A stretch of 64,000 nucleotides of DNA from Deltaproteobacteria bacterium (GTDB lineage: Bacteria > Desulfobacterota > Syntrophobacteria > Syntrophobacterales > Thermodesulforhabdaceae). Positions 1 to 64,000 of the stretch are shown piece after piece (within the stretch, counting starts at the first letter, position 1; the number at the start of each line of letters is the position of its first letter). The translations under genes were made by a program, and so were the position numbers. The stretch spans positions 1 to 64,000 of the forward strand of contig JAFDGW010000003.1 in the NCBI GenBank assembly GCA_019309115.1, given 5' to 3'. The notes beneath the pieces were generated by a model. The model did not search any database. It worked only from the letters and a program-made list of their open reading frames with translations, and had not been told where the DNA came from.

Positions 1-371
1 CAAGGCAGGTAGTTTTGAAATTAAAAGCACACAAAGATTGGTACTATGCCTTTTGCAGGGTGTATAGCTTGTGTTGTGCGTAGAGTTTTTTGAATATCCG
101 TTGCATTGGTAGAATCCTGACAGCTGGAGTATGCCCTTATAGGGCTATTTTGTATCAAAATAAGGGGGAATTGAGCAGTCTAGTTGCCCAGAAAGGTAAT
201 ATATGTGAGTATGAATTGATTTGTAATTGAAACTCCTTTGGTTTTTAAGCTCAAAAAGTTGAAAAGGTAGAGTACGAAAGTAATTATCATGGATTCAGGT
301 TGAATAATTAATCGAGGCTGGCAGTATATGATCACTTACGGGGAACACCGTTTGAGGAACTGCCAGTAAAG
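1..371. other. Non-coding upstream region of fprA
   Basis: I see no convincing gene in this AT-rich stretch. A short terminator-like hairpin lies at 133-145 (GCCCT, loop TAT, AGGGC, then TATTTTG) and may end a gene lying outside the window. A second, larger inverted repeat at 318-366 is listed separately. No promoter hexamers clear enough to report were found. Confidence 0.4.
318..366 (+). promoter_or_regulatory. Hairpin leader upstream of fprA
   Basis: CTGGCAGT (318-325) is perfectly complementary to ACTGCCAG (359-366), and inside it ACGG (338-341) pairs with CCGT (348-351), giving a two-tier stem-loop. It ends 17 nt before the Shine-Dalgarno AGGAGGA at 384-390. There is no T-run, so it is not a terminator. 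It could be a 5' UTR stabiliser, a protein-binding site on DNA, or chance. The function is unknown. Confidence 0.4.
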
Positions 372-395
372 GTGAATTTGAAAAGGAGGAATAAA

Positions 396-1595
396 ATGAG
401 TGTACCGAGACAATTGAAACCAAAAATTTATTCGGTCGGAGCAATTGATTGGGATAGAAGGTTGTTTGATGAGCTAATCCCGCTATCAGATGGAACGAGT
501 TATAACTCCTATCTGATAAGAGGAAGCGAAAAAACAGCGTTGATAGATACAGTGGACCCAACAATGACAGAGGTGTTGCTAGAGAATCTCAAACACCTCG
601 AAATCGAAGTTATAAGTTATGTTATCGCCAATCACGCAGAACAGGATCATTCAGGCTCGTTGCCTCAGATACTCGATATTTATCCTGATGCCAGGGTTGT
701 TTGCACACCAAAGTGTAAATCACTGCTTATGGATTTGCTTCTTATCCCTGAGAATAAGTTCATAACTGTTAACGATGGAGAAAGGTTATCATTGGGCGAC
801 AAGACCCTAGAGTTCATTCATGCGCCCTGGGTTCATTGGCCGGAGACGATGCTGACGTATTTAAAAGAGGACAGAATACTCTTTACATGCGATTTTTTAG
901 GCTCTCACCTCGCAACCAGCGACCTCTTTGTGACTGATGAGTCAACAGTTTATGAAGCGGCCAAGAGATACTATGCAGAAATAATGATGCCTTTCAGGAA
1001 GTTCGTTGAGAAAAATTTGGAAAAGGTAAAAGAGCTGAAGGTTGAGATAATAGCACCGAGCCATGGCCCAATCCATAGTAACCCGGATTTCATTCTCAAC
1101 GCTTATGGAGAGTGGGTTTCCGATGAGGTAAAGAATGAAGTGATTATCCCCTATATCTCAATGCATGGAAGCACAAAGAAAATGGTGGATTACTTCGTAG
1201 GGGCTCTAATTAAGAGGGGCATAACTGTAAAGCAGTTTAATTTGTCTAAAACCGATCTTGGGGAATTGGCGATGGCTTTGGTAGACCCGGCTACGGTCGT
1301 TATCGGCTCACCCACAGTTCTGTTCGGATTACATCCAAACATTGTTTGTGCAGTTTATCTTGTAAATGCTCTGAAACCAAAGCTGAAATTCGCATCAATT
1401 ATTGGGTCCTATGGATGGGGAGGCAAGATGGTAAAGCAACTTACAGATATGATTTCCAACTTGAAAGTAGAGATACTTGAGCCTGTTGTTGTAAAAGGAT
1501 CGCCAAAAGAAGCCGATTTCAAAGCCTTAGACAGGCTGGCAGAAGAAATTCTCAATAAGCACCTGGAATACGGTATCGTTAAAAAGGAGGAGTAA
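396..1595 (+). CDS. fprA: FprA-type flavodiiron protein
   Basis: Flavodiiron protein that reduces O2 to water and/or NO to N2O in the cytoplasm of anaerobes. The N-terminal metallo-beta-lactamase-like domain carries the diiron ligand motif HxExDH (His80, Glu82, Asp84, His85). The C-terminal third is a flavodoxin domain that binds FMN: phosphate loop around SMHGSTKKM, then GSPTVLFG and SYGWGG. The length (399 aa) is normal for the two-domain class without rubredoxin fusion. I chose ATG 396 because AGGAGGA (384-390) lies five bases before it; an in-frame GTG at 372 lacks such a site. It is monocistronic and converges on a nucleotidyltransferase gene. Electron donor (rubredoxin) genes are not next to it. 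Confidence 0.93.
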   Translation: MSVPRQLKPKIYSVGAIDWDRRLFDELIPLSDGTSYNSYLIRGSEKTALIDTVDPTMTEVLLENLKHLEIEVISYVIANHAEQDHSGSLPQILDIYPDARVVCTPKCKSLLMDLLLIPENKFITVNDGERLSLGDKTLEFIHAPWVHWPETMLTYLKEDRILFTCDFLGSHLATSDLFVTDESTVYEAAKRYYAEIMMPFRKFVEKNLEKVKELKVEIIAPSHGPIHSNPDFILNAYGEWVSDEVKNEVIIPYISMHGSTKKMVDYFVGALIKRGITVKQFNLSKTDLGELAMALVDPATVVIGSPTVLFGLHPNIVCAVYLVNALKPKLKFASIIGSYGWGGKMVKQLTDMISNLKVEILEPVVVKGSPKEADFKALDRLAEEILNKHLEYGIVKKEE

Positions 1596-1646
1596 TCGAG
1601 GAGACATCTTCCATAAAAGAGGGAATGAATATGGACCCGCCCATTG

Positions 1647-2429
1647 TCAAGCTCTCTTGGAAGCTTCACCCATAAGATCAAAGTACTTCGGCAATTGTAT
1701 TTTCTTTGAGATTGCAGGAAAAATGTCTTGAACTGCCTTTTCATAATCGGAAGGAAAATCAATTTCAATCCACGGAAAATCGTTGACGGGAACGGCTTCT
1801 ATAAAGAGCTTTTTTGCCAGAATGTTCACGGCGTAAGGGACCATCTGGGTCGTATTGCCCTGAGATATCTCTTTTTCAATAACTTCAAACAGTTCCTTAC
1901 ATCCCTGAGGGTCAAATTTCAGTAAGCCCACATTTTCTCCGTCAGCCGATGAGAAGGATTTACTCAAGGCAACCACTCGACGCCCGTTAACTATAACCTT
2001 CATTTCCTCTTCGTCGAGGGTGGCATCAAAGTCCATGGCAAGAGCATTGGGGTGTTCACTTTTGATAAGATTCCTCAAGATTTCTGGATGAAAAAGAACA
2101 TCTGAATTCAAAACAAAACAACCTCCTTCTTGGATTATGTCCCTGGCAAGCCACAGGGAGTACATGCTAGAAGTTTCCTCATACTTTTCGTTATGAATAT
2201 AAGTCACAGATTTTCCCAGATATTCCCTGATTCGTTCAGCTTTGTAACCTGTCACTACCACTATGTTGTCCACACCGTGATATCGAAAAATGGCTGTTTG
2301 GAAAAATATGAGTGGGTAGCCGTCAAAGGTAAGCATGCACTTGGGCTTGTCCTTTGTGTAGGGCATGAGCCTAGTACCCTGACCGGCCGCCAAAATTATC
2401 GCAGTTCGCGGACATGATGTTTCTGGCAT
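1647..2429 (-). CDS. Sugar-phosphate/alcohol-phosphate nucleotidyltransferase (LicC/IPCT-like)
   Basis: Nucleotidyltransferase of 260 aa that should activate a phosphorylated alcohol or sugar with an NTP, releasing pyrophosphate. The N-terminal signature LAAGQGTRL followed by KDKPKCML gives the nucleotide-binding loop and catalytic Lys. SSMYSLW, LNSDVLF (metal Asp) and a late WIEIDFPSDYEKA segment match the CTP-using phosphocholine/inositol-phosphate cytidylyltransferase group. Its start overlaps the stop of the upstream CDP-alcohol phosphotransferase by one base (TAATG), so the pair is probably translationally coupled: this enzyme makes the CDP-alcohol, the partner uses it. Last gene of the minus-strand operon. 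The exact alcohol is not predictable; myo-inositol-1-phosphate or a phospholipid headgroup are options. Confidence 0.8.
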   Translation of the reverse strand: MPETSCPRTAIILAAGQGTRLMPYTKDKPKCMLTFDGYPLIFFQTAIFRYHGVDNIVVVTGYKAERIREYLGKSVTYIHNEKYEETSSMYSLWLARDIIQEGGCFVLNSDVLFHPEILRNLIKSEHPNALAMDFDATLDEEEMKVIVNGRRVVALSKSFSSADGENVGLLKFDPQGCKELFEVIEKEISQGNTTQMVPYAVNILAKKLFIEAVPVNDFPWIEIDFPSDYEKAVQDIFPAISKKIQLPKYFDLMGEASKRA

Positions 2430-3556
2430 TAGGCTTCTCCAGCATGTATGAGCAAATAATACAGATACCCTGCAAAGGCAGGGGCGCCAACACCACCGGC
2501 AATTAAAAACCAGTGAATCTTGTTTAACAATGCTAGCGCAAGCAAGAGGTAGGCAAAATCGCGGTTGGCAAGCTTATCGATAATTTCGGGTTTTTTGGTT
2601 TTTGTTCCGAGCGTGCTTTCAGAAAACAAAAGACCATTGTCACTAGATGCGGATACCGTTGAGGAAATCAGAAAAGCTCCCACGCTACCTCCAAGCAACA
2701 AGGCACCGAATAAAGCGTAGGGGAACAGGCCATATTGTTTCACGCAACCTACTGTAATTCCCGTAAATAGTACCCAATGCACTATGTTATCAGTGACTAC
2801 ATCCAGCCAACCTCCCAGTTTACTGGTCTGGTATCTAAGACGCGCCAGTTCGCCGTCGCAGCCATCAATAACTGACGAAGCCAGAAAAAGAAGGGCCCCC
2901 AACAAAGATAAAAAATAAGCTCCTTTAAAAAACATGGTTCCGGCGATGATTCCAAGGAGAAAATTGAGCAGCGTAATTTCATTTGGATGGATAAAGGTGT
3001 TGGCAAGCTTACGGGTTAGCCATAGGGACACTCGGCGATTAATCTTTTTGGTAAGCCAGCTGTCAGTGGGGCTTATGAGTTTTTCAAACAGTGTTGTTTC
3101 GATTTCCTGCAAGTCGTTCTGAGAGTTTATGACCTTCAGCCTTCCGTCCGGAGGTTCATCAATAATGTGTACGGTTCCAAAACCTTGCATAAACTTGAGC
3201 CACTTATTACATGCTGGTCTTGCCGGTTTTGACAGAACCGTAAAGTCGTCTGAAACCGCTCCAGTTTGTCGGATAGTTCCTTCAAGCGGGAAAGTATCTC
3301 CCCACAAAACGAGAAAATGCTCTTTGCAACCTCGCAGAATTCTTTCAAGTGCATCTGGATCTATGCATTTTATTTCGGATGGGGCGCAATTTCGGACACT
3401 CGAGTCCTTCGTTACCACATAAACGTCACTGCACCCTCCTCTTTTCAGAGTTATAATTTGTCTCATTATGAGAGGTAATCCGGCAACGGGAGTGCAAAGA
3501 GAAACCCCTTCGCCTCCCTCAAAGCAGTCAATAACAAGCGCCTGCAATGGTTGCAT
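2429..3556 (-). CDS. CDP-alcohol phosphatidyltransferase with degenerate N-terminal nucleotidyltransferase-like domain
   Basis: Integral membrane transferase of 375 aa that moves a phospho-alcohol from CDP to a hydroxyl acceptor. Residues about 1-150 look like a nucleotidyltransferase fold (PVAGLPLIMRQI, DVYVV) but lack the GxGTR loop and catalytic Lys, so they are probably inactive. The C-terminal domain (about 165-375) has the full family motif D-x2-DG-x2-AR-x8-G-x3-D-x3-D, starting DGCDGELAR, and several membrane helices. The segment SPTDSWLTKKINRRVS before it is typical of enzymes fused to a nucleotidyltransferase, such as the bifunctional IPCT/DIPPS of thermophiles. Here the active transferase is the separate downstream gene. 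The product could be di-inositol phosphate or a phospholipid; not decided by sequence. Confidence 0.8.
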   Translation of the reverse strand: MQPLQALVIDCFEGGEGVSLCTPVAGLPLIMRQIITLKRGGCSDVYVVTKDSSVRNCAPSEIKCIDPDALERILRGCKEHFLVLWGDTFPLEGTIRQTGAVSDDFTVLSKPARPACNKWLKFMQGFGTVHIIDEPPDGRLKVINSQNDLQEIETTLFEKLISPTDSWLTKKINRRVSLWLTRKLANTFIHPNEITLLNFLLGIIAGTMFFKGAYFLSLLGALLFLASSVIDGCDGELARLRYQTSKLGGWLDVVTDNIVHWVLFTGITVGCVKQYGLFPYALFGALLLGGSVGAFLISSTVSASSDNGLLFSESTLGTKTKKPEIIDKLANRDFAYLLLALALLNKIHWFLIAGGVGAPAFAGYLYYLLIHAGEA

Positions 3557-3574
3557 CCTTCCTTAAAGAATATG

Positions 3575-6034
3575 TTAGCAGCTGCATCCACCAGGAACCT
3601 CATTTTCTTCGTTTTCTTTTTTGCTTTCCTCCTCTTTGCCATATTTCCTAACTATTTCCGAAATTTCTCTAAGCCTGTCATCAACCTTTCTGAAAAAGGT
3701 ACCTTCCGGGTAAGTCCCATCTTCTTGAAGCTCCCCTGCCGGCATTCCTGTCAGTATTTCTATGCCTTCCTCAATCCTCGAAATGGGCCATATATGGAAC
3801 AACCCCTTTTCCACCGCTTCGATGACTTCTTTTTTCAGCATCAGGTTATTTATGTTTTTCTTTGGTATTATTACACCCTGTTTGCCTGTAAGTCCTTTGT
3901 GCTTGCATATATCAAAGAAGGCTTCAATCTTACGGGTGACCCCACCAACAGGCTGAATTTCCCCTTTTTGGCTAACCGATCCCGTAACGGCTATTCCTTG
4001 GTTCAACGGCACACCGGCTATTGCGCTCAGCAGTGCAAACAGTTCCGTACTAGATGCACTATCACCTTCGACAAGCCCGTAGCTCTGTTCAAAACAGAGT
4101 GTTGCTGTCAAGGAAATGGGTTTATTATGAGCAAATCGTTCCTTAAGAAAACTGGTGAGGATCATTATCCCTTTGGTATGAATTCTTCCACTGAGTTTGG
4201 ATTCTCTTTCAATAGCTATCACGCCTTCTCTGCCCACCGACACTGTTGCGGTTATTCGATTAGGCTTGCCGAACTCATGATCTCCCGTCATTAAAATAGA
4301 AAGCCCGTTTATTTGACCGATCTTCCAGCCGTCGATTTCAACCCAGAAAATGTCTTTTTCTACGAGTTCTTTAATTTTCTCTTCAATCAAGTTCGACCGA
4401 TAAATGCGCTTTTTGATTGCCTTTTCTATGTGTTCTTCTCTGATTATTTCCGACTGATCCAGAGATGCAAAGTAATCAGCTTCACGAATGAGGTCGCCTA
4501 TGTCTCCAAGTTCGAGAGACAACTTTTCACGGTCTTCCGTGCGTTCCATGCTGTATTCCAACAGCCTGGCAAAACCGGTCCTGTCCATGTGTTTGCATCC
4601 GTTTGTGCGACAGAACTGAGCCACCATCTGGGCACATTTCATCACGTTTTCGTCACTTCGGTTCATGCGATCGTCAAGATGGGCTTTAACCTTAAAGAGC
4701 TTTTGAAACTTGTCGTCATAAATGTACAAAAGTTCATACAGGAACGGATCTCCCGTGAGCACAATCTTTACATTAAAAGGAATTGGTTCGGGGCGGATGG
4801 TCCTGGTGCTGAACAATCCGTAGAGTTCACCTAGGTCTTCGATCTTTATTTCCTTGTCCCGTAAAGCCCGTTTCAAAGCTTCCCAGGATATGTACCATTT
4901 CAACAGGTCCAGAGCCTTCATCACCAGATAGCCGCCGTTGGCTCTGTGCAGAGCGCCGGGCTTTATCATTGTAAAGTCCGTAAAAAGTGCGCCAAACCAG
5001 GCCTGACGTTCAATGGTTCCAAAAAGATTAGGATAGGCGGGGTTGGATTCGACGACTACCGGAGCTCCTTCTGTTTCGGAATTGTCTATAAATACGTTCA
5101 CATCATATCGCTTCATTGCTCCGTTTTTCTGGGGTGCAGGGAATGGAGCGTGTGGTTGCTGCGACTCATCGGCCTTCTTTTTAAATTCGTCAATATTTTC
5201 CAGGATATCTTCCTGCACCGCTTTCAGGTATTCAATCACATCCTGTTCATCTCGATACTTTTCTAGATAAGTTTCCAAGATCTGACCAACCACGAAAAGC
5301 GCAATTTCACTATCAAGTTTATTCCTTTTTTCGCGAAATTGGTTCTCCAGGTCACGAATTTTCTTGATCGCTTCTTTCATTTTTTCCTGAAGTTCATCGC
5401 TCTTTTCCCGAAGCCTCTGCTTTTCTTCGTCGCTTAACTGAGCCAGATCTTCTTGGCTCATGGGCTGACCATCAGGCCCCGCCGGTATTATGACCATCCC
5501 TACCTGGGAAAACTGAAGAATGAACCCTTCTTGCTGTGCCAGTTCAGAGAGCTCGTCGATAATTCCCCGCCGCTTTGCTTCAAATGCTTGTTGAAGTTCC
5601 TTCTCCTTCGCTCGGTAATCGTCACTATCGAACACTTCCGGAATCTTCTGCTGCAACGTTTGGATAAACTCGTGCATGTCTTTTTTAAGTTCTTTACCCT
5701 TACCGGGGCTTAACTTGATAGCTTTTGGCTTATCCGGTTCCTTAAAATTATAGACATAGCACCAGTCAGGCGGTGTAGGTTCCTTTTTAGCCTGTTCTTC
5801 CAGCAATGTTTTAGCGATGTAAGTAAGTCCGGTTTTTGGAGGCCCGGCCACAAAGATATTGTACCCATCCGCTTTCATACCCATGCCGAATTTTATTGCG
5901 TCTACTCCACGTTCCTGCCCGAGGACCGGAATTGATTCATCGTTGAGTTCGGCGGTAGTGTCGAAGGGCAAGTTTTCAGGATCTATTCTGGCACGAAGCT
6001 CCTCAGGTGACAATTGAGGGTGGTGTTCAATCAT
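3575..6034 (-). CDS. Lon-like AAA+ protease (LonB/AAA_32 family)
   Basis: ATP-dependent protease-like protein of 819 aa. The N-terminal AAA region has a P-loop-like segment GPPKTGLT (64-71) in which Leu replaces the usual Lys, followed by a long coiled-coil (about 130-290, Glu/Lys/Gln rich), then a Walker-B-like region around NGGYLVMKALDLL. The C-terminal Lon S16 domain has the catalytic dyad: Ser659 in GDSAS and Lys702 in GGVTRKIEA. The tail is charged and ends in a Cys-rich GGCSC. It has no Lon substrate-binding N domain, so it is not canonical Lon. Start ATG 6034 has AGGAGGAA upstream. Cytoplasmic; the substrates are unknown. It follows the khpA gene by 18 bases in the operon. Confidence 0.87.
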   Translation of the reverse strand: MIEHHPQLSPEELRARIDPENLPFDTTAELNDESIPVLGQERGVDAIKFGMGMKADGYNIFVAGPPKTGLTYIAKTLLEEQAKKEPTPPDWCYVYNFKEPDKPKAIKLSPGKGKELKKDMHEFIQTLQQKIPEVFDSDDYRAKEKELQQAFEAKRRGIIDELSELAQQEGFILQFSQVGMVIIPAGPDGQPMSQEDLAQLSDEEKQRLREKSDELQEKMKEAIKKIRDLENQFREKRNKLDSEIALFVVGQILETYLEKYRDEQDVIEYLKAVQEDILENIDEFKKKADESQQPHAPFPAPQKNGAMKRYDVNVFIDNSETEGAPVVVESNPAYPNLFGTIERQAWFGALFTDFTMIKPGALHRANGGYLVMKALDLLKWYISWEALKRALRDKEIKIEDLGELYGLFSTRTIRPEPIPFNVKIVLTGDPFLYELLYIYDDKFQKLFKVKAHLDDRMNRSDENVMKCAQMVAQFCRTNGCKHMDRTGFARLLEYSMERTEDREKLSLELGDIGDLIREADYFASLDQSEIIREEHIEKAIKKRIYRSNLIEEKIKELVEKDIFWVEIDGWKIGQINGLSILMTGDHEFGKPNRITATVSVGREGVIAIERESKLSGRIHTKGIMILTSFLKERFAHNKPISLTATLCFEQSYGLVEGDSASSTELFALLSAIAGVPLNQGIAVTGSVSQKGEIQPVGGVTRKIEAFFDICKHKGLTGKQGVIIPKKNINNLMLKKEVIEAVEKGLFHIWPISRIEEGIEILTGMPAGELQEDGTYPEGTFFRKVDDRLREISEIVRKYGKEEESKKENEENEVPGGCSC

Positions 6035-6052
6035 GGCTTCCTCCTGTGATGG

Positions 6053-6307
6053 TTATCCCAGTACATCGAGGCGCACCTTTTTGTTATGGCTTGCGGCAGC
6101 GGCCTGAAGCACTGTTCGTATAGCGTTTATGGTATGTCCTTCTTTTCCGATTATGCGACCTAAGTCTTCCGGAGCTACCTTAAGCTCCATGAGTATAGTC
6201 CGTTCATTTTCTCGCGCGGCCAGCAAAACATCGTCCGGCTTGGTGACAAGGGCTTTTACCAGAAATTCTGCTAGATTTTTTAGCCTTTTACTAAGGGGCT
6301 CGTTCAT
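6053..6307 (-). CDS. khpA: KH-domain RNA-binding protein KhpA
   Basis: Small single KH-domain protein (84 aa) of the KhpA/YlqC family. The RNA-binding GxxG loop is in GRIIGKEGHTI, followed by the helix AIRTVLQAAAA. KhpA partners with KhpB (Jag) in other bacteria, and a khpB gene lies at 42608-43285. In many genomes khpA sits between rpsP and rimM; here it instead sits between a thiamine-binding protein gene and a Lon-like protease gene, which is unusual. ATG 6307 has GGAGGAA upstream. Only six bases separate it from the previous stop. Confidence 0.85.
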   Translation of the reverse strand: MNEPLSKRLKNLAEFLVKALVTKPDDVLLAARENERTILMELKVAPEDLGRIIGKEGHTINAIRTVLQAAAASHNKKVRLDVLG

Positions 6308-6313
6308 AAGCCT

Positions 6314-6625
6314 TTATTCCTCCGTACTGTGAAGTTTTTCCCTGACTGACCTGACCTTATCCTGAGGGCTAACGTATCGATCACGCCTGTCGTCTATTTT
6401 AATGGTAGTGAGAACGCGAACAATGCCCTCTGAAAAGCAGCTTTCATGCATATCCTTTATCACTTCAAGTATTTTCCCCAGCTCTCCGTGCAATATAGTG
6501 CCCATGGGCGATATTTCATAGCTTATTCCACTTTTTTCAAGCACCGAAACAGCCCGTGCTACATACCGACTTATACTCGGCTCCCCTGTTCCTATGGGCA
6601 CGATGCTAACTTCTACAATGGCCAT
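6314..6625 (-). CDS. MTH1187 family thiamine-binding protein
   Basis: A 103-aa protein of the MTH1187/YkoF-like family (DUF77). Members form ferredoxin-like folded oligomers, and some bind thiamine or a related ligand. Recognisable features are the start IVEVSIVPIGTGEPSISRYVA, the central YEISPMGTILHGE and the acidic-basic RRDRYVSPQDKVRSV tail. It sits in the operon with KhpA and the TIM-barrel protein. The SD AAGGGGGG lies before ATG 6625. No thiamine biosynthesis gene is near, so the ligand is unproven. Confidence 0.85.
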   Translation of the reverse strand: MAIVEVSIVPIGTGEPSISRYVARAVSVLEKSGISYEISPMGTILHGELGKILEVIKDMHESCFSEGIVRVLTTIKIDDRRDRYVSPQDKVRSVREKLHSTEE

Positions 6626-6654
6626 ACCTATCCCCCCTTTTCGTGTTTTACTCT

Positions 6655-7500
6655 TTAAGTCCTGATAGATGTTTGTGCAAGAGCCTTACGATAGGCATTG
6701 AGAAATTCGGTAGGTATCAGTTGTTTGATATTTTCGTGGGTTTCGATGAAATCCTTTTCGTTGTGAGGTTCCGTATTTAGCACGGGATAGATGGATTTTT
6801 CAAAGAGGAAGTTGAACAGAAAGTTGAAGTCAACTGTTCCTGTGCCCGGTGGAGAATGGGTGTCATGCTTTCCGTTGTTATCGTGAATGTGTATCTCCAG
6901 CAGATTTCCGTGCAGGGCGTTGAGCCACTCTTTGAGGGGTGTGCGAGAAAAACAGTTCTGGTGTCCTACATCAAGGCAGAAACCAAGAAATGGTGAGTTA
7001 ATCGCATCAATAATGGTCCTGTGAACATGCGGGGATTCTTCCCACACGTTTTCGAGGGCTATTGGAAACCCCGCGTGTTCTGCCCGTTTAACAATTGATT
7101 CCAGGACCTCTACTGCACGCTCTATCCAGGCATCACGCAATCCTCTGTGGTGCCTTGGATCAAAACCCGTATGCAGGACAACCTGCACAGGTCTCATGAC
7201 TTCGGCAATATCCATGAGCTGATGAAACCTCAGCCGGGTTACCTGCCTCACCAACGGGTCTTCGCTGCCCGGACATAGGTCCCAAAACGGCCCGTGCAGG
7301 GTAAACATCACGTCGTTGCTTTTCAAAACCTTTCCCAGTTTCTCAAATTCTTTAACTGGAACAACGTCCAGTTCGTCTCCACGAACACCAATTTCCACAT
7401 TTATCCTGAACCGAAAAATATATTCACGGTATTTATCCAGTAGTCTGTACGGCATGTTCACGAACAATCCCGGACAATAGCATACACCTACGCTTTTCAT
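6655..7500 (-). CDS. TIM-barrel sugar phosphate isomerase/epimerase-like protein
   Basis: 281-aa xylose isomerase-like / AP endonuclease family 2 TIM-barrel protein. Metal-ligand style motifs are visible along the barrel: VVLHTGFDP, ALENVWEE, GFCLDVGHQNC and EIHIHDNNGKHDTH, ending with PVLNTEPH. The family includes endonuclease IV, hexulose-phosphate isomerases and inosose dehydratase relatives, so the substrate cannot be named. No signal peptide, hence cytoplasmic. The gene begins three bases downstream of the RNA methyltransferase stop, with SD GAGGTG, and is co-transcribed with it. Confidence 0.78.
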   Translation of the reverse strand: MKSVGVCYCPGLFVNMPYRLLDKYREYIFRFRINVEIGVRGDELDVVPVKEFEKLGKVLKSNDVMFTLHGPFWDLCPGSEDPLVRQVTRLRFHQLMDIAEVMRPVQVVLHTGFDPRHHRGLRDAWIERAVEVLESIVKRAEHAGFPIALENVWEESPHVHRTIIDAINSPFLGFCLDVGHQNCFSRTPLKEWLNALHGNLLEIHIHDNNGKHDTHSPPGTGTVDFNFLFNFLFEKSIYPVLNTEPHNEKDFIETHENIKQLIPTEFLNAYRKALAQTSIRT

Positions 7501-7503
7501 TGT

Positions 7504-8736
7504 TCACCTCGCTCTGCCTACGACTACGTAAATCCAGAGGCCACCATGAGGAAATCTTCTTATCTTTGTGATTTCTACGGATGTGAACTTACTGATAAGA
7601 TTTTTTTGAGGAAACACGATAGCTACTTTCCAGCCGGAATATGCCTTTCGGATGTGTTTGTCTATGCGGTTGTACAGTTTTGCTACCTCAGTGCTGATAC
7701 GCTTTCCGTACGGAGGGTTAAGAAACAGGAGTCCATGCGGTGTGCCGAAATCCGCCGGAGAAAACTCGAAGAAATCCCCATGTATCCATTGTATATTTTC
7801 CGACACACCAGCGACGGAAGCGTTTTCCTTGGCCATATTCAACACATCAACGTTCCTTTCTACCGCAATCAAGGGCACGCTTGGCTCATCAGACACTTCC
7901 TTCCAAGTCTGCTTCTTTATGTAGTCCCATCTCTTCTTCTGAAAAGAAGGCCATGTTTCGAAGAGAAAAGTTCTGAAAATGCCAGGTGGAATTTTTCTGG
8001 ACTTCATGGCAGCTTCGATCGCAAAGGTTCCCGAGCCGGTCATACCATCCACAAGGGGTTCATTGCCTTGCCAACCAGCAAGATCGGCGATTGCAGCAAC
8101 CAGAGTTTCGAGCATTGGCGCTTTTCCGGGAAATTTTCTGTAACCTCTCTGGTGAAGGTGTGCACCTACCATATCAATACGAATTAAACAAACATTAGAT
8201 TTCAGATTTATCCATAATCGTTGCCTTGGGTACTCGATTTCCCGCTTTTCGTTGAAAGCGCTGTCACTTTTTTTGACAGAAAAGCCGAACTTTTCAAAGC
8301 AACGCTTTACTGCGTCGAAAAGGGCGTCTGATACGAAACCTTCGTGTCGCACGCTGGAATGCTCAACGTTAGAGTAGATCCAGATCGGGTGTTTGGGATT
8401 TATCCACAATTCCCATGGAATACTTTGTAACTTCTTGATAAGAGCAACTTTTGATGGTGCCCGAAACTCTGGAATAGTTATTCCAACACGGCTTGCTGTT
8501 CTTAAATTCAGGGCAAGAATGTAACCATCCCATATTCTTCCTGTTACTCGCAGGATTGAATACTCCACCTTTTCACAGCCATAACCCAGCGCCTCAACCT
8601 CTCCTTGACACACATCTATCCACTGAGGTGGGACCACAATGTCCAGGAAATGTTGTCTTCCCCTTACGTGTTTCTTCGCACGCCTTGAAAAGGCCTTCGA
8701 TTTGTACAGTTCCGCTAATTTTTCGTCTATGTCCAC
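7504..8736 (-). CDS. THUMP-domain SAM-dependent RNA methyltransferase (RlmL-like)
   Basis: Class I RNA methyltransferase of about 410 aa. The N-terminal part (about 30-160) corresponds to the ferredoxin-like/THUMP RNA-binding module. The C-terminal Rossmann domain has GMTGSGTFAIEAA (SAM motif I) and LLFLNPPYGKR, the NPPY catalytic motif of N-methylating enzymes acting on an exocyclic amine. This resembles the RlmL N-terminal (23S m2G2445) and Trm14 types. I prefer the GTG start at 8736 because GGAGG (8743-8747) stands six bases before it; the upstream in-frame ATG at 8760 lacks a ribosome site. First gene of the seven-gene minus operon, divergent from sixA. Confidence 0.85.
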   Translation of the reverse strand: MDIDEKLAELYKSKAFSRRAKKHVRGRQHFLDIVVPPQWIDVCQGEVEALGYGCEKVEYSILRVTGRIWDGYILALNLRTASRVGITIPEFRAPSKVALIKKLQSIPWELWINPKHPIWIYSNVEHSSVRHEGFVSDALFDAVKRCFEKFGFSVKKSDSAFNEKREIEYPRQRLWINLKSNVCLIRIDMVGAHLHQRGYRKFPGKAPMLETLVAAIADLAGWQGNEPLVDGMTGSGTFAIEAAMKSRKIPPGIFRTFLFETWPSFQKKRWDYIKKQTWKEVSDEPSVPLIAVERNVDVLNMAKENASVAGVSENIQWIHGDFFEFSPADFGTPHGLLFLNPPYGKRISTEVAKLYNRIDKHIRKAYSGWKVAIVFPQKNLISKFTSVEITKIRRFPHGGLWIYVVVGRAR

Positions 8737-8840
8737 CTCATTCCTCCGGCAGTATTGCATATACTGGAAAATGCGAGTATCAGGAAAAAACCGGGGTTTT
8801 TGAAGACAAAATAAGAAAATTCATAAATAGGGGGTGTGCT

Positions 8841-9350
8841 ATGATAAGGCTGTATCTTGTGCAGCACGGTGAAGCTCATCCGGAAAATGTCGATCCGGCG
8901 CGGAGTTTAACCGACACAGGAAGGCTTCAAATAATGAGATCAGCAGAGGGGATTAAAAGACTTCAAATCGTTCCTGACATGATTTTTACAAGCACCAAGA
9001 AGCGAGCCGTTCAATCGGCAGAAATCTTTTCAGAAGTGGTTGGAATCAGATCTTCAAGTATTGTCCAGGATGATGTTTTCAAACCTTCGGGAGATCCCGA
9101 ATCTGCGCTTCGTTTTATCAAAGAAAAGCTAAGCCAGTGTGTCAATGAAAGCACTTTACACCTTTTGATTGCCGGTCACATGCCATCGGTTGCAAAAATT
9201 GCGAATGTACTTACTGGTTGCGGTGAATCAATAGCTTTCAAAAACGGAGCAGTCCTCTGTATAGAAACCGAATTATTGGAACAACGGGCGGGGAAGATTC
9301 TATGGTACATTCTGCCCGAACAATTTGAAATTCTTGCAACGGCGCGATAA
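8841..9350 (+). CDS. sixA: SixA-type histidine phosphatase
   Basis: Histidine phosphatase superfamily (phosphoglycerate mutase-like) protein, 169 aa. The catalytic His is in YLVQHGEA at the N-terminus, with DPARSLTDTGRLQ, STKKRAVQSA and a late LIAGHMPSVAK holding the second His. The pattern fits SixA, which dephosphorylates phosphohistidine. ATG 8841 follows GGGGGTG; an upstream in-frame extension is antisense to the methyltransferase and rejected. Its stop overlaps the start of cbiA by one base (TAATG). That coupling to cobalamin genes raises the possibility that it acts as the alpha-ribazole phosphatase (CobC role), another histidine phosphatase step. Confidence 0.85.
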   Translation: MIRLYLVQHGEAHPENVDPARSLTDTGRLQIMRSAEGIKRLQIVPDMIFTSTKKRAVQSAEIFSEVVGIRSSSIVQDDVFKPSGDPESALRFIKEKLSQCVNESTLHLLIAGHMPSVAKIANVLTGCGESIAFKNGAVLCIETELLEQRAGKILWYILPEQFEILATAR

Positions 9351-10765
9351 TGGTCGATTACGGATTTGTTATAGCCGGAACACACAGCGGCTGTGGAAAG
9401 ACCACACTTTCCCTCGCCCTAATGGCTTATCTTTCTGAGCTGGGAATGAAGGTACAGCCTTTCAAGGTGGGGCCAGATTTTATAGATCCTGGGTTGCATG
9501 AGTTAGTAACCGGAGTAAGATCGAGGAACCTCGATGGCTGGATGCTTACCCAAAGCTATAACACAGCTCTTTTCGGATGGGCATCTCGCGAAAAAGATGT
9601 AGCCATTGTCGAAGGCGTTATGGGCATATATGACGGTTTCGACGGAAAGAGCGAAGCGGGAAGCACCGCTCAGATGGCAAAATGGCTGGATCTTCCCGTC
9701 GTGCTTGTTGTGGATTGCCGTAGCATGGCAAGAAGTGTTGCCGCTCTCGTTCATGGGTTCGTTGATTTTGACAAAGATCTCCGATGGGTTGGGATAGTTT
9801 TGAATCGGGTAGGTAGCGAGAAACATTATGAATATCTGAAAGAAGCTCTGGCTCCTATGTCTGACAAAATACCCGTGTTGGGTTGGATCCCAGCGGAAAG
9901 AGAACTCACTTTACCCGAACGGCACCTAGGGCTCGTGACGGCAGAAGAAACACCTCTGGATGCATTCTGGAAAGAACGAGCGCTGAAGCTAATCGAAAAC
10001 CATATTGACGTACAGATGTTGCTCAGGCGTTCAATACTGACTGGAGCGGGAACGGTAAGGTTTGTCCCTGAGAAACCGTGGGCGAATATAATCGAGTATG
10101 GCAGAATTGAAAATGTAAACATAGCCGTACCCAGAGATTCCGCCTTTTGTTTCTACTATGCCGACAACCTGGACATTTTGAAAGATTGTGGAGCAGAATT
10201 GGTAGAATTCTCACCGTTAGCGGGTGAAACCATCCCTTATGAAGCTTCTGCCCTTTATGTAGGGGGCGGTTATCCAGAAGTGCACGCAGACAAACTTGTG
10301 CAAAATAGATCTTTTTTTGAACGCATTCGAGCGATGGCAGTGCAGGGATGTCCCATTTACGCCGAGTGTGGGGGGTTGATGATCCTTAGCAAGTATATAA
10401 AAACCAAGAAAGGCAATGACGAAGTGTCATTTTCTATGGCCGGTTTGTTTCCCTTCGGGGTGCGCATGCTCCCGAGACGTAGAGCTCTCGGTTATGTGGT
10501 TGTTCGATTTTTGGAAGACTGCATCCTGGGTGGGAGAAATCAAACTGTGCGAGGCCACGAATTTCACTATTCTGACGTGGAAGGTGAAATCGGCGGTGTG
10601 AAGCGGGTCTTTGAAGTGAAAAAAAACGAAAGGGAATTAGCAAGGATGGAAGGATATTCTATCGGCCAGGTACTAGCTAGCTATGTTCATCAACATTGGG
10701 GAAGTAACCCGCATGTTCCCGTGACTTTTCTCCAGAAGGCGAGGGCCGCCAGTGAAGCGAGCTAA
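9350..10765 (+). CDS. cbiA: Cobyrinic acid a,c-diamide synthase
   Basis: Glutamine- and ATP-dependent amidation of cobyrinic acid side chains a and c, a cytoplasmic step of corrin synthesis. The N-terminal P-loop is GTHSGCGKTT (10-19) in the DTBS-like ATPase domain. The C-terminal class I-type glutamine amidotransferase domain has the nucleophile Cys in AECGGLM (about residue 340) and late His residues in SYVHQHWGSNP. 471 aa is the normal length. It overlaps sixA upstream and cobQ downstream, so the operon is tightly coupled. Early corrin ring genes are not in the window, so this strain may have them elsewhere or salvage precursors. Confidence 0.95.
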   Translation: MVDYGFVIAGTHSGCGKTTLSLALMAYLSELGMKVQPFKVGPDFIDPGLHELVTGVRSRNLDGWMLTQSYNTALFGWASREKDVAIVEGVMGIYDGFDGKSEAGSTAQMAKWLDLPVVLVVDCRSMARSVAALVHGFVDFDKDLRWVGIVLNRVGSEKHYEYLKEALAPMSDKIPVLGWIPAERELTLPERHLGLVTAEETPLDAFWKERALKLIENHIDVQMLLRRSILTGAGTVRFVPEKPWANIIEYGRIENVNIAVPRDSAFCFYYADNLDILKDCGAELVEFSPLAGETIPYEASALYVGGGYPEVHADKLVQNRSFFERIRAMAVQGCPIYAECGGLMILSKYIKTKKGNDEVSFSMAGLFPFGVRMLPRRRALGYVVVRFLEDCILGGRNQTVRGHEFHYSDVEGEIGGVKRVFEVKKNERELARMEGYSIGQVLASYVHQHWGSNPHVPVTFLQKARAASEAS

Positions 10766-12320
10766 AACAGTTATGTTTGCTGGGACGGGTTCAGATGTCG
10801 GCAAAAGTGTACTTGCTGCTGCATTATGCCGTGTACTCAAACAGGACGGCTTCAGAGTAGCTCCCTTCAAGGCTCAAAACATGGCCTTGAACTCTTTTGT
10901 TACCGCTGACGGCGGAGAGATGGGGCGTGCTCAGGTTATGCAGGCGGAAGCCGCCGGTGTCGAACCCCATGTTGACATGAACCCCATCCTGTTGAAGCCT
11001 ACATCAAACAAGGGTTCGCAGGTAATAGTATTGGGAAAGCCTGTAGGGAATTTCGAAGCAGTTAGCTATTATCGGTACAAGCATCAACTACTTCCTGTTG
11101 TGTTAGATGCTTTCGACAGACTTTCAAGGACTTACGATGTTGTGGTTATGGAAGGGGCTGGTAGTGCCGTTGAGTTGAACCTGAAAGAACACGATCTGGT
11201 TAACCTGGCCATGGCTAGAAGAACGAATACCCCCTGTGTTCTGGTTGGAGATATAGACCGTGGCGGGATTTTTGCGGCTCTAGTGGGAAGTATCATGCTC
11301 ATGGAGCCGGAAGAAAGGGAATTAATAAAAGGGCTTATTGTCAATAAATTCCGCGGTGATCCTGCACTCTTTGAGTCAGGGACGAAACTTCTGGAAAAAC
11401 TTTCCGGCAGACCGGTACTGGGATTGGTCCCCTATTTTGACGATATAATTCTTCCCGAAGAAGACAGCGTGGCACTTGCCCGCCGTGTTTGTAAAGGGCT
11501 AGCTTTGGAAAGCATCAACATAGGTGTGGTTAGGCTACCTCATATATCTAACTACACGGATTTTGACGCCTTCAGCAGAGACGGCCGGGTGGAAGTACAT
11601 TATTTTGCATCTCCAGAGCTAATTTTTAACTTCGATTCGGTCGTGATACCGGGGAGTAAAAACACAATAGAGGATCTTCTTTTTCTGCACGAAAGTGGTC
11701 TTGCCGATGCTATTCGAGCGTTCTGGAAAAGCGGGCGCATGGTGGTTGGAATCTGCGGCGGATACCAGATGCTTGGTGTGGAGGTTAAAGATCCTTGGGG
11801 TTGCGAAAGCAGGAGGACTGAGATAAAGGGACTGGAAATTCTTCCAATGATAACCGAGATGCATGCTGACAAGATAACCCGACAGGCAAAGGCGGAAATC
11901 AGGAAGGACCACCATTTCTGGAATTATTGGGCGGGCTTTATTGGAATTCCCGAAGGGAGTATTGAGGGTTATGAGATTCACATGGGGCGGAGCTTGGAAT
12001 TGCCTGGTAGTGGTGAAGACCTTTCCGGGATTTTTAGAATCACGGAAAGGCGGGGTGAAAAGATGCCGATTCCAGTGGAAGATGGCATGGCATCTGCCCG
12101 TGGATTGGCGTGGGGAACCTACTTGCATGGAATATTCGACAACGACCTTTTCCGAAAATGGTTCGTGGCCGCAGTAGCTTCTACTGTTGGGAAGTCCATA
12201 GACGTGAAGAATGAAGTTTCCGGCTATTGGATCTGGAAGGATGAACAGTACAATCTTCTGGCCGAACACTTCAGAAAACACGTTAACGTTGAAAAACTTT
12301 ATCGAATTATCGGCCTCTAA
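10752..12320 (+). CDS. cobQ: Cobyric acid synthase
   Basis: Amidates side chains b, d, e and g of adenosyl-cobyrinic acid a,c-diamide to give cobyric acid, using glutamine and ATP. The N-terminal P-loop is FAGTGSDVGKS, with APFKAQNMALNS typical of CobQ/CbiP. The glutamine amidotransferase domain has VGICGGYQMLG (Cys nucleophile) and YLHGIFDND. 522 aa. The start is GTG 10752, inside the last codons of cbiA (14-base overlap); the next ATG at 10773 would cut into the first strand of the P-loop domain. The stop overlaps cbiB by one base. Confidence 0.95.
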   Translation: MKRAKTVMFAGTGSDVGKSVLAAALCRVLKQDGFRVAPFKAQNMALNSFVTADGGEMGRAQVMQAEAAGVEPHVDMNPILLKPTSNKGSQVIVLGKPVGNFEAVSYYRYKHQLLPVVLDAFDRLSRTYDVVVMEGAGSAVELNLKEHDLVNLAMARRTNTPCVLVGDIDRGGIFAALVGSIMLMEPEERELIKGLIVNKFRGDPALFESGTKLLEKLSGRPVLGLVPYFDDIILPEEDSVALARRVCKGLALESINIGVVRLPHISNYTDFDAFSRDGRVEVHYFASPELIFNFDSVVIPGSKNTIEDLLFLHESGLADAIRAFWKSGRMVVGICGGYQMLGVEVKDPWGCESRRTEIKGLEILPMITEMHADKITRQAKAEIRKDHHFWNYWAGFIGIPEGSIEGYEIHMGRSLELPGSGEDLSGIFRITERRGEKMPIPVEDGMASARGLAWGTYLHGIFDNDLFRKWFVAAVASTVGKSIDVKNEVSGYWIWKDEQYNLLAEHFRKHVNVEKLYRIIGL

Positions 12321-13300
12321 TGATGGTGAACTGTTTTGGTGCAAAGGGGTTAATCACTGCAGTTATATTGGATTTAATCTTTGGTGATCCTCATTCACTT
12401 CCCCATCCCGTCAGGTGGATGGGGTCCTTGATAAGCAAAATGGAGGGGATTCTTTATCCGTCGGGTAGAAAATTCCAGGCGTGGGAGCTAAAGGTACGGG
12501 GACTTTTGCTGGTAATTTGCGTCGTCATCGCCTCAGGATTAACCTGCTGGGGTATATTGTGGCTTACAGTATTTCTGTTTCCCCCTGCTGTGTATATAAT
12601 TGCTATATGGATAGCATACTCAACCATTGCAATGAAGAGCCTTTACGTTGAGACTCATCGAGTAATTCAGGCCATTGGTGAAGGCAACATTGAAAAAGCT
12701 CGTCAAAGCCTTTCGTTTATAGTAAGTCGTGATACGGAGAACCTCGGTGAGGCGGAAATTTTAGCGAGCGTGCTGGAAACCTTTTCAGAAAATATATCTG
12801 ACGGAGTAGTTGCCCCGCTGTTCTACCTAGCCCTGGGTGGCCCCGTACTAGCGGTGATTTACAAGGCTCTGAACACGCTCGACTCGATGATAGGGTATAA
12901 GAATGAAAAATACTTACACTTTGGTCAATTTGCTGCAAGACTTGATGATCTGGCCAACTTTGTGCCTTCGAGAGTAACCGGATGGTTGATAGTACTAAGT
13001 GCGTGGGTTTTGAAGCTGGACTGGCGGGAAACCTTGCGGATTATGCGGCGAGACTGCCGAAAAGTTGCCAGCCCGAATGCCGGATATCCTCAGGCTGCCA
13101 TGGCCGGAGCCCTGGGAGTGAGGCTAGGTGGGTGTTATTCTTACTTTGGCCGGCCAGTGCAAAAACCCTTCATGGGAATTGGCAGGAAAAGGATTGAGGT
13201 AACCGATTATCATCGTGCACTTCAGGTCTACGCTGTTGTTTGCTTTCTATCCGTGCTTTTTGCTGTGGTTATCAGGTTTTTCTTTTGTAGGATGGCATAA
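12320..13300 (+). CDS. cbiB: Adenosylcobinamide-phosphate synthase
   Basis: Inner-membrane enzyme of 326 aa that attaches the aminopropanol(-phosphate) arm to adenosylcobyric acid. The family hallmark LIFGDPHSLPHPVRWMG lies near the N-terminus, with several hydrophobic helices (for example LLVICVVIASGLTCWGILWL) and the conserved SENISDGVVAPLFY and GYKNEKYLHFG segments. ATG 12320 overlaps the cobQ stop (TAATG), and ATG 12323 is an alternative. The neighbouring cobD-like gene supplies the (R)-1-amino-2-propanol phosphate substrate. Confidence 0.93.
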   Translation: MMVNCFGAKGLITAVILDLIFGDPHSLPHPVRWMGSLISKMEGILYPSGRKFQAWELKVRGLLLVICVVIASGLTCWGILWLTVFLFPPAVYIIAIWIAYSTIAMKSLYVETHRVIQAIGEGNIEKARQSLSFIVSRDTENLGEAEILASVLETFSENISDGVVAPLFYLALGGPVLAVIYKALNTLDSMIGYKNEKYLHFGQFAARLDDLANFVPSRVTGWLIVLSAWVLKLDWRETLRIMRRDCRKVASPNAGYPQAAMAGALGVRLGGCYSYFGRPVQKPFMGIGRKRIEVTDYHRALQVYAVVCFLSVLFAVVIRFFFCRMA

Positions 13301-13302
13301 AG

Positions 13303-14424
13303 ATGGGTAAAGAGCAACCTATACATGGTGGAAACATCTACGAGGTATGCCGTAAGCTCGGGTGCAGTTTCGATGAAATACTGGACCTCAGCGCCAGTAT
13401 AAACCCTCTTGGACCTCCAGAGGGCCTTCATGATGAACTGAGGGATTGTTACAAGCAAATTGTCCATTATCCCGACATACACAATGATGAGCTTATCCAG
13501 GCGTTATCAGAATTTCACGGATTGCCGGAAGATTACTTCGTTGTCGGGAATGGATCTACCGAGCTTCTTTTCTGGCTTCCCTACGCGATGGACTGGAATA
13601 GAGTTGCTATTGTACTTCCCACTTTCAGCGAATATTTGACAGTTTTTAAAAATAAAGGCCTCATAGTTCGTAGCCTTTTACCTTCGTCTTCTTTGAGCTT
13701 TCAGCCATCTGTTGAACAACTTGATGCCCTGATTCACTCGGTAAAACCCGAAGCTCTTTTTCTGACCCATCCTGGAAGTCCCTCCGGAGTTCCCCTGTCG
13801 CCGGAAGTCATCAGCTATGTAGTTTCAACATTGGAAAGTTCCGATATTACCTGGGTGATCGACGAAGTCTTTGTGGACTTCAAGGAAGAGCTATCGCTGA
13901 AGAAACATTTGCTACTCTGTGGAGACGCCCCAGGAGGGCTTGTTATTATACGTTCCCTTACTAAGTTTTATGCTCTTCCCGGTCTGAGACTGGGTTACAT
14001 TATGGCGCCGATTGACATTGCGAAGCGGCTCAGGCAATATGTGCCGCCTTGGTCGGTGAACGTTTTTGCCCAAAGAGCTGGTATATTTTGCTTAAAAGCT
14101 GAAGACTTTAGGAAAAAGACGAGAAAATTCTTCGATGAAGAAAGAGCTCGACTTTTGGAAATCCTTAAAGGTTTTTCCTGGTTAGAAATTTTTCCATCTG
14201 TGGCCAACTATATCCTGCTAGAGCTTCAAAGAAGCTTTCCGATGAATTCCTTTCAGCTTCACGATTATATGCTTAGCAAGCATAAGATTTTAATAAGAAA
14301 CTGTGCCAATTTTGCCGGCCTGAATGATCGCTATGTTAGGATTGCTATCAGTTCCAGAGAAAATAATGACCGCTGGATGGAGGCTTTGAAGGAAGCTTCT
14401 GACCAAAGAACAAGTTGTTCGTGA
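13303..14424 (+). CDS. cobD: L-threonine-O-3-phosphate decarboxylase (CobD), PLP class I
   Basis: PLP enzyme of the class I aminotransferase fold, 373 aa. The start HGGNIYEVCRKLG followed by LDLSASINPLGPP is the CobD pattern. The Schiff-base Lys is in RSLTKFYALPGLRLGY. CobD decarboxylates threonine phosphate to aminopropanol phosphate for the CbiB step. HisC (histidinol-phosphate aminotransferase) is the closest alternative, but the position two bases after cbiB and the INPLGPP signature favour CobD. Last gene of the operon, followed by a hairpin terminator. Confidence 0.88.
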   Translation: MGKEQPIHGGNIYEVCRKLGCSFDEILDLSASINPLGPPEGLHDELRDCYKQIVHYPDIHNDELIQALSEFHGLPEDYFVVGNGSTELLFWLPYAMDWNRVAIVLPTFSEYLTVFKNKGLIVRSLLPSSSLSFQPSVEQLDALIHSVKPEALFLTHPGSPSGVPLSPEVISYVVSTLESSDITWVIDEVFVDFKEELSLKKHLLLCGDAPGGLVIIRSLTKFYALPGLRLGYIMAPIDIAKRLRQYVPPWSVNVFAQRAGIFCLKAEDFRKKTRKFFDEERARLLEILKGFSWLEIFPSVANYILLELQRSFPMNSFQLHDYMLSKHKILIRNCANFAGLNDRYVRIAISSRENNDRWMEALKEASDQRTSCS

Positions 14425-14505
14425 ACCGATTAAAGGGGGCAAATTCGAAGAAAGCTATATATTTCACTCCACTGAAGCGAGCCAAATGGTTAATTGTAAA
14501 ACACA

Positions 14506-14525
14506 GGGGCCTATTATAAGGCCCC
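14506..14525. terminator. Hairpin between convergent cobD and TIGR04076 gene
   Basis: GGGGCCT (14506-14512), loop ATTATA, AGGCCCC (14519-14525): a perfect 7-bp GC-rich stem between two convergent genes. T-richness on either side is weak, so termination efficiency is uncertain. It probably serves both strands. Confidence 0.6.
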
Positions 14526-14537
14526 TTAGGGAAAGAA

Positions 14538-14816
14538 TCAGTCTTTTTGTCTTATAAGCTGAATCTTTACCTGATTCTGAGCATTAGGACAGACCCATTC
14601 CATCTTATCGGGGTCTCCCATAGGAAAGGTGCCACCAAACTGGAGCATGCAAATCCAGTTAAAAATGTTGTGATAGAAGTACCCGCAGAAATCTCCGCAC
14701 TTATGAATGCTTAATTCAAATTCGTCACCAACCTGCATTCCAATGGTACACTTGCCTTTTACATCAACAACCTTGGCTATCACCTTGTGCCCAATTGACG
14801 GGTAACTAACAGCCAT
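14538..14816 (-). CDS. TIGR04076 family protein
   Basis: Small 92-aa cytoplasmic protein of the TIGR04076 family, whose function is not established. It is Cys-rich (KGKC, IHKCGDFC, WIC and a late VCPN), which suggests metal or cluster binding; this is an inference. SD AAGGAGGG stands seven bases before ATG 14816. It is monocistronic between cobD and the pan operon leader. Confidence 0.8.
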   Translation of the reverse strand: MAVSYPSIGHKVIAKVVDVKGKCTIGMQVGDEFELSIHKCGDFCGYFYHNIFNWICMLQFGGTFPMGDPDKMEWVCPNAQNQVKIQLIRQKD

Positions 14817-14947
14817 GTGAAACCCTCCTTTCGTGGTTTACTTCAGAACTTGATCTAAAATTTAATCCAGAGGGTGGTATATTTCAACGATAGTTTTGGT
14901 TGTTGAGTTTCTTTATAGGCATTCCGGGTGGATGAGCTTTGATTTCC

Positions 14948-14977
14948 TTGACATATCTGGCGTTGCTTTGTTATTGT
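14948..14977 (+). promoter_or_regulatory. Probable sigma-70 promoter of the pan leader
   Basis: TTGACA at 14948-14953 matches the -35 consensus fully. TATTGT at 14972-14977 (18-bp spacer) matches the -10 at four of six positions. A start near 14984 would produce a leader of about 107 nt ending at the terminator at 15057-15091. Confidence 0.55.
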
Positions 14978-14983
14978 TTCTTT

Positions 14984-15091
14984 GAAAATTTAGTTTGGTT
15001 TAGTTGAACCGCTTGGATCCCATGGTTCCGGGACCGAGACGGGAAAGTAGGCAGCAAAGCCTTCCGCCTTTCGGTCGCGGAAGGCTTTTTT
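14984..15091 (+). ncRNA. Candidate regulatory leader RNA / small RNA upstream of panC
   Basis: Between a good -35 element and a strong intrinsic terminator lies about 107 nt without a reading frame. GGATCCC (15015-15021) can pair with GGGACC (15030-15035) leaving one bulged A. Alternatively GACCGA (15032-15037) pairs perfectly with TCGGTC (15071-15076), the terminator loop. The two pairings exclude each other, as in attenuators and riboswitches. Rfam has a motif named pan upstream of pantothenate genes; whether this is one needs a covariance-model test. The 5' end is estimated from the promoter. Confidence 0.5.
15057..15091 (+). terminator. Intrinsic terminator just before panC
   Basis: GCCTTCCGC (15059-15067) pairs with GCGGAAGGC (15077-15085), a perfect 9-bp stem with a 9-nt loop, extended by A-U pairs and followed by six T residues (15086-15091). 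It ends 18 bases before the panC ATG and six before its Shine-Dalgarno, so it sits in the 5' UTR of the pan operon and could attenuate it. Confidence 0.88.
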
Positions 15092-15109
15092 CATTTGAAG
15101 GAGGAGCAG

Positions 15110-15961
15110 ATGAACGTTGTAGCTACCGTTAAGGACATGCAGGCAAGGGCCGATCAGTGGAGAAGAGACGGAAAAAAGATAGCTTTCGTGCCCACCATGG
15201 GCTATCTACACGACGGACACCTTGCCCTCATGAAAATGGCACGCCGGCATGGCGACATACTGGTGATCAGCATTTTTGTTAACCCTACTCAGTTCGGCCC
15301 TCAGGAAGATTTTGAGCGCTATCCAAGAGACCTTCCGCGGGACCTAAAGCTTGCCGAGTCGGTGGGCGTTGATGTGGTTTTTACTCCTTCGGCCGAAGAA
15401 ATGTATCCTCAAAATTATCAAACTTACGTTGAGGTAACAGAAGTTTCCAGGCCTTTGTGTGGTGCAAGGAGGCCAGGGCACTTTCGAGGTGTCACCACTG
15501 TGGTTGCCAAACTTTTCAATATCGTAAAACCCCATGTGGCCGTTTTTGGTGAAAAGGATTACCAGCAGCTGGTTGTTATACGTCGTATGGTGCAAGACTT
15601 GAACATGGATGTGGAAGTGCTTGGCCATCCCACTGTTCGTGAGAAGGACGGATTGGCAATGAGCAGCCGTAATGTGTATCTGTCTTCCGACGAACGTAAG
15701 GTGGCGCTTAGATTGTATCAGTCGTTGATGAAGGCTCAGGAACTGGTCAGTAACGGGATAACTTCGGCTGCTGAGGTCTTACAGGAAGTTAGGTCTATTC
15801 TAGCTCCCGATGACAGGCTTGTGATTGATTATGCTGAGATCAGGGATCCCGAAACCCTAGAAGAGCTTGATGAAATAAACGGCCCAGCTCTGCTTGCCCT
15901 TGCGGCTTTTGTGGGCAAAGCCCGGCTTATTGATAACATCGTGCTGACTCCCAGATCCTGA
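15110..15961 (+). CDS. panC: Pantothenate synthetase
   Basis: ATP-dependent condensation of pantoate with beta-alanine in the cytoplasm. HIGH-type signature PTMGYLHDGHLAL (ATP binding), FVNPTQFGPQEDF, and the KMSKS-like GLAMSSRN segment are all present. 283 aa is the standard length. ATG 15110 is preceded by AAGGAGGAG at 15097-15105; an in-frame TTG at 15095 is not needed. It follows an intrinsic terminator and leads a long operon starting with panD. panB is not in the window. Confidence 0.96.
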   Translation: MNVVATVKDMQARADQWRRDGKKIAFVPTMGYLHDGHLALMKMARRHGDILVISIFVNPTQFGPQEDFERYPRDLPRDLKLAESVGVDVVFTPSAEEMYPQNYQTYVEVTEVSRPLCGARRPGHFRGVTTVVAKLFNIVKPHVAVFGEKDYQQLVVIRRMVQDLNMDVEVLGHPTVREKDGLAMSSRNVYLSSDERKVALRLYQSLMKAQELVSNGITSAAEVLQEVRSILAPDDRLVIDYAEIRDPETLEELDEINGPALLALAAFVGKARLIDNIVLTPRS

Positions 15962-15989
15962 GTAATTGTCGCTGGAGGGAAAGTGAAAG

Positions 15990-16340
15990 ATGACCAGGAC
16001 TATGATGAAATCTAAACTTCACAGGGCTCAGGTTACCGATGCTAACCTTGATTACGAAGGTAGCCTTACAATTGATGAATTACTTATGAAAGCAGCTGAC
16101 ATCTTACCTTACGAACAGGTTCATGTTTACAATGTATCTAATGGTGCTCGATTTGAAACCTACGCTATTCCTGGACCTGCTGGGAAAGGCGATATCTGCT
16201 TGAATGGAGCCGCGGCGAGGATGGGGGCAAAAGGGGACTTGATAATAATCGTTACTTATGCTCAGTATAGCGACTCCGAATTGGCAGAATATGAACCGAA
16301 GGTGGTATTGCTCGGACCGGGGAACAAGCCCAAAGAATGA
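15990..16340 (+). CDS. panD: Aspartate 1-decarboxylase (pyruvoyl)
   Basis: Makes beta-alanine from aspartate, the co-substrate of PanC. The proenzyme self-cleaves at Gly24-Ser25 in YEGSLTID, forming the pyruvoyl group. The central [25 protein letters not shown] is family-typical. 116 aa is slightly short-normal. ATG 15990 has GGAGGGAAAG upstream. The stop overlaps the next start (ATGA). Confidence 0.95.
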
Positions 16341-17053
16341 GAGAGTTTTTTAAAAACCTGAAGATAAGAATTCGCAATTATTTCATTGCCGGAGTTCTTA
16401 CTGTCGTTCCGCTATCTATTTCGTTTTATGTGATATTTTTTATCATTAAGCACGCCGACAGGGTCTTCAATATACTACCTCCTAGGTTCAATCCAAAGGC
16501 TTACATTCCCTTTCCTGTACCCGGACTGGGTATTGTAATGGTTGTTGTTATAGTGTTCCTCACAGGCGTTTTGGTTAAGAACTATGTTGGAGGAAAGATA
16601 GTTACCTTCGGGGAGATCATAGTTTACAAGATTCCGCTCGTCAGACCTTTGTATTCTGCTGTAAAGCAGTTACTTACTGCGATTTTTTCGCAATCTGAGG
16701 AAACGTTTCGACGAGTTGTTTTGATTGAGTATCCTCGAAAGGGAATGTATGCTATGGCATTTGTTACCGGAACGGCGGGAGGAGAGGTTCAGAGCAAGAC
16801 GGAGGAGAGAGTCATAAACGTATTTTTACCCACCACTCCCAATCCAACATCGGGGTTCTACCTTCTTGTGCCCGAATCTCAGACTATACCGCTCGCTATA
16901 AGTGTTGAAGATGCTTTTAAACTTATAATTTCGGGTGGAGTGGTTGCACCGCCGACAGGTATCATGTTTTCCCATCCGAAAAAGGGAACCGTCAGTGACT
17001 CCCTTAATAGTATGGAGCTTACAAAGGAGGCGACAAAAAATGGCAATGAGTAA
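16337..17053 (+). CDS. DUF502 family membrane protein
   Basis: 238-aa inner-membrane protein of the DUF502 family, function unknown. Two hydrophobic helices are visible (about 16-38, [20 protein letters not shown]; about 60-82, [17 protein letters not shown]), then a soluble domain with [14 protein letters not shown] and [18 protein letters not shown], which is the family signature. It overlaps panD by four bases and metK by fourteen, so all three are translated from one message. Confidence 0.85.
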
Positions 17054-18212
17054 GTATCTTTTTACTTCGGAATCGGTGACGGAAGGGCATCCTGATAAAG
17101 TGGCCGATCAGATTTCGGATGCTATACTGGATGCTATCATTAAAGAAGACAAAAATTGTAGGGTGGCCTGTGAAACGCTGGTAACCACCGGTTTGGTTTT
17201 TATAGCAGGCGAAATTACTACTTCCACCTGGGTGGATATTCCGGACACAGCACGTCAAGTCATTAAAGAGATCGGTTATAATGACTCTTCAATGGGCTTC
17301 GACTGGGAAACCTGCGCCGTCATATCCAGTATTGACAAGCAGTCCCCTGATATAGCGATAGGAGTGAACCCCGGCGAGGGACTCTTCGAGGAAATGGGTG
17401 CTGGTGACCAGGGGCTTATGTTTGGATTTGCTTGTGACGAAACTCCTGTGTACATGCCGATGCCGATATATTATGCCCATAGAATTACCCGAAGGCTTGC
17501 TGAAGTTCGTAAAACAGGCATTCTTGACTTCCTAAGACCCGACGGAAAGAGCCAGGTGACGATAGAATATGATAATGGAACGCCTAAACGTGTTGAAACA
17601 ATTGTCGTGGCAGCTCAGCATGCCCCTAATGTTTCTTACAAGACATTGCAAGAAGGCATTATTGAAGAGGTCATAAAGAAAGTGGTTCCCGATCACCTTA
17701 TTGATGGCAATACAAAGTTTTTTATTAACTCCACTGGCCGTTTTGTCATAGGCGGTCCAATGGCTGATACCGGTCTTACCGGAAGAAAAATCATTTGTGA
17801 TACCTATGGCGGTCAGGGTAGTCATGGTGGGGGATGCTTTTCTGGAAAAGATCCCACGAAGGTTGACAGGTCGGCATCTTATATGGCCCGCTATGTTGCC
17901 AAAAACATTGTTGCAGCGGGGCTGGCAAAAAAGGTGGAAATTCAGGTTGCCTACAGCATAGGTGTTGCTGAACCGGTCAGCTTGATGATCAACACTTTCG
18001 GGACTGGGATGGTTCAGCCCGACGACAAAATTGCCGACATCGTCAGAGAAGTTTTCAGCTTTAAGCCGGCGAACATGATAAATAACCTTCGGTTGCTTAG
18101 GCCCATTTACAAAAAAACTGCTTGTTACGGGCATTTTGGCAGAAACGATCCTGATTTCACATGGGAAAAAACTGATATGGTGGATATCCTGCGCGATAAA
18201 GCCGGGCTGTAA
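17040..18212 (+). CDS. metK: S-adenosylmethionine synthetase
   Basis: Forms SAM from methionine and ATP in the cytoplasm. [11 protein letters not shown] at the N-terminus, [12 protein letters not shown] in the middle and [17 protein letters not shown] near the C-terminus are the diagnostic motifs. I place the start at ATG 17040, nine bases after AAAGGAGG (17023-17030); this overlaps the DUF502 gene. 390 aa is normal. Followed by ahcY, so SAM formation and by-product clearance are linked. Confidence 0.96.
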
Positions 18213-18255
18213 TAATTATTGCTGCTGATGATGTGCTATTTGCTTTGGTTGTTGA

Positions 18256-19548
<1,293 letters not shown>

Positions 19549-19554
19549 TGTTTC

Positions 19555-20763
19555 ATGAAGCACTGTCTTGTCCGGTTCTGTGCCGGTACGATAGTTTGCT
19601 TATTCATAGCGGTGCTGGGTTGTGTTCAAAAACCTGCACCGCCTCCACCCAAACCAAAAGCGCCTCCCAAACCTAGCCTGGTTCAGCTGAATCCCCGCTT
19701 TTTGAAAAAAATCAGGTTTTTCGATACCGAATCGCGAGAATCTTTAAGAAAAGCTGTTGAGCGAAGCATCGGCTACTTCAAACGCTTTCCCGAAAATAAA
19801 CAAATCTCGATTGCTTCTCTTTCGGCTGTCTTCAGCACAGGAGATTTTATACGATCTTTGCAGGGCTTTTTAAAGCTCCTTGATAGTGACAGTCTGAACT
19901 TTCAGCGTTTATCAACTCTTTTCGATTTTTATACCTATTCCGTGGATGGAAACCGGGTGCTCTTTACGGGATATTATGAACCTGTTATTGAAGGCAGCCT
20001 GGTCAGAACACCGAAATTTTCATACCCACTTTACCCTCTTCCACCGGATCTCATAAAGGTAAATCTCAAGGATTTTGGTGTAAATTGCGGGATTTCCACG
20101 ATATCTGGTCGTCTAGATGGTAGGCGGCTGGTTCCTTATTACACTCGGCGAGATATAGATAACGGAGCTATCGCGAACGTGAAGCCCCTTTTCTGGGTAA
20201 AAGATCCTGTTGATGCCTTTTTCCTGCAGATTCAGGGATCTGGTGTGGTACGTTTGCCGGATGGGACGGTGCGTCGCGTGGGTTACGCCGGTAGCAATGG
20301 CCGACCTTATCGGAGCATTGGCAGATACATGATAGAGCAAGGATTTATGACAGAAGAGGATATGTCAATGCAGGCCATAAAGAGTTATTTTCGGAAACAC
20401 TCCGACCGGATGTGGGAAGTGTTATGGCAAAACGAAAGTTACGTATTCTTCCGCTGGGTTAACGAGGGACCGAAAGGCAGTATTAATGTTTTGCTTACTC
20501 CTATGAGATCAATAGCCAGTGATCCGGTTTATTATCCCAGAGGTGCCTTAAGCTATGTAATCACATTGGTACCTGGTGTTAAAGGTGGGGTTCGTCAATT
20601 TGCCGGCTGGGTCTTGCATCAGGATGCCGGCGGAGCGATACGCGGTCCATTCAGGATTGATTTGTTTTTTGGAACCGGTGATGATGCGGGAAATTTGGCG
20701 GGCAGAATGAAGTATCGTGGAATGGTTCTATTGTTGCTCCCTAAGAAGGAGAATTTCAGATGA
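19555..20763 (+). CDS. mltA: Membrane-bound lytic murein transglycosylase A
   Basis: Outer-membrane lipoprotein that cleaves peptidoglycan glycan strands to 1,6-anhydro ends. The N-terminus is a lipoprotein signal ending in the lipobox VLGC (Cys23), followed by a Pro/Lys-rich linker. The MltA barrel has FTGYYEPVIEGS and the C-terminal 3D domain carries the catalytic Asp in GPFRIDLFFGTGDDAG. 402 aa. Overlaps uppP by four bases (ATGA). Confidence 0.92.
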   Translation: MKHCLVRFCAGTIVCLFIAVLGCVQKPAPPPPKPKAPPKPSLVQLNPRFLKKIRFFDTESRESLRKAVERSIGYFKRFPENKQISIASLSAVFSTGDFIRSLQGFLKLLDSDSLNFQRLSTLFDFYTYSVDGNRVLFTGYYEPVIEGSLVRTPKFSYPLYPLPPDLIKVNLKDFGVNCGISTISGRLDGRRLVPYYTRRDIDNGAIANVKPLFWVKDPVDAFFLQIQGSGVVRLPDGTVRRVGYAGSNGRPYRSIGRYMIEQGFMTEEDMSMQAIKSYFRKHSDRMWEVLWQNESYVFFRWVNEGPKGSINVLLTPMRSIASDPVYYPRGALSYVITLVPGVKGGVRQFAGWVLHQDAGGAIRGPFRIDLFFGTGDDAGNLAGRMKYRGMVLLLLPKKENFR

Positions 20764-21554
20764 GCCCGATTTCTGCAGTTGTGCTAGGCGTTATTCAGGG
20801 TGCTACTGAGTTTCTCCCCGTAAGCAGCTCCGGTCATCTTGTGTTGGGGCAATTCCTGCTGGAACTCAGAGAACCGGATCTTTTTTTTGATGTTTTCCTG
20901 CATGTTGCAACTCTGCTGGTTGTGTTGATAGTTTTCAGATCCGAAATCGTTACCCTGCTGTCCGAAGTATTTACATCTCTCAGAAGCAAAGATTCTTTGG
21001 CCGTCCTAAAAGATACCGAGTTTCTGAAAATAGCGGTTGCCACAATCCCAATTGCCGTTGCGGGTGTTACAGCTCGTCCTTTTGTGGAACAACTGTTTGC
21101 AAATCCCAAGCTTGTTTCGTTGAATCTGATCATAACCGGTTGTGTACTTTTTGCCAGCAGGTTTTTCGAAGCTAGCAGTCGAGTTGAAGACACGATTTCG
21201 TGGCGACAGGCCATACTGGTTGGTTTTTTTCAGGCTTTTGCTCTAGCCCCAGGAATATCAAGGTCTGGTATTACGATTTCGGTTGCTCTTATGGCGGGAT
21301 GTTCAAGAAAGACTGCCGCTCGATTTTCTTTTCTCCTCTTTATTCCGGCGGTTGCAGGAGCATTCCTGTTGGAATCACTTCACGTGGACTTTGGGGCACA
21401 GTATATAAAATCGGTTGTTGCCGGGTTTTTAGCGGCTTTTGTGGTGGGCTACGTTGCCTTGGTATGGTTGCTCAGATTGATTAGAAGCGGTTTTTTCCAT
21501 CGTTTTGCTTATTACTGTTGGTTGCTGGGGTTAATCGGGCTTTTATTTTTATAA
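20760..21554 (+). CDS. uppP: Undecaprenyl-diphosphatase (BacA)
   Basis: Integral membrane phosphatase recycling undecaprenyl pyrophosphate, the lipid carrier of cell-wall synthesis. GVIQGATEFLPVSSSGHLVL at the N-terminus and APGISRSGITIS in the middle are the paired catalytic motifs, and about seven to eight hydrophobic helices can be seen. 264 aa is normal. Translationally coupled to mltA, so two cell-wall functions are paired. Confidence 0.95.
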   Translation: MSPISAVVLGVIQGATEFLPVSSSGHLVLGQFLLELREPDLFFDVFLHVATLLVVLIVFRSEIVTLLSEVFTSLRSKDSLAVLKDTEFLKIAVATIPIAVAGVTARPFVEQLFANPKLVSLNLIITGCVLFASRFFEASSRVEDTISWRQAILVGFFQAFALAPGISRSGITISVALMAGCSRKTAARFSFLLFIPAVAGAFLLESLHVDFGAQYIKSVVAGFLAAFVVGYVALVWLLRLIRSGFFHRFAYYCWLLGLIGLLFL

Positions 21555-21574
21555 GGACTTGAGATTGGGCTATA

Positions 21575-23746
21575 ATGATAGAAGTTTTTCACAATCTAGT
21601 TAACTGGGTTCTGGCATGGTCAAAGACACCTTATGCTGAGATTGCCCTTGGAGTGCTGGCGTTTGCAGAGTCTTCTTTCTTTCCCGTTCCCCCGGATGTT
21701 TTGCTCATAACCATGTGTATTGCGGCTCCTTACAACTCACTGCGCTTTGCCGTTATATGCACCATTGGTTCGGTCTTGGGCGGGTTTTTTGGTTACGGGA
21801 TTGGTCATTATGGGGGAAGGCCGCTACTTGTGAAATTCGTTTCTCGCAGGAAAAGAGAGCTTGTTGAAGATTACTACCAGCGTTACGACGTATGGGCCGT
21901 TGGGATTGCTGCGTTTACGCCCATTCCTTACAAGGTGTTTACCATAAGTGCAGGTGCTTTTCTGCTGGATTTAAAAAGATTTGCGGTGGCGTCGTTAATT
22001 GGGCGAGGCGGACGGTTTTTTCTGATCGGCACGCTTTTTTACTTTTTTGGAGCTCCTATAGGCGAATGGATCAAGGAGTACATAAACTTGCTGTCTGTTC
22101 TTTTTGTGGTGCTGCTTGTTGGAGGTTTTGCCCTGTTGAGCAGGATTGGCGGTGGCAAGGGGAAACAAATGTTACTTCTTTTCCTGGTTATTTTCAGCCC
22201 TGTTTTTGCAGGTGCCGATGAACCTGTGCCTGGAGACTGGCTCATTATCCATATGGGGGCAGAACCCGGTACACTCAATCCCATAACGGCAACTGATGTG
22301 TACGCTTCAAGGGTGAACGACTACATCTATGAAACACTAGTAAAAAGGGATGAACGAACCCTTAAGCTGGTGCCCCAGCTGGCTACTCACTGGGATATTT
22401 CTGAGGATCACCTTCGTTACAGGTTTTACTTGAGAAAAGGGGTTAAATGGCACGATGGCCATCCTTTTACGGCGCATGATGTCGTGTTCAGTTTTGAAAG
22501 AATTCGCGATCCTAAAGTTGATGCAGCTCATTTGCGAAATTATTACCAGGACATAATCAACGTTAAAGCTCTGGACGATTACACTGTTGAGTTTTTCTAC
22601 CGCCGTCCTTATTTTCTGGCACTTGAGTTTTGCGGAGGCATTCCGATTGTGCCGGCACACCTCTTTAAACCCGGCGATGATTTCAACGCCCACCCCATAG
22701 GCCGACACCCAATAGGCACCGGACCTTATCGGTTTGCGAAGTGGGAGACGGGCAAGGAAATTGTGCTTGTTCGCAATGATGATTACTGGGGGAGCAAACC
22801 ATATCTAAAGAAGATAGTTTTCAAATTTATAACGGATTCTACCGTAGCACTGCAAGTGTTGAAGCAGGGCGGTCTTGATCTTATGGGCTTGAGGCCGATT
22901 CAGTGGGTTTATCAGACTCGAGGTAAGCGATTTCACGCTCACTTTCGTAAACTTAGCTATTACCTTCCTCAATACAGCTACATTGGATGGAACATGCGAA
23001 AACCATGGTTCCGGGACCGACGCGTTCGGCAGGCTATGACCATGTTGATTGACCGTAAAACTATACTGGAAAAGCTTCTTTTCGGTCTCGGTACGATTGT
23101 TACCGGGCCGTTTTATGTCAATAGCCCTGATTACGATCGCTCAGTAAGGCCTTATCCTTACGATCCCAACAGGGCCGTCCAGCTTCTTGAGGAAGCTGGA
23201 TGGGTTGATCATGATGGAGATGGAATTCGCGATAAAGATGGTATGCCTTTTCGTTTCGAGTTCCTCATATCCGCCGGTTCTAGATTTGCCGAACAACTGG
23301 CAACGATTCTTCAGGAAAGCTTGAGAGATGTGGGCATCGAGATGCGTATAAGGAAACTCGAATGGGCCACCTTTATACAGAAGATTCAGTCTCGGGACTT
23401 TGATGCTTGCACTTTGGGATGGAGCCTAGGCTGGGAGTCGGATCCTTATCAAGTGTGGCATTCGTCACAGGCTGATAAGGGATCGAATTTTGTTGGTTTT
23501 GTCAATAATGAAGCTGATCGGATAATTGAAGAGGCAAGGCGCGAATTCGACGCGGAAAAGCGACATGCCCTTTACCATCGTTTTCACGAGATTGTGCACT
23601 ACGAACAGCCATACACCTTTCTGTTCACCATGAAAGCTCTGGTAGCCGTTGATAGAAGGTTTAGAAACGTCCGTGTCTATCCTATGGGTCTTGATCCGAA
23701 GGAATGGTGGGTACCTCTGAGCTTACAAAAGTACAGGGAGCCGTAA
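21575..23746 (+). CDS. DedA-family membrane domain fused in frame to a peptide-binding protein (SBP_bac_5)
   Basis: One 723-aa reading frame with two parts. Residues about 1-195 are a DedA/SNARE-associated membrane protein (SSFFPVPPDVLL, FFGYGIGHYGG, AAFTPIPYKVFTISAGAF). Residues about 199-723 are an ABC transporter solute-binding protein family 5 (WHDGHPFTAHDVVFSFER, GTGPYRFAKW, RVRQAMTMLIDR). The junction GGGKGKQ then a short hydrophobic run ending FAGADEP looks like a signal peptide, and an internal ATG at 22169 has AAGGGG upstream. So either a true fusion, a polyprotein cut by signal peptidase, or two proteins via internal initiation. dppB/dppC follow directly. Confidence 0.85.
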   Translation: MIEVFHNLVNWVLAWSKTPYAEIALGVLAFAESSFFPVPPDVLLITMCIAAPYNSLRFAVICTIGSVLGGFFGYGIGHYGGRPLLVKFVSRRKRELVEDYYQRYDVWAVGIAAFTPIPYKVFTISAGAFLLDLKRFAVASLIGRGGRFFLIGTLFYFFGAPIGEWIKEYINLLSVLFVVLLVGGFALLSRIGGGKGKQMLLLFLVIFSPVFAGADEPVPGDWLIIHMGAEPGTLNPITATDVYASRVNDYIYETLVKRDERTLKLVPQLATHWDISEDHLRYRFYLRKGVKWHDGHPFTAHDVVFSFERIRDPKVDAAHLRNYYQDIINVKALDDYTVEFFYRRPYFLALEFCGGIPIVPAHLFKPGDDFNAHPIGRHPIGTGPYRFAKWETGKEIVLVRNDDYWGSKPYLKKIVFKFITDSTVALQVLKQGGLDLMGLRPIQWVYQTRGKRFHAHFRKLSYYLPQYSYIGWNMRKPWFRDRRVRQAMTMLIDRKTILEKLLFGLGTIVTGPFYVNSPDYDRSVRPYPYDPNRAVQLLEEAGWVDHDGDGIRDKDGMPFRFEFLISAGSRFAEQLATILQESLRDVGIEMRIRKLEWATFIQKIQSRDFDACTLGWSLGWESDPYQVWHSSQADKGSNFVGFVNNEADRIIEEARREFDAEKRHALYHRFHEIVHYEQPYTFLFTMKALVAVDRRFRNVRVYPMGLDPKEWWVPLSLQKYREP

Positions 23747-23749
23747 GCT

Positions 23750-24748
23750 ATGAAGGCTTATCTGACGAGGCGTCTTATTCAGGTCGTTCCAACTTTTATA
23801 GGCATTACTTTCATTACCTTTATTATAATCCAGCTTGCACCCGGAAATCCGATCTTAATGAAGCTTCAGTTCACTGCTGAAGGACAGATAGCCGATACGG
23901 CAACCGCTCAGAAAATTATCGAAGAAACAAAAAAACTTTACGGTCTGGACAAACCGATTCCTGTTCAGTACCTGATGTGGGTAAAGCGAGTAATAACCTT
24001 TGATTTTGGCCGTTCTTACAAAGATCACAGAAAGGTTTGGGATAAAATAAAAGAAAGGCTGCCAGTAACCCTGCAGCTCAATATACTGTCTATTTTGCTA
24101 ATCTACATCGTTGCCATACCTGTTGGGGTATTTTCCGCTGTTAAAGCGGACACATGGTTGGATAAACTGCTTACGCTTCTATTCTTTATTCTTTACTCTC
24201 TGCCAAATTTCTGGATTGCTGTGATGTTAATAATGCTGTTTGGGGGTGGTGAATATTGGGACGTTTTTCCCGTTTATGGAATATCGTCAATAGGAGCTGG
24301 CCACTGGCCATTCTGGAAATGGTTACTGGACAGAATGTGGCATCTTGTGTTGCCCGTTTTTTGTTTGAGCTACGGTGGGTGGGCTTATCTGTCTCGGCTA
24401 ATGAGATCGGAGCTTCTCGAGGTTATTCGCGAAGATTACATTCGCACAGCCAGAGCGAAAGGACTGAGTGAACGAACCGTTATTATGAAGCATGCTTTCA
24501 GAAACGCTTTGCTTCCCATTGTTACGCTTGCGGCTTATCTCCTCCCGGCACTTTTTGGCGGTAGCGTCATAATAGAAAACATTTTTTCCATACCGGGCAT
24601 GGGACAGCTGGGATTTGAAGCCGTCCTGTCCAGAGATTATCCTGTGATAATGGCTCTTACAACGATTTCGGCCATACTGACACTTCTTGGTCTGTTGCTG
24701 TCAGATATTCTGTATGCCCTTCTCGATCCCAGAATTCAATATCGGTAG
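23750..24748 (+). CDS. dppB: ABC peptide transporter permease (DppB type)
   Basis: Inner-membrane permease, 332 aa, with the family N-terminal RRLIQVVPTFIGITFITFIIIQLAPGNP-like helix and a C-terminal ABC-permease loop RTARAKGLSERTVIMKHAFRNALLPIV that contacts the ATPase. It starts three bases after the binding-protein stop. The operon carries binding protein and both permeases but no ATPase subunits; these must be elsewhere. Confidence 0.92.
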   Translation: MKAYLTRRLIQVVPTFIGITFITFIIIQLAPGNPILMKLQFTAEGQIADTATAQKIIEETKKLYGLDKPIPVQYLMWVKRVITFDFGRSYKDHRKVWDKIKERLPVTLQLNILSILLIYIVAIPVGVFSAVKADTWLDKLLTLLFFILYSLPNFWIAVMLIMLFGGGEYWDVFPVYGISSIGAGHWPFWKWLLDRMWHLVLPVFCLSYGGWAYLSRLMRSELLEVIREDYIRTARAKGLSERTVIMKHAFRNALLPIVTLAAYLLPALFGGSVIIENIFSIPGMGQLGFEAVLSRDYPVIMALTTISAILTLLGLLLSDILYALLDPRIQYR

Positions 24749-24757
24749 GTGCGAAGT

Positions 24758-25783
24758 ATGCCATCTCGTGATGGATATCCCACGTCTTACTGGTCAATGG
24801 TGTGGTGGCGTTTTAAGAAGCATAAGCTTGCCATATTCTCGCTTTATCTCATATTGTTCTTAGGCTTTGTTGCTGTTGTTGCACCGTTGCTTGCCAATAA
24901 TAGGCCTCTTTGTGCCAGTTTAAATGGCCGGGTGTTCTTCCCGATCTTTCAGCAGGATAACATCCTCGATTGGAAAAAAATCAGGAAGCACAAGGATTGG
25001 CATCCTTTTCAGCGCTTTGAACATCCCGGATCCGGGTGGGCTTTATGGCCACTCGTTCCCTATTCCCCAACAGAATACAATCTTTTTGAAATACTCAGCC
25101 CACCCAGTTCAAGACACTGGCTAGGGACAGATGACCGGGGAAGGGATGTGCTCAGTCGTATGATTCACGGAGCCAGGATTTCGCTTTCTGTTGGATTTGT
25201 GGCTGTAGGTATTGCGGCAGCAGTAGGTGTGGTTCTTGGTGGCATGGCCGGATATTTCGGGGGCATAGTGGATGATGTGGTGAATCGTATCATTGAGGTA
25301 TTGATGACTATTCCGACCTTTTTTCTTATACTTGCAATTATAGCTTTTTTGCCGCCAAGCATTTACAATATCATGGCTGTTATTGGGATAACTGGTTGGA
25401 CGGGTATTGCCCGGTTTGTGAGGGCTGAATTTTTGAAGCTCAAGGAATTGGATTTTGTTATGGCTTCGAAGGCATTGGGTGCTTCTCACCGGCGGATCAT
25501 TTTTTTGCACATGTTGCCCAATGCCATGAGTCCGGTACTGGTTTCGGTAGTTTTTGGGGTAGCCGGGGCTATTCTCACAGAGTCTAGTCTGAGCTTTCTT
25601 GGGTTTGGTGTTCCGCCGCCGACACCAAGCTGGGGTGACATCCTGAGTCAGAGCAGAGATTACATAGAGTTTGCCTGGTGGCTTACTTTGTTTCCGGGGC
25701 TGGCGATTTTCATAACCATTACGGCTTTTAATCTGGTCGGAGAGGCCCTCAGAGATGCCATGGATCCTAAGCTGTTCCAGTAG
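24758..25783 (+). CDS. dppC: ABC peptide transporter permease (DppC type)
   Basis: Second permease subunit, about 341 aa. An N-terminal helix is followed by a periplasmic section, then WLGTDDRGRDVLSRMIHGARISLSVG and the EAA-type loop MASKALGASHRRIIFLHMLPN. A GTG at 24749 directly abuts the dppB stop, but ATG 24758 has AGGTG-type spacing and is preferred. Substrate is probably di/oligopeptide or another compound such as nickel, not decided by sequence. Confidence 0.9.
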   Translation: MPSRDGYPTSYWSMVWWRFKKHKLAIFSLYLILFLGFVAVVAPLLANNRPLCASLNGRVFFPIFQQDNILDWKKIRKHKDWHPFQRFEHPGSGWALWPLVPYSPTEYNLFEILSPPSSRHWLGTDDRGRDVLSRMIHGARISLSVGFVAVGIAAAVGVVLGGMAGYFGGIVDDVVNRIIEVLMTIPTFFLILAIIAFLPPSIYNIMAVIGITGWTGIARFVRAEFLKLKELDFVMASKALGASHRRIIFLHMLPNAMSPVLVSVVFGVAGAILTESSLSFLGFGVPPPTPSWGDILSQSRDYIEFAWWLTLFPGLAIFITITAFNLVGEALRDAMDPKLFQ

Positions 25784-25788
25784 GGGGC

Positions 25789-27228
25789 ATGATGGATTTT
25801 GAGTTGCTGGATTTTGCAGGGGAGCAACCAGAAGATAGTAGGCCTTTCGTTTTCACGGTTAGCGAGCTCACGGCGCAAATAAAGGAGCTTCTTGAGACCG
25901 GTTTTCCCTTTATCGGGGTAGTCGGAGAGCTATCCAATCTCAGCACTCCCAGATCTGGTCACATGTATTTTACGCTGAAGGATGAGAAAGCTCAGATACG
26001 AGCCGTTTGCTTTCGGGCAAATCGAACCCGAATCAAGTTCACGCCAGAAAACGGAATGGAAGTTCTGTGCATAGGCCGACTAAATGTTTATGAACCTAGG
26101 GGAGAATATCAAATTATTGTTCAACACATGGAGCCTCGAGGAATTGGGGCAATTCAGGCAGAAATAGAAAAGTTAAAGCGAAAACTTGAAGCTGAAGGGC
26201 TTTTCAAGGATAACCGTAAAAAGCCTATGCCTTTCTGTCCCCAGAGAATACTCGTAATAACTTCGGCCACGGGAGCGGCTATTCGGGACATCCTTAGAGT
26301 GCTCCGTGGTGCTCCATTTGCCACAGAAGTTACCTTAGCGCCTGTTCAGGTACAGGGCGATGAGGCAGCTGCCGACATTGCTAATGCTCTTGGGTTGGCC
26401 AACGTGATGCAGTCAAAATTTATGTGGGATGTGGTAATAGTGGGACGAGGCGGAGGAAGCATGGAGGACCTATTGGCCTTCAATACAGAAATTGTTGCTA
26501 GGGCTATTGCTGATTGCACCATTCCGACCATATCAGCGGTGGGGCATGAGATTGACTTTACCATTTCTGATCTGGTTGCCGACCTGAGGGTTCCCACGCC
26601 TACGGCAGCAGCTGAATGGATTGTAAAGCGTCAGAGAGAGGTCGAAAGCAAGTTAAGAGAAGTTGCCGGAGTGCTGATAAGGGCTATTTCTCACAGGATT
26701 GAACTCTATGGGCAAAGGCTTGGTCATCTCAAACAGAGTCTCAAGGACCCGCAACGTATGCTGGACGACAGGTTGTTGTGGCTCGATGACCGAATGGAGC
26801 GGCTCATCAAGACGATGATTAGGATTTTGAATGGTATGCATTCCGAGGTGGAACTCTTGAGGGAAAGATTGCTGAGAACATTTGGAACTGAGGAGCTAGA
26901 CGGTAGAATTCGGCATCTTGAAAATCTTGATAATCGCTTGCGTTATGCTATGTCGAACAAGCTTACCACAACGGAGACGCGGCTAAAGAGCCTGGAGAGT
27001 TTGTTAAACATGCTCAGTCCCTATAACGTTCTCGAAAGAGGTTACTGTATTGTTTACCGGAAATCGGATGGCAAAATTGTTCGTGAAAGCGAGGATGTGA
27101 TTCCGGGAAATACTGTGGAAATACGGCCGGCTCGAGGCAAGCTAGAATGCCTGGTTTTGAAAAGTCGTAAGGAATGGAAGGAGAAGCGGGGTGGCGAAAA
27201 GGTCAAAAAAGGCTTCCTTTCAACTTGA
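25789..27228 (+). CDS. xseA: Exodeoxyribonuclease VII large subunit
   Basis: Large subunit of the single-strand-specific exonuclease ExoVII. The N-terminal OB-fold (FVGELSNLSTPRSGHMYFTLKD-type stretch near 45-65) is followed by the catalytic domain with VVIVGRGGGSMEDLLAFN and SAVGHEIDFTISDLVADLRVPTPTAAA, then a long coiled-coil. 479 aa. ATG 25789 or 25792 after TAGGGGG. Overlaps xseB by 38 bases. Confidence 0.95.
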   Translation: MMDFELLDFAGEQPEDSRPFVFTVSELTAQIKELLETGFPFIGVVGELSNLSTPRSGHMYFTLKDEKAQIRAVCFRANRTRIKFTPENGMEVLCIGRLNVYEPRGEYQIIVQHMEPRGIGAIQAEIEKLKRKLEAEGLFKDNRKKPMPFCPQRILVITSATGAAIRDILRVLRGAPFATEVTLAPVQVQGDEAAADIANALGLANVMQSKFMWDVVIVGRGGGSMEDLLAFNTEIVARAIADCTIPTISAVGHEIDFTISDLVADLRVPTPTAAAEWIVKRQREVESKLREVAGVLIRAISHRIELYGQRLGHLKQSLKDPQRMLDDRLLWLDDRMERLIKTMIRILNGMHSEVELLRERLLRTFGTEELDGRIRHLENLDNRLRYAMSNKLTTTETRLKSLESLLNMLSPYNVLERGYCIVYRKSDGKIVRESEDVIPGNTVEIRPARGKLECLVLKSRKEWKEKRGGEKVKKGFLST

Positions 27229-27451
27229 AAAGGCTATAGAGCGTATTGAAGAGATAGTTAAACAACTGGAAGAGGGTAAGTTGCCCCTTGAGAAGGCAAT
27301 CGAGATGTTCGCCGAGGGTATGGAGCTTATAGCGCTTTGTCAAAAGAAGCTAGACGAAGCGCAGGAGATCGTGCAAAAATTGGTTCAAGATAGCAAAGGA
27401 GCCTGGAAGGTGGAGCCATTTGAGGCTTCGAATGACGAAATTGACGGGTGA
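27191..27451 (+). CDS. xseB: Exodeoxyribonuclease VII small subunit
   Basis: Small helical subunit (86 aa) that wraps ExoVII. Sequence FQLEKAIERIEEIVKQLEEGKLPLEKAIEMF is the classic XseB two-helix pattern. The start is GTG 27191, inside the last part of xseA, so expression is coupled. Stop lies four bases before ispA. Confidence 0.94.
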   Translation: MAKRSKKASFQLEKAIERIEEIVKQLEEGKLPLEKAIEMFAEGMELIALCQKKLDEAQEIVQKLVQDSKGAWKVEPFEASNDEIDG

Positions 27452-27455
27452 TATC

Positions 27456-28349
27456 ATGGCTTTCGATCTAAAGTGTTATCTGGCAGAACAAAAGGCTGTA
27501 GTGGACGAGGCCTTGGACAGATATCTTCCGCCAATTTCAGGGTTGGAATCCAAGGTTGTGGAAGCAGCTCGCTATAGCCTTTTTGCAGGAGGCAAAAGGA
27601 TCCGTCCGATACTCTGCATGGCGGCGCATGATGCCGTGTCAGGTTCATCTGATGCCCTGCTTCCTGTCGCCTGTGCATTGGAGATGATTCATACCTATTC
27701 GCTGATCCACGATGACCTTCCTGCCATGGATGACGATAATTACCGACGTGGCAAGCCAACCAACCACAAGGTCTTCGGCGAGGGAGTTGCCATTCTGGCC
27801 GGGGATTTGTTGCTCACCTATGCCTTTGAGCTAATGGCTTCTGCCGCTCCATCGGTCGAAAATCCAACGATGCTTCTGAATGTTATGCGTATCATTGCCG
27901 AAGCAGCTGGGTTTAGGGGGATGATAGGGGGGCAGATGATTGATCTAGAGTGCGAAAATCGCAAGGTAGATTTATCAACGGTGGAAGAGATGCACAGAAA
28001 AAAAACGGGAGCTCTTTTAACTGCTTCTGTGAAGGTTGGGGCACTTCTGGGAGGTGCCGATGGTGATGAACTGAAGAGGTTTGAGGATTACGGTTACCAT
28101 TTTGGGTTGGCTTTTCAAATTACTGATGATCTGCTTGACATTGTTGGAAATTTTAAGGAAATGGGAAAGAAACCCGGCTCTGATCTAGAAAAAAATAAAA
28201 TGACTTACCCGGCTTTGTTGGGGGTTGATGGGAGTCGGGAGGCGGCAGAGATGCATGTTAAAAAGGCCGTTGAAGCTATTTCCCCGTACGGGGATACCGC
28301 TGAGCCGCTGAAAGCCATTGCAGAGTACCTCCTGCAGAGGCGTGGATAG
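27456..28349 (+). CDS. ispA: Polyprenyl (farnesyl/geranyl) diphosphate synthase
   Basis: Chain-elongating trans-prenyltransferase of isoprenoid synthesis. The first Asp-rich motif is LIHDDLPAMDDD (DDx4D type), the second FQITDDLLD. Basic GGKRIRP binds pyrophosphate. 297 aa fits a short-chain (C10-C15/C20) synthase. I chose ATG 27456 (MAFDLK) over upstream in-frame starts that overlap xseB. With dxs directly behind, it links MEP-pathway supply and prenyl elongation. Confidence 0.93.
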   Translation: MAFDLKCYLAEQKAVVDEALDRYLPPISGLESKVVEAARYSLFAGGKRIRPILCMAAHDAVSGSSDALLPVACALEMIHTYSLIHDDLPAMDDDNYRRGKPTNHKVFGEGVAILAGDLLLTYAFELMASAAPSVENPTMLLNVMRIIAEAAGFRGMIGGQMIDLECENRKVDLSTVEEMHRKKTGALLTASVKVGALLGGADGDELKRFEDYGYHFGLAFQITDDLLDIVGNFKEMGKKPGSDLEKNKMTYPALLGVDGSREAAEMHVKKAVEAISPYGDTAEPLKAIAEYLLQRRG

Positions 28350-28384
28350 AGCGGTGATATGAAGGCGGGGAGGAGGTCGAGGAT

Positions 28385-30313
28385 TTGAGCAAGAGAAGAC
28401 GCATTTTGGATGGCATTAATTCTCCGGAGGATATTAAAAGGCTGTCCGTTGTTCAGCTCCAGGTGCTGGCGCAGGAGATAAGAGACGAGATTATTTCCGT
28501 GGTATCAAAAAACGGAGGCCACCTCGCACCGAACCTCGGTGTGGTAGAACTCACTCTGGCGGTACATTATGTTTTTAGGTCTCCGGAAGATAGAATCGTT
28601 TGGGACGTGGGGCATCAGAGTTACCCTCATAAACTGGTTACCGGTCGCAGGGAAGTTTTTCATACACTCAGGGTTTTCGGCGGAATATCTGGATTTCCCA
28701 GAAGAGATGAAAGTCCTCACGATGCATTTGGAACCGGCCATGCTAGCACGTCCATTTCGGCTGCTTTAGGGATTAGCGTTGCCAAGTCTTTAAAGGGGTG
28801 CAAACGCAAAGCGGTTGCGATAATTGGCGACGGTAGCATGACTGGAGGGATTGCCTTTGAAGCGCTCAATCACGCCGGGGATCTGGGAAAAGATCTGATC
28901 GTTATCCTGAACGATAATGAAATGTCCATATCGCCCAATGTGGGTGCTCTTTCGTCGTTTTTGAGTCGAAAATTGTCAAACCGGGTAATTGTTCAGCTCA
29001 AAAGGGAATTTGAACAGTTTTTGAGAGCTATTCCGGGTGTTGGTCCGAACATTTTGCAATGGATAAAAAAGAGTGAAGACTCCCTGATAGCCTTTTTTAC
29101 CCCTGGTCTTCTGTTTCAAGCACTTAAGTTTCATTATATGGGCCCCATTCAGGGACATCGTCTGGACAGACTTATCGATGCGCTGGAAAAGGCATCTCAT
29201 ATCTCCGGCCCTGTGCTTGTTCATGTTATCACGCAAAAGGGGCGAGGGTACCGGCCGGCCGAATCTAATCCTACTCATTTTCATGGCGTAGGGCCGTTCA
29301 AAATTGACACGGGTGAAAGCTGTTCATCTGGATCGGCCGTTCCATCTTACACATCGGTATTTGGAAAAACAATTACCAGGATTGCCGAGAAAGATCCACG
29401 GGTGATTGCTATTACGGCTGCTATGCGAGAAGGAACAGGGCTGGATCTTTTTGCAAGAACTTATCCTGAGCGATTCTTCGATGTTGGGATTGCGGAACAA
29501 CATGCTGTTACGTTTGCAGCTGGTCTTGCTACGGAGGGCTACAGGCCTGTTTGCGCTATCTATTCTACATTCTTGCAGCGTGCTTACGATCAAGTGGTGC
29601 ATGATGTTGCTCTTCAAAATTTGCCGGTTGTCTTTGCAATGGATCGTGGTGGCATAGTCGGTGAGGATGGACCGACACATCACGGCGTCTTTGATTTTTC
29701 TTATCTGCGTCACATTCCAAACATGGTTTTGATGGCTCCGAAGGATGAGAACGAGCTCCAGCACATGATTTTTACTGCCATCAATTATGGCAAGGGGCCG
29801 ATTGCTTTTCGCTATCCAAGAGGGCGTGGAGTAGGTGTGAGGCTTGATGAAGAACTACAAGAAATCCCGATCGGAAGAGGCGAAGTGTTGAAAGAAGGGT
29901 CTGATGTAGCTCTTTTTAGTATAGGTGCGACCGTTTATCCGTGCCTGGAGGCTGCAGAAATTTTGAAAAAGAAGGGGATAAGCGCAGCGGTTATAAACTC
30001 GAGATTCGTAAAACCCCTTGATGATGCCTTAATATGTGACTGGGCCGAAAAAGCCGGTGTGATTGTAACGGTCGAAGAAAATGCGCTGCAGGGTGGGTTT
30101 GGAAGTGCCATTTTGGAGTTCTTAGAAGAAGCGGGAATGCTGAGGTCCGTTCTGGTGAAACGTCTTGGTATATCTGATCATTTTGTGCCGCATGGCTCAC
30201 AGTCCCAGCTCAGGCAATCTTTAGGGCTTCATCCTGAAGGAATTGCTGAATCCGTAGAAAATCTGCTTCGGCAGGTAAGTCGTGTCGGTAAGGTCCTCCG
30301 AGCGGTTAGATAG
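28385..30313 (+). CDS. dxs: 1-deoxy-D-xylulose-5-phosphate synthase
   Basis: Thiamine diphosphate enzyme condensing pyruvate and glyceraldehyde 3-phosphate, first step of the MEP pathway. TPP motif [18 protein letters not shown], substrate loop [10 protein letters not shown], and transketolase-like [18 protein letters not shown] are present; 642 aa is normal. The start is TTG 28385, supported by GGGGAGGAGG at 28367-28376. tlyA overlaps its 3' end by 32 bases. Confidence 0.95.
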
Positions 30314-31043
30314 GCTTCTTGTTCAGAAGGGACTTGTCTCCTCTCGGTCAAAAGCTAGAGCGTGTATTCTTGCGGGTGAGGTCTTTGTCAACGGTAAGCG
30401 GTGCACGAAAGCCGGGCAGTTGGTTTCTCTTGATGCGAAGCTTGAACTTAGGCAGCGTGTGTTGAAATATGTCAGTCGCGGCGGGTTCAAGCTTGAACAT
30501 GCTCTAACTCATTTTGAAATAAATGTTTCTGGAGCGGTTTGTATGGATGTGGGGGCTTCGACGGGTGGTTTCACCGATTGTTTGTTGCAACACGGAGCGT
30601 CAAAGGTTTACGCGGTTGATGTTGGATATGGTCAGCTGGACTGGAAGTTAAGGAACGATATCAGGGTGGTGGTGTTGGAAAAGGAGAATATCCGTTATCT
30701 GTCTGTCGATAAAGTTCCGGAAATAGTTGATATTGTTACGATTGATACGTCGTTTATATCTCTGAAAATTGTTATACCATCGGTGATAAAATTCATAAGG
30801 AGCGGAGCTTTCCTTGTGGCATTGATTAAGCCTCAGTTCGAAGCCGGTCGTCGCAGGGTTGGTAAGGGCGGAGTGGTTCGGGATCCAAGGGTTCATCAGG
30901 AAATACTGGAGGAAATCGTTGTATTTACAGAAGATCTGGGTTTCAGGGTTCTGGGGACAACGGAATCTCCTTTGCTGGGACCTAAGGGGAACAGGGAATT
31001 CTTGATGGCCGCTAGGTGGACAGGGGATCGAGTTGGTGCTTAA
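30282..31043 (+). CDS. tlyA: TlyA family rRNA (cytidine-2'-O)-methyltransferase
   Basis: 253-aa protein with an N-terminal S4 RNA-binding domain ([31 protein letters not shown]) and a C-terminal FtsJ-like Rossmann methyltransferase ([19 protein letters not shown] motif; [21 protein letters not shown]). TlyA methylates ribose in 16S/23S rRNA. It starts at GTG 30282 inside dxs. Last gene of the long operon from panC. Confidence 0.9.
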
Positions 31044-31124
31044 GATGGAGATACTCAGAAGGTGTTTCGGCTTGGGATGTGCTAGTAAATCCCTTTTTAA
31101 CGTAAGTTTTCACACATTTATTGC

Positions 31125-31152
31125 TTGCCAAGGCCTAGAGCCTAGGTATAAT
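31125..31152 (+). promoter_or_regulatory. Promoter of the HU gene with embedded palindrome
   Basis: TTGCCA (31125-31130), 16-bp spacer, TATAAT (31147-31152, perfect -10). Inside the spacer is a perfect inverted repeat CCTAG-AGC-CTAGG (31134-31146) that ends exactly at the -10. Such a site between the hexamers would suit a repressor or MerR-type regulator. The start codon lies 77 bases downstream. Confidence 0.65.
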
Positions 31153-31228
31153 GGTGGTGTTTTTAGGGTGTAAGGGGCTATCTATTTATTATCATTGAAA
31201 AACTAGCTTCAACGAGTGGAGGAGAGGG

Positions 31229-31501
31229 ATGACGAAAGCGGAATTGGTAGGTAAAATGGCAGAAAAGGCCGGTATCAGCAAAGCCAATGCAGAAAAGGCT
31301 TTGAATGCTTTTATGGAAACGGTGAAGGAAGCTCTAGCCACAGGTGACAAGATCAGCCTTGTGGGTTTCGGGACTTTCAGTGTTGCCGAGCGTGCTGCTC
31401 GTGAGGGTAGGAATCCTAAAACTGGCGAGAAGATAACGATACCTGCGTGCAAGGTTGTCAAGTTTAAACCGGGTAACAGCCTGAAGGATGCTGTAAAGTA
31501 G
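31229..31501 (+). CDS. hup: HU/IHF family DNA-binding protein
   Basis: 90-aa histone-like protein that bends and compacts [31 protein letters not shown] and the beta-arm [10 protein letters not shown] with the intercalating Pro are typical; ends at KDAVK as in HU. GGAGGAGAGGG stands directly before ATG 31229. Monocistronic with its own promoter. A second HU/IHF gene lies at 35349-35630. Confidence 0.95.
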
Positions 31502-31589
31502 GCAAAGAAAATTCGGGACAGGGCGTTAGGTAGGGGGTTTTGTCAACAGTTGCTTGATTTTTTGATTTTATTTGCTTGTTCATATGCAC

Positions 31590-31664
31590 ATGAGCAGATT
31601 ATACCGCATAGGAGATGCGGCACGGATATTAGGTGTATCTGTGGTGTATCTGTCCAGAGTTTGA
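31590..31664 (+). pseudogene. IS607-type tnpA 5' remnant (MerR-like HTH)
   Basis: Reading from ATG 31590 gives 24 codons to TGA 31662-31664, including LYRIGDAARILGVSV. This is the start of a MerR-like helix-turn-helix as found at the N-terminus of IS607 TnpA serine recombinases. The catalytic domain is missing. In copy 2 the corresponding DNA is shorter and the ATG is lost. A small MerR regulator fragment is the alternative. Confidence 0.6.
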
Positions 31665-31677
31665 GGAGATAAGATTT

Positions 31678-31797
31678 GTGAGCTGTGGAAAACCGGAAGG
31701 GCAGAGCTCTGACGGTGTCAGGCAACATGAGCTGTTACGTCTGACTCCACAGCTCATTGAAGTGGATGCTCATCTGAGCAAAAATAGGAAGCTGTGA
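31678..31797 (+). pseudogene. Conserved 39-codon frame, possible tnpB 3' end (copy 1)
   Basis: An open frame from GTG 31678 to TGA 31795-31797 encodes a Cys-Gly-containing basic peptide (VSCGKPEGQ... LTPQLIEVD... NRKL). Copy 2 has the same frame and stop (49597-49716) with a few amino acid changes. In IS607 and IS605 elements tnpB lies downstream of tnpA and its 3' end overlaps the guide RNA, so this could be the tnpB tail. It could also be an unrelated small ORF: GAGGAG at 31663-31668 is a possible ribosome site. Confidence 0.4.
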
Positions 31798-31815
31798 GTG
31801 GGAAAAAGGTAACGG
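31680..31815 (+). ncRNA. Structured RNA segment of the repeat element (copy 1), possible omega RNA
   Basis: Can fold into: P1 GAGCTGTGGA (31680-31689) with TCCACAGCTC (31746-31755); inside it a hairpin AGGGC/GCTCT (31698-31702 with 31706-31710) and a hairpin GTCAGGC/GTCTGAC (31717-31723 with 31739-31745) carrying AACA/TGTT (31724-31727 with 31733-31736). Downstream is TGCTC/GAGCA (31767-31771 with 31776-31780) and a conserved tail to ACGG. Most differences from copy 2 in these stems keep pairing. A TnpB-type guide RNA at the element right end would carry its guide in the flank from 31816. Confidence 0.5.
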
Positions 31816-31861
31816 TTGTCAACGTGGCGCTCTGTCCCGGAGAGTTGAGAGAACAGCGCTA

Positions 31862-34645
<2,784 letters not shown>

Positions 34646-34646
<1 letters not shown>

Positions 34647-34927
34647 TGATGGCGAAGAAAAGGGTTCGTGTTTTTATTGAGGGACGAGTGCAGGGTGTTT
34701 TTTTTCGAGCTTATATGCGAGATGCGGCGCGTAGGGAGCGTGTGAATGGCTGGGTTAGGAACCTTCCCGATGGACGAGTGGAAGCGGTTTTGGAGGGGGA
34801 CGCGGCAAGCGTTAAAAAAGTGGTAGAGTGGTGTCATCGAGGTAGCCCAACCAGTAGAGTAGACAAAGTTACGGTTGTAGAAGAACCTTATGTAGGTGAA
34901 TTTAGCGATTTTTCCATAAGATATTAA
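34646..34927 (+). CDS. acyP: Acylphosphatase
   Basis: 93-aa enzyme hydrolysing acyl phosphates such as acetyl phosphate or carbamoyl phosphate. EGRVQGVFFRAYMRDAA holds the phosphate-binding loop and catalytic Arg, and GWVRNLPDGRVEA holds the catalytic Asn. ATG 34646 overlaps the ligA stop. Confidence 0.94.
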
Positions 34928-34941
34928 ACACGGAGCTGGAG

Positions 34942-35283
34942 ATGCTAGAATTATTGAGCAACTTCTGGCATAAACTGGTCGAAATAATAGCCCATTACGA
35001 TTTCAGAACTCTCGTCCAAACCCTGTATGGAATAGACTGGATTCATCTTGCTCATCAGCCGGTAGCCTGGATCATAACAGGTTTGGTACTTTTGATAATA
35101 ATTATTTCAAAACGTTACTGGATATTGCTGGTTCTAGCTTCTGTGGCAGCCTTTACGTTTATTTTCTACAAAACCGTCCCCGAAAATCCTGATGAAATTC
35201 AGTTTAAAGACCTTATAACTTTCCTTTTTTCTTCAATCGGGTTGATTGGCCTGAACATTTATTTTCTGCTAATTCGAAAGTAA
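34942..35283 (+). CDS. Small membrane protein, unknown function
   Basis: 113 aa with three hydrophobic helices (about 42-60 VAWIITGLVLLIIIIS; 61-78 YWILLVLASVAAFTFIF; 93-111 LITFLFSSIGLIGLNIYFLLI) and an amphipathic, His/aromatic-rich N-terminus. I do not recognise a family. Fourteen bases after acyP, so co-transcribed with ligA-acyP; GGAG lies before ATG 34942. A hairpin terminator follows. Confidence 0.7.
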   Translation: MLELLSNFWHKLVEIIAHYDFRTLVQTLYGIDWIHLAHQPVAWIITGLVLLIIIISKRYWILLVLASVAAFTFIFYKTVPENPDEIQFKDLITFLFSSIGLIGLNIYFLLIRK

Positions 35284-35300
35284 TCCTAATTTGCAAAATT

Positions 35301-35345
35301 AAGGGACGCCATCCCTTATTACGAGATGCAGATGACGTCCCTTTT
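35301..35345. terminator. Hairpin terminator between membrane protein and ihf genes
   Basis: AAGGGACG plus CATC pairs with GATG plus CGTCCCTT (about 35301-35313 with 35331-35343, with a small internal mismatch), followed by T residues on the plus strand. The genes converge here, so it may serve both. Confidence 0.75.
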
Positions 35346-35348
35346 TGG

Positions 35349-35630
35349 TTAAATTTCGCCGTTTACCCTCTTTTTGAGGTCCTTTCCAACCTTGAAAAAT
35401 GGTAATCGTTTTGGTTTTACTTCTATGATTTCACCGGTTTTGGGATTTCGCCCCTTATACCCATCATAATTTTTTACTTTGAAACTTCCAAAGCCCCGGA
35501 CTTCGAGTCTATCTCCTTTAATAAGGGCTTCTGCCATTGTTTCAAAGCTAACCTTCACCGCCATCTCAGCCATTTTAAGAGTGATGCCTTCAGCTTTCGC
35601 AAGAGCTTCTATAAGCTGACTCTTGGTCAT
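35349..35630 (-). CDS. HU/IHF family DNA-binding protein (IHF-like)
   Basis: 93-aa DNA-bending protein. MTKSQLIEALAKAEGITLKMAE and [31 protein letters not shown] match integration host factor beta or HU. ATG 35630 is preceded by GGGAGAGG; a longer in-frame start at 35660 would overlap serS and lacks family similarity. Located 13 bases after serS and probably co-transcribed. Confidence 0.9.
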   Translation of the reverse strand: MTKSQLIEALAKAEGITLKMAEMAVKVSFETMAEALIKGDRLEVRGFGSFKVKNYDGYKGRNPKTGEIIEVKPKRLPFFKVGKDLKKRVNGEI

Positions 35631-35643
35631 GGGCCTCTCCCTT

Positions 35644-36945
<1,302 letters not shown>

Positions 36946-36964
36946 TTAACAAATTGTTCTAAAG

Positions 36965-37789
36965 TTACCTGGTGATAGATGGCTTTTCCGCCTCTGCATT
37001 GATGTATTCAACACTGTAGTCCGTTAGTTCTTCAATGGGTGGTAAATTGTAAAATACTACCATATAAGGTACCCGTTCACCGGGTTTTACGTGCACATTG
37101 GAAAGATTGTCGCCTTCTCTGTGCAAGATTCTCGATTGGATTTCATTTATCGGCCACTGCGCGAGTTCTTCTTTGGTCATGATATTTCCTGCATAAAAAC
37201 GCTGTCTTATGGCTACCTTATCTTTGGGACCATAAATTTTTCCTTCAAGCATTATAAAGCTGACGGGATAGGGTGCGGTGTTTATAACTTCTCCCTGAAC
37301 CACCAGCATTTGTCCTACATGCACGTTTTCAATAAAGTAGGCTTCCGTTTTATCGGATACGGTTATCGGGGGTACTTCAACCCTGGGTGATTGCTTTACA
37401 GCTCGTTTAACAGGATTGGCAAAGAAGTAATAGGATACACCTACGGCTATTATAAGGAGAGGAAGGGCAACGAGCACGAAGATTTTGGACCGGGCTACGG
37501 GAGGCTGCGAATATGGACGGCGTGTCGTGCTTGCCGATGTCGGGGGTTCTACGGTTGTTGGTGAGGTGGTGCTTTCCACCTTTCCACCAATTTCTTTCTC
37601 GAAGTCTTTGGGTAAATCCTCATTTGTAGTAGGATCCAGTATAACCATTTCTTCATCGTCAGACTCAGGTTCAAGCCTGATCACGAAAACGTGCTTGCAT
37701 CTTGAGCATCGAACCTTGGTGACAGGTTTTTTAAGTTTCCTTTCATCAACCCTAAACTTCGTCCCGCAAGACTCACATGTTACAATCAT
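36965..37789 (-). CDS. MJ0042 zinc-ribbon and DUF3426 membrane protein
   Basis: 274 aa. N-terminal MJ0042 ribbon with CxxC pairs (TCESCGTKF and CSRCKHVF), an acidic/Thr-Pro-rich linker, one transmembrane helix (SKIFVLVALPLLIIAVGVSYYFF, about 122-144), then a DUF3426 extracytoplasmic domain (VQGEVINTAPYPVSF, VVFYNLPPIEELTDYSVE). The ribbon faces the cytoplasm. Function unknown; common in Desulfobacterota. The ribosome site is weak (GGGGAA far upstream). Confidence 0.85.
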   Translation of the reverse strand: MIVTCESCGTKFRVDERKLKKPVTKVRCSRCKHVFVIRLEPESDDEEMVILDPTTNEDLPKDFEKEIGGKVESTTSPTTVEPPTSASTTRRPYSQPPVARSKIFVLVALPLLIIAVGVSYYFFANPVKRAVKQSPRVEVPPITVSDKTEAYFIENVHVGQMLVVQGEVINTAPYPVSFIMLEGKIYGPKDKVAIRQRFYAGNIMTKEELAQWPINEIQSRILHREGDNLSNVHVKPGERVPYMVVFYNLPPIEELTDYSVEYINAEAEKPSITR

Positions 37790-37821
37790 CTTAAAACATT
37801 CCCCATGTAAGCAGCAGAGCT

Positions 37822-38358
37822 TTAGCCATTCCTAAAACGGACTTCGTAGACACCCGGTAATTCGCGGTGTCTTTCGGAATAATCCAACCCATAACCGACC
37901 AGGAACCCTTCCTGGACTTCGAACCCTACGTAGTCAACAGAGACCTCACATTCACGACGTTCCTTTTTATCAATAAATACGCAAACTTTCAATGATGCAG
38001 GCTTGCGCTTTTTGAGATAATCCATCACCCACTTTAAACTTAAACCGGTATCTACAATATCTTCTATCAGCAATACATGCTTTCCCTCAATGTCAACCTC
38101 AATGTCCTTGGTGACCCGTATTTCCCCACTTGACGTATGGCCAGTACCATAGCTGGCAATTCTGATAAAATCAATCTGCATAGGAAACGAAAAATGTCTG
38201 ACTAAATCGGCCATAAAAATAAAGGCACCCTTCAGTATTCCTATGATTACCACATCTTCGCAATATCTCATGTCTGCTTCTATCGTTCTGGCCAGTTCTT
38301 TAACCCTCGAACGTATGCTTTGCTCGTCGATAACCTGTTTCAGGTCGTATTCTTTCAT
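37822..38358 (-). CDS. hpt: Hypoxanthine phosphoribosyltransferase
   Basis: Purine salvage enzyme, 178 aa, making IMP or GMP from base and PRPP. The PRPP loop LLIEDIVDTGLSLK is clear, and GILKGAFIFMADLVRH and VDYVGFEV fit the family. GAGGAGAAG precedes ATG 38358. Lies upstream of the DUF3426 gene in the same direction, then serS and ihf. Confidence 0.93.
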   Translation of the reverse strand: MKEYDLKQVIDEQSIRSRVKELARTIEADMRYCEDVVIIGILKGAFIFMADLVRHFSFPMQIDFIRIASYGTGHTSSGEIRVTKDIEVDIEGKHVLLIEDIVDTGLSLKWVMDYLKKRKPASLKVCVFIDKKERRECEVSVDYVGFEVQEGFLVGYGLDYSERHRELPGVYEVRFRNG

Positions 38359-38462
38359 AAAGTCTTCTCCTCGCTTTCCAAGTCAACGTCAACCTTGCAA
38401 TTGCTCGACACATTGAAAAAAATCTGCCAAAAAGTCAACGGGCACTTCTATCCTTGTGTTGC

Positions 38463-38491
38463 TTGCATATAGCGAGATGCTTCCATAGAAT
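38463..38491 (+). promoter_or_regulatory. Probable promoter of the SH3 protein gene
   Basis: TTGCAT (38463-38468), 17-bp spacer, TAGAAT (38486-38491; five of six -10 positions), in the 193-base region between divergent hpt and the SH3 gene. Confidence 0.5.
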
Positions 38492-38551
38492 AGTGTAAAT
38501 CTGCCGAGGTGTTTTTGATGTCAACCTGAAAAAAGGTGTGAGGGTGTGTAA

Positions 38552-39226
38552 ATGAACAACAGGTCCATGTATATAGTAGCAGCTGTGCTTGTGGTGATTT
38601 TTTGCCGACCGGTGTGGGGGAAGATTATGTACGTGACCGATTTCATAGAGATTACCTTCAGGACAGGTCCCAGCATTGAGAATAGAATAATCGGGCTTTT
38701 GCCGACCGGAACGCGGCTTGACGTTAAGGATAATCAGAATGATTGGAGTCTTGTTGTACCTTTGGATGGTTCATTCAAGGGGCGAGAAGGATGGGTTCTC
38801 ACCAAATATCTAACCGGCAGCAAGCCCAAAGCGCTGATTTTGGACAATGTTATAAAGGAGAATGAAACGCTACATGAAAAACTAAATGATGCAACTACCG
38901 AACTCGTTACATTGCGTGGAAAGTTAGAGGAATTAAAAAAAGAGCTGAATGAGAAAGAGAAAAATCTTGAAAAACTCCAAAATGATTATTCAACCCTTCG
39001 CATGGAATCCTCGGATTTTTTGAATCTCAAGAGCCGATACAATAAATTATTGCAACAATTTAAAGCCCTGGAAGCTCGAAACAAAAAACTTCAAGAAGAA
39101 AATACAAAACTCCGTCGCACACAAAACCTCCGCTGGTTTATCTCCGGAGCTTTGGTGCTCCTCACAGGCTGGTTTATTGGCTTGGCGATGGGCAAACGCC
39201 GCCGTCGCTCCTCCTATTATTACTGA
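38552..39226 (+). CDS. TIGR04211 family SH3 domain protein
   Basis: 224-aa exported protein anchored to the inner membrane. Signal peptide (about 1-23, ending VWGK), bacterial SH3 domain (about 25-90, with EITFRTGPSIENRIIGLL and GREGWVLTKYL), a coiled-coil (about 100-185), then a C-terminal transmembrane helix (FISGALVLLTGWFIGLAMG) and basic tail KRRRRSSYYY. This is the TIGR04211 architecture. SH3 domains of this type bind cell-wall or peptide ligands; the role is unknown. ATG 38552 follows GAGGGTGTG. Confidence 0.85.
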   Translation: MNNRSMYIVAAVLVVIFCRPVWGKIMYVTDFIEITFRTGPSIENRIIGLLPTGTRLDVKDNQNDWSLVVPLDGSFKGREGWVLTKYLTGSKPKALILDNVIKENETLHEKLNDATTELVTLRGKLEELKKELNEKEKNLEKLQNDYSTLRMESSDFLNLKSRYNKLLQQFKALEARNKKLQEENTKLRRTQNLRWFISGALVLLTGWFIGLAMGKRRRRSSYYY

Positions 39227-39235
39227 TGCCAGAAG

Positions 39236-39937
39236 TTATATGATTTTCTGCTCGCTTAGCCTCTCCTGCCCAAAATTGGTCAGTGTCTCGTTCTTTTGCT
39301 CCAGGGTCCTAGCTTCGTTCATCTGTGTAAAGAGGGCTTTTGCTGTTTCTTCGCGATTTTCCTCTGGGATTTCTCTGTAAATTTCTATCACAGTATTAGA
39401 AAACCTGTTCAATACTTCCGCTCTTTCGGTTTGCGTTCCCTCTGCATTCAAAATAGCATTGCTTTCTTCTACGAACCTCCGCTGCATGTCAGGTTCTTCC
39501 AGGTTTCCAAAGGCTTCCCACCAAGTTCTAATGTCGGCGCCTGCCTGTTGTGCCCGGTTGCTGGTTATAAATGCTTCCTGGAGTGCTTCTACTCCTTCGG
39601 CTTTGCCATATCTTCTGGCTGCATTCACAAAATTTAGCATCTGTTGATTGTCCGGGTTTTGGGCCATGGCAATCATTGTATGGCGCAGACCTTCCCTTGC
39701 AGCTTCTATGGTTTCTTGTGAACCTCCTGTTCCTAATTCGTTGTAAAGTTCGTTTACCTGCCTGCCCATCTCAGATATAGCAATAGCCTGCCCCGACATC
39801 TTCATGGCTTCTGTGACGCTCTGCTGAGCCTTCTGGACAGCGGTATTGCCTTCGCTTTGCCCCACATTACCGGTGTAATTAAAGTTGTTAATTAATCTGA
39901 TTGCCGCTTCCTGGTTTACTATGGTTCCCACGTTCAT
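39236..39937 (-). CDS. Unrecognised soluble helical protein
   Basis: 233 aa; I do not recognise a family. Predicted mostly helical, rich in Gln, Glu, Asn and Ala (many short QN/EA stretches), no Cys, no signal peptide, no membrane segment. A strong GGGAGGTGAAACG ribosome site precedes ATG 39937, so expression is likely. It converges on the SH3 gene with nine bases between stops and lies upstream, on the other strand, of the rpmH operon. Possibly a structural or appendage component; not supported further. Confidence 0.6.
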   Translation of the reverse strand: MNVGTIVNQEAAIRLINNFNYTGNVGQSEGNTAVQKAQQSVTEAMKMSGQAIAISEMGRQVNELYNELGTGGSQETIEAAREGLRHTMIAMAQNPDNQQMLNFVNAARRYGKAEGVEALQEAFITSNRAQQAGADIRTWWEAFGNLEEPDMQRRFVEESNAILNAEGTQTERAEVLNRFSNTVIEIYREIPEENREETAKALFTQMNEARTLEQKNETLTNFGQERLSEQKII

Positions 39938-40019
39938 CGTTTCACCTCCCTAGTTCATCTTCTCTCTTTCTTTTTTAAGCAAACTGTTGTTAAAAGGCAA
40001 TGAACATTTGAGTTGATTC

Positions 40020-40049
40020 TTGACAATATGAAATATCTTTCGGTACAAG
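40020..40049 (+). promoter_or_regulatory. Probable promoter of the rpmH operon
   Basis: TTGACA at 40020-40025 (perfect -35), 18-bp spacer, TACAAG (40044-40049; four of six). It sits 69 bases before rpmH. No DnaA boxes (TTATCCACA type) were seen in this 180-base gap. Confidence 0.5.
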
Positions 40050-40117
40050 CACCAGTTCGCCAGGTGGTTTTAATCGAGTACTGAGAGGATATCAAATAAG
40101 GGAGGATTTTGAGAACG

Positions 40118-40252
40118 ATGAAACGCACCTATCAGCCTCATAATCTTAGAAGAAAGAGAACTCATGGATTTCTCACGCGCATGGCAACTCGGGGAGGGCG
40201 AAAGGTCCTGAAGAGAAGAAGAGCCAAAGGTAGAAAGCGCCTCACTGTTTAA
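40118..40252 (+). CDS. rpmH: 50S ribosomal protein L34
   Basis: 44-aa L34: [18 protein letters not shown] then [19 protein letters not shown]. Complete and canonical. GGGAGGA stands upstream of ATG 40118. It opens the rpmH-rnpA-yidD-yidC-khpB-mnmE-rsmG cluster. Confidence 0.97.
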
Positions 40253-40272
40253 GGGACCGACAGATTTCTTTG

Positions 40273-40668
40273 ATGGAGCCTCATGGCGGAAGACGTACAA
40301 AGTGCTACGGTTTCAGCCAGAATGAGCGAATCCGAAAACGCAAGGATTACGAAAGGCTGAAGCGGAAGGGTAAGCGTATAAGGGGGAAGCATTTCATCAT
40401 AAATTATGCCGAGAATGGCCTTGAATGTCATCGGCTTGGTCTGGTAGTTCCCAAGAGGTGCTTCAAGAAAGCGGTAGAACGTAATCGATTAAAAAGGTGT
40501 GTGAGAGAGTGGTTTAGATTACATAAACATGATATCGATGAGCCTTATAAGGATCTTGTGGTAATTGCTATTGGGAATATTGAGGATCTATCTTGCAGGA
40601 AAGTAGCAAAGGAGCTTTGTGGCCTTTGTTCAAGTGCTGGCTTAGGTCGTTTTGTGTTGCGGCTTTGA
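40273..40668 (+). CDS. rnpA: Ribonuclease P protein component
   Basis: Protein subunit of RNase P (131 aa), which removes tRNA 5' leaders with the catalytic [24 protein letters not shown] and [16 protein letters not shown] (the RNR motif) are diagnostic. ATG 40273 is chosen over the adjoining TTG. yidD starts inside its 3' end. Confidence 0.93.
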
Positions 40669-40880
40669 TATTACTGGTTAGGGTCGGAAGATTTGTTTTG
40701 GCTCCCGTGAAAGGCGGCCCTACTTGCCGTTTTATTCCGTCCTGTTCGGAATATGCCGTGTTGGCGATTCGAGAACATGGGCCGATTAAGGGGCTGTGCC
40801 TGGCTGTGCGGAGATTGCTGAAGTGTCACCCCTTGCATCCTGGGGGGTTAGATCCTGTTCCTCGGGCAAAATCGCGATAA
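40593..40880 (+). CDS. yidD: Membrane protein insertion efficiency factor YidD
   Basis: About 95 aa. The YidD core [27 protein letters not shown] ... [16 protein letters not shown] is complete, with its conserved Cys residues. The start is uncertain: TTG 40593 has GAGG seven bases upstream and overlaps rnpA by 76 bases; a shorter start downstream is possible. It aids YidC-dependent insertion, and yidC follows. Confidence 0.87.
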
Positions 40881-40895
40881 TATGGAGTTGAACGC

Positions 40896-42566
40896 ATGGA
40901 AAAGAGAGCATTACTGGCTTTTTTGCTGTCTGTGGTGATTCTGCTGATCTGGGACTTTTATTTCACCCCGCAAAATCAGCAGGTGAAACCACCTGCTCAA
41001 GATTCTCAGTCTGTTAGAGAAGATAAATCTACCCCATCGCAAAAGCAGGCGGTTCCGCTTCCTTCTGTTAATATAGAACCAAAAGAATTGCCCCGGCTTC
41101 GGTTGGATAAGGCTGCAACCGCCTTTAAGAAATGGACGGTGGATAGCCCGTTGTATGTCGCCGAAATTCTTCAACCAGGCGCGAGATTATTTTCCTTTAA
41201 GCTAAAGAAGCATAGAGAAAGCGCTGATAAAAATTCGCCCCCTATGGAGTTGGTTACAGCTTATCCCTTCGGATACTTGCCATGTGCTGTGGAGTTAATT
41301 AACTCGGAGTATCTCAATTTATCGGTGGTTCCATATTCCGGTCCCAGTGTGACTAGGGCTGTTATAGGTGATGGTAGTGAAAGGCTGAGCTGGAGCTTTG
41401 AAAAGACAATTCCCGATGTGGTTTACGTAAGAAAAAAATTTGACTGGCAGTCTAATAGCTATGTCGTTGACTTGGGGGTTGAGCTGAAGAATTTGTCTAC
41501 CAGACCCCTAGAAGACAGGTTAGGGTTGAGTTTCTACTTTCTTCCATACTTGAAACATGAACCGTCTTTTAACAGGTCGCGGCTGGTGTATTTTGCGGAA
41601 CGCGAACGGCACACAGTTAGTCTTAAGAATCTAAGGAAGGAAGCATTTGTTTTGAAAACGCCTGTAAGCTGGTTAGGATACGAAAACAATTATTTTATAC
41701 AGGCTATTGTACCCATGTCGGAGGAGGTGTACTCTTTCGTCGCAAGGATGCTTAATCCGCAGGAAAATCTGCTTCAGGTGGTTTATCTGTCATCAGCTTT
41801 TAGGCTTAAACCGGGAGAAGATCGCCTCTGGAAGTTTCGGCTTTACCTTGGACCCAAGGAAGTCAAAGAATTAAAGAAAGCAGGGCATAGCCTTGTTGCT
41901 TCTATCAGCTACGGCTGGGTTTCTTTCCTTGCGAAACCCTTACTTAAAGGGCTGGTGTGGCTTTACAGATACACTCACAATTATGGAATTGCTATAATTA
42001 TATTGACGATGGTCATCAAACTTCTATTCTGGCCTCTTACACATAAGAGTTATCAATCCATGCAGAAGATGAAAAAAATTCAACCTATGATTGCCCAGCT
42101 TCGAGAGAAATACAAAGACGACCGTGAACGACTCAACCAAGAGCTTCTTGCACTTTACCGTACTTACAAGGTCAATCCTATGGGGGGGTGTTTGCCCATA
42201 ATTCTTCAAATTCCCTTCTTCTTTGCACTCTACCGAATGCTATATAGCTCGGTTGAACTTCGTCATCAGCCCTTTTGCCTGTGGATAAACGACCTCACAG
42301 CTCCCGATAGACTCTACGTAGGCGTGCACATCCCTTATCTTGGGGGTATTCCCGTACTAACAATCTTGATGGGTATTTCAATGTTCGTTCAGCAAAAAAT
42401 GACCCCATCGATGGGAGACCCCAGGCAGGATAAGCTCATGCTTCTTATGCCCGTTGTGTTTACCATATTCTTTGTCAACTTTCCATCGGGGCTTGTGTTG
42501 TATTGGTTTGTGAATAACCTCCTGTCCATCGTGCAGCAGTACTGGATCAATCGCACGGTAAAGTAG
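40896..42566 (+). CDS. yidC: Membrane protein insertase YidC
   Basis: 556-aa YidC/Oxa1 protein with an N-terminal helix, a large periplasmic domain (about 30-330) as in Gram-negative bacteria, and the C-terminal insertase helices including MVIKLLFWPLTHKSYQSMQKMKKIQP, GGCLPIILQIPFFFALYRML and FPSGLVLYWFVNNLLSIVQQ. GGAG stands before ATG 40896. The large periplasmic domain confirms a diderm host. Confidence 0.96.
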   Translation: MEKRALLAFLLSVVILLIWDFYFTPQNQQVKPPAQDSQSVREDKSTPSQKQAVPLPSVNIEPKELPRLRLDKAATAFKKWTVDSPLYVAEILQPGARLFSFKLKKHRESADKNSPPMELVTAYPFGYLPCAVELINSEYLNLSVVPYSGPSVTRAVIGDGSERLSWSFEKTIPDVVYVRKKFDWQSNSYVVDLGVELKNLSTRPLEDRLGLSFYFLPYLKHEPSFNRSRLVYFAERERHTVSLKNLRKEAFVLKTPVSWLGYENNYFIQAIVPMSEEVYSFVARMLNPQENLLQVVYLSSAFRLKPGEDRLWKFRLYLGPKEVKELKKAGHSLVASISYGWVSFLAKPLLKGLVWLYRYTHNYGIAIIILTMVIKLLFWPLTHKSYQSMQKMKKIQPMIAQLREKYKDDRERLNQELLALYRTYKVNPMGGCLPIILQIPFFFALYRMLYSSVELRHQPFCLWINDLTAPDRLYVGVHIPYLGGIPVLTILMGISMFVQQKMTPSMGDPRQDKLMLLMPVVFTIFFVNFPSGLVLYWFVNNLLSIVQQYWINRTVK

Positions 42567-42607
42567 CGGTCCTGACTCAGTTGACCATCGAACGGAGGAA
42601 GTAAATT

Positions 42608-43285
42608 ATGTCTGTGCTTGAAATCGAAGAAAAATCACTGGAAGAAGCCATTAGGGTTGCCTGTGAGAGATTAAAACTCCCTCGTGAGTTGCTAGAAATT
42701 GAAATCATTTCAAAGGGCTCTTCGGGTATTTTCGGTATAGTTGGTGCCAAGAAGGCGAAGATCAGGGTTAGGCCGAAAGTTCCTTCCTTTGAGCATGCTG
42801 CTGAACGGGCCAAGGAAGTGTTGTCTTACATACTAGAGTATGTAAACCTTCCAACGGTTGTGGAAGCGGAAGCACGAGATGACCATGTTTATTTGAACAT
42901 TGTCAGTAATGGTTCTGGGTTGCTTATTGGCAAAAAAGGGCAAACCCTTACGGCTTTACAATATCTGGTGAGCAGGATTATCAGCAAAGAACTGGGACGA
43001 AATATACCCGTGGTTGTTGATGCCGAAAACTATCGTGCCCGAAGGGAAAAAAGTCTTCAGGATCTGGCCCGACAATTAAGTGCCAAGGTAAAACGGTTGA
43101 AGAAGCCCATTGCAACTGGGCCAATGAACGCACAGGATCGCAGGATAATTCATCTCGCACTGAAAGATGAACCGGCGGTTAAAACCAAAAGCAAAGGTGA
43201 AGGTAATATGCGTCGAGTTGTTATATATCCCGTCAGGGCGGGCGGAGGAAGTTCGAGAAACAACAGCCGAAATTCAAACCGTTAA
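42608..43285 (+). CDS. khpB: RNA-binding protein KhpB (Jag)
   Basis: 225 aa: Jag N-terminal domain (SVLEIEEKSLEEAIRVACERLKLPRE...), KH domain (GSGLLIGKKGQTLTALQYLV) and R3H domain (AQDRRIIHLALKDEPAVKTKSKGEG with R-x3-H). Ends in a basic Ser/Asn tail. KhpB works with KhpA, encoded at 6053-6307. Spacing of 41 bases after yidC. Confidence 0.93.
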   Translation: MSVLEIEEKSLEEAIRVACERLKLPRELLEIEIISKGSSGIFGIVGAKKAKIRVRPKVPSFEHAAERAKEVLSYILEYVNLPTVVEAEARDDHVYLNIVSNGSGLLIGKKGQTLTALQYLVSRIISKELGRNIPVVVDAENYRARREKSLQDLARQLSAKVKRLKKPIATGPMNAQDRRIIHLALKDEPAVKTKSKGEGNMRRVVIYPVRAGGGSSRNNSRNSNR

Positions 43286-43334
43286 AGTATCCAAGATCCG
43301 CTGTGCACGATGGGCAGGCTTTGCTTTTTAAAAT

Positions 43335-44735
43335 ATGATTCGAGATATACTGGCAAAAGATACTATATGTGCTATTGCTACTCCGCTAGGTCTTGGGGGA
43401 ATTGGTATTGTTCGGGTAAGCGGGCGCCTGTCGGAGTCGATTGCTGAGCGAGTATTTGTACCTTCTCGCGCGCAGTTCCCCCTTACGTCTCATCGACTCT
43501 ATCACGGTTGGATCCGAAATCCCCGCACGGATGCTCTGATCGATGAAGTTTTGCTTTCCTTGATGAAAGCTCCGCACACCTATACCAGGGAAGATGTGCT
43601 GGAGATTAATTGTCACAGTGGGTATGCGGTGCTGGAGGAAATCTTGGAAATTGTAATGGAATGCGGAGCGAGGTTAGCAGAGCCTGGAGAATTTACCTAC
43701 AGGGCGTTTTTGAACGGCAGGATTGATCTGGTTCAGGCTGAAGCTGTTGTGGACATTGTAGAGAGCCGTTCGAAGAAATCCCTCGAGATAGCTAGAAATC
43801 AATTGCATGGCGCTTTTTCGGAGATTGTCCAGAATTGGCTGGAATTGCTTACAGATTTTATATCTGAGCTTGAGGCTCATGTGGATTTTGCTGAGGACAT
43901 CGACGAAGAGCTGGATCTGCACGTCTTTGCTGCCAGGTTGGGTTCTGAACTTATAGCCCCCATGGAGCGTGTGTTGGACAGGGCTTCGAGATCGAGAATT
44001 GTTCAGGAAGGTGTCAGACTTGCTATTGTGGGAAAACCTAACGTCGGAAAGTCATCCCTTCTGAATGCCCTGTTGCAAAAGGATAAGGCGATAGTTACAG
44101 AGTTTGCTGGTACCACAAGAGACGTGGTAGAAGATTATATAATCCTTGACGGGATTCTTCTGAAGATAATGGACACAGCTGGAATCAGGGAGAAAGCCGA
44201 TCCCATCGAACAAATGGGCATAGAGAGAACCCTTAAAGCGGTGGAAAGCGCTCATGTGATCATCTGGGTTCTGGATAGATCCGTACCTTTGTCTAACGAG
44301 GATTTTCGCATTTTTGATGTGGTTCGTGGTCGGCGGATTCTGGGGATTTTGAATAAGTCCGACCTCCCACCGGCCTTCGAGGAAGATGAGGTCAGGAGGG
44401 CGTTTGGTTCCGACTTTCCCGTCGTTACAATATCAGTGTTCAGACGGGACGATGTTGCTTATGTTAAACAGTTGTTAAGGCAAGAGTACCTTGCTGAGCT
44501 GGTGGATGATTCCTCAGAGGCTTTTGCCATCAATCGCAGGCAGGAAGAACATCTGCGGGGATGCTTGGATCATCTTAAAGAAGCTCAAACCCTGCTAGAA
44601 AAGGGGGAATTTCTGGAGTTGGTGCTTTATGAGCTACATCATGGTAAGAAAGAATTGGAAGTTATAGTCGGTAAGGGCCATCTTACCGATGATATTTTGG
44701 ATCGAGTATTTTCACGGTTTTGTATAGGTAAATAA
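43335..44735 (+). CDS. mnmE: tRNA modification GTPase MnmE
   Basis: 466 aa. The N-terminal tetrahydrofolate-binding domain begins at DTICAIATPLGLGGIGIVRVSG. The inserted G domain has GKPNVGKSSLLNALL (G1), DTAGIRE (G3) and NKSD (G4), and the C-terminus ends FCIGK with the conserved Cys. With MnmG it installs 5-carboxymethylaminomethyl on U34 of tRNAs. The ribosome site is weak. Confidence 0.96.
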   Translation: MIRDILAKDTICAIATPLGLGGIGIVRVSGRLSESIAERVFVPSRAQFPLTSHRLYHGWIRNPRTDALIDEVLLSLMKAPHTYTREDVLEINCHSGYAVLEEILEIVMECGARLAEPGEFTYRAFLNGRIDLVQAEAVVDIVESRSKKSLEIARNQLHGAFSEIVQNWLELLTDFISELEAHVDFAEDIDEELDLHVFAARLGSELIAPMERVLDRASRSRIVQEGVRLAIVGKPNVGKSSLLNALLQKDKAIVTEFAGTTRDVVEDYIILDGILLKIMDTAGIREKADPIEQMGIERTLKAVESAHVIIWVLDRSVPLSNEDFRIFDVVRGRRILGILNKSDLPPAFEEDEVRRAFGSDFPVVTISVFRRDDVAYVKQLLRQEYLAELVDDSSEAFAINRRQEEHLRGCLDHLKEAQTLLEKGEFLELVLYELHHGKKELEVIVGKGHLTDDILDRVFSRFCIGK

Positions 44736-44738
44736 TTA

Positions 44739-45452
44739 ATGACGACTTTTAAGGTTCCGAAAGCTCCAGCATGGTTTGGTCAGAAGCTTTTCAGTATCGC
44801 TAATGATTTTGGGTTGACCTTGGAAAATACTCAGGTCGAATTGATGGTGAGACATGCCGAGCTTGTTTTTTACTGGAATCGTACGAGTAATCTTACTGCT
44901 ATAAATAGTTGGGAAGATATGTTGAATTTTCATTACCTTGATTCGCTAGTCCCCTCTTTATGGCTACCGAAGTATGGAAATGCCCTCGATATTGGCACAG
45001 GAGCAGGATTTCCAGGAGTACCCATCAAGATAGCCTATCCAAAGCTTAACGTAACCTTATGTGATAAAAAACGCAAAAAAGCAAACTTTTTGAAGGTATT
45101 TCTGGCTTTCGCTTCTCTCGATTCCATAAGCATTCATTTAGGGGAATGGCAACAGCTAGCACGGCATAGGTTCCACGGCTTTGATTTGGTCATGGTTAGA
45201 GCACTTAGCCTTTCTGTGTTAGACATAAATTACATTGTCGATAACCTGCTGAGTGAGAAGGGAGTGCTTGCCGTGTGGGCAGGGATCAACCCAGGATTTT
45301 CAAAGAGATTGAAAGGCCTATTCGGGAAAGTCGGGCTGAAAAGCTACCACATTCCCGGCCTTAAAAGGCGTTACCTGGTCCTGATTGGAAGAAGTGGTTA
45401 TGATGAAGAAGTATGGTCTTGCTCAAAACATAAACGTGTTGGTAGTGGATGA
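44739..45452 (+). CDS. rsmG: 16S rRNA m7G527 methyltransferase RsmG
   Basis: 237 aa; SAM-dependent methyltransferase. FYWNRTSNLTAI near the start and ALDIGTGAGFPGVPIKIAYP (motif I) are diagnostic. It starts three bases after mnmE. The downstream kinase gene starts within its 3' end, so the two may be coupled. No parA/parB pair follows, although this is common elsewhere. Confidence 0.95.
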   Translation: MTTFKVPKAPAWFGQKLFSIANDFGLTLENTQVELMVRHAELVFYWNRTSNLTAINSWEDMLNFHYLDSLVPSLWLPKYGNALDIGTGAGFPGVPIKIAYPKLNVTLCDKKRKKANFLKVFLAFASLDSISIHLGEWQQLARHRFHGFDLVMVRALSLSVLDINYIVDNLLSEKGVLAVWAGINPGFSKRLKGLFGKVGLKSYHIPGLKRRYLVLIGRSGYDEEVWSCSKHKRVGSG

Positions 45453-46854
45453 TGATCCAGACGCTGGATCTTTTTTAGTTCATGTTCTCCAACAAAGGGA
45501 ATATCGGGTTTTTTACTATAGCAATCCCTTTGAAGCCATCCGTAGTGCCAAGAAAAGGTCCTTTGCCCTTGCATTTGTTGATGTTCACATGCCGGAAATG
45601 AGCGGTCTTGAAGTCATATCCATTCTCAAACGGCAGAATCCGGAAATAGAAATCGTAATAGTCAGCGGATATGGATCTCTGGACGATGCTGTCAGAGCCA
45701 TAAAGGTAGGGATAAATGATTATCTTAAAAAGCCATTCTCAGTGGATGAAGTTTCTTTTTGTCTTAATAGATTTGAGGAAAGAAAGCGAATAAGAGATCA
45801 GCTTCGCAAAACCGAAGAAAGGTATGCTCAGCTTGTACAAAATTTACCCCTGATAGTTTTTGTCCTGAACAGTGAACTAAAATTGGAATTCATCAATAAA
45901 GCTGTGGAACCACTTCTGGGTTACTCCCCTTCGGAAGCGGTGGCTATGGGGAACTGGTTTCACGTTACCGTTCATCCTGAGGATAAGGAAAGAATATTCG
46001 AAAGGTTTGAGACTTTTTTCAAAGGGAGCTGTGGGGCTTTCAAGGAAGAGTGTAAGCTCGTTCATAAAAAGGGACATACCATATACACAATTGTACACTC
46101 TCTTCCGTTTTATGGAGGGACGGATGCTCCGCGCCGCCTTGAAGGCATTATCGTGGACATAACGGATAGACTTTTTTACGAGCGTTCCATTATCCAGCAG
46201 GAGAAACTGAAGACCTTGGGAGCAATTGCAACGGAAGTGGCTCACGAGATTCGAAATCCCCTTACTTCGATCGGGGGATTTGCGAGAAGGATAAAGAAAA
46301 AGCATCCTGAGCTGAGAGAGGCAGATATTATTCTACAAGAGACTAGGCGTCTGGAAAAGCTGCTTAATCGAATACGCAATTACCTCCGCCCTATGGATAT
46401 AGAGAAAGTTTATATCAACGCCAATGAAATCATTGAAAGGTGTTGTGAATTGTTGCAACCGGAAATGGACCACAAGGGAATCATATGCAACATGGAGCTG
46501 GATCCAAGACTCCCTCATATTTTCGTTGATCCCAATGTGTTATTACAAGTTTTGATAAACCTTTACAGAAATGCCATTGAAGGTAGTAGAGACCGCAGAG
46601 GGTTTACTGTTAGGACTTTTGCAACAGAAAACCATGTGCACATTCAGTGTGTGTCTCCTTTAAAGGAAGGTGAAGTGATTGATTGTGAAGCCATATTTCT
46701 ACCTTTTGCGGAAGGTGGGCGGAGTGTAGGCCTTCCCCTTTCGTATCGGCTTGTGAAAAGCATGGGAGGGCTACTTTCCTGCACTCAGGAGAACCATGAT
46801 GTGGTGTTCACCATTACCTTTCCTATCGCCAGAATTGAAAAGAGCGAATCCTGA
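45400..46854 (+). CDS. Receiver-PAS-histidine kinase hybrid sensor
   Basis: 484-aa signalling protein. N-terminal receiver (NVLVVDDDPDAGS; phospho-acceptor Asp in AFVDVHMPEMSG; KKPF), PAS domain (about 150-270), then HisKA with the phospho-His in EVAHEIRNPLTSIGGFARR and a HATPase (N-box LYRNAIEGSRDR; G-box AEGGRSVGLPL). No membrane helix, so cytoplasmic. ATG 45400 is preferred over TTG 45385; either lies inside rsmG. No response regulator is adjacent; the sigma-54 regulator at 53138 is a candidate partner. Confidence 0.9.
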   Translation: MMKKYGLAQNINVLVVDDDPDAGSFLVHVLQQREYRVFYYSNPFEAIRSAKKRSFALAFVDVHMPEMSGLEVISILKRQNPEIEIVIVSGYGSLDDAVRAIKVGINDYLKKPFSVDEVSFCLNRFEERKRIRDQLRKTEERYAQLVQNLPLIVFVLNSELKLEFINKAVEPLLGYSPSEAVAMGNWFHVTVHPEDKERIFERFETFFKGSCGAFKEECKLVHKKGHTIYTIVHSLPFYGGTDAPRRLEGIIVDITDRLFYERSIIQQEKLKTLGAIATEVAHEIRNPLTSIGGFARRIKKKHPELREADIILQETRRLEKLLNRIRNYLRPMDIEKVYINANEIIERCCELLQPEMDHKGIICNMELDPRLPHIFVDPNVLLQVLINLYRNAIEGSRDRRGFTVRTFATENHVHIQCVSPLKEGEVIDCEAIFLPFAEGGRSVGLPLSYRLVKSMGGLLSCTQENHDVVFTITFPIARIEKSES

Positions 46855-47001
46855 AAACATAACTTTCCCGCGCAATCTTGCGTACAAAGCGAAATTATCG
46901 TTTTTGGGCTATAGAGCTTGCTCAACCCTCGATTGACAAGGTTTACTTCTTTCTTTTACCTTATTTGAGACTAAGAGACTAACAAAACTGGAGCAGTCTT
47001 A

Positions 47002-47988
47002 ATGCCGGCAAATCTGCCACCTCATTATTTTGAAGCAGAGAAACGGTATCGTGAGGCAAAGAGCCCTGAGGAAAAGGTGCGCGCACTTGAGGAAATGCTC
47101 ACCATTATGCCAAAACACAAGGGTACGGATAAACTCAGGGCCTCTTTGACGAGCAAAATAGCCAAATTCAAGGCGCTGGCTCAGCAGAAAAAATCAACTT
47201 CTAGGCGCGACGCTGCTTACGCAATAGAAAAAGAGGGGGCGCTTCAGATTGCGTGTATTGGACCGCCCAATACTGGCAAGTCTTCTTTGGTCGCTTCGCT
47301 TACAAAGGCCACACCAGAAGTTGCCGATTTTCCTCATTCTACTTGGAAACCAACACCCGGAATGGCTGCCTTTGAGAATGTTCAGTTTCAGCTCATTGAT
47401 ACGCCTCCAATAAATCGAGAATATGTCGATCCATGGATGGCTGATCTCATGAGGCGAGCGGATATCCTCGCCATTGTGGTGGATCTAAAGGATGATCCTT
47501 TTGGGCATTTTGACGAGACTGTTGAGGTGCTCAACAGCTTGAGAATTTACCCTAAAGGGTTGTCCATTCCTTCCGACCTTCCGAAGAAGCCCTTTGTTAA
47601 GAAAACGATGGTTGTTGTTAATAAAGTGGACACGGAAAAGGACGAGGAAGACTTTGAAGTTTTCCTGGAACTTTCTGAAATGGCGCTCCCTTGTGTGCCT
47701 TATTCAACCCGGCACGATAAATATCGCGGTGGGTTGTTGAAAAAGATTTATGAAGTTGGTGAAATCATTCGAGTATATACAAAAGCGCCGGGAAAGGAGC
47801 CGGATTTGAAAGCGCCTTTTGTGCTGCCAAAAGATAGCACCTTGGAGGATTTAGCTGCTAAAATTCACAAGGATTTTCTGGAAAAGTTAAAATATGCGAA
47901 AATTTGGGGTGTTGCTGTTTTTAACGGCCAGATGGTTCAGAAGGACTACGTTCTTCAAGATGGCGATATAGTAGAAATGCACATCTGA
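47002..47988 (+). CDS. DRG/Obg-like GTPase with TGS domain
   Basis: 328-aa GTPase. An N-terminal helical region (about 1-80) is followed by G1 GPPNTGKSS (about residue 93), G3-like DTPP, G4 NKVD, then a C-terminal TGS domain (APFVLPKDSTLEDLAAKIHKDF ... LQDGDIVEMHI). It resembles the archaeal/eukaryotic DRG group more than bacterial ObgE. TGS suggests ribosome or RNA association; role unknown. GGAG precedes ATG 47002. Confidence 0.85.
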   Translation: MPANLPPHYFEAEKRYREAKSPEEKVRALEEMLTIMPKHKGTDKLRASLTSKIAKFKALAQQKKSTSRRDAAYAIEKEGALQIACIGPPNTGKSSLVASLTKATPEVADFPHSTWKPTPGMAAFENVQFQLIDTPPINREYVDPWMADLMRRADILAIVVDLKDDPFGHFDETVEVLNSLRIYPKGLSIPSDLPKKPFVKKTMVVVNKVDTEKDEEDFEVFLELSEMALPCVPYSTRHDKYRGGLLKKIYEVGEIIRVYTKAPGKEPDLKAPFVLPKDSTLEDLAAKIHKDFLEKLKYAKIWGVAVFNGQMVQKDYVLQDGDIVEMHI

Positions 47989-48026
47989 TCTTCCCGGTTG
48001 CTCGCAGAAGTAAGCTTTGGGTTGAA

Positions 48027-48055
48027 TTGACTGTTTGTTTCCGGATTCTTAAATT
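48027..48055 (+). promoter_or_regulatory. Probable promoter of the sigma factor gene
   Basis: TTGACT (48027-48032), 17-bp spacer, TAAATT (48050-48055). It sits about 70 bases before the sigma gene, in the 136-base gap after the TGS GTPase gene. Confidence 0.55.
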
Positions 48056-48124
48056 TAAAAAGTAATGAATCTGTGTTTTCATGTCGGGCCCGGGTTTTTT
48101 CAGGGTGCCGAGGAGGGATAGCCT

Positions 48125-49369
48125 ATGAGGCTAGAAGAAAGAGATACGGAATCACTGGATGGTATTTTCCTTTTGGAAAATGGAATTCGAAAATGCAGGG
48201 AGAATAACGAAAATTCTATGGAAGTTGATGAATTAGAATTTTCCGGATCGAATGATGATAAAACCGAGATAGCCGAAGACACGGAGGCCGCAGGGGTAGA
48301 TGTAGACGAATATCTTTTTGATTCTGACCATGTTTCAGCATATTTGAAGGAAATTGCTGGGTATTATTTGTTAAGTCCTGAGCGCGAGATTGAGCTGGCG
48401 GAGACGATTAGAGATGGTCAGAATGAACTAATGGAACTTGTTAAGGAAGAAGCCTCTAGAGACGATCATTTTCGACAGATTCATCGGAAGGTTTTGAAAC
48501 TCCATGCGAAGGAAAAAAAGTTTCCTGGTGTTAGAGACAAGATCTTGAAGGTAATCCAGCGATCCATCAATCAGATGGTGAAGAAATGGCCCGATAACGA
48601 GCACTACTGGGATTTGAAGTGCCGCTGTGATGAAATAATGGATCGTATTAATAGGGCAAAAAATGAAATGGTAAAGGGCAATCTCCGATTGGTCCTCAGT
48701 ATTGCTAAAAGATATCGTGGAAGAGGGATGAGTTTTGACGATCTGATTCAAGAAGGAAATCTTGGGCTTTTAAAAGCCGTTGGGAGGTATGATCACACGA
48801 AGGGTAACCGATTCAGCACTTATGCCACGTGGTGGGTCAGGCAGAGTATAATTCGCGGTATTTACGACAAAACCCGCACCATAAGACTTCCGGTGCATTT
48901 TATCGAACTGCGGAATCTGTATCACAAGGTTTATCACGAGCTGTATAGGGAATTCGGTAGAGAACCAACGCTGGAAGAGATTGCCGAAAGGGCAGGGATA
49001 CCTTCAGACAAGGTGGAATCTGTCATCAAAACTACGGGGCAACCTCTGTCGTTGGATATGACGGTTGGTGATGACGACCAAAAACTGGGAGATTTTATTG
49101 CCAGCATTTCTGAGGATTCGCCGGCTGATTCGATGAGGGAAAAGGAGCTTTATGAGGTGCTCAGGCGTTTGCTGGCGACTTTGCAACCTCGAGAAGAGAA
49201 AATCTTGCGTCTCAGATTTGGGATAGATGGTAATCCTGAGGAAACACTCGAGCAAATCGGTCGCAGTTTTAATGTGTCCAAAGAAAGGATCAGGCAGATC
49301 GAAAAGAAGGCTTTGCAGAAACTTCAACATCCGAAAAGGCGGGCGTTACTAGAACCGTTCCTTGAGTGA
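48125..49369 (+). CDS. Sigma-70 family sigma factor (RpoD/RpoS-like)
   Basis: 414-aa RNA polymerase sigma factor. Region 1.2 around DHVSAYLKEIAGYYLLSPEREIELAETI; region 2 with RLVLSIAKRYRGRGMSFDDLIQEGNLGLLKAVGRYD and FSTYATWWVRQSIIRGIYDKTRTIRLPVH; region 3; region 4 with IGRSFNVSKERIRQIEKKALQKL (helix-turn-helix for -35). The first 60 residues are acidic and no long region 1.1 is seen, so this could be a short primary sigma or a group 2 factor of RpoS type. GAGGAGGG precedes ATG 48125. Confidence 0.9.
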   Translation: MRLEERDTESLDGIFLLENGIRKCRENNENSMEVDELEFSGSNDDKTEIAEDTEAAGVDVDEYLFDSDHVSAYLKEIAGYYLLSPEREIELAETIRDGQNELMELVKEEASRDDHFRQIHRKVLKLHAKEKKFPGVRDKILKVIQRSINQMVKKWPDNEHYWDLKCRCDEIMDRINRAKNEMVKGNLRLVLSIAKRYRGRGMSFDDLIQEGNLGLLKAVGRYDHTKGNRFSTYATWWVRQSIIRGIYDKTRTIRLPVHFIELRNLYHKVYHELYREFGREPTLEEIAERAGIPSDKVESVIKTTGQPLSLDMTVGDDDQKLGDFIASISEDSPADSMREKELYEVLRRLLATLQPREEKILRLRFGIDGNPEETLEQIGRSFNVSKERIRQIEKKALQKLQHPKRRALLEPFLE

Positions 49370-49596
49370 GCTGCAATGGAGCGTCTTGGTAATGCTAGCT
49401 GTTACTTGGCTTTGTAATTTTCCAAGTGTATGCTGACCAACGGGGATAGATTTATGGGACTGGAAGTTTTCTGGCTGAGGGCTGTAGGAAATTCAAGGGC
49501 GAGCAGGCGAAAGGGTTATTAACAGTTACTTGATTTTTTGATTTTATTTGCTTATTTGTATGCATGCACACAAACGAGTTATAGTGTTATAGATTT

Positions 49597-49716
49597 ATGA
49601 GCTGTGGGCAACTAAAGGGGCTTGTCTCCGATGGTGTCAGGCAACGTAAGCCGTTACGTCTGACTCCACAGCTCATTGAAGTGGATGTTCATCTGAGCAG
49701 AAATAGGAAGCTGTGA
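49597..49716 (+). pseudogene. Conserved 39-codon frame, possible tnpB 3' end (copy 2)
   Basis: The frame ATG 49597 to TGA 49714-49716 encodes a 39-residue basic peptide (MSCGQLKGL ... NRKL) related to the copy 1 frame. The two share the same frame and stop; substitutions such as Ala to Val and Lys to Arg are conservative. A remnant of tnpB or a small independent ORF cannot be told apart from this window. No ribosome site is visible. Confidence 0.35.
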
Positions 49717-49734
49717 GTAGGAAAAAGGTGACGG
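49599..49734 (+). ncRNA. Structured RNA segment of the repeat element (copy 2)
   Basis: Same fold as at 31680-31815. Against copy 1, A-U in the inner hairpin becomes G-C (49646 with 49652), A-U becomes G-C in another stem (49617 with 49629), C-G becomes U-G in the 3' hairpin (49688 with 49697), and the P1 extension pair A-U becomes G-U (49608). One pair is lost: C-G becomes C-U (49621 with 49625). If it acts as a TnpB-type guide RNA, the guide would begin at 49735, just upstream of yhbY. Confidence 0.48.
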
Positions 49735-49753
49735 TAAAGCGTCTAGTTTGGGC

Positions 49754-50092
49754 ATGTGTCATGAGGAACTCAAGAGTGTGGATTGGAAGCCCAACCCACT
49801 GGGGCGCCTTAAAGGCAAGATCAAAGCAGAGTTGAAGCGCAAGGCTCATCATTTGAGGCCCGTCGTTCAGATAGGGCATAGCGGAGTAACTGATGATGTT
49901 ATCGCTGAAATTCGTCGGCAACTCCTGATTCACGAGCTGATAAAGGTTAAATGGGCATCACTCACCAAGGAAGACGGCAACAAAAAGGAACAGGCTCGTG
50001 ATCTTGCAGAAAGAGTGGGAGCTCATTTTATATCTCTGATTGGCCAGGTAGTTGTGCTTTATCGCCGACGGGAAGATAAGATTATATCATAG
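49754..50092 (+). CDS. yhbY: CRM-domain RNA-binding protein (YhbY)
   Basis: 112 aa. The CRM domain spans from LKGKIKAELKRKAHHLRPVVQIGHSGVTDDVI to VGQVVVLYRR-type strands; the GxxG-like loop GHSG is visible. Members associate with the large ribosomal subunit precursor. The start is unsure (ATG 49754 or the TTG at 49748, or ATG 49763); ribosome-site matches are poor, and the repeat element ends 19 bases upstream of ATG 49754. Confidence 0.87.
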   Translation: MCHEELKSVDWKPNPLGRLKGKIKAELKRKAHHLRPVVQIGHSGVTDDVIAEIRRQLLIHELIKVKWASLTKEDGNKKEQARDLAERVGAHFISLIGQVVVLYRRREDKIIS

Positions 50093-50182
50093 TAACACGG
50101 AAGCGCTGTGTCCCTATAGTCTCCAGACTACGCTCCTACAAATTGGTGCAGTGACGGTTTTGCGAACAGTTCCAGTCTTTGC

Positions 50183-50211
50183 TTGACACTCCATTTTCCC
50201 CTTTCTAAGGT
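50183..50211 (+). promoter_or_regulatory. Possible promoter of greA
   Basis: TTGACA (50183-50188, perfect), 17-bp spacer, TAAGGT (50206-50211, weak -10). About 45 bases before greA. Confidence 0.4.
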
Positions 50212-50255
50212 TACTTTGCTTGAGGAAATACGACGAACAATGGAGGAAGTGATTG

Positions 50256-50735
50256 ATGGATTATGTGCCAATTACGCGGGAAGGGTATGAGAGGTTGAAA
50301 AAAGAGCTGGAGCGGCTTCAGAAAGAGGAGAGGCCTAAGGTTATAAAGGCTATAGAAGAGGCTCGGGGGCATGGGGATTTGTCTGAAAACGCTGAGTATG
50401 AAGCCGCTAAGGAAAAACAAGCCCTGATAGAGGCTCAAATAAATGACCTTAGTGATAAGCTGTCGAGGTGTCGAATAGTTGAGGATTTCGATAAGGATGA
50501 TAGCCGAGTTACCTTTGGATGTGTCGTTGTTGTAGAGGATTTGGATTCAGGAACCGTTGAGTCATATCGGCTTGTGGGACCTTATGAGGCTAAGGTGGAG
50601 CTGGGCACAATTTCCATTACTTCTCCCATAGGACAGGCTCTTTTGGGAAAGGAAGTCGGTGAAGAGGTGAAAGTTAAAACGCCGAAAGGGATAAGAAATC
50701 TGGAGATTGTTGAGGTGCACTGGAATCACGGTTGA
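50256..50735 (+). CDS. greA: Transcript cleavage factor GreA
   Basis: 159-aa GreA. The N-terminal coiled-coil begins YVPITREGYERLKKELERLQKEERP with the GDLSENAEYEAAKEKQA loop that reaches the polymerase active site; the C-terminal FKBP-like domain follows (IGQALLGKEVGEEV). ATG 50256 has GGAGGAAG nearby; TTG 50253 is rejected. Confidence 0.96.
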   Translation: MDYVPITREGYERLKKELERLQKEERPKVIKAIEEARGHGDLSENAEYEAAKEKQALIEAQINDLSDKLSRCRIVEDFDKDDSRVTFGCVVVVEDLDSGTVESYRLVGPYEAKVELGTISITSPIGQALLGKEVGEEVKVKTPKGIRNLEIVEVHWNHG

Positions 50736-50768
50736 GCTGCAGCACATTTCCCATTATTTTTGCTGAAG

Positions 50769-50799
50769 ACCCCCGTCGTTAAAATTTCGGGGGTTTTTT
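50769..50799 (+). terminator. Intrinsic terminator after greA
   Basis: CCCCCG (50770-50775) pairs with CGGGGG (50788-50793), then six T residues (50794-50799). It separates greA from pyrB. Confidence 0.9.
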
Positions 50800-50848
50800 A
50801 TGGGCTTACTTTTGAGGATTTATTCTTTGTGCTGAAAGGGCATCAGTC

Positions 50849-51778
50849 ATGATTTATGCCAGAAAAGATATTTTGGGGATCGAGGAATTAACCAAGGAAG
50901 AGATAGAACATATACTGGATCTAGCTTCTTCTTTGAAGGAGATAAACGAACGATCTATCAAAAAGGTTCCAACTCTTCGAGGTAAAACGGTTATTCATCT
51001 CTTTTATGAACCCAGCACGAGAACGAAAATGTCCTTCGACATTGCGGCCAAACGTCTTAGTGCCGATACTTATTCGATTTCTGTCAGCACTAGTTCAGTT
51101 GTCAAGGGTGAAACGTTTCTGGATACAGTTAAGAACCTCGAAGCTATGAAGCCTGATATTTTCGTCATTCGCCATTCTGTTTCTGGTGTTCCTCACAGGA
51201 TTGCCCGTTACACTAAAGCGTCGGTTATAAATGCTGGTGATGGCTCTCATGAGCATCCTACTCAGGCATTACTTGATATGCTGACCATACGCGAGCATAA
51301 GGGTACCTTTGATGGCTTACATGTTCTTATCGTAGGAGACATTCTTCACAGCAGGGTTGCTAGGTCAAACATTTGGGGACTTTCAAAACTCGGTGCCCAT
51401 GTCACTCTATGCGGTCCTCCAACGCTGGTGCCAAAGGAACTGGAATCTATTGCTAATGTGAAGGTCCTTTACAACCTTATGGAAATTCTGCCGGATGCTG
51501 ATGTCCTTATGGTTTTGCGCCTTCAACGCGAAAGGCAGAAGCAGAGTTTTTTACCATCCCTTCGGGAATATTCGGTTCTTTATGGCATAACAAATGAAAA
51601 ATTGAAAAAAGCAAAGCCGGATTTGCTCATAATGCATCCAGGCCCTATAAACCGGGGTATTGAACTTGCACCTGATGTTGCAGATGGCCCGAGATCGGTC
51701 ATCCTTGAACAGGTAACTAACGGAGTGGCCGTTAGAATGGCCGTGTTGTACGTTCTCGCTCAGCGTAATTTGCCGTAA
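50849..51778 (+). CDS. pyrB: Aspartate carbamoyltransferase catalytic subunit
   Basis: 309 aa. Condenses carbamoyl phosphate and aspartate in pyrimidine synthesis. Carbamoyl phosphate loop [17 protein letters not shown] and [12 protein letters not shown] are diagnostic. No pyrI gene is near. pyrC follows 28 bases downstream. The ribosome site is weak (AAAGGG). Confidence 0.96.
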
Positions 51779-51806
51779 ACGAAGAATCATTAGAAGGGGT
51801 AAGGCA

Positions 51807-53153
51807 TTGAAAAATTCAAGGGTTCGAAGATTAAAGGATGCCCATCCTGCTACGGTGCTCTTTAAAGGCGTTCGCGTTGTAGATCCAGCAAATAACCTGG
51901 ATCAGGAAATGGACGTGCTGGTTGAAGATGGCGTGTTCAAGGAGATTTCACCCAGAATTGATATTCCCGACCCTTGCAATTTGAAGGTAATAAAGGCTGA
52001 TGGTTTGTGGTTGCTTCCTGGGCTTGTGGACATGCATGTCCATCTTCGAGAACCGGGCGAAGAATACAAGGAGACAATAGAAACGGGAACTCAGGCAGCA
52101 GTTGCCGGCGGAATAGTTGCCGTAGCATCAATGCCAAATACAAAGCCGGTAAATGATAATCCGGCCGTTACCAAGTATATTTTGGATCGCGCCAAAGAAA
52201 TAGGTTCATGCACCGTTTTGCCCGTCGCAGCCATAACAGTTGGACTTGCTGGCGAGACGATGACCGAGATGGCCGCTCTGATTGAAGCAGGTGCCGTAGC
52301 TTTTTCGGATGATGGGAAATCAGTCAGGTCGTCTCAGGTTATGCGTCGAGCTTTGGAATATGCTTCCATCTTTGATGTGCCGGTCATCTGCCACTGTGAG
52401 GATCCGGATCTTTCTAGAAACGGGGTAATGAATGAAGGAGTAATGTCCGTCAAGCTTGGAATAAGGGGCATTCCTAGAATTGCCGAAGAGATAGTTGTCG
52501 CGAGGGACATAATTCTGGCGGAATATACCGGGGCTAGGATTCATATTGCACACGTGAGCACGGAGAAAAGCGTTTCGTTGATTCGAGAGGCAAAGAAGCG
52601 AGGTGTGAAAGTAACTGCAGAGACGGCCCCCCATTATTTTTCGCTTACAGAAGAGATTCTAGAAACCTATGATTCGCGTTTCAAGGTGAATCCACCTTTG
52701 CGCACCCAAAGTGATGTTGAAGCAATCATCCAGGGATTAGCCGATGGTACTATTGATGTGATAGCAACTGACCATGCTCCACACAGCCCGATTGAAAAAG
52801 ATATCGAAATCGACTTTGCTGCTTTTGGAATGGTTGGTTTGGAAACCTCCCTTGCTGTATCTCTGGGTCTCGTCCGTTCTGGGGTTCTGACACCTGCGGA
52901 ACTCGTTAAAAAAATGAGTCAGAATCCGGCCGATATTCTAGGAATTCCTTATCGAGGTATTTGTAAGGAGGAAGAGGCTTCTTTTATCGTGGTTGATCCG
53001 AATGCCGAATGGATTGTTGATTCAACCGAATTCTATTCGAAAGGGGTAAACTGTCCTTTTGAGGGCAAAAAGCTGGTTGGCAGGGTTGAGTTGACTGTTT
53101 GTCGAGGAAAAATTGTGTTTGGTCGAGGGGAGTATCAGTGGTTAGTGGAGTAA
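51807..53153 (+). CDS. pyrC: Dihydroorotase
   Basis: 448-aa zinc amidohydrolase closing carbamoyl aspartate to dihydroorotate. The metal motif [10 protein letters not shown] lies near residue 72, with later [14 protein letters not shown] and [12 protein letters not shown]. It starts at TTG 51807, preceded by AGAAGGGG. A coupled sigma-54 regulator gene overlaps its 3' end by 16 bases. Confidence 0.95.
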
Positions 53154-54568
53154 GGAGTGCGGCCGACAGCCCTGTGAGCATCATGGTTGTGGACGATGAT
53201 CCGGGTATGTTAGAAGTTCTGGAATTGATGCTGACGAGCAGGGGTTACAGGGTTGTTGCTGAGGCTGACGGCAGGCGTGCCATTGAACGGGTAAAATCTG
53301 AAAAGTTTGATCTCGCCGTAATGGATATTCGCATGCGACCTGTGGACGGCTTGGCGGTGTTAAAAGAAGTAAAACGTTTTTCTCCAGATACGGTTGTTAT
53401 AATGATATCCGCTTATGCCAATGCTGAGACAGCAGTGGAGGCTATGAAAGCCGGCGCTTACGATTATCTACCTAAGCCCTTTAAGGTTGAGGAATTTATG
53501 GAAATTATTGAGGAAGCCCTGGAAAGGCGCAGGCTGGAGAGTTCCGATCAGGAGCGAGAAAAGCACGGGGAAGGAATTCTTCACTTCGGGCTCCTTGTTG
53601 GTGAAAGTCCTGCCATGCAGCAGGTTTATCGATTGATAGAGAAAGTTGCCCAGATAGACAGCACTGTTTTGATTAGAGGTGAAAGTGGTACGGGGAAGGA
53701 GCTGGTAGCCAGAGCAATTCACAGGTTAAGTGCTAGAGCCTCAAGTCCCATGGTCGTTGTGAATTGCTGTGGTGTTCCGGAATCACTGATAGAAAGCGAG
53801 TTGTTTGGCTACAAAAAGGGCGCCTTTACGGGGGCAACTCGCGATAGGTGCGGACTGGTGGAAGCGGCCAACCACGGAACGCTTTTTCTGGATGAAGTTG
53901 GGGAACTCTCACCCCAGCTTCAGGCAAAGTTGTTGAGGCTCCTTCAGGAAAAGACCATTCGTCCCGTGGGAGGCACGGTAGATGTGCCGGTGGACGTGCG
54001 CATTATTGCTGCCACGAACCGAGACTTGGAAAAAATGGTTTTAGAGGGCACTTTTCGGGAAGATCTTTATTACCGGTTAAACGTTATTCCCATTCACCTG
54101 CCGCCTCTTCGGGAACGGCGAGAAGATATACCATTGCTTGCTCAGTACTTTCTGCAGAAATACGCCAAACAGCTTGGCAAGGATGTGCGTCGCATATCCG
54201 CCTATGCGTTGGATATTTTGAGAAGTTACGATTTCCCAGGAAATGTGCGGGAATTGGAAAACATAATAGAGCGAGGGGTGGCGCTGGAGCAGTCGACCAT
54301 TATTCTACCAGAGAACTTGACAATTGCCGGGGCGTTGGCGAAAAGGCGATCGAAAAAGAAGCTAGCTGCGGAAAATATTGGTGGAATTTCGCTCCCTGAA
54401 TTGTCTCAGGAAGGTCTTGATCTCGATGACTTGCTGGAAGAGGTTGAAAGATATTATTTAAAAGAAGCCCTGAAGCTAACAGGTGGCGTTAAGCAAAGGG
54501 CAGCCGAGTTGTTGAAAATGAGTTTTCGATCTTTTAGGTACCGTTTGGCCAAGTATGGGATAGAATAA
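53138..54568 (+). CDS. Sigma-54-dependent NtrC-like response regulator
   Basis: 476 aa. Receiver domain (MVVDDDPGM; phospho-acceptor Asp in [15 protein letters not shown]), AAA+ domain with Walker A GESGTGKE, the sigma-54 contact loop [11 protein letters not shown], Walker [11 protein letters not shown], and a C-terminal Fis-type helix-turn-helix ([21 protein letters not shown]). I chose GTG 53138 (GGGGAG upstream), not the ATG at 53183, which would clip the receiver. It overlaps pyrC; no histidine kinase is adjacent. Confidence 0.9.
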
Positions 54569-54605
54569 GATGAATTGAATTTTATAAGAGAGGGGAGTTT
54601 GAGAA

Positions 54606-55031
54606 ATGGTGAAGCGGCCTACGGGTGATGATGATTACATGGAAGACATGGATGAAGAGGTTAATGCCGGAGGGCTTGGAGAGGAAGGTGTGGAATTAGG
54701 TTTTGATGACGAAGAGGAACTTCTTCTGGATGAGGATGTGGGTATAGATGATACGGATGACGTTGGGGATGAGATTCCTTCGGTCCTACTGAGCGGGGTT
54801 ATAAAACCCAAGACGGTGGATGATTGGCGAAATCTGCTAAAAAAAGCAAGCCCTGAGGGGGTGCCTGAATACAGGATTACCGAGTCTTACAGGGAAGGAG
54901 ACTTACTGGTTCATCGTGAATTCGGGTTTGGGGTCGTTAGCAAGGTAAAAAGTCCGAAAAAAATCCAGGTTGTTTTTGAAAATGATGAGCGACTATTAGC
55001 GATGAACACTGTACCGCCTGAGGACGAGTAA
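54606..55031 (+). CDS. Acidic protein with Tudor-like C-terminus, unknown
   Basis: 141 aa. Residues about 8-60 are mainly Asp/Glu (low complexity); residues about 95-135 form a small beta-barrel-like domain (YREGDLLVHREFGFGVVSKVKSPKKIQVVFENDE) similar to the Tudor-like tail found in some helicases and CarD relatives. Such tails bind nucleic acid or polymerase. It is translationally coupled to recJ (TAATG), so a role in DNA repair or transcription is a fair guess, not more. Confidence 0.65.
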   Translation: MVKRPTGDDDYMEDMDEEVNAGGLGEEGVELGFDDEEELLLDEDVGIDDTDDVGDEIPSVLLSGVIKPKTVDDWRNLLKKASPEGVPEYRITESYREGDLLVHREFGFGVVSKVKSPKKIQVVFENDERLLAMNTVPPEDE

Positions 55032-56716
55032 TGCGCCTTCGGTGGATGGTTCAATCAAAAAGGATTCCTTCTGACGTTGATGAGGTTGTGGATATCGTTC
55101 TGAGCAATCGTGGTGTGTCCAGAAGTGATTTCCTGAATATTTCCATAGAAAAACTGCAACAATACATGAATATTAAAAACTTTGATGATGGTGTTAGACT
55201 GATCCTTTCACACCTGGTCAGAGGTAGTAAAATAACGATAGTTGGGGATTACGATTGTGACGGAATCACCTCGGCAGCACAGTGGACATTCTTTTTGCGA
55301 GATATTGGTTACAGCAACTTTGATGTCATTATACCTACCCGTGACGAGGGCTATGGTATCCCGGAACGGGCCGTGGAACGGTCAGAAAGCGGTGGCCTTG
55401 TCATTGCTGTTGATTGCGGTACTCACGACCGGGAAGTTATTGACAGGCTCAGATCTGCCGGATGTGATGTGCTTGTCATAGATCACCATGAGGTCAAGGA
55501 CTCTGATAAAGTGGCATCGGCGACTGTTCTTATAAATCCGAAACAACAGGGATGTCCTTCCCGGTTCAAAGAACTCTGTTCATCGGGTTTAACATTGCTA
55601 TTTCTGGTGAAGTTAAGACAGGCTCTGCCATCTTTTTTCCCCAGGCCGGTGCTGGATGGTCGATTTCAATCCCTCGCCGCCATTGGTACTATTGCCGATG
55701 TCATGCCTCTGGTTGAGGCAAACCGTATTATTGTTGCATCCGGGCTGTCGATGATGGGAAGAAATCGTTTTGCTCCCGCAACAGTGCTTAGGAAAGCTGC
55801 CGGTGTAGAGAATAAACCCCTTTCATCCGGAATGGTAGGATTTTATCTGGCACCTCGCCTTAACGCTGCAGGTCGCGTGGGAGATCCCATGATGGCTTAT
55901 AAATTGCTGACAGCAACACGAATCTCAGAGATGGAAGATATTGCTCGGACCCTGAACCAGCTGAATGCCAGGCGGCAGGCCGAGGAAGAACGGGTTATAC
56001 GGTGCATAGCTTCCTATCTGACTTCTCAACCCTTTACCGGAAGAACTCTCGTTGTGGCAGGAAAAGGTTGGCATCCAGGAGTGCTTGGCATAGTCGCATC
56101 GAGAGTGATCCAGCGTTATCATTACGGCCCTGTGATTGTTGGTTCTGTGGGCGATAACGGAGTAATAAAAGCATCAGCCCGCAGCGTGCCTGGTTTTGAC
56201 GTGTGTGATGCATTATCCCATTGCGATGATCTACTCATAAAATGGGGAGGGCACGAATCCGCAGCGGGTCTTTCACTGGAAGTCGGAAATCTTAGAGAGT
56301 TCCAAGAACGTTTTGAAGATTACGCCGCTAGGTTACCCGACGATGTTTTCCAGCCGAAACTTTGCATCGATGCTACATTACCTTCTAAACTGGTAAGCAA
56401 CGATCTTGTAGAAGCACTGAATCGGCTGGAACCTTACGGACCCGGCAACCCGAGACCTCTTTTTTTAACCAAGGCTCAAAGAATAACTAATGTCAAAGCC
56501 TTCGGAAATAAGCACGAGCATCTGAACATTGAATTCAACTCCAGCATTTCGGCGGTATTCTGGAGAGGATGTAAAGCAGTTTCTTACATAAAACCATCGC
56601 TTCTTTATAACGTTGTTTATCACCTTGAGGAAGATAGTTATCGAGGCAGTATCCGCATGGTAATTCAGGATATTCGACCCTTCTCTGACGGTGGAATTGG
56701 GATTGGCCTCAGGTGA
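55031..56716 (+). CDS. recJ: Single-stranded-DNA-specific exonuclease RecJ
   Basis: 561 aa, DHH/DHHA1 phosphoesterase. IVGDYDCDGITSAA and VIDHHEV hold the metal ligands; the central GLAPRLNAAGR-like segment (YLAPRLNAAGRVGDP) and GGHESAAG in DHHA1 are typical; the OB-fold region is at the end. Overlaps the acidic protein gene by one base. Degrades single-stranded DNA 5' to 3' in recombination and repair. Confidence 0.94.
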   Translation: MRLRWMVQSKRIPSDVDEVVDIVLSNRGVSRSDFLNISIEKLQQYMNIKNFDDGVRLILSHLVRGSKITIVGDYDCDGITSAAQWTFFLRDIGYSNFDVIIPTRDEGYGIPERAVERSESGGLVIAVDCGTHDREVIDRLRSAGCDVLVIDHHEVKDSDKVASATVLINPKQQGCPSRFKELCSSGLTLLFLVKLRQALPSFFPRPVLDGRFQSLAAIGTIADVMPLVEANRIIVASGLSMMGRNRFAPATVLRKAAGVENKPLSSGMVGFYLAPRLNAAGRVGDPMMAYKLLTATRISEMEDIARTLNQLNARRQAEEERVIRCIASYLTSQPFTGRTLVVAGKGWHPGVLGIVASRVIQRYHYGPVIVGSVGDNGVIKASARSVPGFDVCDALSHCDDLLIKWGGHESAAGLSLEVGNLREFQERFEDYAARLPDDVFQPKLCIDATLPSKLVSNDLVEALNRLEPYGPGNPRPLFLTKAQRITNVKAFGNKHEHLNIEFNSSISAVFWRGCKAVSYIKPSLLYNVVYHLEEDSYRGSIRMVIQDIRPFSDGGIGIGLR

Positions 56717-56808
56717 TGTGAATAGGTTGGTAATGAAATAAGTTAGTAGGCTGAAGTGTACAGCCCGTGAAGTAAATTCCTCCGTATTAAAGAAAAAAGG
56801 AGAATTCA

Positions 56809-57333
56809 ATGAGATCAGCAAGGAAGTTAACAGGAATAGTGGCAGTGGTTATTTTGTGCTTTTTTTCAACCATTATCGCAACGGCGGGAACATTACCGAG
56901 CTATACTGAGCTGTGTAATCGTCTTGTGAATATTAACGGTTGGCAGGCGGAAGATTGTGATGGAATGAACATGAGCGGCTCTGGGATGTCGATGGTTAGC
57001 TCCACTCGCACTTATACCAGTGGTGATAAAAGGGTTGAGGTTGTGGTGGCTTGTGGTACTGCAACGGCGGGCTACTGGGCTCCTTTTCAATCCGGGATTA
57101 CCGTGGAAAGTAAGGAACAAGTGGTTAAAACTGAAGAAATTGACAGTTACAGAGTTGGAATTGCTTTTGAAAAGCAGAACAACAGCGGCTCCATAGTAAT
57201 TCTTCTGGATAAAGGCGGTGAAACTCCGATGAAGCCCATACTTGTTGGAAGCTTTGAGAACATGCACTGGGAAGATGCCCTGGAATTCCTGAAACAGTTC
57301 GACTGGGATGACCTAGCTAAAGCCTTTAAATAG
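56809..57333 (+). CDS. Exported protein, unknown function
   Basis: 174 aa. The N-terminus is a signal peptide (basic MRSARK, hydrophobic GIVAVVILCFF, cleavage after about ATAG). The mature part has a Met/Ser/Gly segment (GMNMSGSGMSM) and ends FDWDDLAKAFK. AAAAAAGGAG precedes ATG 56809. I do not recognise a family. It converges on, and overlaps by eight bases, the DUF523/DUF1722 gene. Confidence 0.68.
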   Translation: MRSARKLTGIVAVVILCFFSTIIATAGTLPSYTELCNRLVNINGWQAEDCDGMNMSGSGMSMVSSTRTYTSGDKRVEVVVACGTATAGYWAPFQSGITVESKEQVVKTEEIDSYRVGIAFEKQNNSGSIVILLDKGGETPMKPILVGSFENMHWEDALEFLKQFDWDDLAKAFK

Positions 57334-58282
57334 AATACTTTAATTTCAGCTCCACGGGGTCAGGCCAGAGGTAGATCTGCTTGAGAAGCATTGGCTCTTG
57401 GTATTTACTTGCCAGATAGCGGAGTACAGACAAGGGCATAATAATAGGTAGTAACCCATTACTAAAGTTTTCGATGATATTTAGAATTTCCCGTTTTTCA
57501 GCCGGTTCCAGTATTTTCGCCAGTCTTTTCAGCGCATATTTTAATGTCCTGGTGTGTTTTTTCACGGTGGGCAGCAGTGTTAGTGCTTTGAAGAGGTGAA
57601 CTTCATAGGTGTGTAGAAGTTCGCAAGGGGGAACTGCCGGTTCTTGTGTGATGAGTTTGGTCAGCTTTTTACGCGCCACTTCGCTATGGGCCATTATTAG
57701 TAATTCATGATTATTGTGGAACTGTTCGAGATCGGATCTTGTGATCGGCTTTTTGCTTTTGAAACTGAGCCATCTTTGATGTGTGAAAATTCGAGATATA
57801 AAGCGTTCTCTGGATCTTTCGTCGTAAAAGGCTCTTTCTTCTTCAACAGGAACGTCTGGAAGCCGGTTCATAAATTCTCTGGCAAAGATGCCCGGGCTTT
57901 TCTTTGGTTTTGGTTTTCCATCTGTTCCAAAGACATCCACACTGAGGCCACAACTGGGAGACTTGGACTTAAAAATAAAAGCGGAAAGGTTTTCAGTTTG
58001 TAGGTTGCTTATTTTTTGCTGAGTCCAAATTTTCAGTTTGTCCGTCACGTCTTTACCGGTTGAGATAACGATTACCCTGGGTGAACGGGTGTTGCCACGA
58101 AGCTGTATGGGCTCTCGAGGAATGCCCAGTCCGCATTCCGTTTCAGGACAGATAGGAACGAAGTCGGCAAATTTTCCCAAAACGTCGGTAACGTAACGGT
58201 CTCTTGCGTGATCCCCATCGTAACGGACCTTCTCGCCTAGCAGGCATGCACTTATGCCTATGCAAAGCTTATTTTCTCCCAC
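57326..58282 (-). CDS. DUF523/DUF1722 domain protein
   Basis: 318 aa. N-terminal DUF523 (ISACLLGEKVRYDGDHARD; CPETECGLGIPREPIQL; KSPSCGL), C-terminal DUF1722 (EKRFISRIFTHQRW-type and HNNHELLIMAHS). The conserved Cys residues hint at metal binding. I place the start at GTG 58282 because GGGAGGGGAGG lies five bases before it; a longer start would run into the icd promoter region. The function of the family is unknown. Confidence 0.83.
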   Translation of the reverse strand: MGENKLCIGISACLLGEKVRYDGDHARDRYVTDVLGKFADFVPICPETECGLGIPREPIQLRGNTRSPRVIVISTGKDVTDKLKIWTQQKISNLQTENLSAFIFKSKSPSCGLSVDVFGTDGKPKPKKSPGIFAREFMNRLPDVPVEEERAFYDERSRERFISRIFTHQRWLSFKSKKPITRSDLEQFHNNHELLIMAHSEVARKKLTKLITQEPAVPPCELLHTYEVHLFKALTLLPTVKKHTRTLKYALKRLAKILEPAEKREILNIIENFSNGLLPIIMPLSVLRYLASKYQEPMLLKQIYLWPDPVELKLKYSI

Positions 58283-58387
58283 TGGAACCTCCCCTCCCAT
58301 AGAGTCCCGTAGAGAATGTTGCACTTTCGTGGTTCATTGTATATGGTTGGTTTTCATTTTAAAAATTTTCAAGCGGAGGATGACTGG

Positions 58388-59599
58388 ATGGGCGAGTATA
58401 TAAAGATCGAAGCAGGTAAGTTAATCGTCCCTGATCGGCCAATTATTGGGTTTATCGAAGGAGATGGAATTGGGCCTGATGTATGGGCGGTAACAAAGAA
58501 CGTGCTGGATTTTGCTGTTGCTAAGGCATACGGGGGAAAGAGGCAGATCGAGTGGAGAGAGCTTTACGCAGGAGAAAAAGCCTTTAAGGAAATGGGAAGC
58601 TGGCTTCCTGATGAAACCTTTGAACAGATTCGCCGATGCGTAGTTGCCATTAAAGGTCCTCTTACAACTCCGGTGGGTGGAGGATTTCGGAGCCTTAACG
58701 TTACGCTTCGACAAGTTTTGGATCTTTATGCCTGCGTGCGACCGGTTCGATACATTCGTGGAGTTCCATCGCCTATGAAACATCCCGAAAAGGTTGACAT
58801 GGTTATCTTCCGTGAAAACACCGAGGATGTTTACGCGGGGATCGAATGGCTTGCCGGATCCGATGGATCTTTGAAATTGCTTGAGTTTCTGAAAGACGAA
58901 TTTGGCATAACACTCCCTGAAGACTCGGGGATAGGGATAAAACCTATAAGCAAGGGCCGAACAAATCGGCTGGTGAGAATGGCTATTCGCTATGCCATAA
59001 ATAATGGCCGTAAGAGTGTTACCCTGGTCCACAAGGGAAACATCATGAAGTACACGGAAGGTGCCTTTTGCAAATGGGGATATGAGCTTGCCGCTTTGGA
59101 ATTCCAAGATAAAACGATCACGGAAGCTGAACTTTACGAAAAGTACAGTGGGAAACAACCAGAAAACGTTGTCGTTATAAAGGATAGAATTGCCGATGCC
59201 ATGTTTCAGCAGGTTCTACTTCGCCCGGACGAATACGACATCCTGGCTACTCCAAACCTGAACGGAGATTACCTGTCCGATGCCCTGGCCGCGCAAGTTG
59301 GCGGTCTCGGTATGGCACCTGGTGCAAATATAGGAGACGAATGCGCCCTCTTTGAAGCTACTCACGGCACTGCGCCCAAATATGCCGGCCTGGACAAAGT
59401 CAACCCCTCATCTCTGATACTGTCCGGTGCTATGATGCTTAGGCACATGGGTTGGAACGAAGCGGCGGACCTGGTGGAAAAAGGTCTCGAGCGAGCCATA
59501 CAATCGAAACGTGTAACTTATGACTTGGCACGGCAGATGGGCGATGCCGAAGAAGTTTCATGTTCGCGTTTTGGCGAGATTATTACTGAAATGATGTAA
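58388..59599 (+). CDS. icd: NADP-dependent isocitrate dehydrogenase
   Basis: 403 aa. Oxidative decarboxylation of isocitrate in the TCA cycle. [51 protein letters not shown] and [17 protein letters not shown] are present; the Lys-Tyr pair in the last fits NADP enzymes of the E. coli type. ATG 58388 follows GGAGGA (58375-58380). A longer in-frame extension from 58316 has no ribosome site. Confidence 0.95.
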
Positions 59600-59608
59600 T
59601 CGAAGACG

Positions 59609-59627
59609 GGGAGCAAAAATAGCTCCC
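59609..59627. terminator. Hairpin between convergent icd and transglutaminase-like genes
   Basis: GGGAGC (59609-59614), loop AAAAATA, GCTCCC (59622-59627). It lies exactly between the stops of two convergent genes. The T-run is weak on both sides. Confidence 0.6.
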
Positions 59628-61754
59628 TTACTGTTTTACTGTTAACAAGAGATTCAACATTTTACCGGGTTTTACATCAATGCTTACAATGCTTACCAGC
59701 TTTTTGCCTGTGTTTTCGGTGTGTTTGTGAAAGATATCGTAACGACCGGGAAGAAGTTCAAACATCGTCGAGCATCGAATAGTATCCCGACGTGTTCTCA
59801 CTCGTTTAACCGGTTTCGGTTGCCCCTTGGTCCACCTCAATATTCCGAAGTCTTTCATATACTTGAAGGACTCTGGGTTTATACATTTATTCTCTTCTGT
59901 TCTAAAGGAAAGCTCAAGAACAGAAAAACCCGCATCTTCCAAGGGTTTTTCCGGCATTCCCGGGCGGAATAGGTTCCATGCTTTCCCATCGTAAATGAGC
60001 ACGGTTTCCGCGTAAGGCACAAGTTGAGCCGGGATTCCAGCGGCCCGAAAGAGAGATGCTGTGGTGACCAGAATTTCCAGATCTCTGGTGGCTTTCAGGT
60101 GTTTGATAACCTGGAGAGGCGTAAGTAACTCTTGGCAAAAAGAAGATGGCACTTTACGGATTTGTTGCACCAGACGCGCTATTTGCGCAGCCTTAAGCGA
60201 AACTGTTTTTGGGCTCAATTGTTTGACAGGCCCGATAATTTTTGCAAGTTCCTCGTAATGCCATGCTGGAGGCTCGTAGTAAATCCGAGGATTAATGAGA
60301 AAATAATCCACTATTTCCTGTTCGAGGTTGTTTTCCACTTTGATGTTGGCTCTGCTAATAGCTAGTTTCTTCAGTTCCCCGATACCGATGTCAACCAGAT
60401 CTTTGGAATTCATAAGTTCCAGTAGCTTCCACAAACGATCCCACCTCTTTTGCTGAAGACCTTCTGCTAGAGCCATGATTTCAAATGCCCTTTTGCCAGC
60501 GGTGGCCAGTTTATGCGCCAATCTATCGCTCAAAGTCGGTTTCCAACTTTTTACGGTCTGAAATATGCCGTCTGAAATTTTTCTGACCTTTTCCGCTTGT
60601 TTTTGCCTTCGGCTGCGAAGTCCTGGCGATAGCCGTGCTTTGCAGGTCGGGCGAACAGGTCTAAATGTGCAGAACATGGTATTTAAGCTTTTACGCGGCG
60701 GTTCAATCGAATAATTCCCTTCAGGGCTGACGTGCAGACAGCCATAATGTGCGCCTGCTGTTCTTGTTGCGAAGGCCAGCACGTAATCACCGGGTGTGAT
60801 GCTGAATGTCCAATGTAGTGAATCAAGGTTGGTAAAGCGATGACTGAGCACGGGCCTCAGCCTTCCACCGTTGAATACCATCACGTATCCGTAGATTTTT
60901 CCGATTCCGTCAAGGTGTTCTAAAAGTAAGTTCAGGGTTTCTTTGTTAACGGTGATCGGTATGGTGTTAGCGTATCTGTCGGTTACAACGCATATGCGGT
61001 CGAGATCGAAGCGCTTATAGGTTTTGCAAATGTCCGTTAGTGCGGAGGTCATTACCACCGGAGCGGTTTGGAGAAAGGGGGTAAACCACGTGTTGTCAAA
61101 ATCTTCCTGCAGCCATGAGGGATCCGTATAATGCCACCTGCCGTCATCGAGATATACTTCTACCCAGGCGTGATTACCGTCTGTGTGTTTCCATGCGGGG
61201 GTCCATACTGATCGTGCCGGAATTGCCACGCTGCGCAAAGCAGCGATATAAAGAATATTCAATTCCTCGCACCTTCCAAAGCCTCGTTTTAATACATCAA
61301 GCGGTGCAAGATCTCTTGCGTCCGTTGGAGCAAAAAGCACCTTTGATGTAAGCCAATCATTAATCTTCAGAGCAGCCTCTTTAATGGTTTTGCATTGGGC
61401 AACCAGTGGTGCGATCTCTGCAAAAAGGTATTGCCTCCAACGAGTAGTCCCTTCCTGGGCAATTCGGTTCGGACAAACATAATTCAAAAAGATATCTTCA
61501 GGAATACTTTTCCCCCACGGCATTGTTTTACGAGCTAGGGCACAGTAAAGTACATTATTTTTGAAGTCTTCTGGGGACGTATTTAGAAATTCGGCGTAAG
61601 ACATGTGAGCTATGAGGAATTCTGCTATTTTTCTCTCTGTGGAACCTTTGGGGAAGTCGTCTTGGAGGAAGTGAAATGTTTGATGCATTTTCTGGGCACA
61701 AATCGGAGTCGAAAGTAATACCAGAATTATCAGTGTGCAAAAAAGCAATTTCAT
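59628..61754 (-). CDS. Transglutaminase-like exported protein with second degenerate TG domain
   Basis: About 708 aa. Signal peptide KLLFCTLIILVLLSTPICAQ follows ATG 61754 (AAGGAAG eight bases upstream). The transglutaminase-like core has the catalytic Cys in GFGRCEELN, His in GNHAWVEVY and Asp in YTDPSW. The C-terminal third contains a fold-like repeat (TRDLEILVTTASLFRAAGIPAQLVP ... YDGKAWNLFRPG) where the Cys position is lost, so a second, probably inactive copy. Periplasmic; could be a peptidase or cross-linking protein. Confidence 0.78.
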   Translation of the reverse strand: MKLLFCTLIILVLLSTPICAQKMHQTFHFLQDDFPKGSTERKIAEFLIAHMSYAEFLNTSPEDFKNNVLYCALARKTMPWGKSIPEDIFLNYVCPNRIAQEGTTRWRQYLFAEIAPLVAQCKTIKEAALKINDWLTSKVLFAPTDARDLAPLDVLKRGFGRCEELNILYIAALRSVAIPARSVWTPAWKHTDGNHAWVEVYLDDGRWHYTDPSWLQEDFDNTWFTPFLQTAPVVMTSALTDICKTYKRFDLDRICVVTDRYANTIPITVNKETLNLLLEHLDGIGKIYGYVMVFNGGRLRPVLSHRFTNLDSLHWTFSITPGDYVLAFATRTAGAHYGCLHVSPEGNYSIEPPRKSLNTMFCTFRPVRPTCKARLSPGLRSRRQKQAEKVRKISDGIFQTVKSWKPTLSDRLAHKLATAGKRAFEIMALAEGLQQKRWDRLWKLLELMNSKDLVDIGIGELKKLAISRANIKVENNLEQEIVDYFLINPRIYYEPPAWHYEELAKIIGPVKQLSPKTVSLKAAQIARLVQQIRKVPSSFCQELLTPLQVIKHLKATRDLEILVTTASLFRAAGIPAQLVPYAETVLIYDGKAWNLFRPGMPEKPLEDAGFSVLELSFRTEENKCINPESFKYMKDFGILRWTKGQPKPVKRVRTRRDTIRCSTMFELLPGRYDIFHKHTENTGKKLVSIVSIDVKPGKMLNLLLTVKQ

Positions 61755-62620
61755 GGTGCGGCTTCCTTGGATTTTTCCTTGCAAATATGCTCGGCCATCA
61801 GGCAGTTTCGCGCATTTACGAACAGATAGTGAGGATGTTTGGAAGTAGCGCAATGGAAACCTTCCTTTTCTGGTTTTTTCCATTACTTGCTTTTGTTGTT
61901 CTGTTAATTGCTCTTCCACGTTTTCGCAGAAGTATTGGCCAGTACGGTGCTGTTGCTTCCATTCTTGCATGGTCCATAGCTCTATTATTGCCGCTTTTTT
62001 CGTACGTAGCTTTTATACTGGCCAATATCGAAATTATCCATTTTTTTCAGTACGCCATCGTCGGCTGCTGGTTGATGAGATTGATACCGGATCCCATTGT
62101 TGCCTTCTCAATCGGTACATTCATGGGAGCAATAGACGAAGCGTATAATTATTTTTTCTTTCCTATGTTTACCAAGTACCTGGACTTTAACGACATTGTG
62201 CTGAACTGTTCTGGTGTGATGTTGGGTATTGTTTTCTTTCTGTTTTTTTATGGTCCGAAATCGCTCCATCTCGTGAGCCACCGTGTCTTCGCACGAATGT
62301 ACTTTGCCGTTTACGTCGGGCTATGTGTTTTTACACTTATGGCCGCTACCGGATTTATAAGGTTTTCCATTGCAGGATCTGATGCTTCCTCTGTAATTGT
62401 TGGCAACTCGCTGGTGCTTTCGCTCAAACAGATAGAATCTTTTCTGCTCGTGAATAGATACGGCAAACATTATCACGTGATGACACCTGTTGAAGGTATA
62501 CTGGCTTTAGCCGTGATGATTACGGGGCTTTGTATGTTTTTGAACTGGCTTACTTACCGTGGTTTAAAAAATGTCAAAGCATGTCCAGAATGCGCTTACG
62601 GCCAGCGTAAAAGTTCATAG
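61733..62620 (+). CDS. VanZ-like membrane protein
   Basis: About 295 aa with eight or so hydrophobic helices. The VanZ-like core is IIHFFQYAIVGCWLM ... FMGAIDEAYNYF ... DFNDIVLNCSGVMLG, matching HFxxY, DExxQ-like and the ND/N-G pattern. The start is uncertain: GTG 61733 gives the first helix but has no ribosome site and overlaps the divergent transglutaminase start by about 20 bases. The 3' end overlaps the convergent glycosyltransferase by 47 bases. Function of VanZ-like proteins is largely unknown. Confidence 0.7.
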   Translation: MCKKAISWCGFLGFFLANMLGHQAVSRIYEQIVRMFGSSAMETFLFWFFPLLAFVVLLIALPRFRRSIGQYGAVASILAWSIALLLPLFSYVAFILANIEIIHFFQYAIVGCWLMRLIPDPIVAFSIGTFMGAIDEAYNYFFFPMFTKYLDFNDIVLNCSGVMLGIVFFLFFYGPKSLHLVSHRVFARMYFAVYVGLCVFTLMAATGFIRFSIAGSDASSVIVGNSLVLSLKQIESFLLVNRYGKHYHVMTPVEGILALAVMITGLCMFLNWLTYRGLKNVKACPECAYGQRKSS

Positions 62621-64000
62621 CCATCTCTTCAACAACGCGGTCAACCTCGTTTGTGTAGAAGTCTTTTGCTTTTTCGGGAGAAACCCCTAACTGTTTCTGA
62701 ATTTTTCTGATCTGGCCGAGTGTTCTGGCGCCTAGCCATTCAAGCTTCTCACGGCAAAACTCGCAAAAAGCTGCCGAATACAGATAGCTCATAGAAGTCT
62801 TGACCGTTTCCACATCACCGGTCTTGAGTAAATAAGCTATATGCTCGTAGAGAAGCTCTATCCAAAAAGGTCGATCTACGCCTAGGAATATAGCGGGATC
62901 GTCATCACCGATGTTGGCTTTTTTCAATCTCTCATAAGCCCGATTTATTCGAGCTGCAGACTCTTTCAGCAGAACCAATTCCATAGCAGGCCTGTAGTCT
63001 TCGTATTTCTCGATTAGGCTGTTTCTCTTCACATCGACGTCGAACACATTCGTACAGCCGGGGTCAATAAATTCTATGCCCGACTTTTCAGGTCCCCACA
63101 CGATTGGTTTTTCAACAGGTTTGTCTTCAGAAATGACGGTAGTAATTCGAGACTCTTTTTCCTCATAATGAAGGAGTCTCTTAAGTGCCGATCCTATTAC
63201 CTCACCGGGCATTACACTCAGTTTTGCCTCATCGGTTACGTCGTGAAGTTTGGCTCCGAGGTAAACCTCGTAAATCAGAGTTTGTGGATCTGCAATATTA
63301 TCGAAGGTCGTGGCAATATCGGTGCCGTAACGACGCCTATGGTCATCCCATTCCATCTGGCATTCTCTATTTACCGCTTCCCTGGAGAGGACTATATCTC
63401 CGGAAATACCTCCAGGAACGTAAGTTCCCATGATTGTCGTAAGTGGTCCCACGACAAATCTGGTAAGAGATGCGTCAACAAAGTGTCGGGCATACCTTGC
63501 TGTAATGAAAAAACCCATTCCACTCCGAAGGGAAAGATGCTCTTTTTCAACGGCTTTGAAAACCCGAAACCATGGATCGAAATCATTCCTCAGATCTCCA
63601 TCCAGAAGAATCAATGTTGAAACCTCTCGAGTTCGTGAAACCTCTTCATAGATCAACTTAAGAGCGCTTCCCTTTCCCGGGGTGTGGTCGTTTTGATAAC
63701 CATCGTAAGGTGTGCATATCACAATGAAATTGCGCCTAGTTTCTTTGTTAAGACTGCCGAGTATTTCGATAGCGCCTTTCAGAGCTGCATCCATGGTGGA
63801 CCTGTCTGGAGATTGTTCTGTCCATGTCCCGTCGGATACGATTATAGCCGTCGGATCGTCAGCGAAGTGTTTTGCAGCCGCTGTTATGTCCCGTTTAATT
63901 TCATCTCCTATGTTGTTATCATTTTTGTAGGTGGGATGACCGATGACTCTTTTTATATTGTATTTATCGAGAAGTTTTGCTATGGACCCTGTCTCTGGCG
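62574..64000 (-). CDS. GT-A glycosyltransferase (GpgS/mannosylglycerate-synthase-like), cut by window end
   Basis: The reading frame stays open to base 64000, so the 5' end lies outside. Translated from the edge it shows AIIVSDGTWTEQSPDRS, TPGKGSALKLIYEEV, then LLDGDLRNDFDPW (DxD metal site), RFVVGPLTTIMGTYVPGGISGDIVLSREAV. This pattern resembles GT81 glucosyl-3-phosphoglycerate synthases and related glycerate glycosyltransferases. A long helical C-terminal part (about 220 aa) follows. It may make a glycosylglycerate compatible solute; the family call is tentative. Confidence 0.7.
   Translation of the reverse strand, partial: PETGSIAKLLDKYNIKRVIGHPTYKNDNNIGDEIKRDITAAAKHFADDPTAIIVSDGTWTEQSPDRSTMDAALKGAIEILGSLNKETRRNFIVICTPYDGYQNDHTPGKGSALKLIYEEVSRTREVSTLILLDGDLRNDFDPWFRVFKAVEKEHLSLRSGMGFFITARYARHFVDASLTRFVVGPLTTIMGTYVPGGISGDIVLSREAVNRECQMEWDDHRRRYGTDIATTFDNIADPQTLIYEVYLGAKLHDVTDEAKLSVMPGEVIGSALKRLLHYEEKESRITTVISEDKPVEKPIVWGPEKSGIEFIDPGCTNVFDVDVKRNSLIEKYEDYRPAMELVLLKESAARINRAYERLKKANIGDDDPAIFLGVDRPFWIELLYEHIAYLLKTGDVETVKTSMSYLYSAAFCEFCREKLEWLGARTLGQIRKIQKQLGVSPEKAKDFYTNEVDRVVEEMAMNFYAGRKRILDML

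Follow-up and report, generated by a model that had tools for sequence, protein, structure and literature searches.

A single-hairpin pan RNA with an attenuator-like layout before panC-panD, and related operons that may hold a replacement for PanB

The panC-panD locus and its leader

The window, by which we mean the whole 64,000-nucleotide stretch of DNA analysed here, carries on its forward strand panC, encoding a pantoate--beta-alanine ligase of 283 amino acids (15110-15961; TIGR00018, 351.8 bits against a cut-off of 212.75), and after it panD, encoding an aspartate 1-decarboxylase of 116 amino acids (15990-16340; TIGR00223, 147.6 bits against a cut-off of 106). The gene order between 15110 and 19548 is panC, panD, a DUF502 gene, S-adenosylmethionine synthetase and adenosylhomocysteinase, an order that is partly repeated in relatives at loci L171, L176, L178 and L164. 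A small TIGR04076 protein (54.8 bits, cut-off 33) is encoded on the reverse strand at 14538-14816, divergent from the panC leader.

By inspection of the sequence, the leader extends from a -35 hexamer to the panC ATG at 15110. The first-pass annotation had claimed a perfect -35, and TTGACA is indeed present at 14948-14953 of the forward strand. It is followed after a spacer of 18 nucleotides by the -10 hexamer TATTGT (14972-14977) with a TG in front, and an RNA start is predicted near 14984. Taken by itself the promoter is no more than chance would give, since a scan of 4 kb returned 6 sites where 5.7 were expected; the same hexamer recurs before the hairpin described below in relatives. Of the 44 leaders, 28 have an exact TTGACA no more than 100 nt 5' of the hairpin, and in 11 of the 44 TTGAC is combined with a -10 hexamer, versus none of 161 control windows. 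The leader carries a ribosome binding site, AGGAGG, at 15099-15104, and the fold of 14970-15109 has a z-score of -3.27, an energy equally low in 1 of 200 shuffles.

A pan RNA hairpin and the genes that follow it

At 15009-15042 of the forward strand lies a 34-nt hairpin that is identified as the pan motif (RF01749) by a covariance-model match, by conservation and by covariation. Its 5' strand (15009-15020) and 3' strand (15031-15042) enclose a 10-nt loop (15021-15030) and form 11 pairs, 5' CCG-CTTGG-A-TCC / GGA-CCGAG-A-CGG, with bulged A residues at 15017 and 15039 on opposite strands. It ends 67 nt 5' of the panC ATG and 56 nt before the ribosome site. The stem with one bulged A that had been proposed earlier, GGATCCC/GGGACC, captured the inner stem correctly and overlooked the eight pairs outside it as well as the other bulge.

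Membership in the pan family, which the first-pass annotation had put forward as a guess, is borne out, although the curated score falls short at this site. RF01749 is the best Infernal match against Rfam (27.2 bits, E = 0.0059 for a 231-nt region) and, over the whole genome, the sole match at E ≤ 1 (E = 0.0151). The score lies below the Rfam gathering score of 36.2, and a search of the full window at gathering score returned no match. In our view the deficit stems from the 5' part of the model's 92 positions, which is variable and A/U-rich, the hairpin itself aligning in full. Of 20 related loci, comprising 17 from the phylum that bear a pan RNA and 3 PanC neighbourhoods from named genomes, 7 pass the gathering score, which was also reached in 1 of 59 relatives' genomes. 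With a model free of the window's own family, built from 38 of 44 aligned hits after four rows of that family and two duplicate rows had been dropped, 15009-15042 is the only match in the 64 kb (39.3 bits, E = 1.6e-11). The site is filed as a pan RNA; its hairpin is complete, the curated score being the one required test on which it falls short, and we regard it as a confirmed new member of this known family. Other Rfam matches in the small-region search (ctRNA_p42d, Phe_leader, PyrR, RAGATH-32 and others) were far under their cut-offs, and an 18-nt match to the leader at window positions 23003-23020, where there is no pan match, was taken as chance.

Alignment of upstream regions from relatives had been suggested as a check on the leader, with a lack of conservation as the outcome that would count against it, and the hairpin turned out to be conserved. 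The two-bulge hairpin is kept in all 44 hits from the 59 relatives' genomes, with 11 of 11 pairs in 43 and 10 in the remaining one, although related sequences in these counts are not independent. In the 44-hit alignment 99.8% of cells are paired, and 4 pairs have changed on both sides; none of 500 shuffles attains this covariation.

The genes behind the hairpin are equally consistent. The first gene after the 44 hits, the window's included, is panC in 23, panD in 10, phi (SIS domain) in 7, a DUF2520 gene in 2 and an HPS-RraA gene in 2, as we read them from the loci. A hairpin model, R1, has a match at E ≤ 0.01 in 193 of 394 genomes of the phylum, and all 67 hits inspected (27 returned as loci and 40 picked; 8 in the first set, 59 new) have a pantothenate-type gene first within 600 nt: PanB in 31, PanC in 28, PHI in 3, DUF2520 in 3 and PanD in 2. 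Among 80 PanC neighbourhoods of named genomes, R1 finds 24 hairpin places, some of them in Bacillota and Chloroflexota. The window's lineage stands near Syntrophobacteraceae: in G033, of the same order, PanB has coordinates identical to those in a Syntrophobacteraceae MAG, the genome of L052. A DUF2520/Rossmann-like gene stands behind the pan RNA, followed by panB or panD, at L034, L177, L299, L292, L295 and L106, and we consider it a candidate ketopantoate reductase.

The pan motif was described in 2010 (Weinberg et al., PMC2864571), the one paper on it relevant here, and in that description the hairpins are mostly, but not obligatorily, tandem. The window's RNA shares with the described pan RNAs the two bulged A residues, the conserved letters and a downstream panB, panC or panD gene; unlike most of them it is a single hairpin (PMC2864571). 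In the 111 leaders scanned for a tandem arrangement, a possible second copy was found in 2, both poor. The leader further differs from RF01749 in having a terminator and, in the window's near relatives, a terminator loop that complements the pan 3' strand, and the regulon in this phylum adds genes for DUF2520, phi and HPS-RraA.

Terminator, alternative pairing and possible attenuation

The strong terminator that had been noted before the panC ribosome site is present at 15056-15091, with a 12-pair hairpin at 15056-15088 (-19.3 kcal/mol on its own) and a T run at 15086-15091. The competing GACCGA/TCGGTC pairing reported with it is also real and extends to 8 pairs, between a predicted antiterminator strand within the pan 3' strand, GACCGAGA (15032-15039), and its predicted partner in the terminator loop, TTTCGGTC (15069-15076), both on the forward strand. 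In minimum-energy folds of the growing RNA, the pan hairpin is formed up to 15073, the antiterminator from 15076 to 15082, and the pan hairpin together with the terminator from 15085. Forced folds put the antiterminator ahead by 1.6, 3.7 and 2.9 kcal/mol at 15076, 15079 and 15082, an advantage of 1.6-3.7 kcal/mol that spans only a few nucleotides, and put pan hairpin plus terminator ahead by 4.6 kcal/mol at 15085 and 7.9 kcal/mol at 15090. Since the finished leader favours pan hairpin plus terminator, the default state may be OFF.

The coupling of hairpin and terminator is widespread. Terminators with a stability of at least -12 kcal/mol stand behind the hairpin in 36 of 44 near-relative leaders, within 120 nt, and in 47 of 59 further leaders, amounting to 83 of 103 across both sets. 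The alternative pairing is more restricted. Among the near relatives, 29 of 36 terminators contain a strong complement to the pan 3' strand, as do 10 of the 91 control terminators left after 12 of the original 103 had been dropped for adjoining a pan-like core; the registers differ between lineages, whereas complements to the pan 5' strand show no excess (3 of 36 versus about 24% of controls). In the 47 further leaders the complementarity is weak, 14 of 47 for the 3' strand versus 13 of 47 for the 5' strand, so the antiterminator was rejected as a general feature of pan leaders and is restricted to nearer kin. As far as leader sequences tell, the attenuator layout is general, and the predicted antiterminator of the window's type characterises the lineages close to it. 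Of two earlier suggestions, the attenuator-like layout of a leader of pantothenate genes holds, and the mutually exclusive pairing is supported among near relatives but does not extend across the whole phylum.

We consider it probable that this single-copy pan-motif RNA acts as a transcription attenuator of the panC-panD operon. Its hairpin would fold first. If an effector, either a metabolite of the pantothenate/CoA route or a protein, were to hold the hairpin, then the terminator at 15056-15091 would form and transcription would stop before panC. If the hairpin were left unheld, then 15032-15039 could pair with the emerging terminator loop at 15069-15076, and this antiterminator pairing would delay or prevent the terminator so that polymerase reads into panC-panD. 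Attenuation itself, its direction and an effector that reports pantothenate or CoA supply are all inferred; our expectation would be that the bound hairpin favours the terminator. Terminator-type riboswitches and protein-controlled attenuators place a sensor hairpin, a competing antiterminator and an intrinsic terminator before the ribosome site, and the layout predicted for the window's leader is the same, with the difference that its sensor is a short two-bulge stem. The leader is a clear single-hairpin, terminator-coupled example of the family, and the simplicity of its layout recommends it for work aimed at the effector of pan RNA.

Whether the effector would be a metabolite or a protein is, in our estimate, evenly balanced. 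On the protein reading the pan hairpin is not a riboswitch but the site of a putative RNA-binding regulator of pantothenate genes that steers the terminator, and the attenuation step would be the same as in the mechanism above. Protein binding was proposed in the 2010 description on the grounds of small and mostly tandem hairpins (PMC2864571). In keeping with it, the conserved element, just a bulged stem of 24 nt around a variable loop, is small for a metabolite pocket, whereas the single hairpin of the window and the rarity of any second copy (2 of 111 leaders, both poor) fit less well with that argument. Attenuation would play no part if the terminator were constitutive, or ended an upstream transcript, while the pan hairpin acted on RNA stability or translation. 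The fading of the complementarity between pan 3' strand and terminator beyond the near relatives is what such an arrangement would lead one to expect, and the stem of two relatives, described below, abuts the ribosome site without a terminator, so that translation control may exist in the family; but 83 of 103 leaders have a terminator behind the hairpin, and the window's hairpin stands 56 nt before its ribosome site, which together make this account improbable.

That the leader is no more than a chance hairpin beside an ordinary terminator could draw on the score below the Rfam gathering cut-off and on a promoter count equal to the shuffled expectation. We rule it out, leaving it scarcely any credence, because the hairpin is conserved before the same genes, shows covariation and is matched by the model free of the window's family. 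Attenuation by a pan RNA remains our preferred reading for the window. At L021 (G020) and L024 (G024), no terminator separates the pan stem from the HPS-RraA gene, whose ribosome site the stem directly adjoins; this suggests translation control in these two leaders.

HPS-RraA fusions in genomes without PanB

The regulon outweighs the leader in importance; PHI and/or HPS-RraA occupy the slot behind the pan RNA where PanB is missing. In the genomes of family f5, the pan RNA is followed by phi, an HPS-RraA fusion gene and panE, and in G020 and G024 it stands before the fusion alone. The phi product matches the NCBIfam 6-phospho-3-hexuloisomerase model (162 bits, cut-off 160) and the panE product the 2-dehydropantoate 2-reductase model (290 bits, cut-off 141). 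The fusion belongs with the bifunctional hexulose-6-phosphate synthase/ribonuclease regulator proteins (NF005442, cut-off 593), with 635 bits at L161 and 583, just under the cut-off, at L166. Proteins of this model are named for HPS activity and RNase regulation; the fusions here, in contrast, lie in pan RNA operons with phi, panE, DUF2520 or panD and occur only in PanB-less genomes.

Among the 59 relatives, the full fusion is present in 10 genomes, every one of which lacks PanB and has PanC, and 9 of which have PanD; PHI above cut-off is found in 8 genomes, all within these 10. PanB is present in 39 relatives, none of which has the full fusion, and 10 have neither. In the larger set, 394 genomes of the phylum with a completeness of 85% or more, 348 have PanB, 25 the fusion (E ≤ 1e-60, two matches being cut to about 300 residues), none both and 21 neither, so that the fusion occurs in 0 of 348 PanB-positive and 25 of 46 PanB-negative genomes; the absence of the 25 fusion genomes from the PanB list was checked by eye. 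Fisher tests of this exclusion give p = 3e-6 for the set of 59 and 3e-27 for the set of 394, values that overstate the case because the genomes are related. The fusion is present in at least six families (f3, f5, f7, f11, f22 and f55), and PHI and/or the fusion stand behind a pan RNA in five of these (f3, f5, f7, f11 and f55). Across both sets, 33 genomes carry the fusion; 25 have a pan hairpin on the fusion's own strand and upstream of it, with 23 of these hairpins preceding phi, and the stretches fetched around the fusion showed no pan hairpin in four f22 genomes nor in G046, G055, G129 and G407. Beyond the phylum, 50 named genomes from many phyla, which we chose from the 80 PanC loci, include 47 with PanB, 2 with the fusion, both without PanB, and 1 with neither. 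The two are a Chloroflexi MAG (L106), in which a pan RNA, a terminator-like hairpin, a DUF2520 gene, panD and the fusion follow one another, and Ca. Solincola (L124), whose fusion neighbourhood gave no pan hairpin.

We lean towards the view that the pan RNA marks a replacement of PanB, the ketopantoate hydroxymethyltransferase, in these operons, in which the fusion and PHI would provide a formaldehyde-based, folate-independent route to pantoate, possibly in methanogens too. PHI would convert fructose-6-phosphate to hexulose-6-phosphate, the HPS domain running in reverse would split this into ribulose-5-phosphate and formaldehyde, and the RraA-like aldolase domain would join formaldehyde to 2-ketoisovalerate to give ketopantoate, after which PanE or the DUF2520 protein, and then PanC, would complete the PanB-less route. 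HPS can run backwards, releasing formaldehyde, and PanB and RraA-like aldolases both use a metal and 2-oxoacid enolates. RraA-like relatives in the PDB include 4-carboxy-4-hydroxy-2-oxoadipate aldolase (3noj). The DMK..MD residues of the HPS half and the RD pair of the RraA-like half, which we take to be catalytic, are kept in 33 of 33 aligned proteins (31 from the 33 loci of the phylum and two from other phyla), a conservation that for DMK..MD is partly by construction, as a word of that motif served to select the proteins. That the fusion and PHI make ketopantoate from 2-ketoisovalerate and formaldehyde would be the most economical reading; a supply of formaldehyde or pentose by fusion and PHI for another enzyme would be a weaker one. 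In a control set of 14 genomes, compiled from printed names, PF02548 (PanB) had no match in Methanocaldococcus jannaschii, Methanosarcina acetivorans or Lactococcus lactis; all three have a match to TIGR03127. In the open-access literature we found nothing linking HPS or RraA to ketopantoate, pantoate or PanB.

If the fusion makes ketopantoate from formaldehyde, then a missing step in the synthesis of vitamin B5 and CoA is filled and the name "ribonuclease regulator" on the RraA-like domain is corrected. The origin of pantoate in PanB-less organisms, possibly including methanogens, would become testable. This lead concerns the relatives rather than the window, because the genome from which the window comes encodes PanB (C10:44450) and lacks the fusion.

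Two arrangements in the operons deserve mention. In G046, a pan hairpin near 4505076 (L163) precedes a seemingly truncated copy of phi in a partly masked stretch, and an intact phi-fusion-panE operon lies elsewhere (L185), with no pan hairpin in the fetched stretch. Operons of pan RNA, phi and fusion in PanB-less genomes were seen at L166 (G048), L167-L170, L173, L253, L256, L257, L259, L261-L271, L274 and L275; the f5 operons include panE, and L106 has DUF2520 and panD in place of phi.

Follow-up and report, generated by a model that had tools for sequence, protein, structure and literature searches.

What are two short DNA segments that resemble each other at both ends and nowhere else, and how did they come to lie where they are? 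The window analysed here is a stretch of 64,000 nt (bases 1-64000 of contig C25 in a host genome of 2.51 Mb and 72 contigs). An initial, sequence-only reading had placed two such segments in it, at 31535-31815 and 49513-49734, where both were found, and had described them as IS607-derived, MITE-like relics. The available data make it very probable that they belong to a family of MITEs that descends from an IS607-type insertion sequence, would be mobilised by TnpA and carries the probable scaffold of a TnpB guide RNA. We hold the MITE identity firmly and a working guide RNA loosely, because the pairing may go back to selection in autonomous ancestors, the core in type A varies no less than the ends, and neither a sigma-70 site nor an intact cognate TnpB was found.

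The features of the two copies, compared with a full-length IS607 element on contig C65 (see below), are as follows.

31535-31815, + strand: type B MITE copy, 281 nt including the GG at both edges (279 nt net insertion)
31229-31501 and 31862-32641: neighbouring HU-like and nucleoside-phosphorylase-like genes
31535-31589, + strand: left end, with the GG core, GTTTTGTCAACAG and a directly repeated TTGATTTT motif; matches the C65 left end
31590-31664, + strand: remnant of the tnpA start (beginning of a MerR-like HTH), 24 codons and a stop
31677-31756, + strand: candidate reRNA/ωRNA scaffold core, a three-way junction homologous to the C65 tnpB 3' end; z = -6.0
31757-31815, + strand: right end, terminating in AAAAAGGTAACGG; the flank after 31815 would be the guide
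49513-49734, + strand: type A MITE copy, 222 nt (220 nt net insertion)
48125-49369 and 49748-50092: neighbouring sigma-70-family and YhbY-like genes
49513-49564, + strand: left end, with the GG core and TTGATTTT repeats
49596-49675, + strand: candidate reRNA/ωRNA scaffold core; covariance-model score 108 bits, z = -4.0
49676-49734, + strand: right end, terminating in AAAAAGGTGACGG

Aligned with each other, the right ends are identical at 125 of 145 positions without gaps (E=3e-43 for the pair), in agreement with the earlier gapless count of 117 of 136, and the leader first given as 34 of 36 bases is contained in an alignment of 47 of 54 positions with two 1-nt gaps. Flanks and middles differ, as had been noted. 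When each copy was used as a query against the whole host genome, 30 stretches matched the copy at 31535-31815 and 22 the copy at 49513-49734; the resemblance of the window pair therefore reflects a dispersed family, not chance. Instead of the two elements originally counted, about 17 copies or fragments are present, at unrelated sites, and they fall into the following forms.

Type A, 222 nt, 8 intact copies: window 49513-49734, C9 (two), C13, C58, C61, C63 and C72
Type A, cut by contig ends or deletions: C19, C21, C37, C2 and C49
Type B, 275-281 nt, tnpA start retained: window 31535-31815 and C1
Type C, a divergent third form: C64

The intact type A copies are 92-98% identical in pairwise comparisons, which is a poor fit to the term 'relic'. 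The proposal that the middles arose by independent internal deletions also finds no support, since type A looks like a further-deleted form near type B. The copies are short and dispersed, lack coding capacity and have a near-constant structure, as MITEs do. No perfect terminal inverted repeat and no target duplication was seen at their edges, so that the classic definition of a MITE does not apply; the word is taken broadly here, for any non-autonomous miniature element, because IS607 elements themselves have neither feature (PMC6188088).

Some further matches accompany the family. On C27 (8343-8381 of locus L067) only the leader matches (GTTGTTAACAGTTGCTTGATTTTTGAT), with no right end, and this is likely a left-end remnant. 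The truncated copy on C49 (357-489 of locus L065) adjoins, and perhaps lies inside, a different tnpB, of which a TnpB-type match is found at C49:528-626 on the other strand; the second half of this domain also occurs near C16:4-102 and C3:94575-94673. Long frames across the joined flanks of one C9 copy (C9b) and of the C13 copy were considered as disrupted genes and rejected, their composition being that of non-coding noise.

A full-length IS607-family relative with these ends lies in the same genome, at about 16791-18900 of C65, reaching the contig end and carrying tnpA and then tnpB. Its left end begins with GGGCTGTTAACAGTCGCTTGATTTTC and its right end finishes with AAAAAGGTGACGGT. TnpA is an intact serine recombinase of 204 aa which matches the NCBIfam model NF033518, 'IS607 family transposase', at 186 bits (cut-off 110); the N-terminal MerR/HTH_17 and Resolvase domains of Pfam that characterise IS607 TnpA are found in the full element only, and the nearest solved structure is that of ISC1926 TnpA (PDB, E=4.5e-36). 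Downstream, as in IS607 elements, tnpB matches Pfam PF07282 (67.8 bits). This gene (2945-4397 of the extracted locus L090) is broken by a stop codon that follows residue 107 in frame and by a frameshift near L090:3705; judging from the reading frames, a GIDxG (RuvC-I) segment cannot be recognised between the two. The last 114 nt of the C65 element recur unchanged at the start of contigs C70 and C37, where they run on into two different flanks, so that the assembly has probably collapsed two or more copies of the element.

The MITEs share about 70-80% identity with the C65 element at each end, and their cores are 76-82% identical to its core. Moreover, the 31590-31664 frame, which reads MSRLYRIGDAARILGVSVVYLSRV and then a stop, is identical to the start of C65 TnpA (MSRLYRIGNAARILGVSV) at 17 of its first 18 residues, and type B copies retain MSRLYRIGDAARILGVSV (17 of 18 residues as in C65 TnpA). 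The initial assignment of this frame to the N-terminus of an IS607 TnpA, as opposed to an unrelated gene, is thus borne out. The C65 element is thus a cousin, and the MITEs did not arise from it by direct deletion: they are without about 63 nt that its right end has, and their relict tnpB frame ends with RLTPQLIEVDVHLSRNRKL followed by a stop, unlike C65 tnpB. The host assembly holds neither a direct MITE parent nor an intact cognate TnpB, the C65 tnpB being the only cognate found. Two near-identical lone IS607-type tnpA genes also occur at contig ends (C38, 613-1233 of locus L100; C10, 53-661 of locus L101); with about 40% identity to C65 TnpA, they are by sequence comparison a separate IS607 group in the host. 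They were set aside as MITE partners, C65 TnpA being the one that matches the MITE remnant.

IS607 serine transposases use a (G)GG target, make no duplication and act on elements without terminal inverted repeats (PMC6188088). The complete copies of the family run GG|G...CGG between unrelated flanks. Both window copies end in ACGG, from which GG-targeting had first been proposed, and the edges of the complete copies agree with this; CGG also closes nearly all other copies. By inspection, 13 of 14 left flanks have a purine immediately before the GG, and all 15 right flanks have T or C immediately after it. The targets can therefore be written R-GG-Y, and no target duplication is seen at the copies' edges.

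Comparison with empty sites in relatives had been suggested as a means of confirming the edges. It succeeded in part. In G002 and G003, two members of the host's taxonomic family, the HU-like gene still neighbours the phosphorylase-like gene and the sigma-70 gene the YhbY-like gene; the spacers between them are short and contain no element. Counted from tblastn ends, the HU-phosphorylase spacer is about 65 nt in G002 and 78 nt in G003, against 360 nt in the window (81 after subtracting 279), and the sigma-YhbY spacer is about 94 and 87 nt, against 378 nt (158 after subtracting 220). These element-free spacers support insertion at both window sites and, together with the edges of the complete copies, point to GG insertion without target duplication. 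They are too diverged for base-by-base alignment, so that for the exact edges we rely on the alignment of the family's copies.

The next question is what the long right end represents. The reRNA, or ωRNA, of TnpB elements extends from the tnpB 3' end to the right edge (PMC10711439, PMC11061315), and in an IS607 element an reRNA of about 150 nt crosses the right end, the TAM being GGG (PMC10711439). By homology to C65 and to a second genome (G285, below), the shared right end of about 140 nt likewise starts inside the tnpB 3' end and runs to the element edge. It therefore probably corresponds to the scaffold of a TnpB guide RNA. The core is 83 nt long in all 15 sequences and adopts a common fold closed as a three-way junction, so that a conserved structured RNA spans the interval from the tnpB 3' end to the right edge. 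Next to the -6.0 and -4.0 of the 31535 and 49513 copies, the folding z-score of the C65 core is -3.0; the whole 139-nt right ends of the window copies fold more weakly (-4.2 and -1.9).

Across 13 sequences, 96% of the cells of the core are paired, falling to 33-43% when the partners are slid. Four core pairs have changed on both sides, and compensatory exchanges are seen, U-A/C-G at columns 10/77 and A-U/C-G/G-C at 21/39; mismatches affect two stem pairs, in 5-6 of the 13 sequences. The window cores differ from that of C65 by 15 and 20 substitutions with no pair lost, and when these substitutions are placed at random, the probability of retaining that number of pairs is about 2e-4 or lower for each copy. 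All these figures are somewhat favourable because the structure was derived from the same sequences. Where U-A stands in place of C-G in the outer stem, both tnpB codons are altered, and the change thus preserves RNA pairing and not protein.

Within type A, mean pairwise diversity is 0.051 in the core, 0.034 and 0.031 in the ends and 0.089 in the middle; the core is thus no better conserved than the ends. Because core diversity is not reduced and stem pairs are mismatched, present-day selection on the RNA is unsupported. Pairing of the core may have been selected in autonomous ancestors, before the MITEs arose. Scans for sigma-70 promoters and for terminators were negative, with no promoter-like site found. 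No Rfam model matched in the window at its gathering score, nor at E up to 10 within 31500-31850, and the other loci searched gave unrelated sub-threshold matches only; identity with RAGATH-18 is therefore unsupported.

In the preferred scenario, an internal deletion would have removed nearly all of tnpA and tnpB and left both ends. We infer mobilisation in trans by an IS607 serine recombinase TnpA, of which an intact one is encoded in C65; it would cut the element out at its GG termini in the form of a circle and integrate this circle at new R-GG-Y sites without target duplication. We also infer that the fold is an reRNA. The putative transcript would start near TGAGCTGTGG and run past ACGG into each flank, so that the host flank beside each copy would be its guide, if transcribed. 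Past use of the scaffold by TnpB would have retained or re-copied the element.

A stronger proposal is that the MITEs are retained in the role of reRNA genes, the guide from each one acting in trans on that MITE's own empty site, where TnpB would cut and repair would re-copy the MITE. The scaffold core is indeed kept, with compensatory pairing, in all untruncated copies of types A, B and C. Moreover, a right end of 140 nt exceeds what IS1535 would need, where the TnpA footprint on the right end covers bp 10-28 only (PMC6188088), and the purine-GG left flanks resemble the GGG and AG-rich TAMs of IS607 TnpBs (PMC10711439, PMC11061315). However, the sole cognate tnpB found is broken, the roughly 63 nt missing from the MITEs belong to the right ends of full elements, type A shows no reduction of diversity in the core, the promoter scan was negative, and the structure may predate the MITEs, having been conserved in autonomous parents. 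We consider this proposal unlikely on balance. Its broader form, a multicopy family made of two ends and a guide scaffold in which each insertion would make a guide against its own empty site while borrowing both TnpA and TnpB, appears equally doubtful.

Less probable still, and already disfavoured, is the view that the copies are degraded IS607 elements, long immobile and a family in appearance only. Truncation of some copies (C2, C37, C49, C27, C64) and decay of the full element's tnpB would fit it. Yet the 8 type A copies lie at unlinked sites, agree in internal structure and show 92-98% identity, which requires amplification after the deletion; C65 TnpA is intact, and the identical right end of the full element is joined to two different flanks (C70, C37). 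Finally, a structured repeat unrelated to transposons, such as an intergenic hairpin or regulatory RNA family resembling IS607, can hardly be entertained in spite of the strong hairpins and intergenic location, since ends, tnpA start and tnpB 3' end all match a full-length IS607 element of the same genome, the edges are GG-precise and relatives lack the element at both loci.

With respect to known systems, the tested features place the MITE family among the non-autonomous IS607 derivatives. It resembles insertion sequences of the IS607 family (IS607, IS1535, ISC1926, ISXfa1) in its GG target and termini and lack of target duplication, and the full C65 element has both the MerR-HTH plus serine-recombinase TnpA and the tnpB 3' end/reRNA at its right end; in contrast, the window copies measure 220-280 nt and encode no protein. 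The closest published parallel found is a single PATE-like IS605 remnant of Halanaerobium hydrogeniformans, made of 28 nt of left end, the last 58 nt of tnpB and 160 nt of right end (PMC7290912). PATEs (ends-only IS200/IS605 derivatives) are likewise short and non-coding and keep both ends with the tnpB 3' end, but IS200/IS605 elements use a Y1 HUH transposase and palindromic ends, and the Halanaerobium example is single-copy. The candidate scaffold shares with the reRNA/ωRNA of IS607 TnpBs (ISXfa1, PMC10711439; RAGATH-18 type, PMC11061315) its location, a host flank that would be the guide and a purine-rich, GG, TAM-like left flank, whereas here it is found alone, multicopy, without a working tnpB and without an Rfam match. 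In the literature searched, whose coverage is incomplete, no description of an IS607-derived MITE was found. Stand-alone ωRNAs of an IscB system in Ktedonobacter were reportedly described by Altae-Tran and colleagues in 2021. These are also multicopy guide-RNA loci away from the nuclease gene, in an IscB/IS200-605 context; here, the RNA is a candidate only.

Studies of reRNA usually concern RNAs next to their nuclease. With a family whose members are minimal, nearly identical and all in possession of the scaffold, it would become directly testable whether TnpB guide RNAs acting in trans can keep nuclease-less transposons in a genome, and what the lower size limit of an IS607 element is. Even with the RNA unused, the family would still provide a natural definition of sufficient IS607 ends. 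Compared with the sequence-only reading, what is new is the copy number of about 17, the probable identity of the right end as tnpB 3' end and guide-RNA scaffold, and the decay of the resident tnpB.

Among 59 genomes of the host's family, the MITE was found in one, the host itself. Searches of genome-contig and viral-contig collections (right-end motif scans and TnpB C-terminus searches) returned nothing usable, and the only TnpBs retrieved from plasmid and phage collections were distant ones, below 60% identity. Among 395 genomes of the phylum, a covariance model of the RNA core matched in the host and in G285 only. The latter is an incomplete genome (1.4 Mb, 68% complete) from another class, in which the core is likewise located at the 3' end of tnpB; these G285 elements suggest horizontal spread of this IS607 group. 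Two are seen, on contigs C142 and C83 (L107/L108), with tnpB 3' ends 82-83% identical.

Lastly, in the window, inverted-repeat arms at 31514-31521 and 31832-31839 (CGGGACAG...CTGTCCCG) bracket the 31535-31815 copy downstream of the HU-like gene. Because it lies between these arms, the copy may have split a hairpin of the 3' region of this gene.

Follow-up and report, generated by a model that had tools for sequence, protein, structure and literature searches.

Layout and copies of the repeat

The window, by which we mean the whole 64,000-nucleotide stretch of contig JAFDGW010000003.1 that was analysed, contains two copies of a short repeat, each consisting of a left and a right segment (31540-31588 and 31672-31816; 49516-49564 and 49591-49735), with an identity of 86-88%. 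About 16 occurrences are found in the 2.5-Mb assembly when both window copies are counted; both ends are kept in about 11 of them, and the others are incomplete, either through truncation or because a contig stops within them. The occurrences fall into at least two structural types. In the main type (~220 bp), to which window copy 2 belongs, a left end of ~75 nt is fused straight onto a right end of 145 nt, and in the longer type (~280 bp), represented by window copy 1 and by C1:29441-29708, the start of tnpA is retained and reads MSRLYRIGDAARILGVS. Another copy, L008 on C64, seems to have arisen by a third deletion. The features of the two window copies are as follows.

31536-31815, + strand: copy 1 (~280 bp), probable MITE with left end, ~17 first tnpA codons, reRNA scaffold and right end; layout as C1:29441-29708
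31540-31588, + strand: left-end segment (TTGTCAACAGTTGCTTGATT...), common to nearly all copies and the full-length IS607 element
31591-31656, + strand: remnant of the tnpA 5' end (MSRLYRIGDAARILGVS, MerR-type HTH of the IS607 transposase), abutting the right-end segment; from direct reading
31680-31688, + strand: P1, 5' strand (partner 31747-31755)
31692-31716, + strand: hairpin H1 (31692-31695 with 31713-31716; 31698-31701 with 31707-31710)
31717-31745, + strand: hairpin H2 (31717-31723 with 31739-31745; apical loop 31724-31738)
31732-31738, + strand: pseudoknot 5' strand in the H2 loop, CUGUUAC (partner 31809-31815)
31747-31755, + strand: P1, 3' strand (partner 31680-31688)
31809-31815, + strand: pseudoknot 3' strand, GUAACGG; these 7 nt close the element and contain the GG exchange dinucleotide
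31816-31835, + strand: putative guide of copy 1, host flank TTGTCAACGTGGCGCTCTGT, by analogy with PMC10711439
49515-49734, + strand: copy 2 (~220 bp), probable MITE of the main type, left end directly onto the reRNA scaffold
49599-49674, + strand: reRNA core of copy 2 (P1, H1, H2), 105.7 bits
49651-49657 and 49728-49734, + strand: pseudoknot strands of copy 2
49735-49754, + strand: putative guide of copy 2, TAAAGCGTCTAGTTTGGGCA

When the repeat was searched by blastn across the order and the class, it was found in its own genome only; plasmids and phages gave no match, and neither did viral contigs scanned with the DNA pattern of the repeat.

RNA fold of the right end

From the two window copies, the earlier note had proposed that the right end folds as an RNA, and RNAfold returned the same fold for both (copy 1, -51.8 kcal/mol, z -3.87; copy 2, -44.5 kcal/mol, z -1.98). 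We compared this fold with two larger alignments, one of 15 right ends (A1) and the other of 15 rows in which the MITE copies are combined with the right ends of a longer element on contig C65 and of another genome, G286, both described below (A3). The two stems said to be unchanged hold well: among the 15 right ends, P1 is paired in 99% of cells and the 7-bp inner stem, which is that of H2, in 100%. The compensatory changes claimed in the earlier note had a mixed outcome. The proposed pair 31698/31710 holds, occurring as G-C, G-U and A-U with no break across 15 rows, but the other proposed pair, 31727/31733, fails, since it pairs in 6 of the 15 rows of A1 and 8 of the 15 of A3. The pair 31702/31706, described in the earlier note as lost in copy 2, forms in just 3 of the 15 copies.

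The poor pairing of 31727/31733 arises because those bases are taken by a 7-bp pseudoknot that was missed previously, in which the loop of H2 pairs with the final seven nucleotides before the host flank. The first fold instead showed a mini-helix in the loop (31724-31727/31733-31736), because a nested folding model cannot show a pseudoknot at that place; this mini-helix was no better than shuffles (238/500), and the pseudoknot is preferred. When P1, H1, H2 and the pseudoknot are taken together, 98.5% of cells are paired in the 15 rows of A3, and the cells changed on both sides number 12 against 4.2 in shuffles, a number that none of 500 shuffles reached. If the partners are shifted by 1-3 columns, pairing in the same alignment falls to 36-43%.

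P1 shows a compensatory change from U-A to C-G in the full-length elements, and the pseudoknot contains one compensatory pair (also U-A to C-G); apart from one break, its other changes, seen in L008 and the two window copies, are all of the wobble type. The pair 31695/31713 of H1 also covaries, being G-C in copy 1, A-U in copy 2 and C-G in the full-length elements, and it is unpaired in 5 copies. Among the broken pairs are one in P1 of L002 and one in the pseudoknot of L013. All this covariation lies on few independent branches (the MITEs, C65 and G286), so that the changes count as few events. Seven Watson-Crick pairs to the loop are offered by 0.3% of the 12-mers of the window, or by 2.2% if G-U is allowed. 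Among the MITEs, 14 of 62 paired columns vary against 34 of 82 unpaired ones (p 0.02), which is modest evidence of constraint. We conclude that the fold is genuine and that it is one of an RNA.

The match between the loop and the terminus might alternatively represent binding motifs of TnpA in the DNA rather than pairing in an RNA. The ends of IS607 elements carry short repeated TnpA motifs (PMC6188088), and here the left end too has GTTAC in AGTTACTTG, or GTCGC in C65. However, the distance from loop to terminus is not constant, being ~70 nt in the MITEs and ~135 nt in C65; P1, H1 and H2 are left unexplained; and related reRNAs have a functional pseudoknot at this very position. We therefore consider such DNA motifs an improbable explanation of the match and continue with RNA pairing.

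Comparison with published omega RNAs, which the earlier note had called for, agrees with an RNA of this kind, as the pseudoknot adjoins the guide in the same way as in the IS607 and IS605 reRNAs (PMC10711439, PMC11061315, PMC10097598). It is required in the ISXfa1 reRNA, where a double mutant rescued function (PMC10711439), and is present in the ISFba1 reRNA (PMC11061315) and the ISDra2 omega RNA (PMC10097598). The repeat shares with ISXfa1 and ISFba1 the right-end position, the overlap with the tnpB 3' end, an IS607 transposase and the GG-type insertion (PMC10711439, PMC11061315, PMC6188088), and its hairpins are likewise joined by a pseudoknot from an apical loop to the last nucleotides before the guide. 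It differs from them in that the MITE scaffold is carried on elements without tnpA or tnpB, in having no RAGATH-18 match, and in that the C-terminus of the cognate TnpB scores best with Cas12f2 (95 bits). The ISDra2 omega RNA of the IS200/IS605 family also has the pseudoknot beside the guide and the tnpB 3' overlap (PMC10097598), but here we find an IS607 serine transposase and GG ends instead of a Y1 transposase, and the sequence differs. Rfam, the other comparison suggested, gave nothing: no family, HEARO and RAGATH-18 included, matched at the gathering threshold or at E up to 5. HEARO, the omega RNA of IscB, is also a transposon-associated guide RNA, but it lies upstream of iscB.

Some derivatives of IS605 elements, palindrome-associated or MITE, keep the omega RNA and are gene-less copies with the ends and the guide-RNA region. 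The present repeat is similar to these in retaining the same parts without genes, but it belongs to the IS607 family and has no palindromic IS605 ends.

Descent from an IS607 transposon

A longer IS607 element with the ends of the MITEs lies on contig C65 (L034:2290-4401). Its tnpA is intact (204 aa; NF033518, IS607 transposase, 186 bits), so that a transposase able to act in trans is present in the genome, and the tnpA remnant of copy 1, MSRLYRIGDAARILGVS, matches MSRLYRIGNAARILGVS in this protein. The C-terminal part of its tnpB has a TNB domain (PF07282, 67.8 bits) and scores highest with Cas12f2 (95 bits), followed by guided_TnpB (84 bits). The 5' part contains a TAG at L034:3266-3268 and a frame shift near 3690-3736, and the RuvC-I motif (G-[IVLF]-[DN]-x-G), sought in all frames of this tnpB, is absent; because of these three features, the gene looks like a pseudogene. 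Its C-terminal frame reads across the entire scaffold. This supports the suggestion in the earlier note of a TnpB guide (omega) RNA, which in IS605/IS607 elements is located at the right end and overlaps the tnpB 3' end; here the element is of IS607 type. The stretch from P1 to the right end is ~63 nt shorter in the MITEs than in the full-length elements, and thus the MITE scaffold is without one hairpin.

A covariance model of the repeat, R1, was run on other genomes and recovered, at 95.9 bits, two right ends from G286, which belongs to a different family of the same phylum. Both have the scaffold and the terminus of the C65 element behind a tnpB 3' end, and a different contig of G286 holds a left end that matches. 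No additional genome was found by the covariance model over the class of G286, and searches with the TnpB and TnpA proteins gave distant relatives only (~30-50% identity). The archaeal relatives that were examined have right ends that differ and are IS605-like.

The RNA architecture of the repeat and its descent from a tnpB 3' end plus right end are thus shown. Multiple short gene-less copies share both ends with a full-length IS607 element, and we consider it very probable that 31536-31815 and 49515-49734 are MITE-like (non-autonomous) deletion derivatives of an IS607-family transposon with a TnpB guide-RNA scaffold.

IS607 exchanges strands at GG and prefers (G)GG (PMC6188088). Copy 1 has GG at each terminus, and all complete right ends of the repeat finish in GG. 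A G-run of at least three lies at the left end in 15 of 15 cases, all of them occupied sites; in L014 and L001, one or two T separate the run from the aligned left end. The MITEs would be, or have been, moved in trans by an IS607 serine transposase TnpA inserting at GG, and the intact TnpA of this genome could move them.

Two further contigs (L066, C70:1-114; L067, C37:1-114) each start with the terminal 114 nt of the C65 element, beyond which their flanks differ, so that this right end either occupies two places in the genome or varies within the sample. A second IS607 type, with a TnpA ~41% identical and a similar left end, GACAACAGTTGCTAAAT, was seen at L040 (end of C38) and L041 (start of C10), where it is cut by contig ends after tnpA.

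Flanks, possible transcription and possible present use of the scaffold

IS607 TnpB reRNAs are already known and are transcripts of ~150 nt that reach into the flank. In a limited literature search we found no report of IS607 MITEs with an reRNA. A transcript of the MITE would fold so that P1 closes two hairpins, the second of which pairs through its loop with the terminal seven bases of the element. This pseudoknot would position the adjoining host sequence as a guide, and hence the host flank of each copy would act as its guide once the RNA were loaded into a TnpB. In this strain such loading is doubtful, since the one cognate tnpB of the assembly is disrupted. By analogy with ISXfa1, the first nucleotide of 31816-31835 may still belong to the scaffold. 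The first base past the terminal GG (31816 and the homologous positions) is T in 12 and C in 2 of the copies counted, and base 31816 could lengthen the pseudoknot by one pair with G31731.

A scan for sigma-70-type promoters in both window copies found none, and a terminator scan gave nothing. In 13 of 13 testable copies, the nearest recognisable gene 5' of the left end lies on the same strand and reads towards the element; by inspection of the translations, these genes include HU, a sigma factor, the DnaJ region, MetK, an RnfA-like gene, L25, a CbiA-like gene and L17. None of the 13 testable loci (e.g. L001, L004, L006, L010 and L011) falls within a divergent promoter region. Of the copies whose downstream gene is co-directional too, 8 of 8 are in sense (one-sided sign test, p 0.004). 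These counts come from simple ORF calls judged by eye rather than curated annotation. The sense orientation behind a gene makes read-through transcription plausible, and read-through from the upstream gene would be the simplest source of the RNA. Promoter avoidance or target preference could give part of the orientation bias.

Two explanations of the present function can be considered. First, and compatibly with its identity as an IS607 reRNA scaffold, the scaffold may be a relic, passively carried next to the right end that TnpA requires and used by no TnpB now. The one cognate tnpB that was assembled is interrupted by a stop and a frameshift, and none of its frames encodes a RuvC-I motif; the promoter scan was empty; and the copies are 86-100% alike, so that recent amplification alone would preserve the fold. 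On the other hand, at least two different internal deletions (the main one, the 280-bp one and perhaps that of L008) all spare the scaffold core, and the paired columns vary less than the unpaired ones. Moreover, this assembly of 72 contigs has IS copies, full-length ones among them, at contig ends; the right end of C65 has two flanks (C70, C37), and an intact copy of tnpB could therefore be missing. On balance we lean slightly towards the relic.

Second, each MITE RNA may be an active guide used by a TnpB encoded elsewhere, which would cleave alleles lacking the MITE and in this way maintain or restore it. The presence of the pseudoknot in the scaffold is in favor of this, as is the orientation described above (13/13 sense behind a gene, 8/8 with a co-directional downstream gene), which read-through predicts. 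The left flank has GGG and the right terminus CGG, a difference that would let a nuclease tell the empty from the occupied site and fits a G-rich motif sparing the latter; the TAMs of IS607 TnpBs are AGGAG or GAGGG (PMC11061315). But the GGG may be merely the (G)GG target preference of the transposase (PMC6188088), and the assembly is without an intact cognate tnpB. The other TnpB genes whose ends we examined in the genome belong to the IS605 type, and their right ends differ from that of the repeat, which makes them unlikely partners. Active guiding in trans is in our view a doubtful reading. The broader proposal, that the ~11 complete tnpB-less MITEs are dispersed orphan guide-RNA genes, lying in sense behind host genes, made by read-through and serving a TnpB in trans that keeps the MITE, seems to us rather unlikely.

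The repeat adds a new reRNA lineage with a TnpB C-terminus close to Cas12f. It is an IS607-type reRNA scaffold, including the pseudoknot, that spreads without nuclease or transposase genes of its own, and it offers a testable case of whether guide RNAs of non-autonomous elements parasitise TnpB in trans.

Two additional observations were made. An apparently intact IS605-type TnpB of 469 aa is encoded at L046 (C21:45500-49500); it contains AIDYG, a RuvC-I-like motif, and its right end is different. The flanks of copy 1 are complementary to each other (31514-31527, CGGGACAGGGCGTT, with 31826-31839, GGCGCTCTGTCCCG), so that a strong hairpin downstream of the HU gene holds the element in its loop; this hairpin may be the HU terminator.
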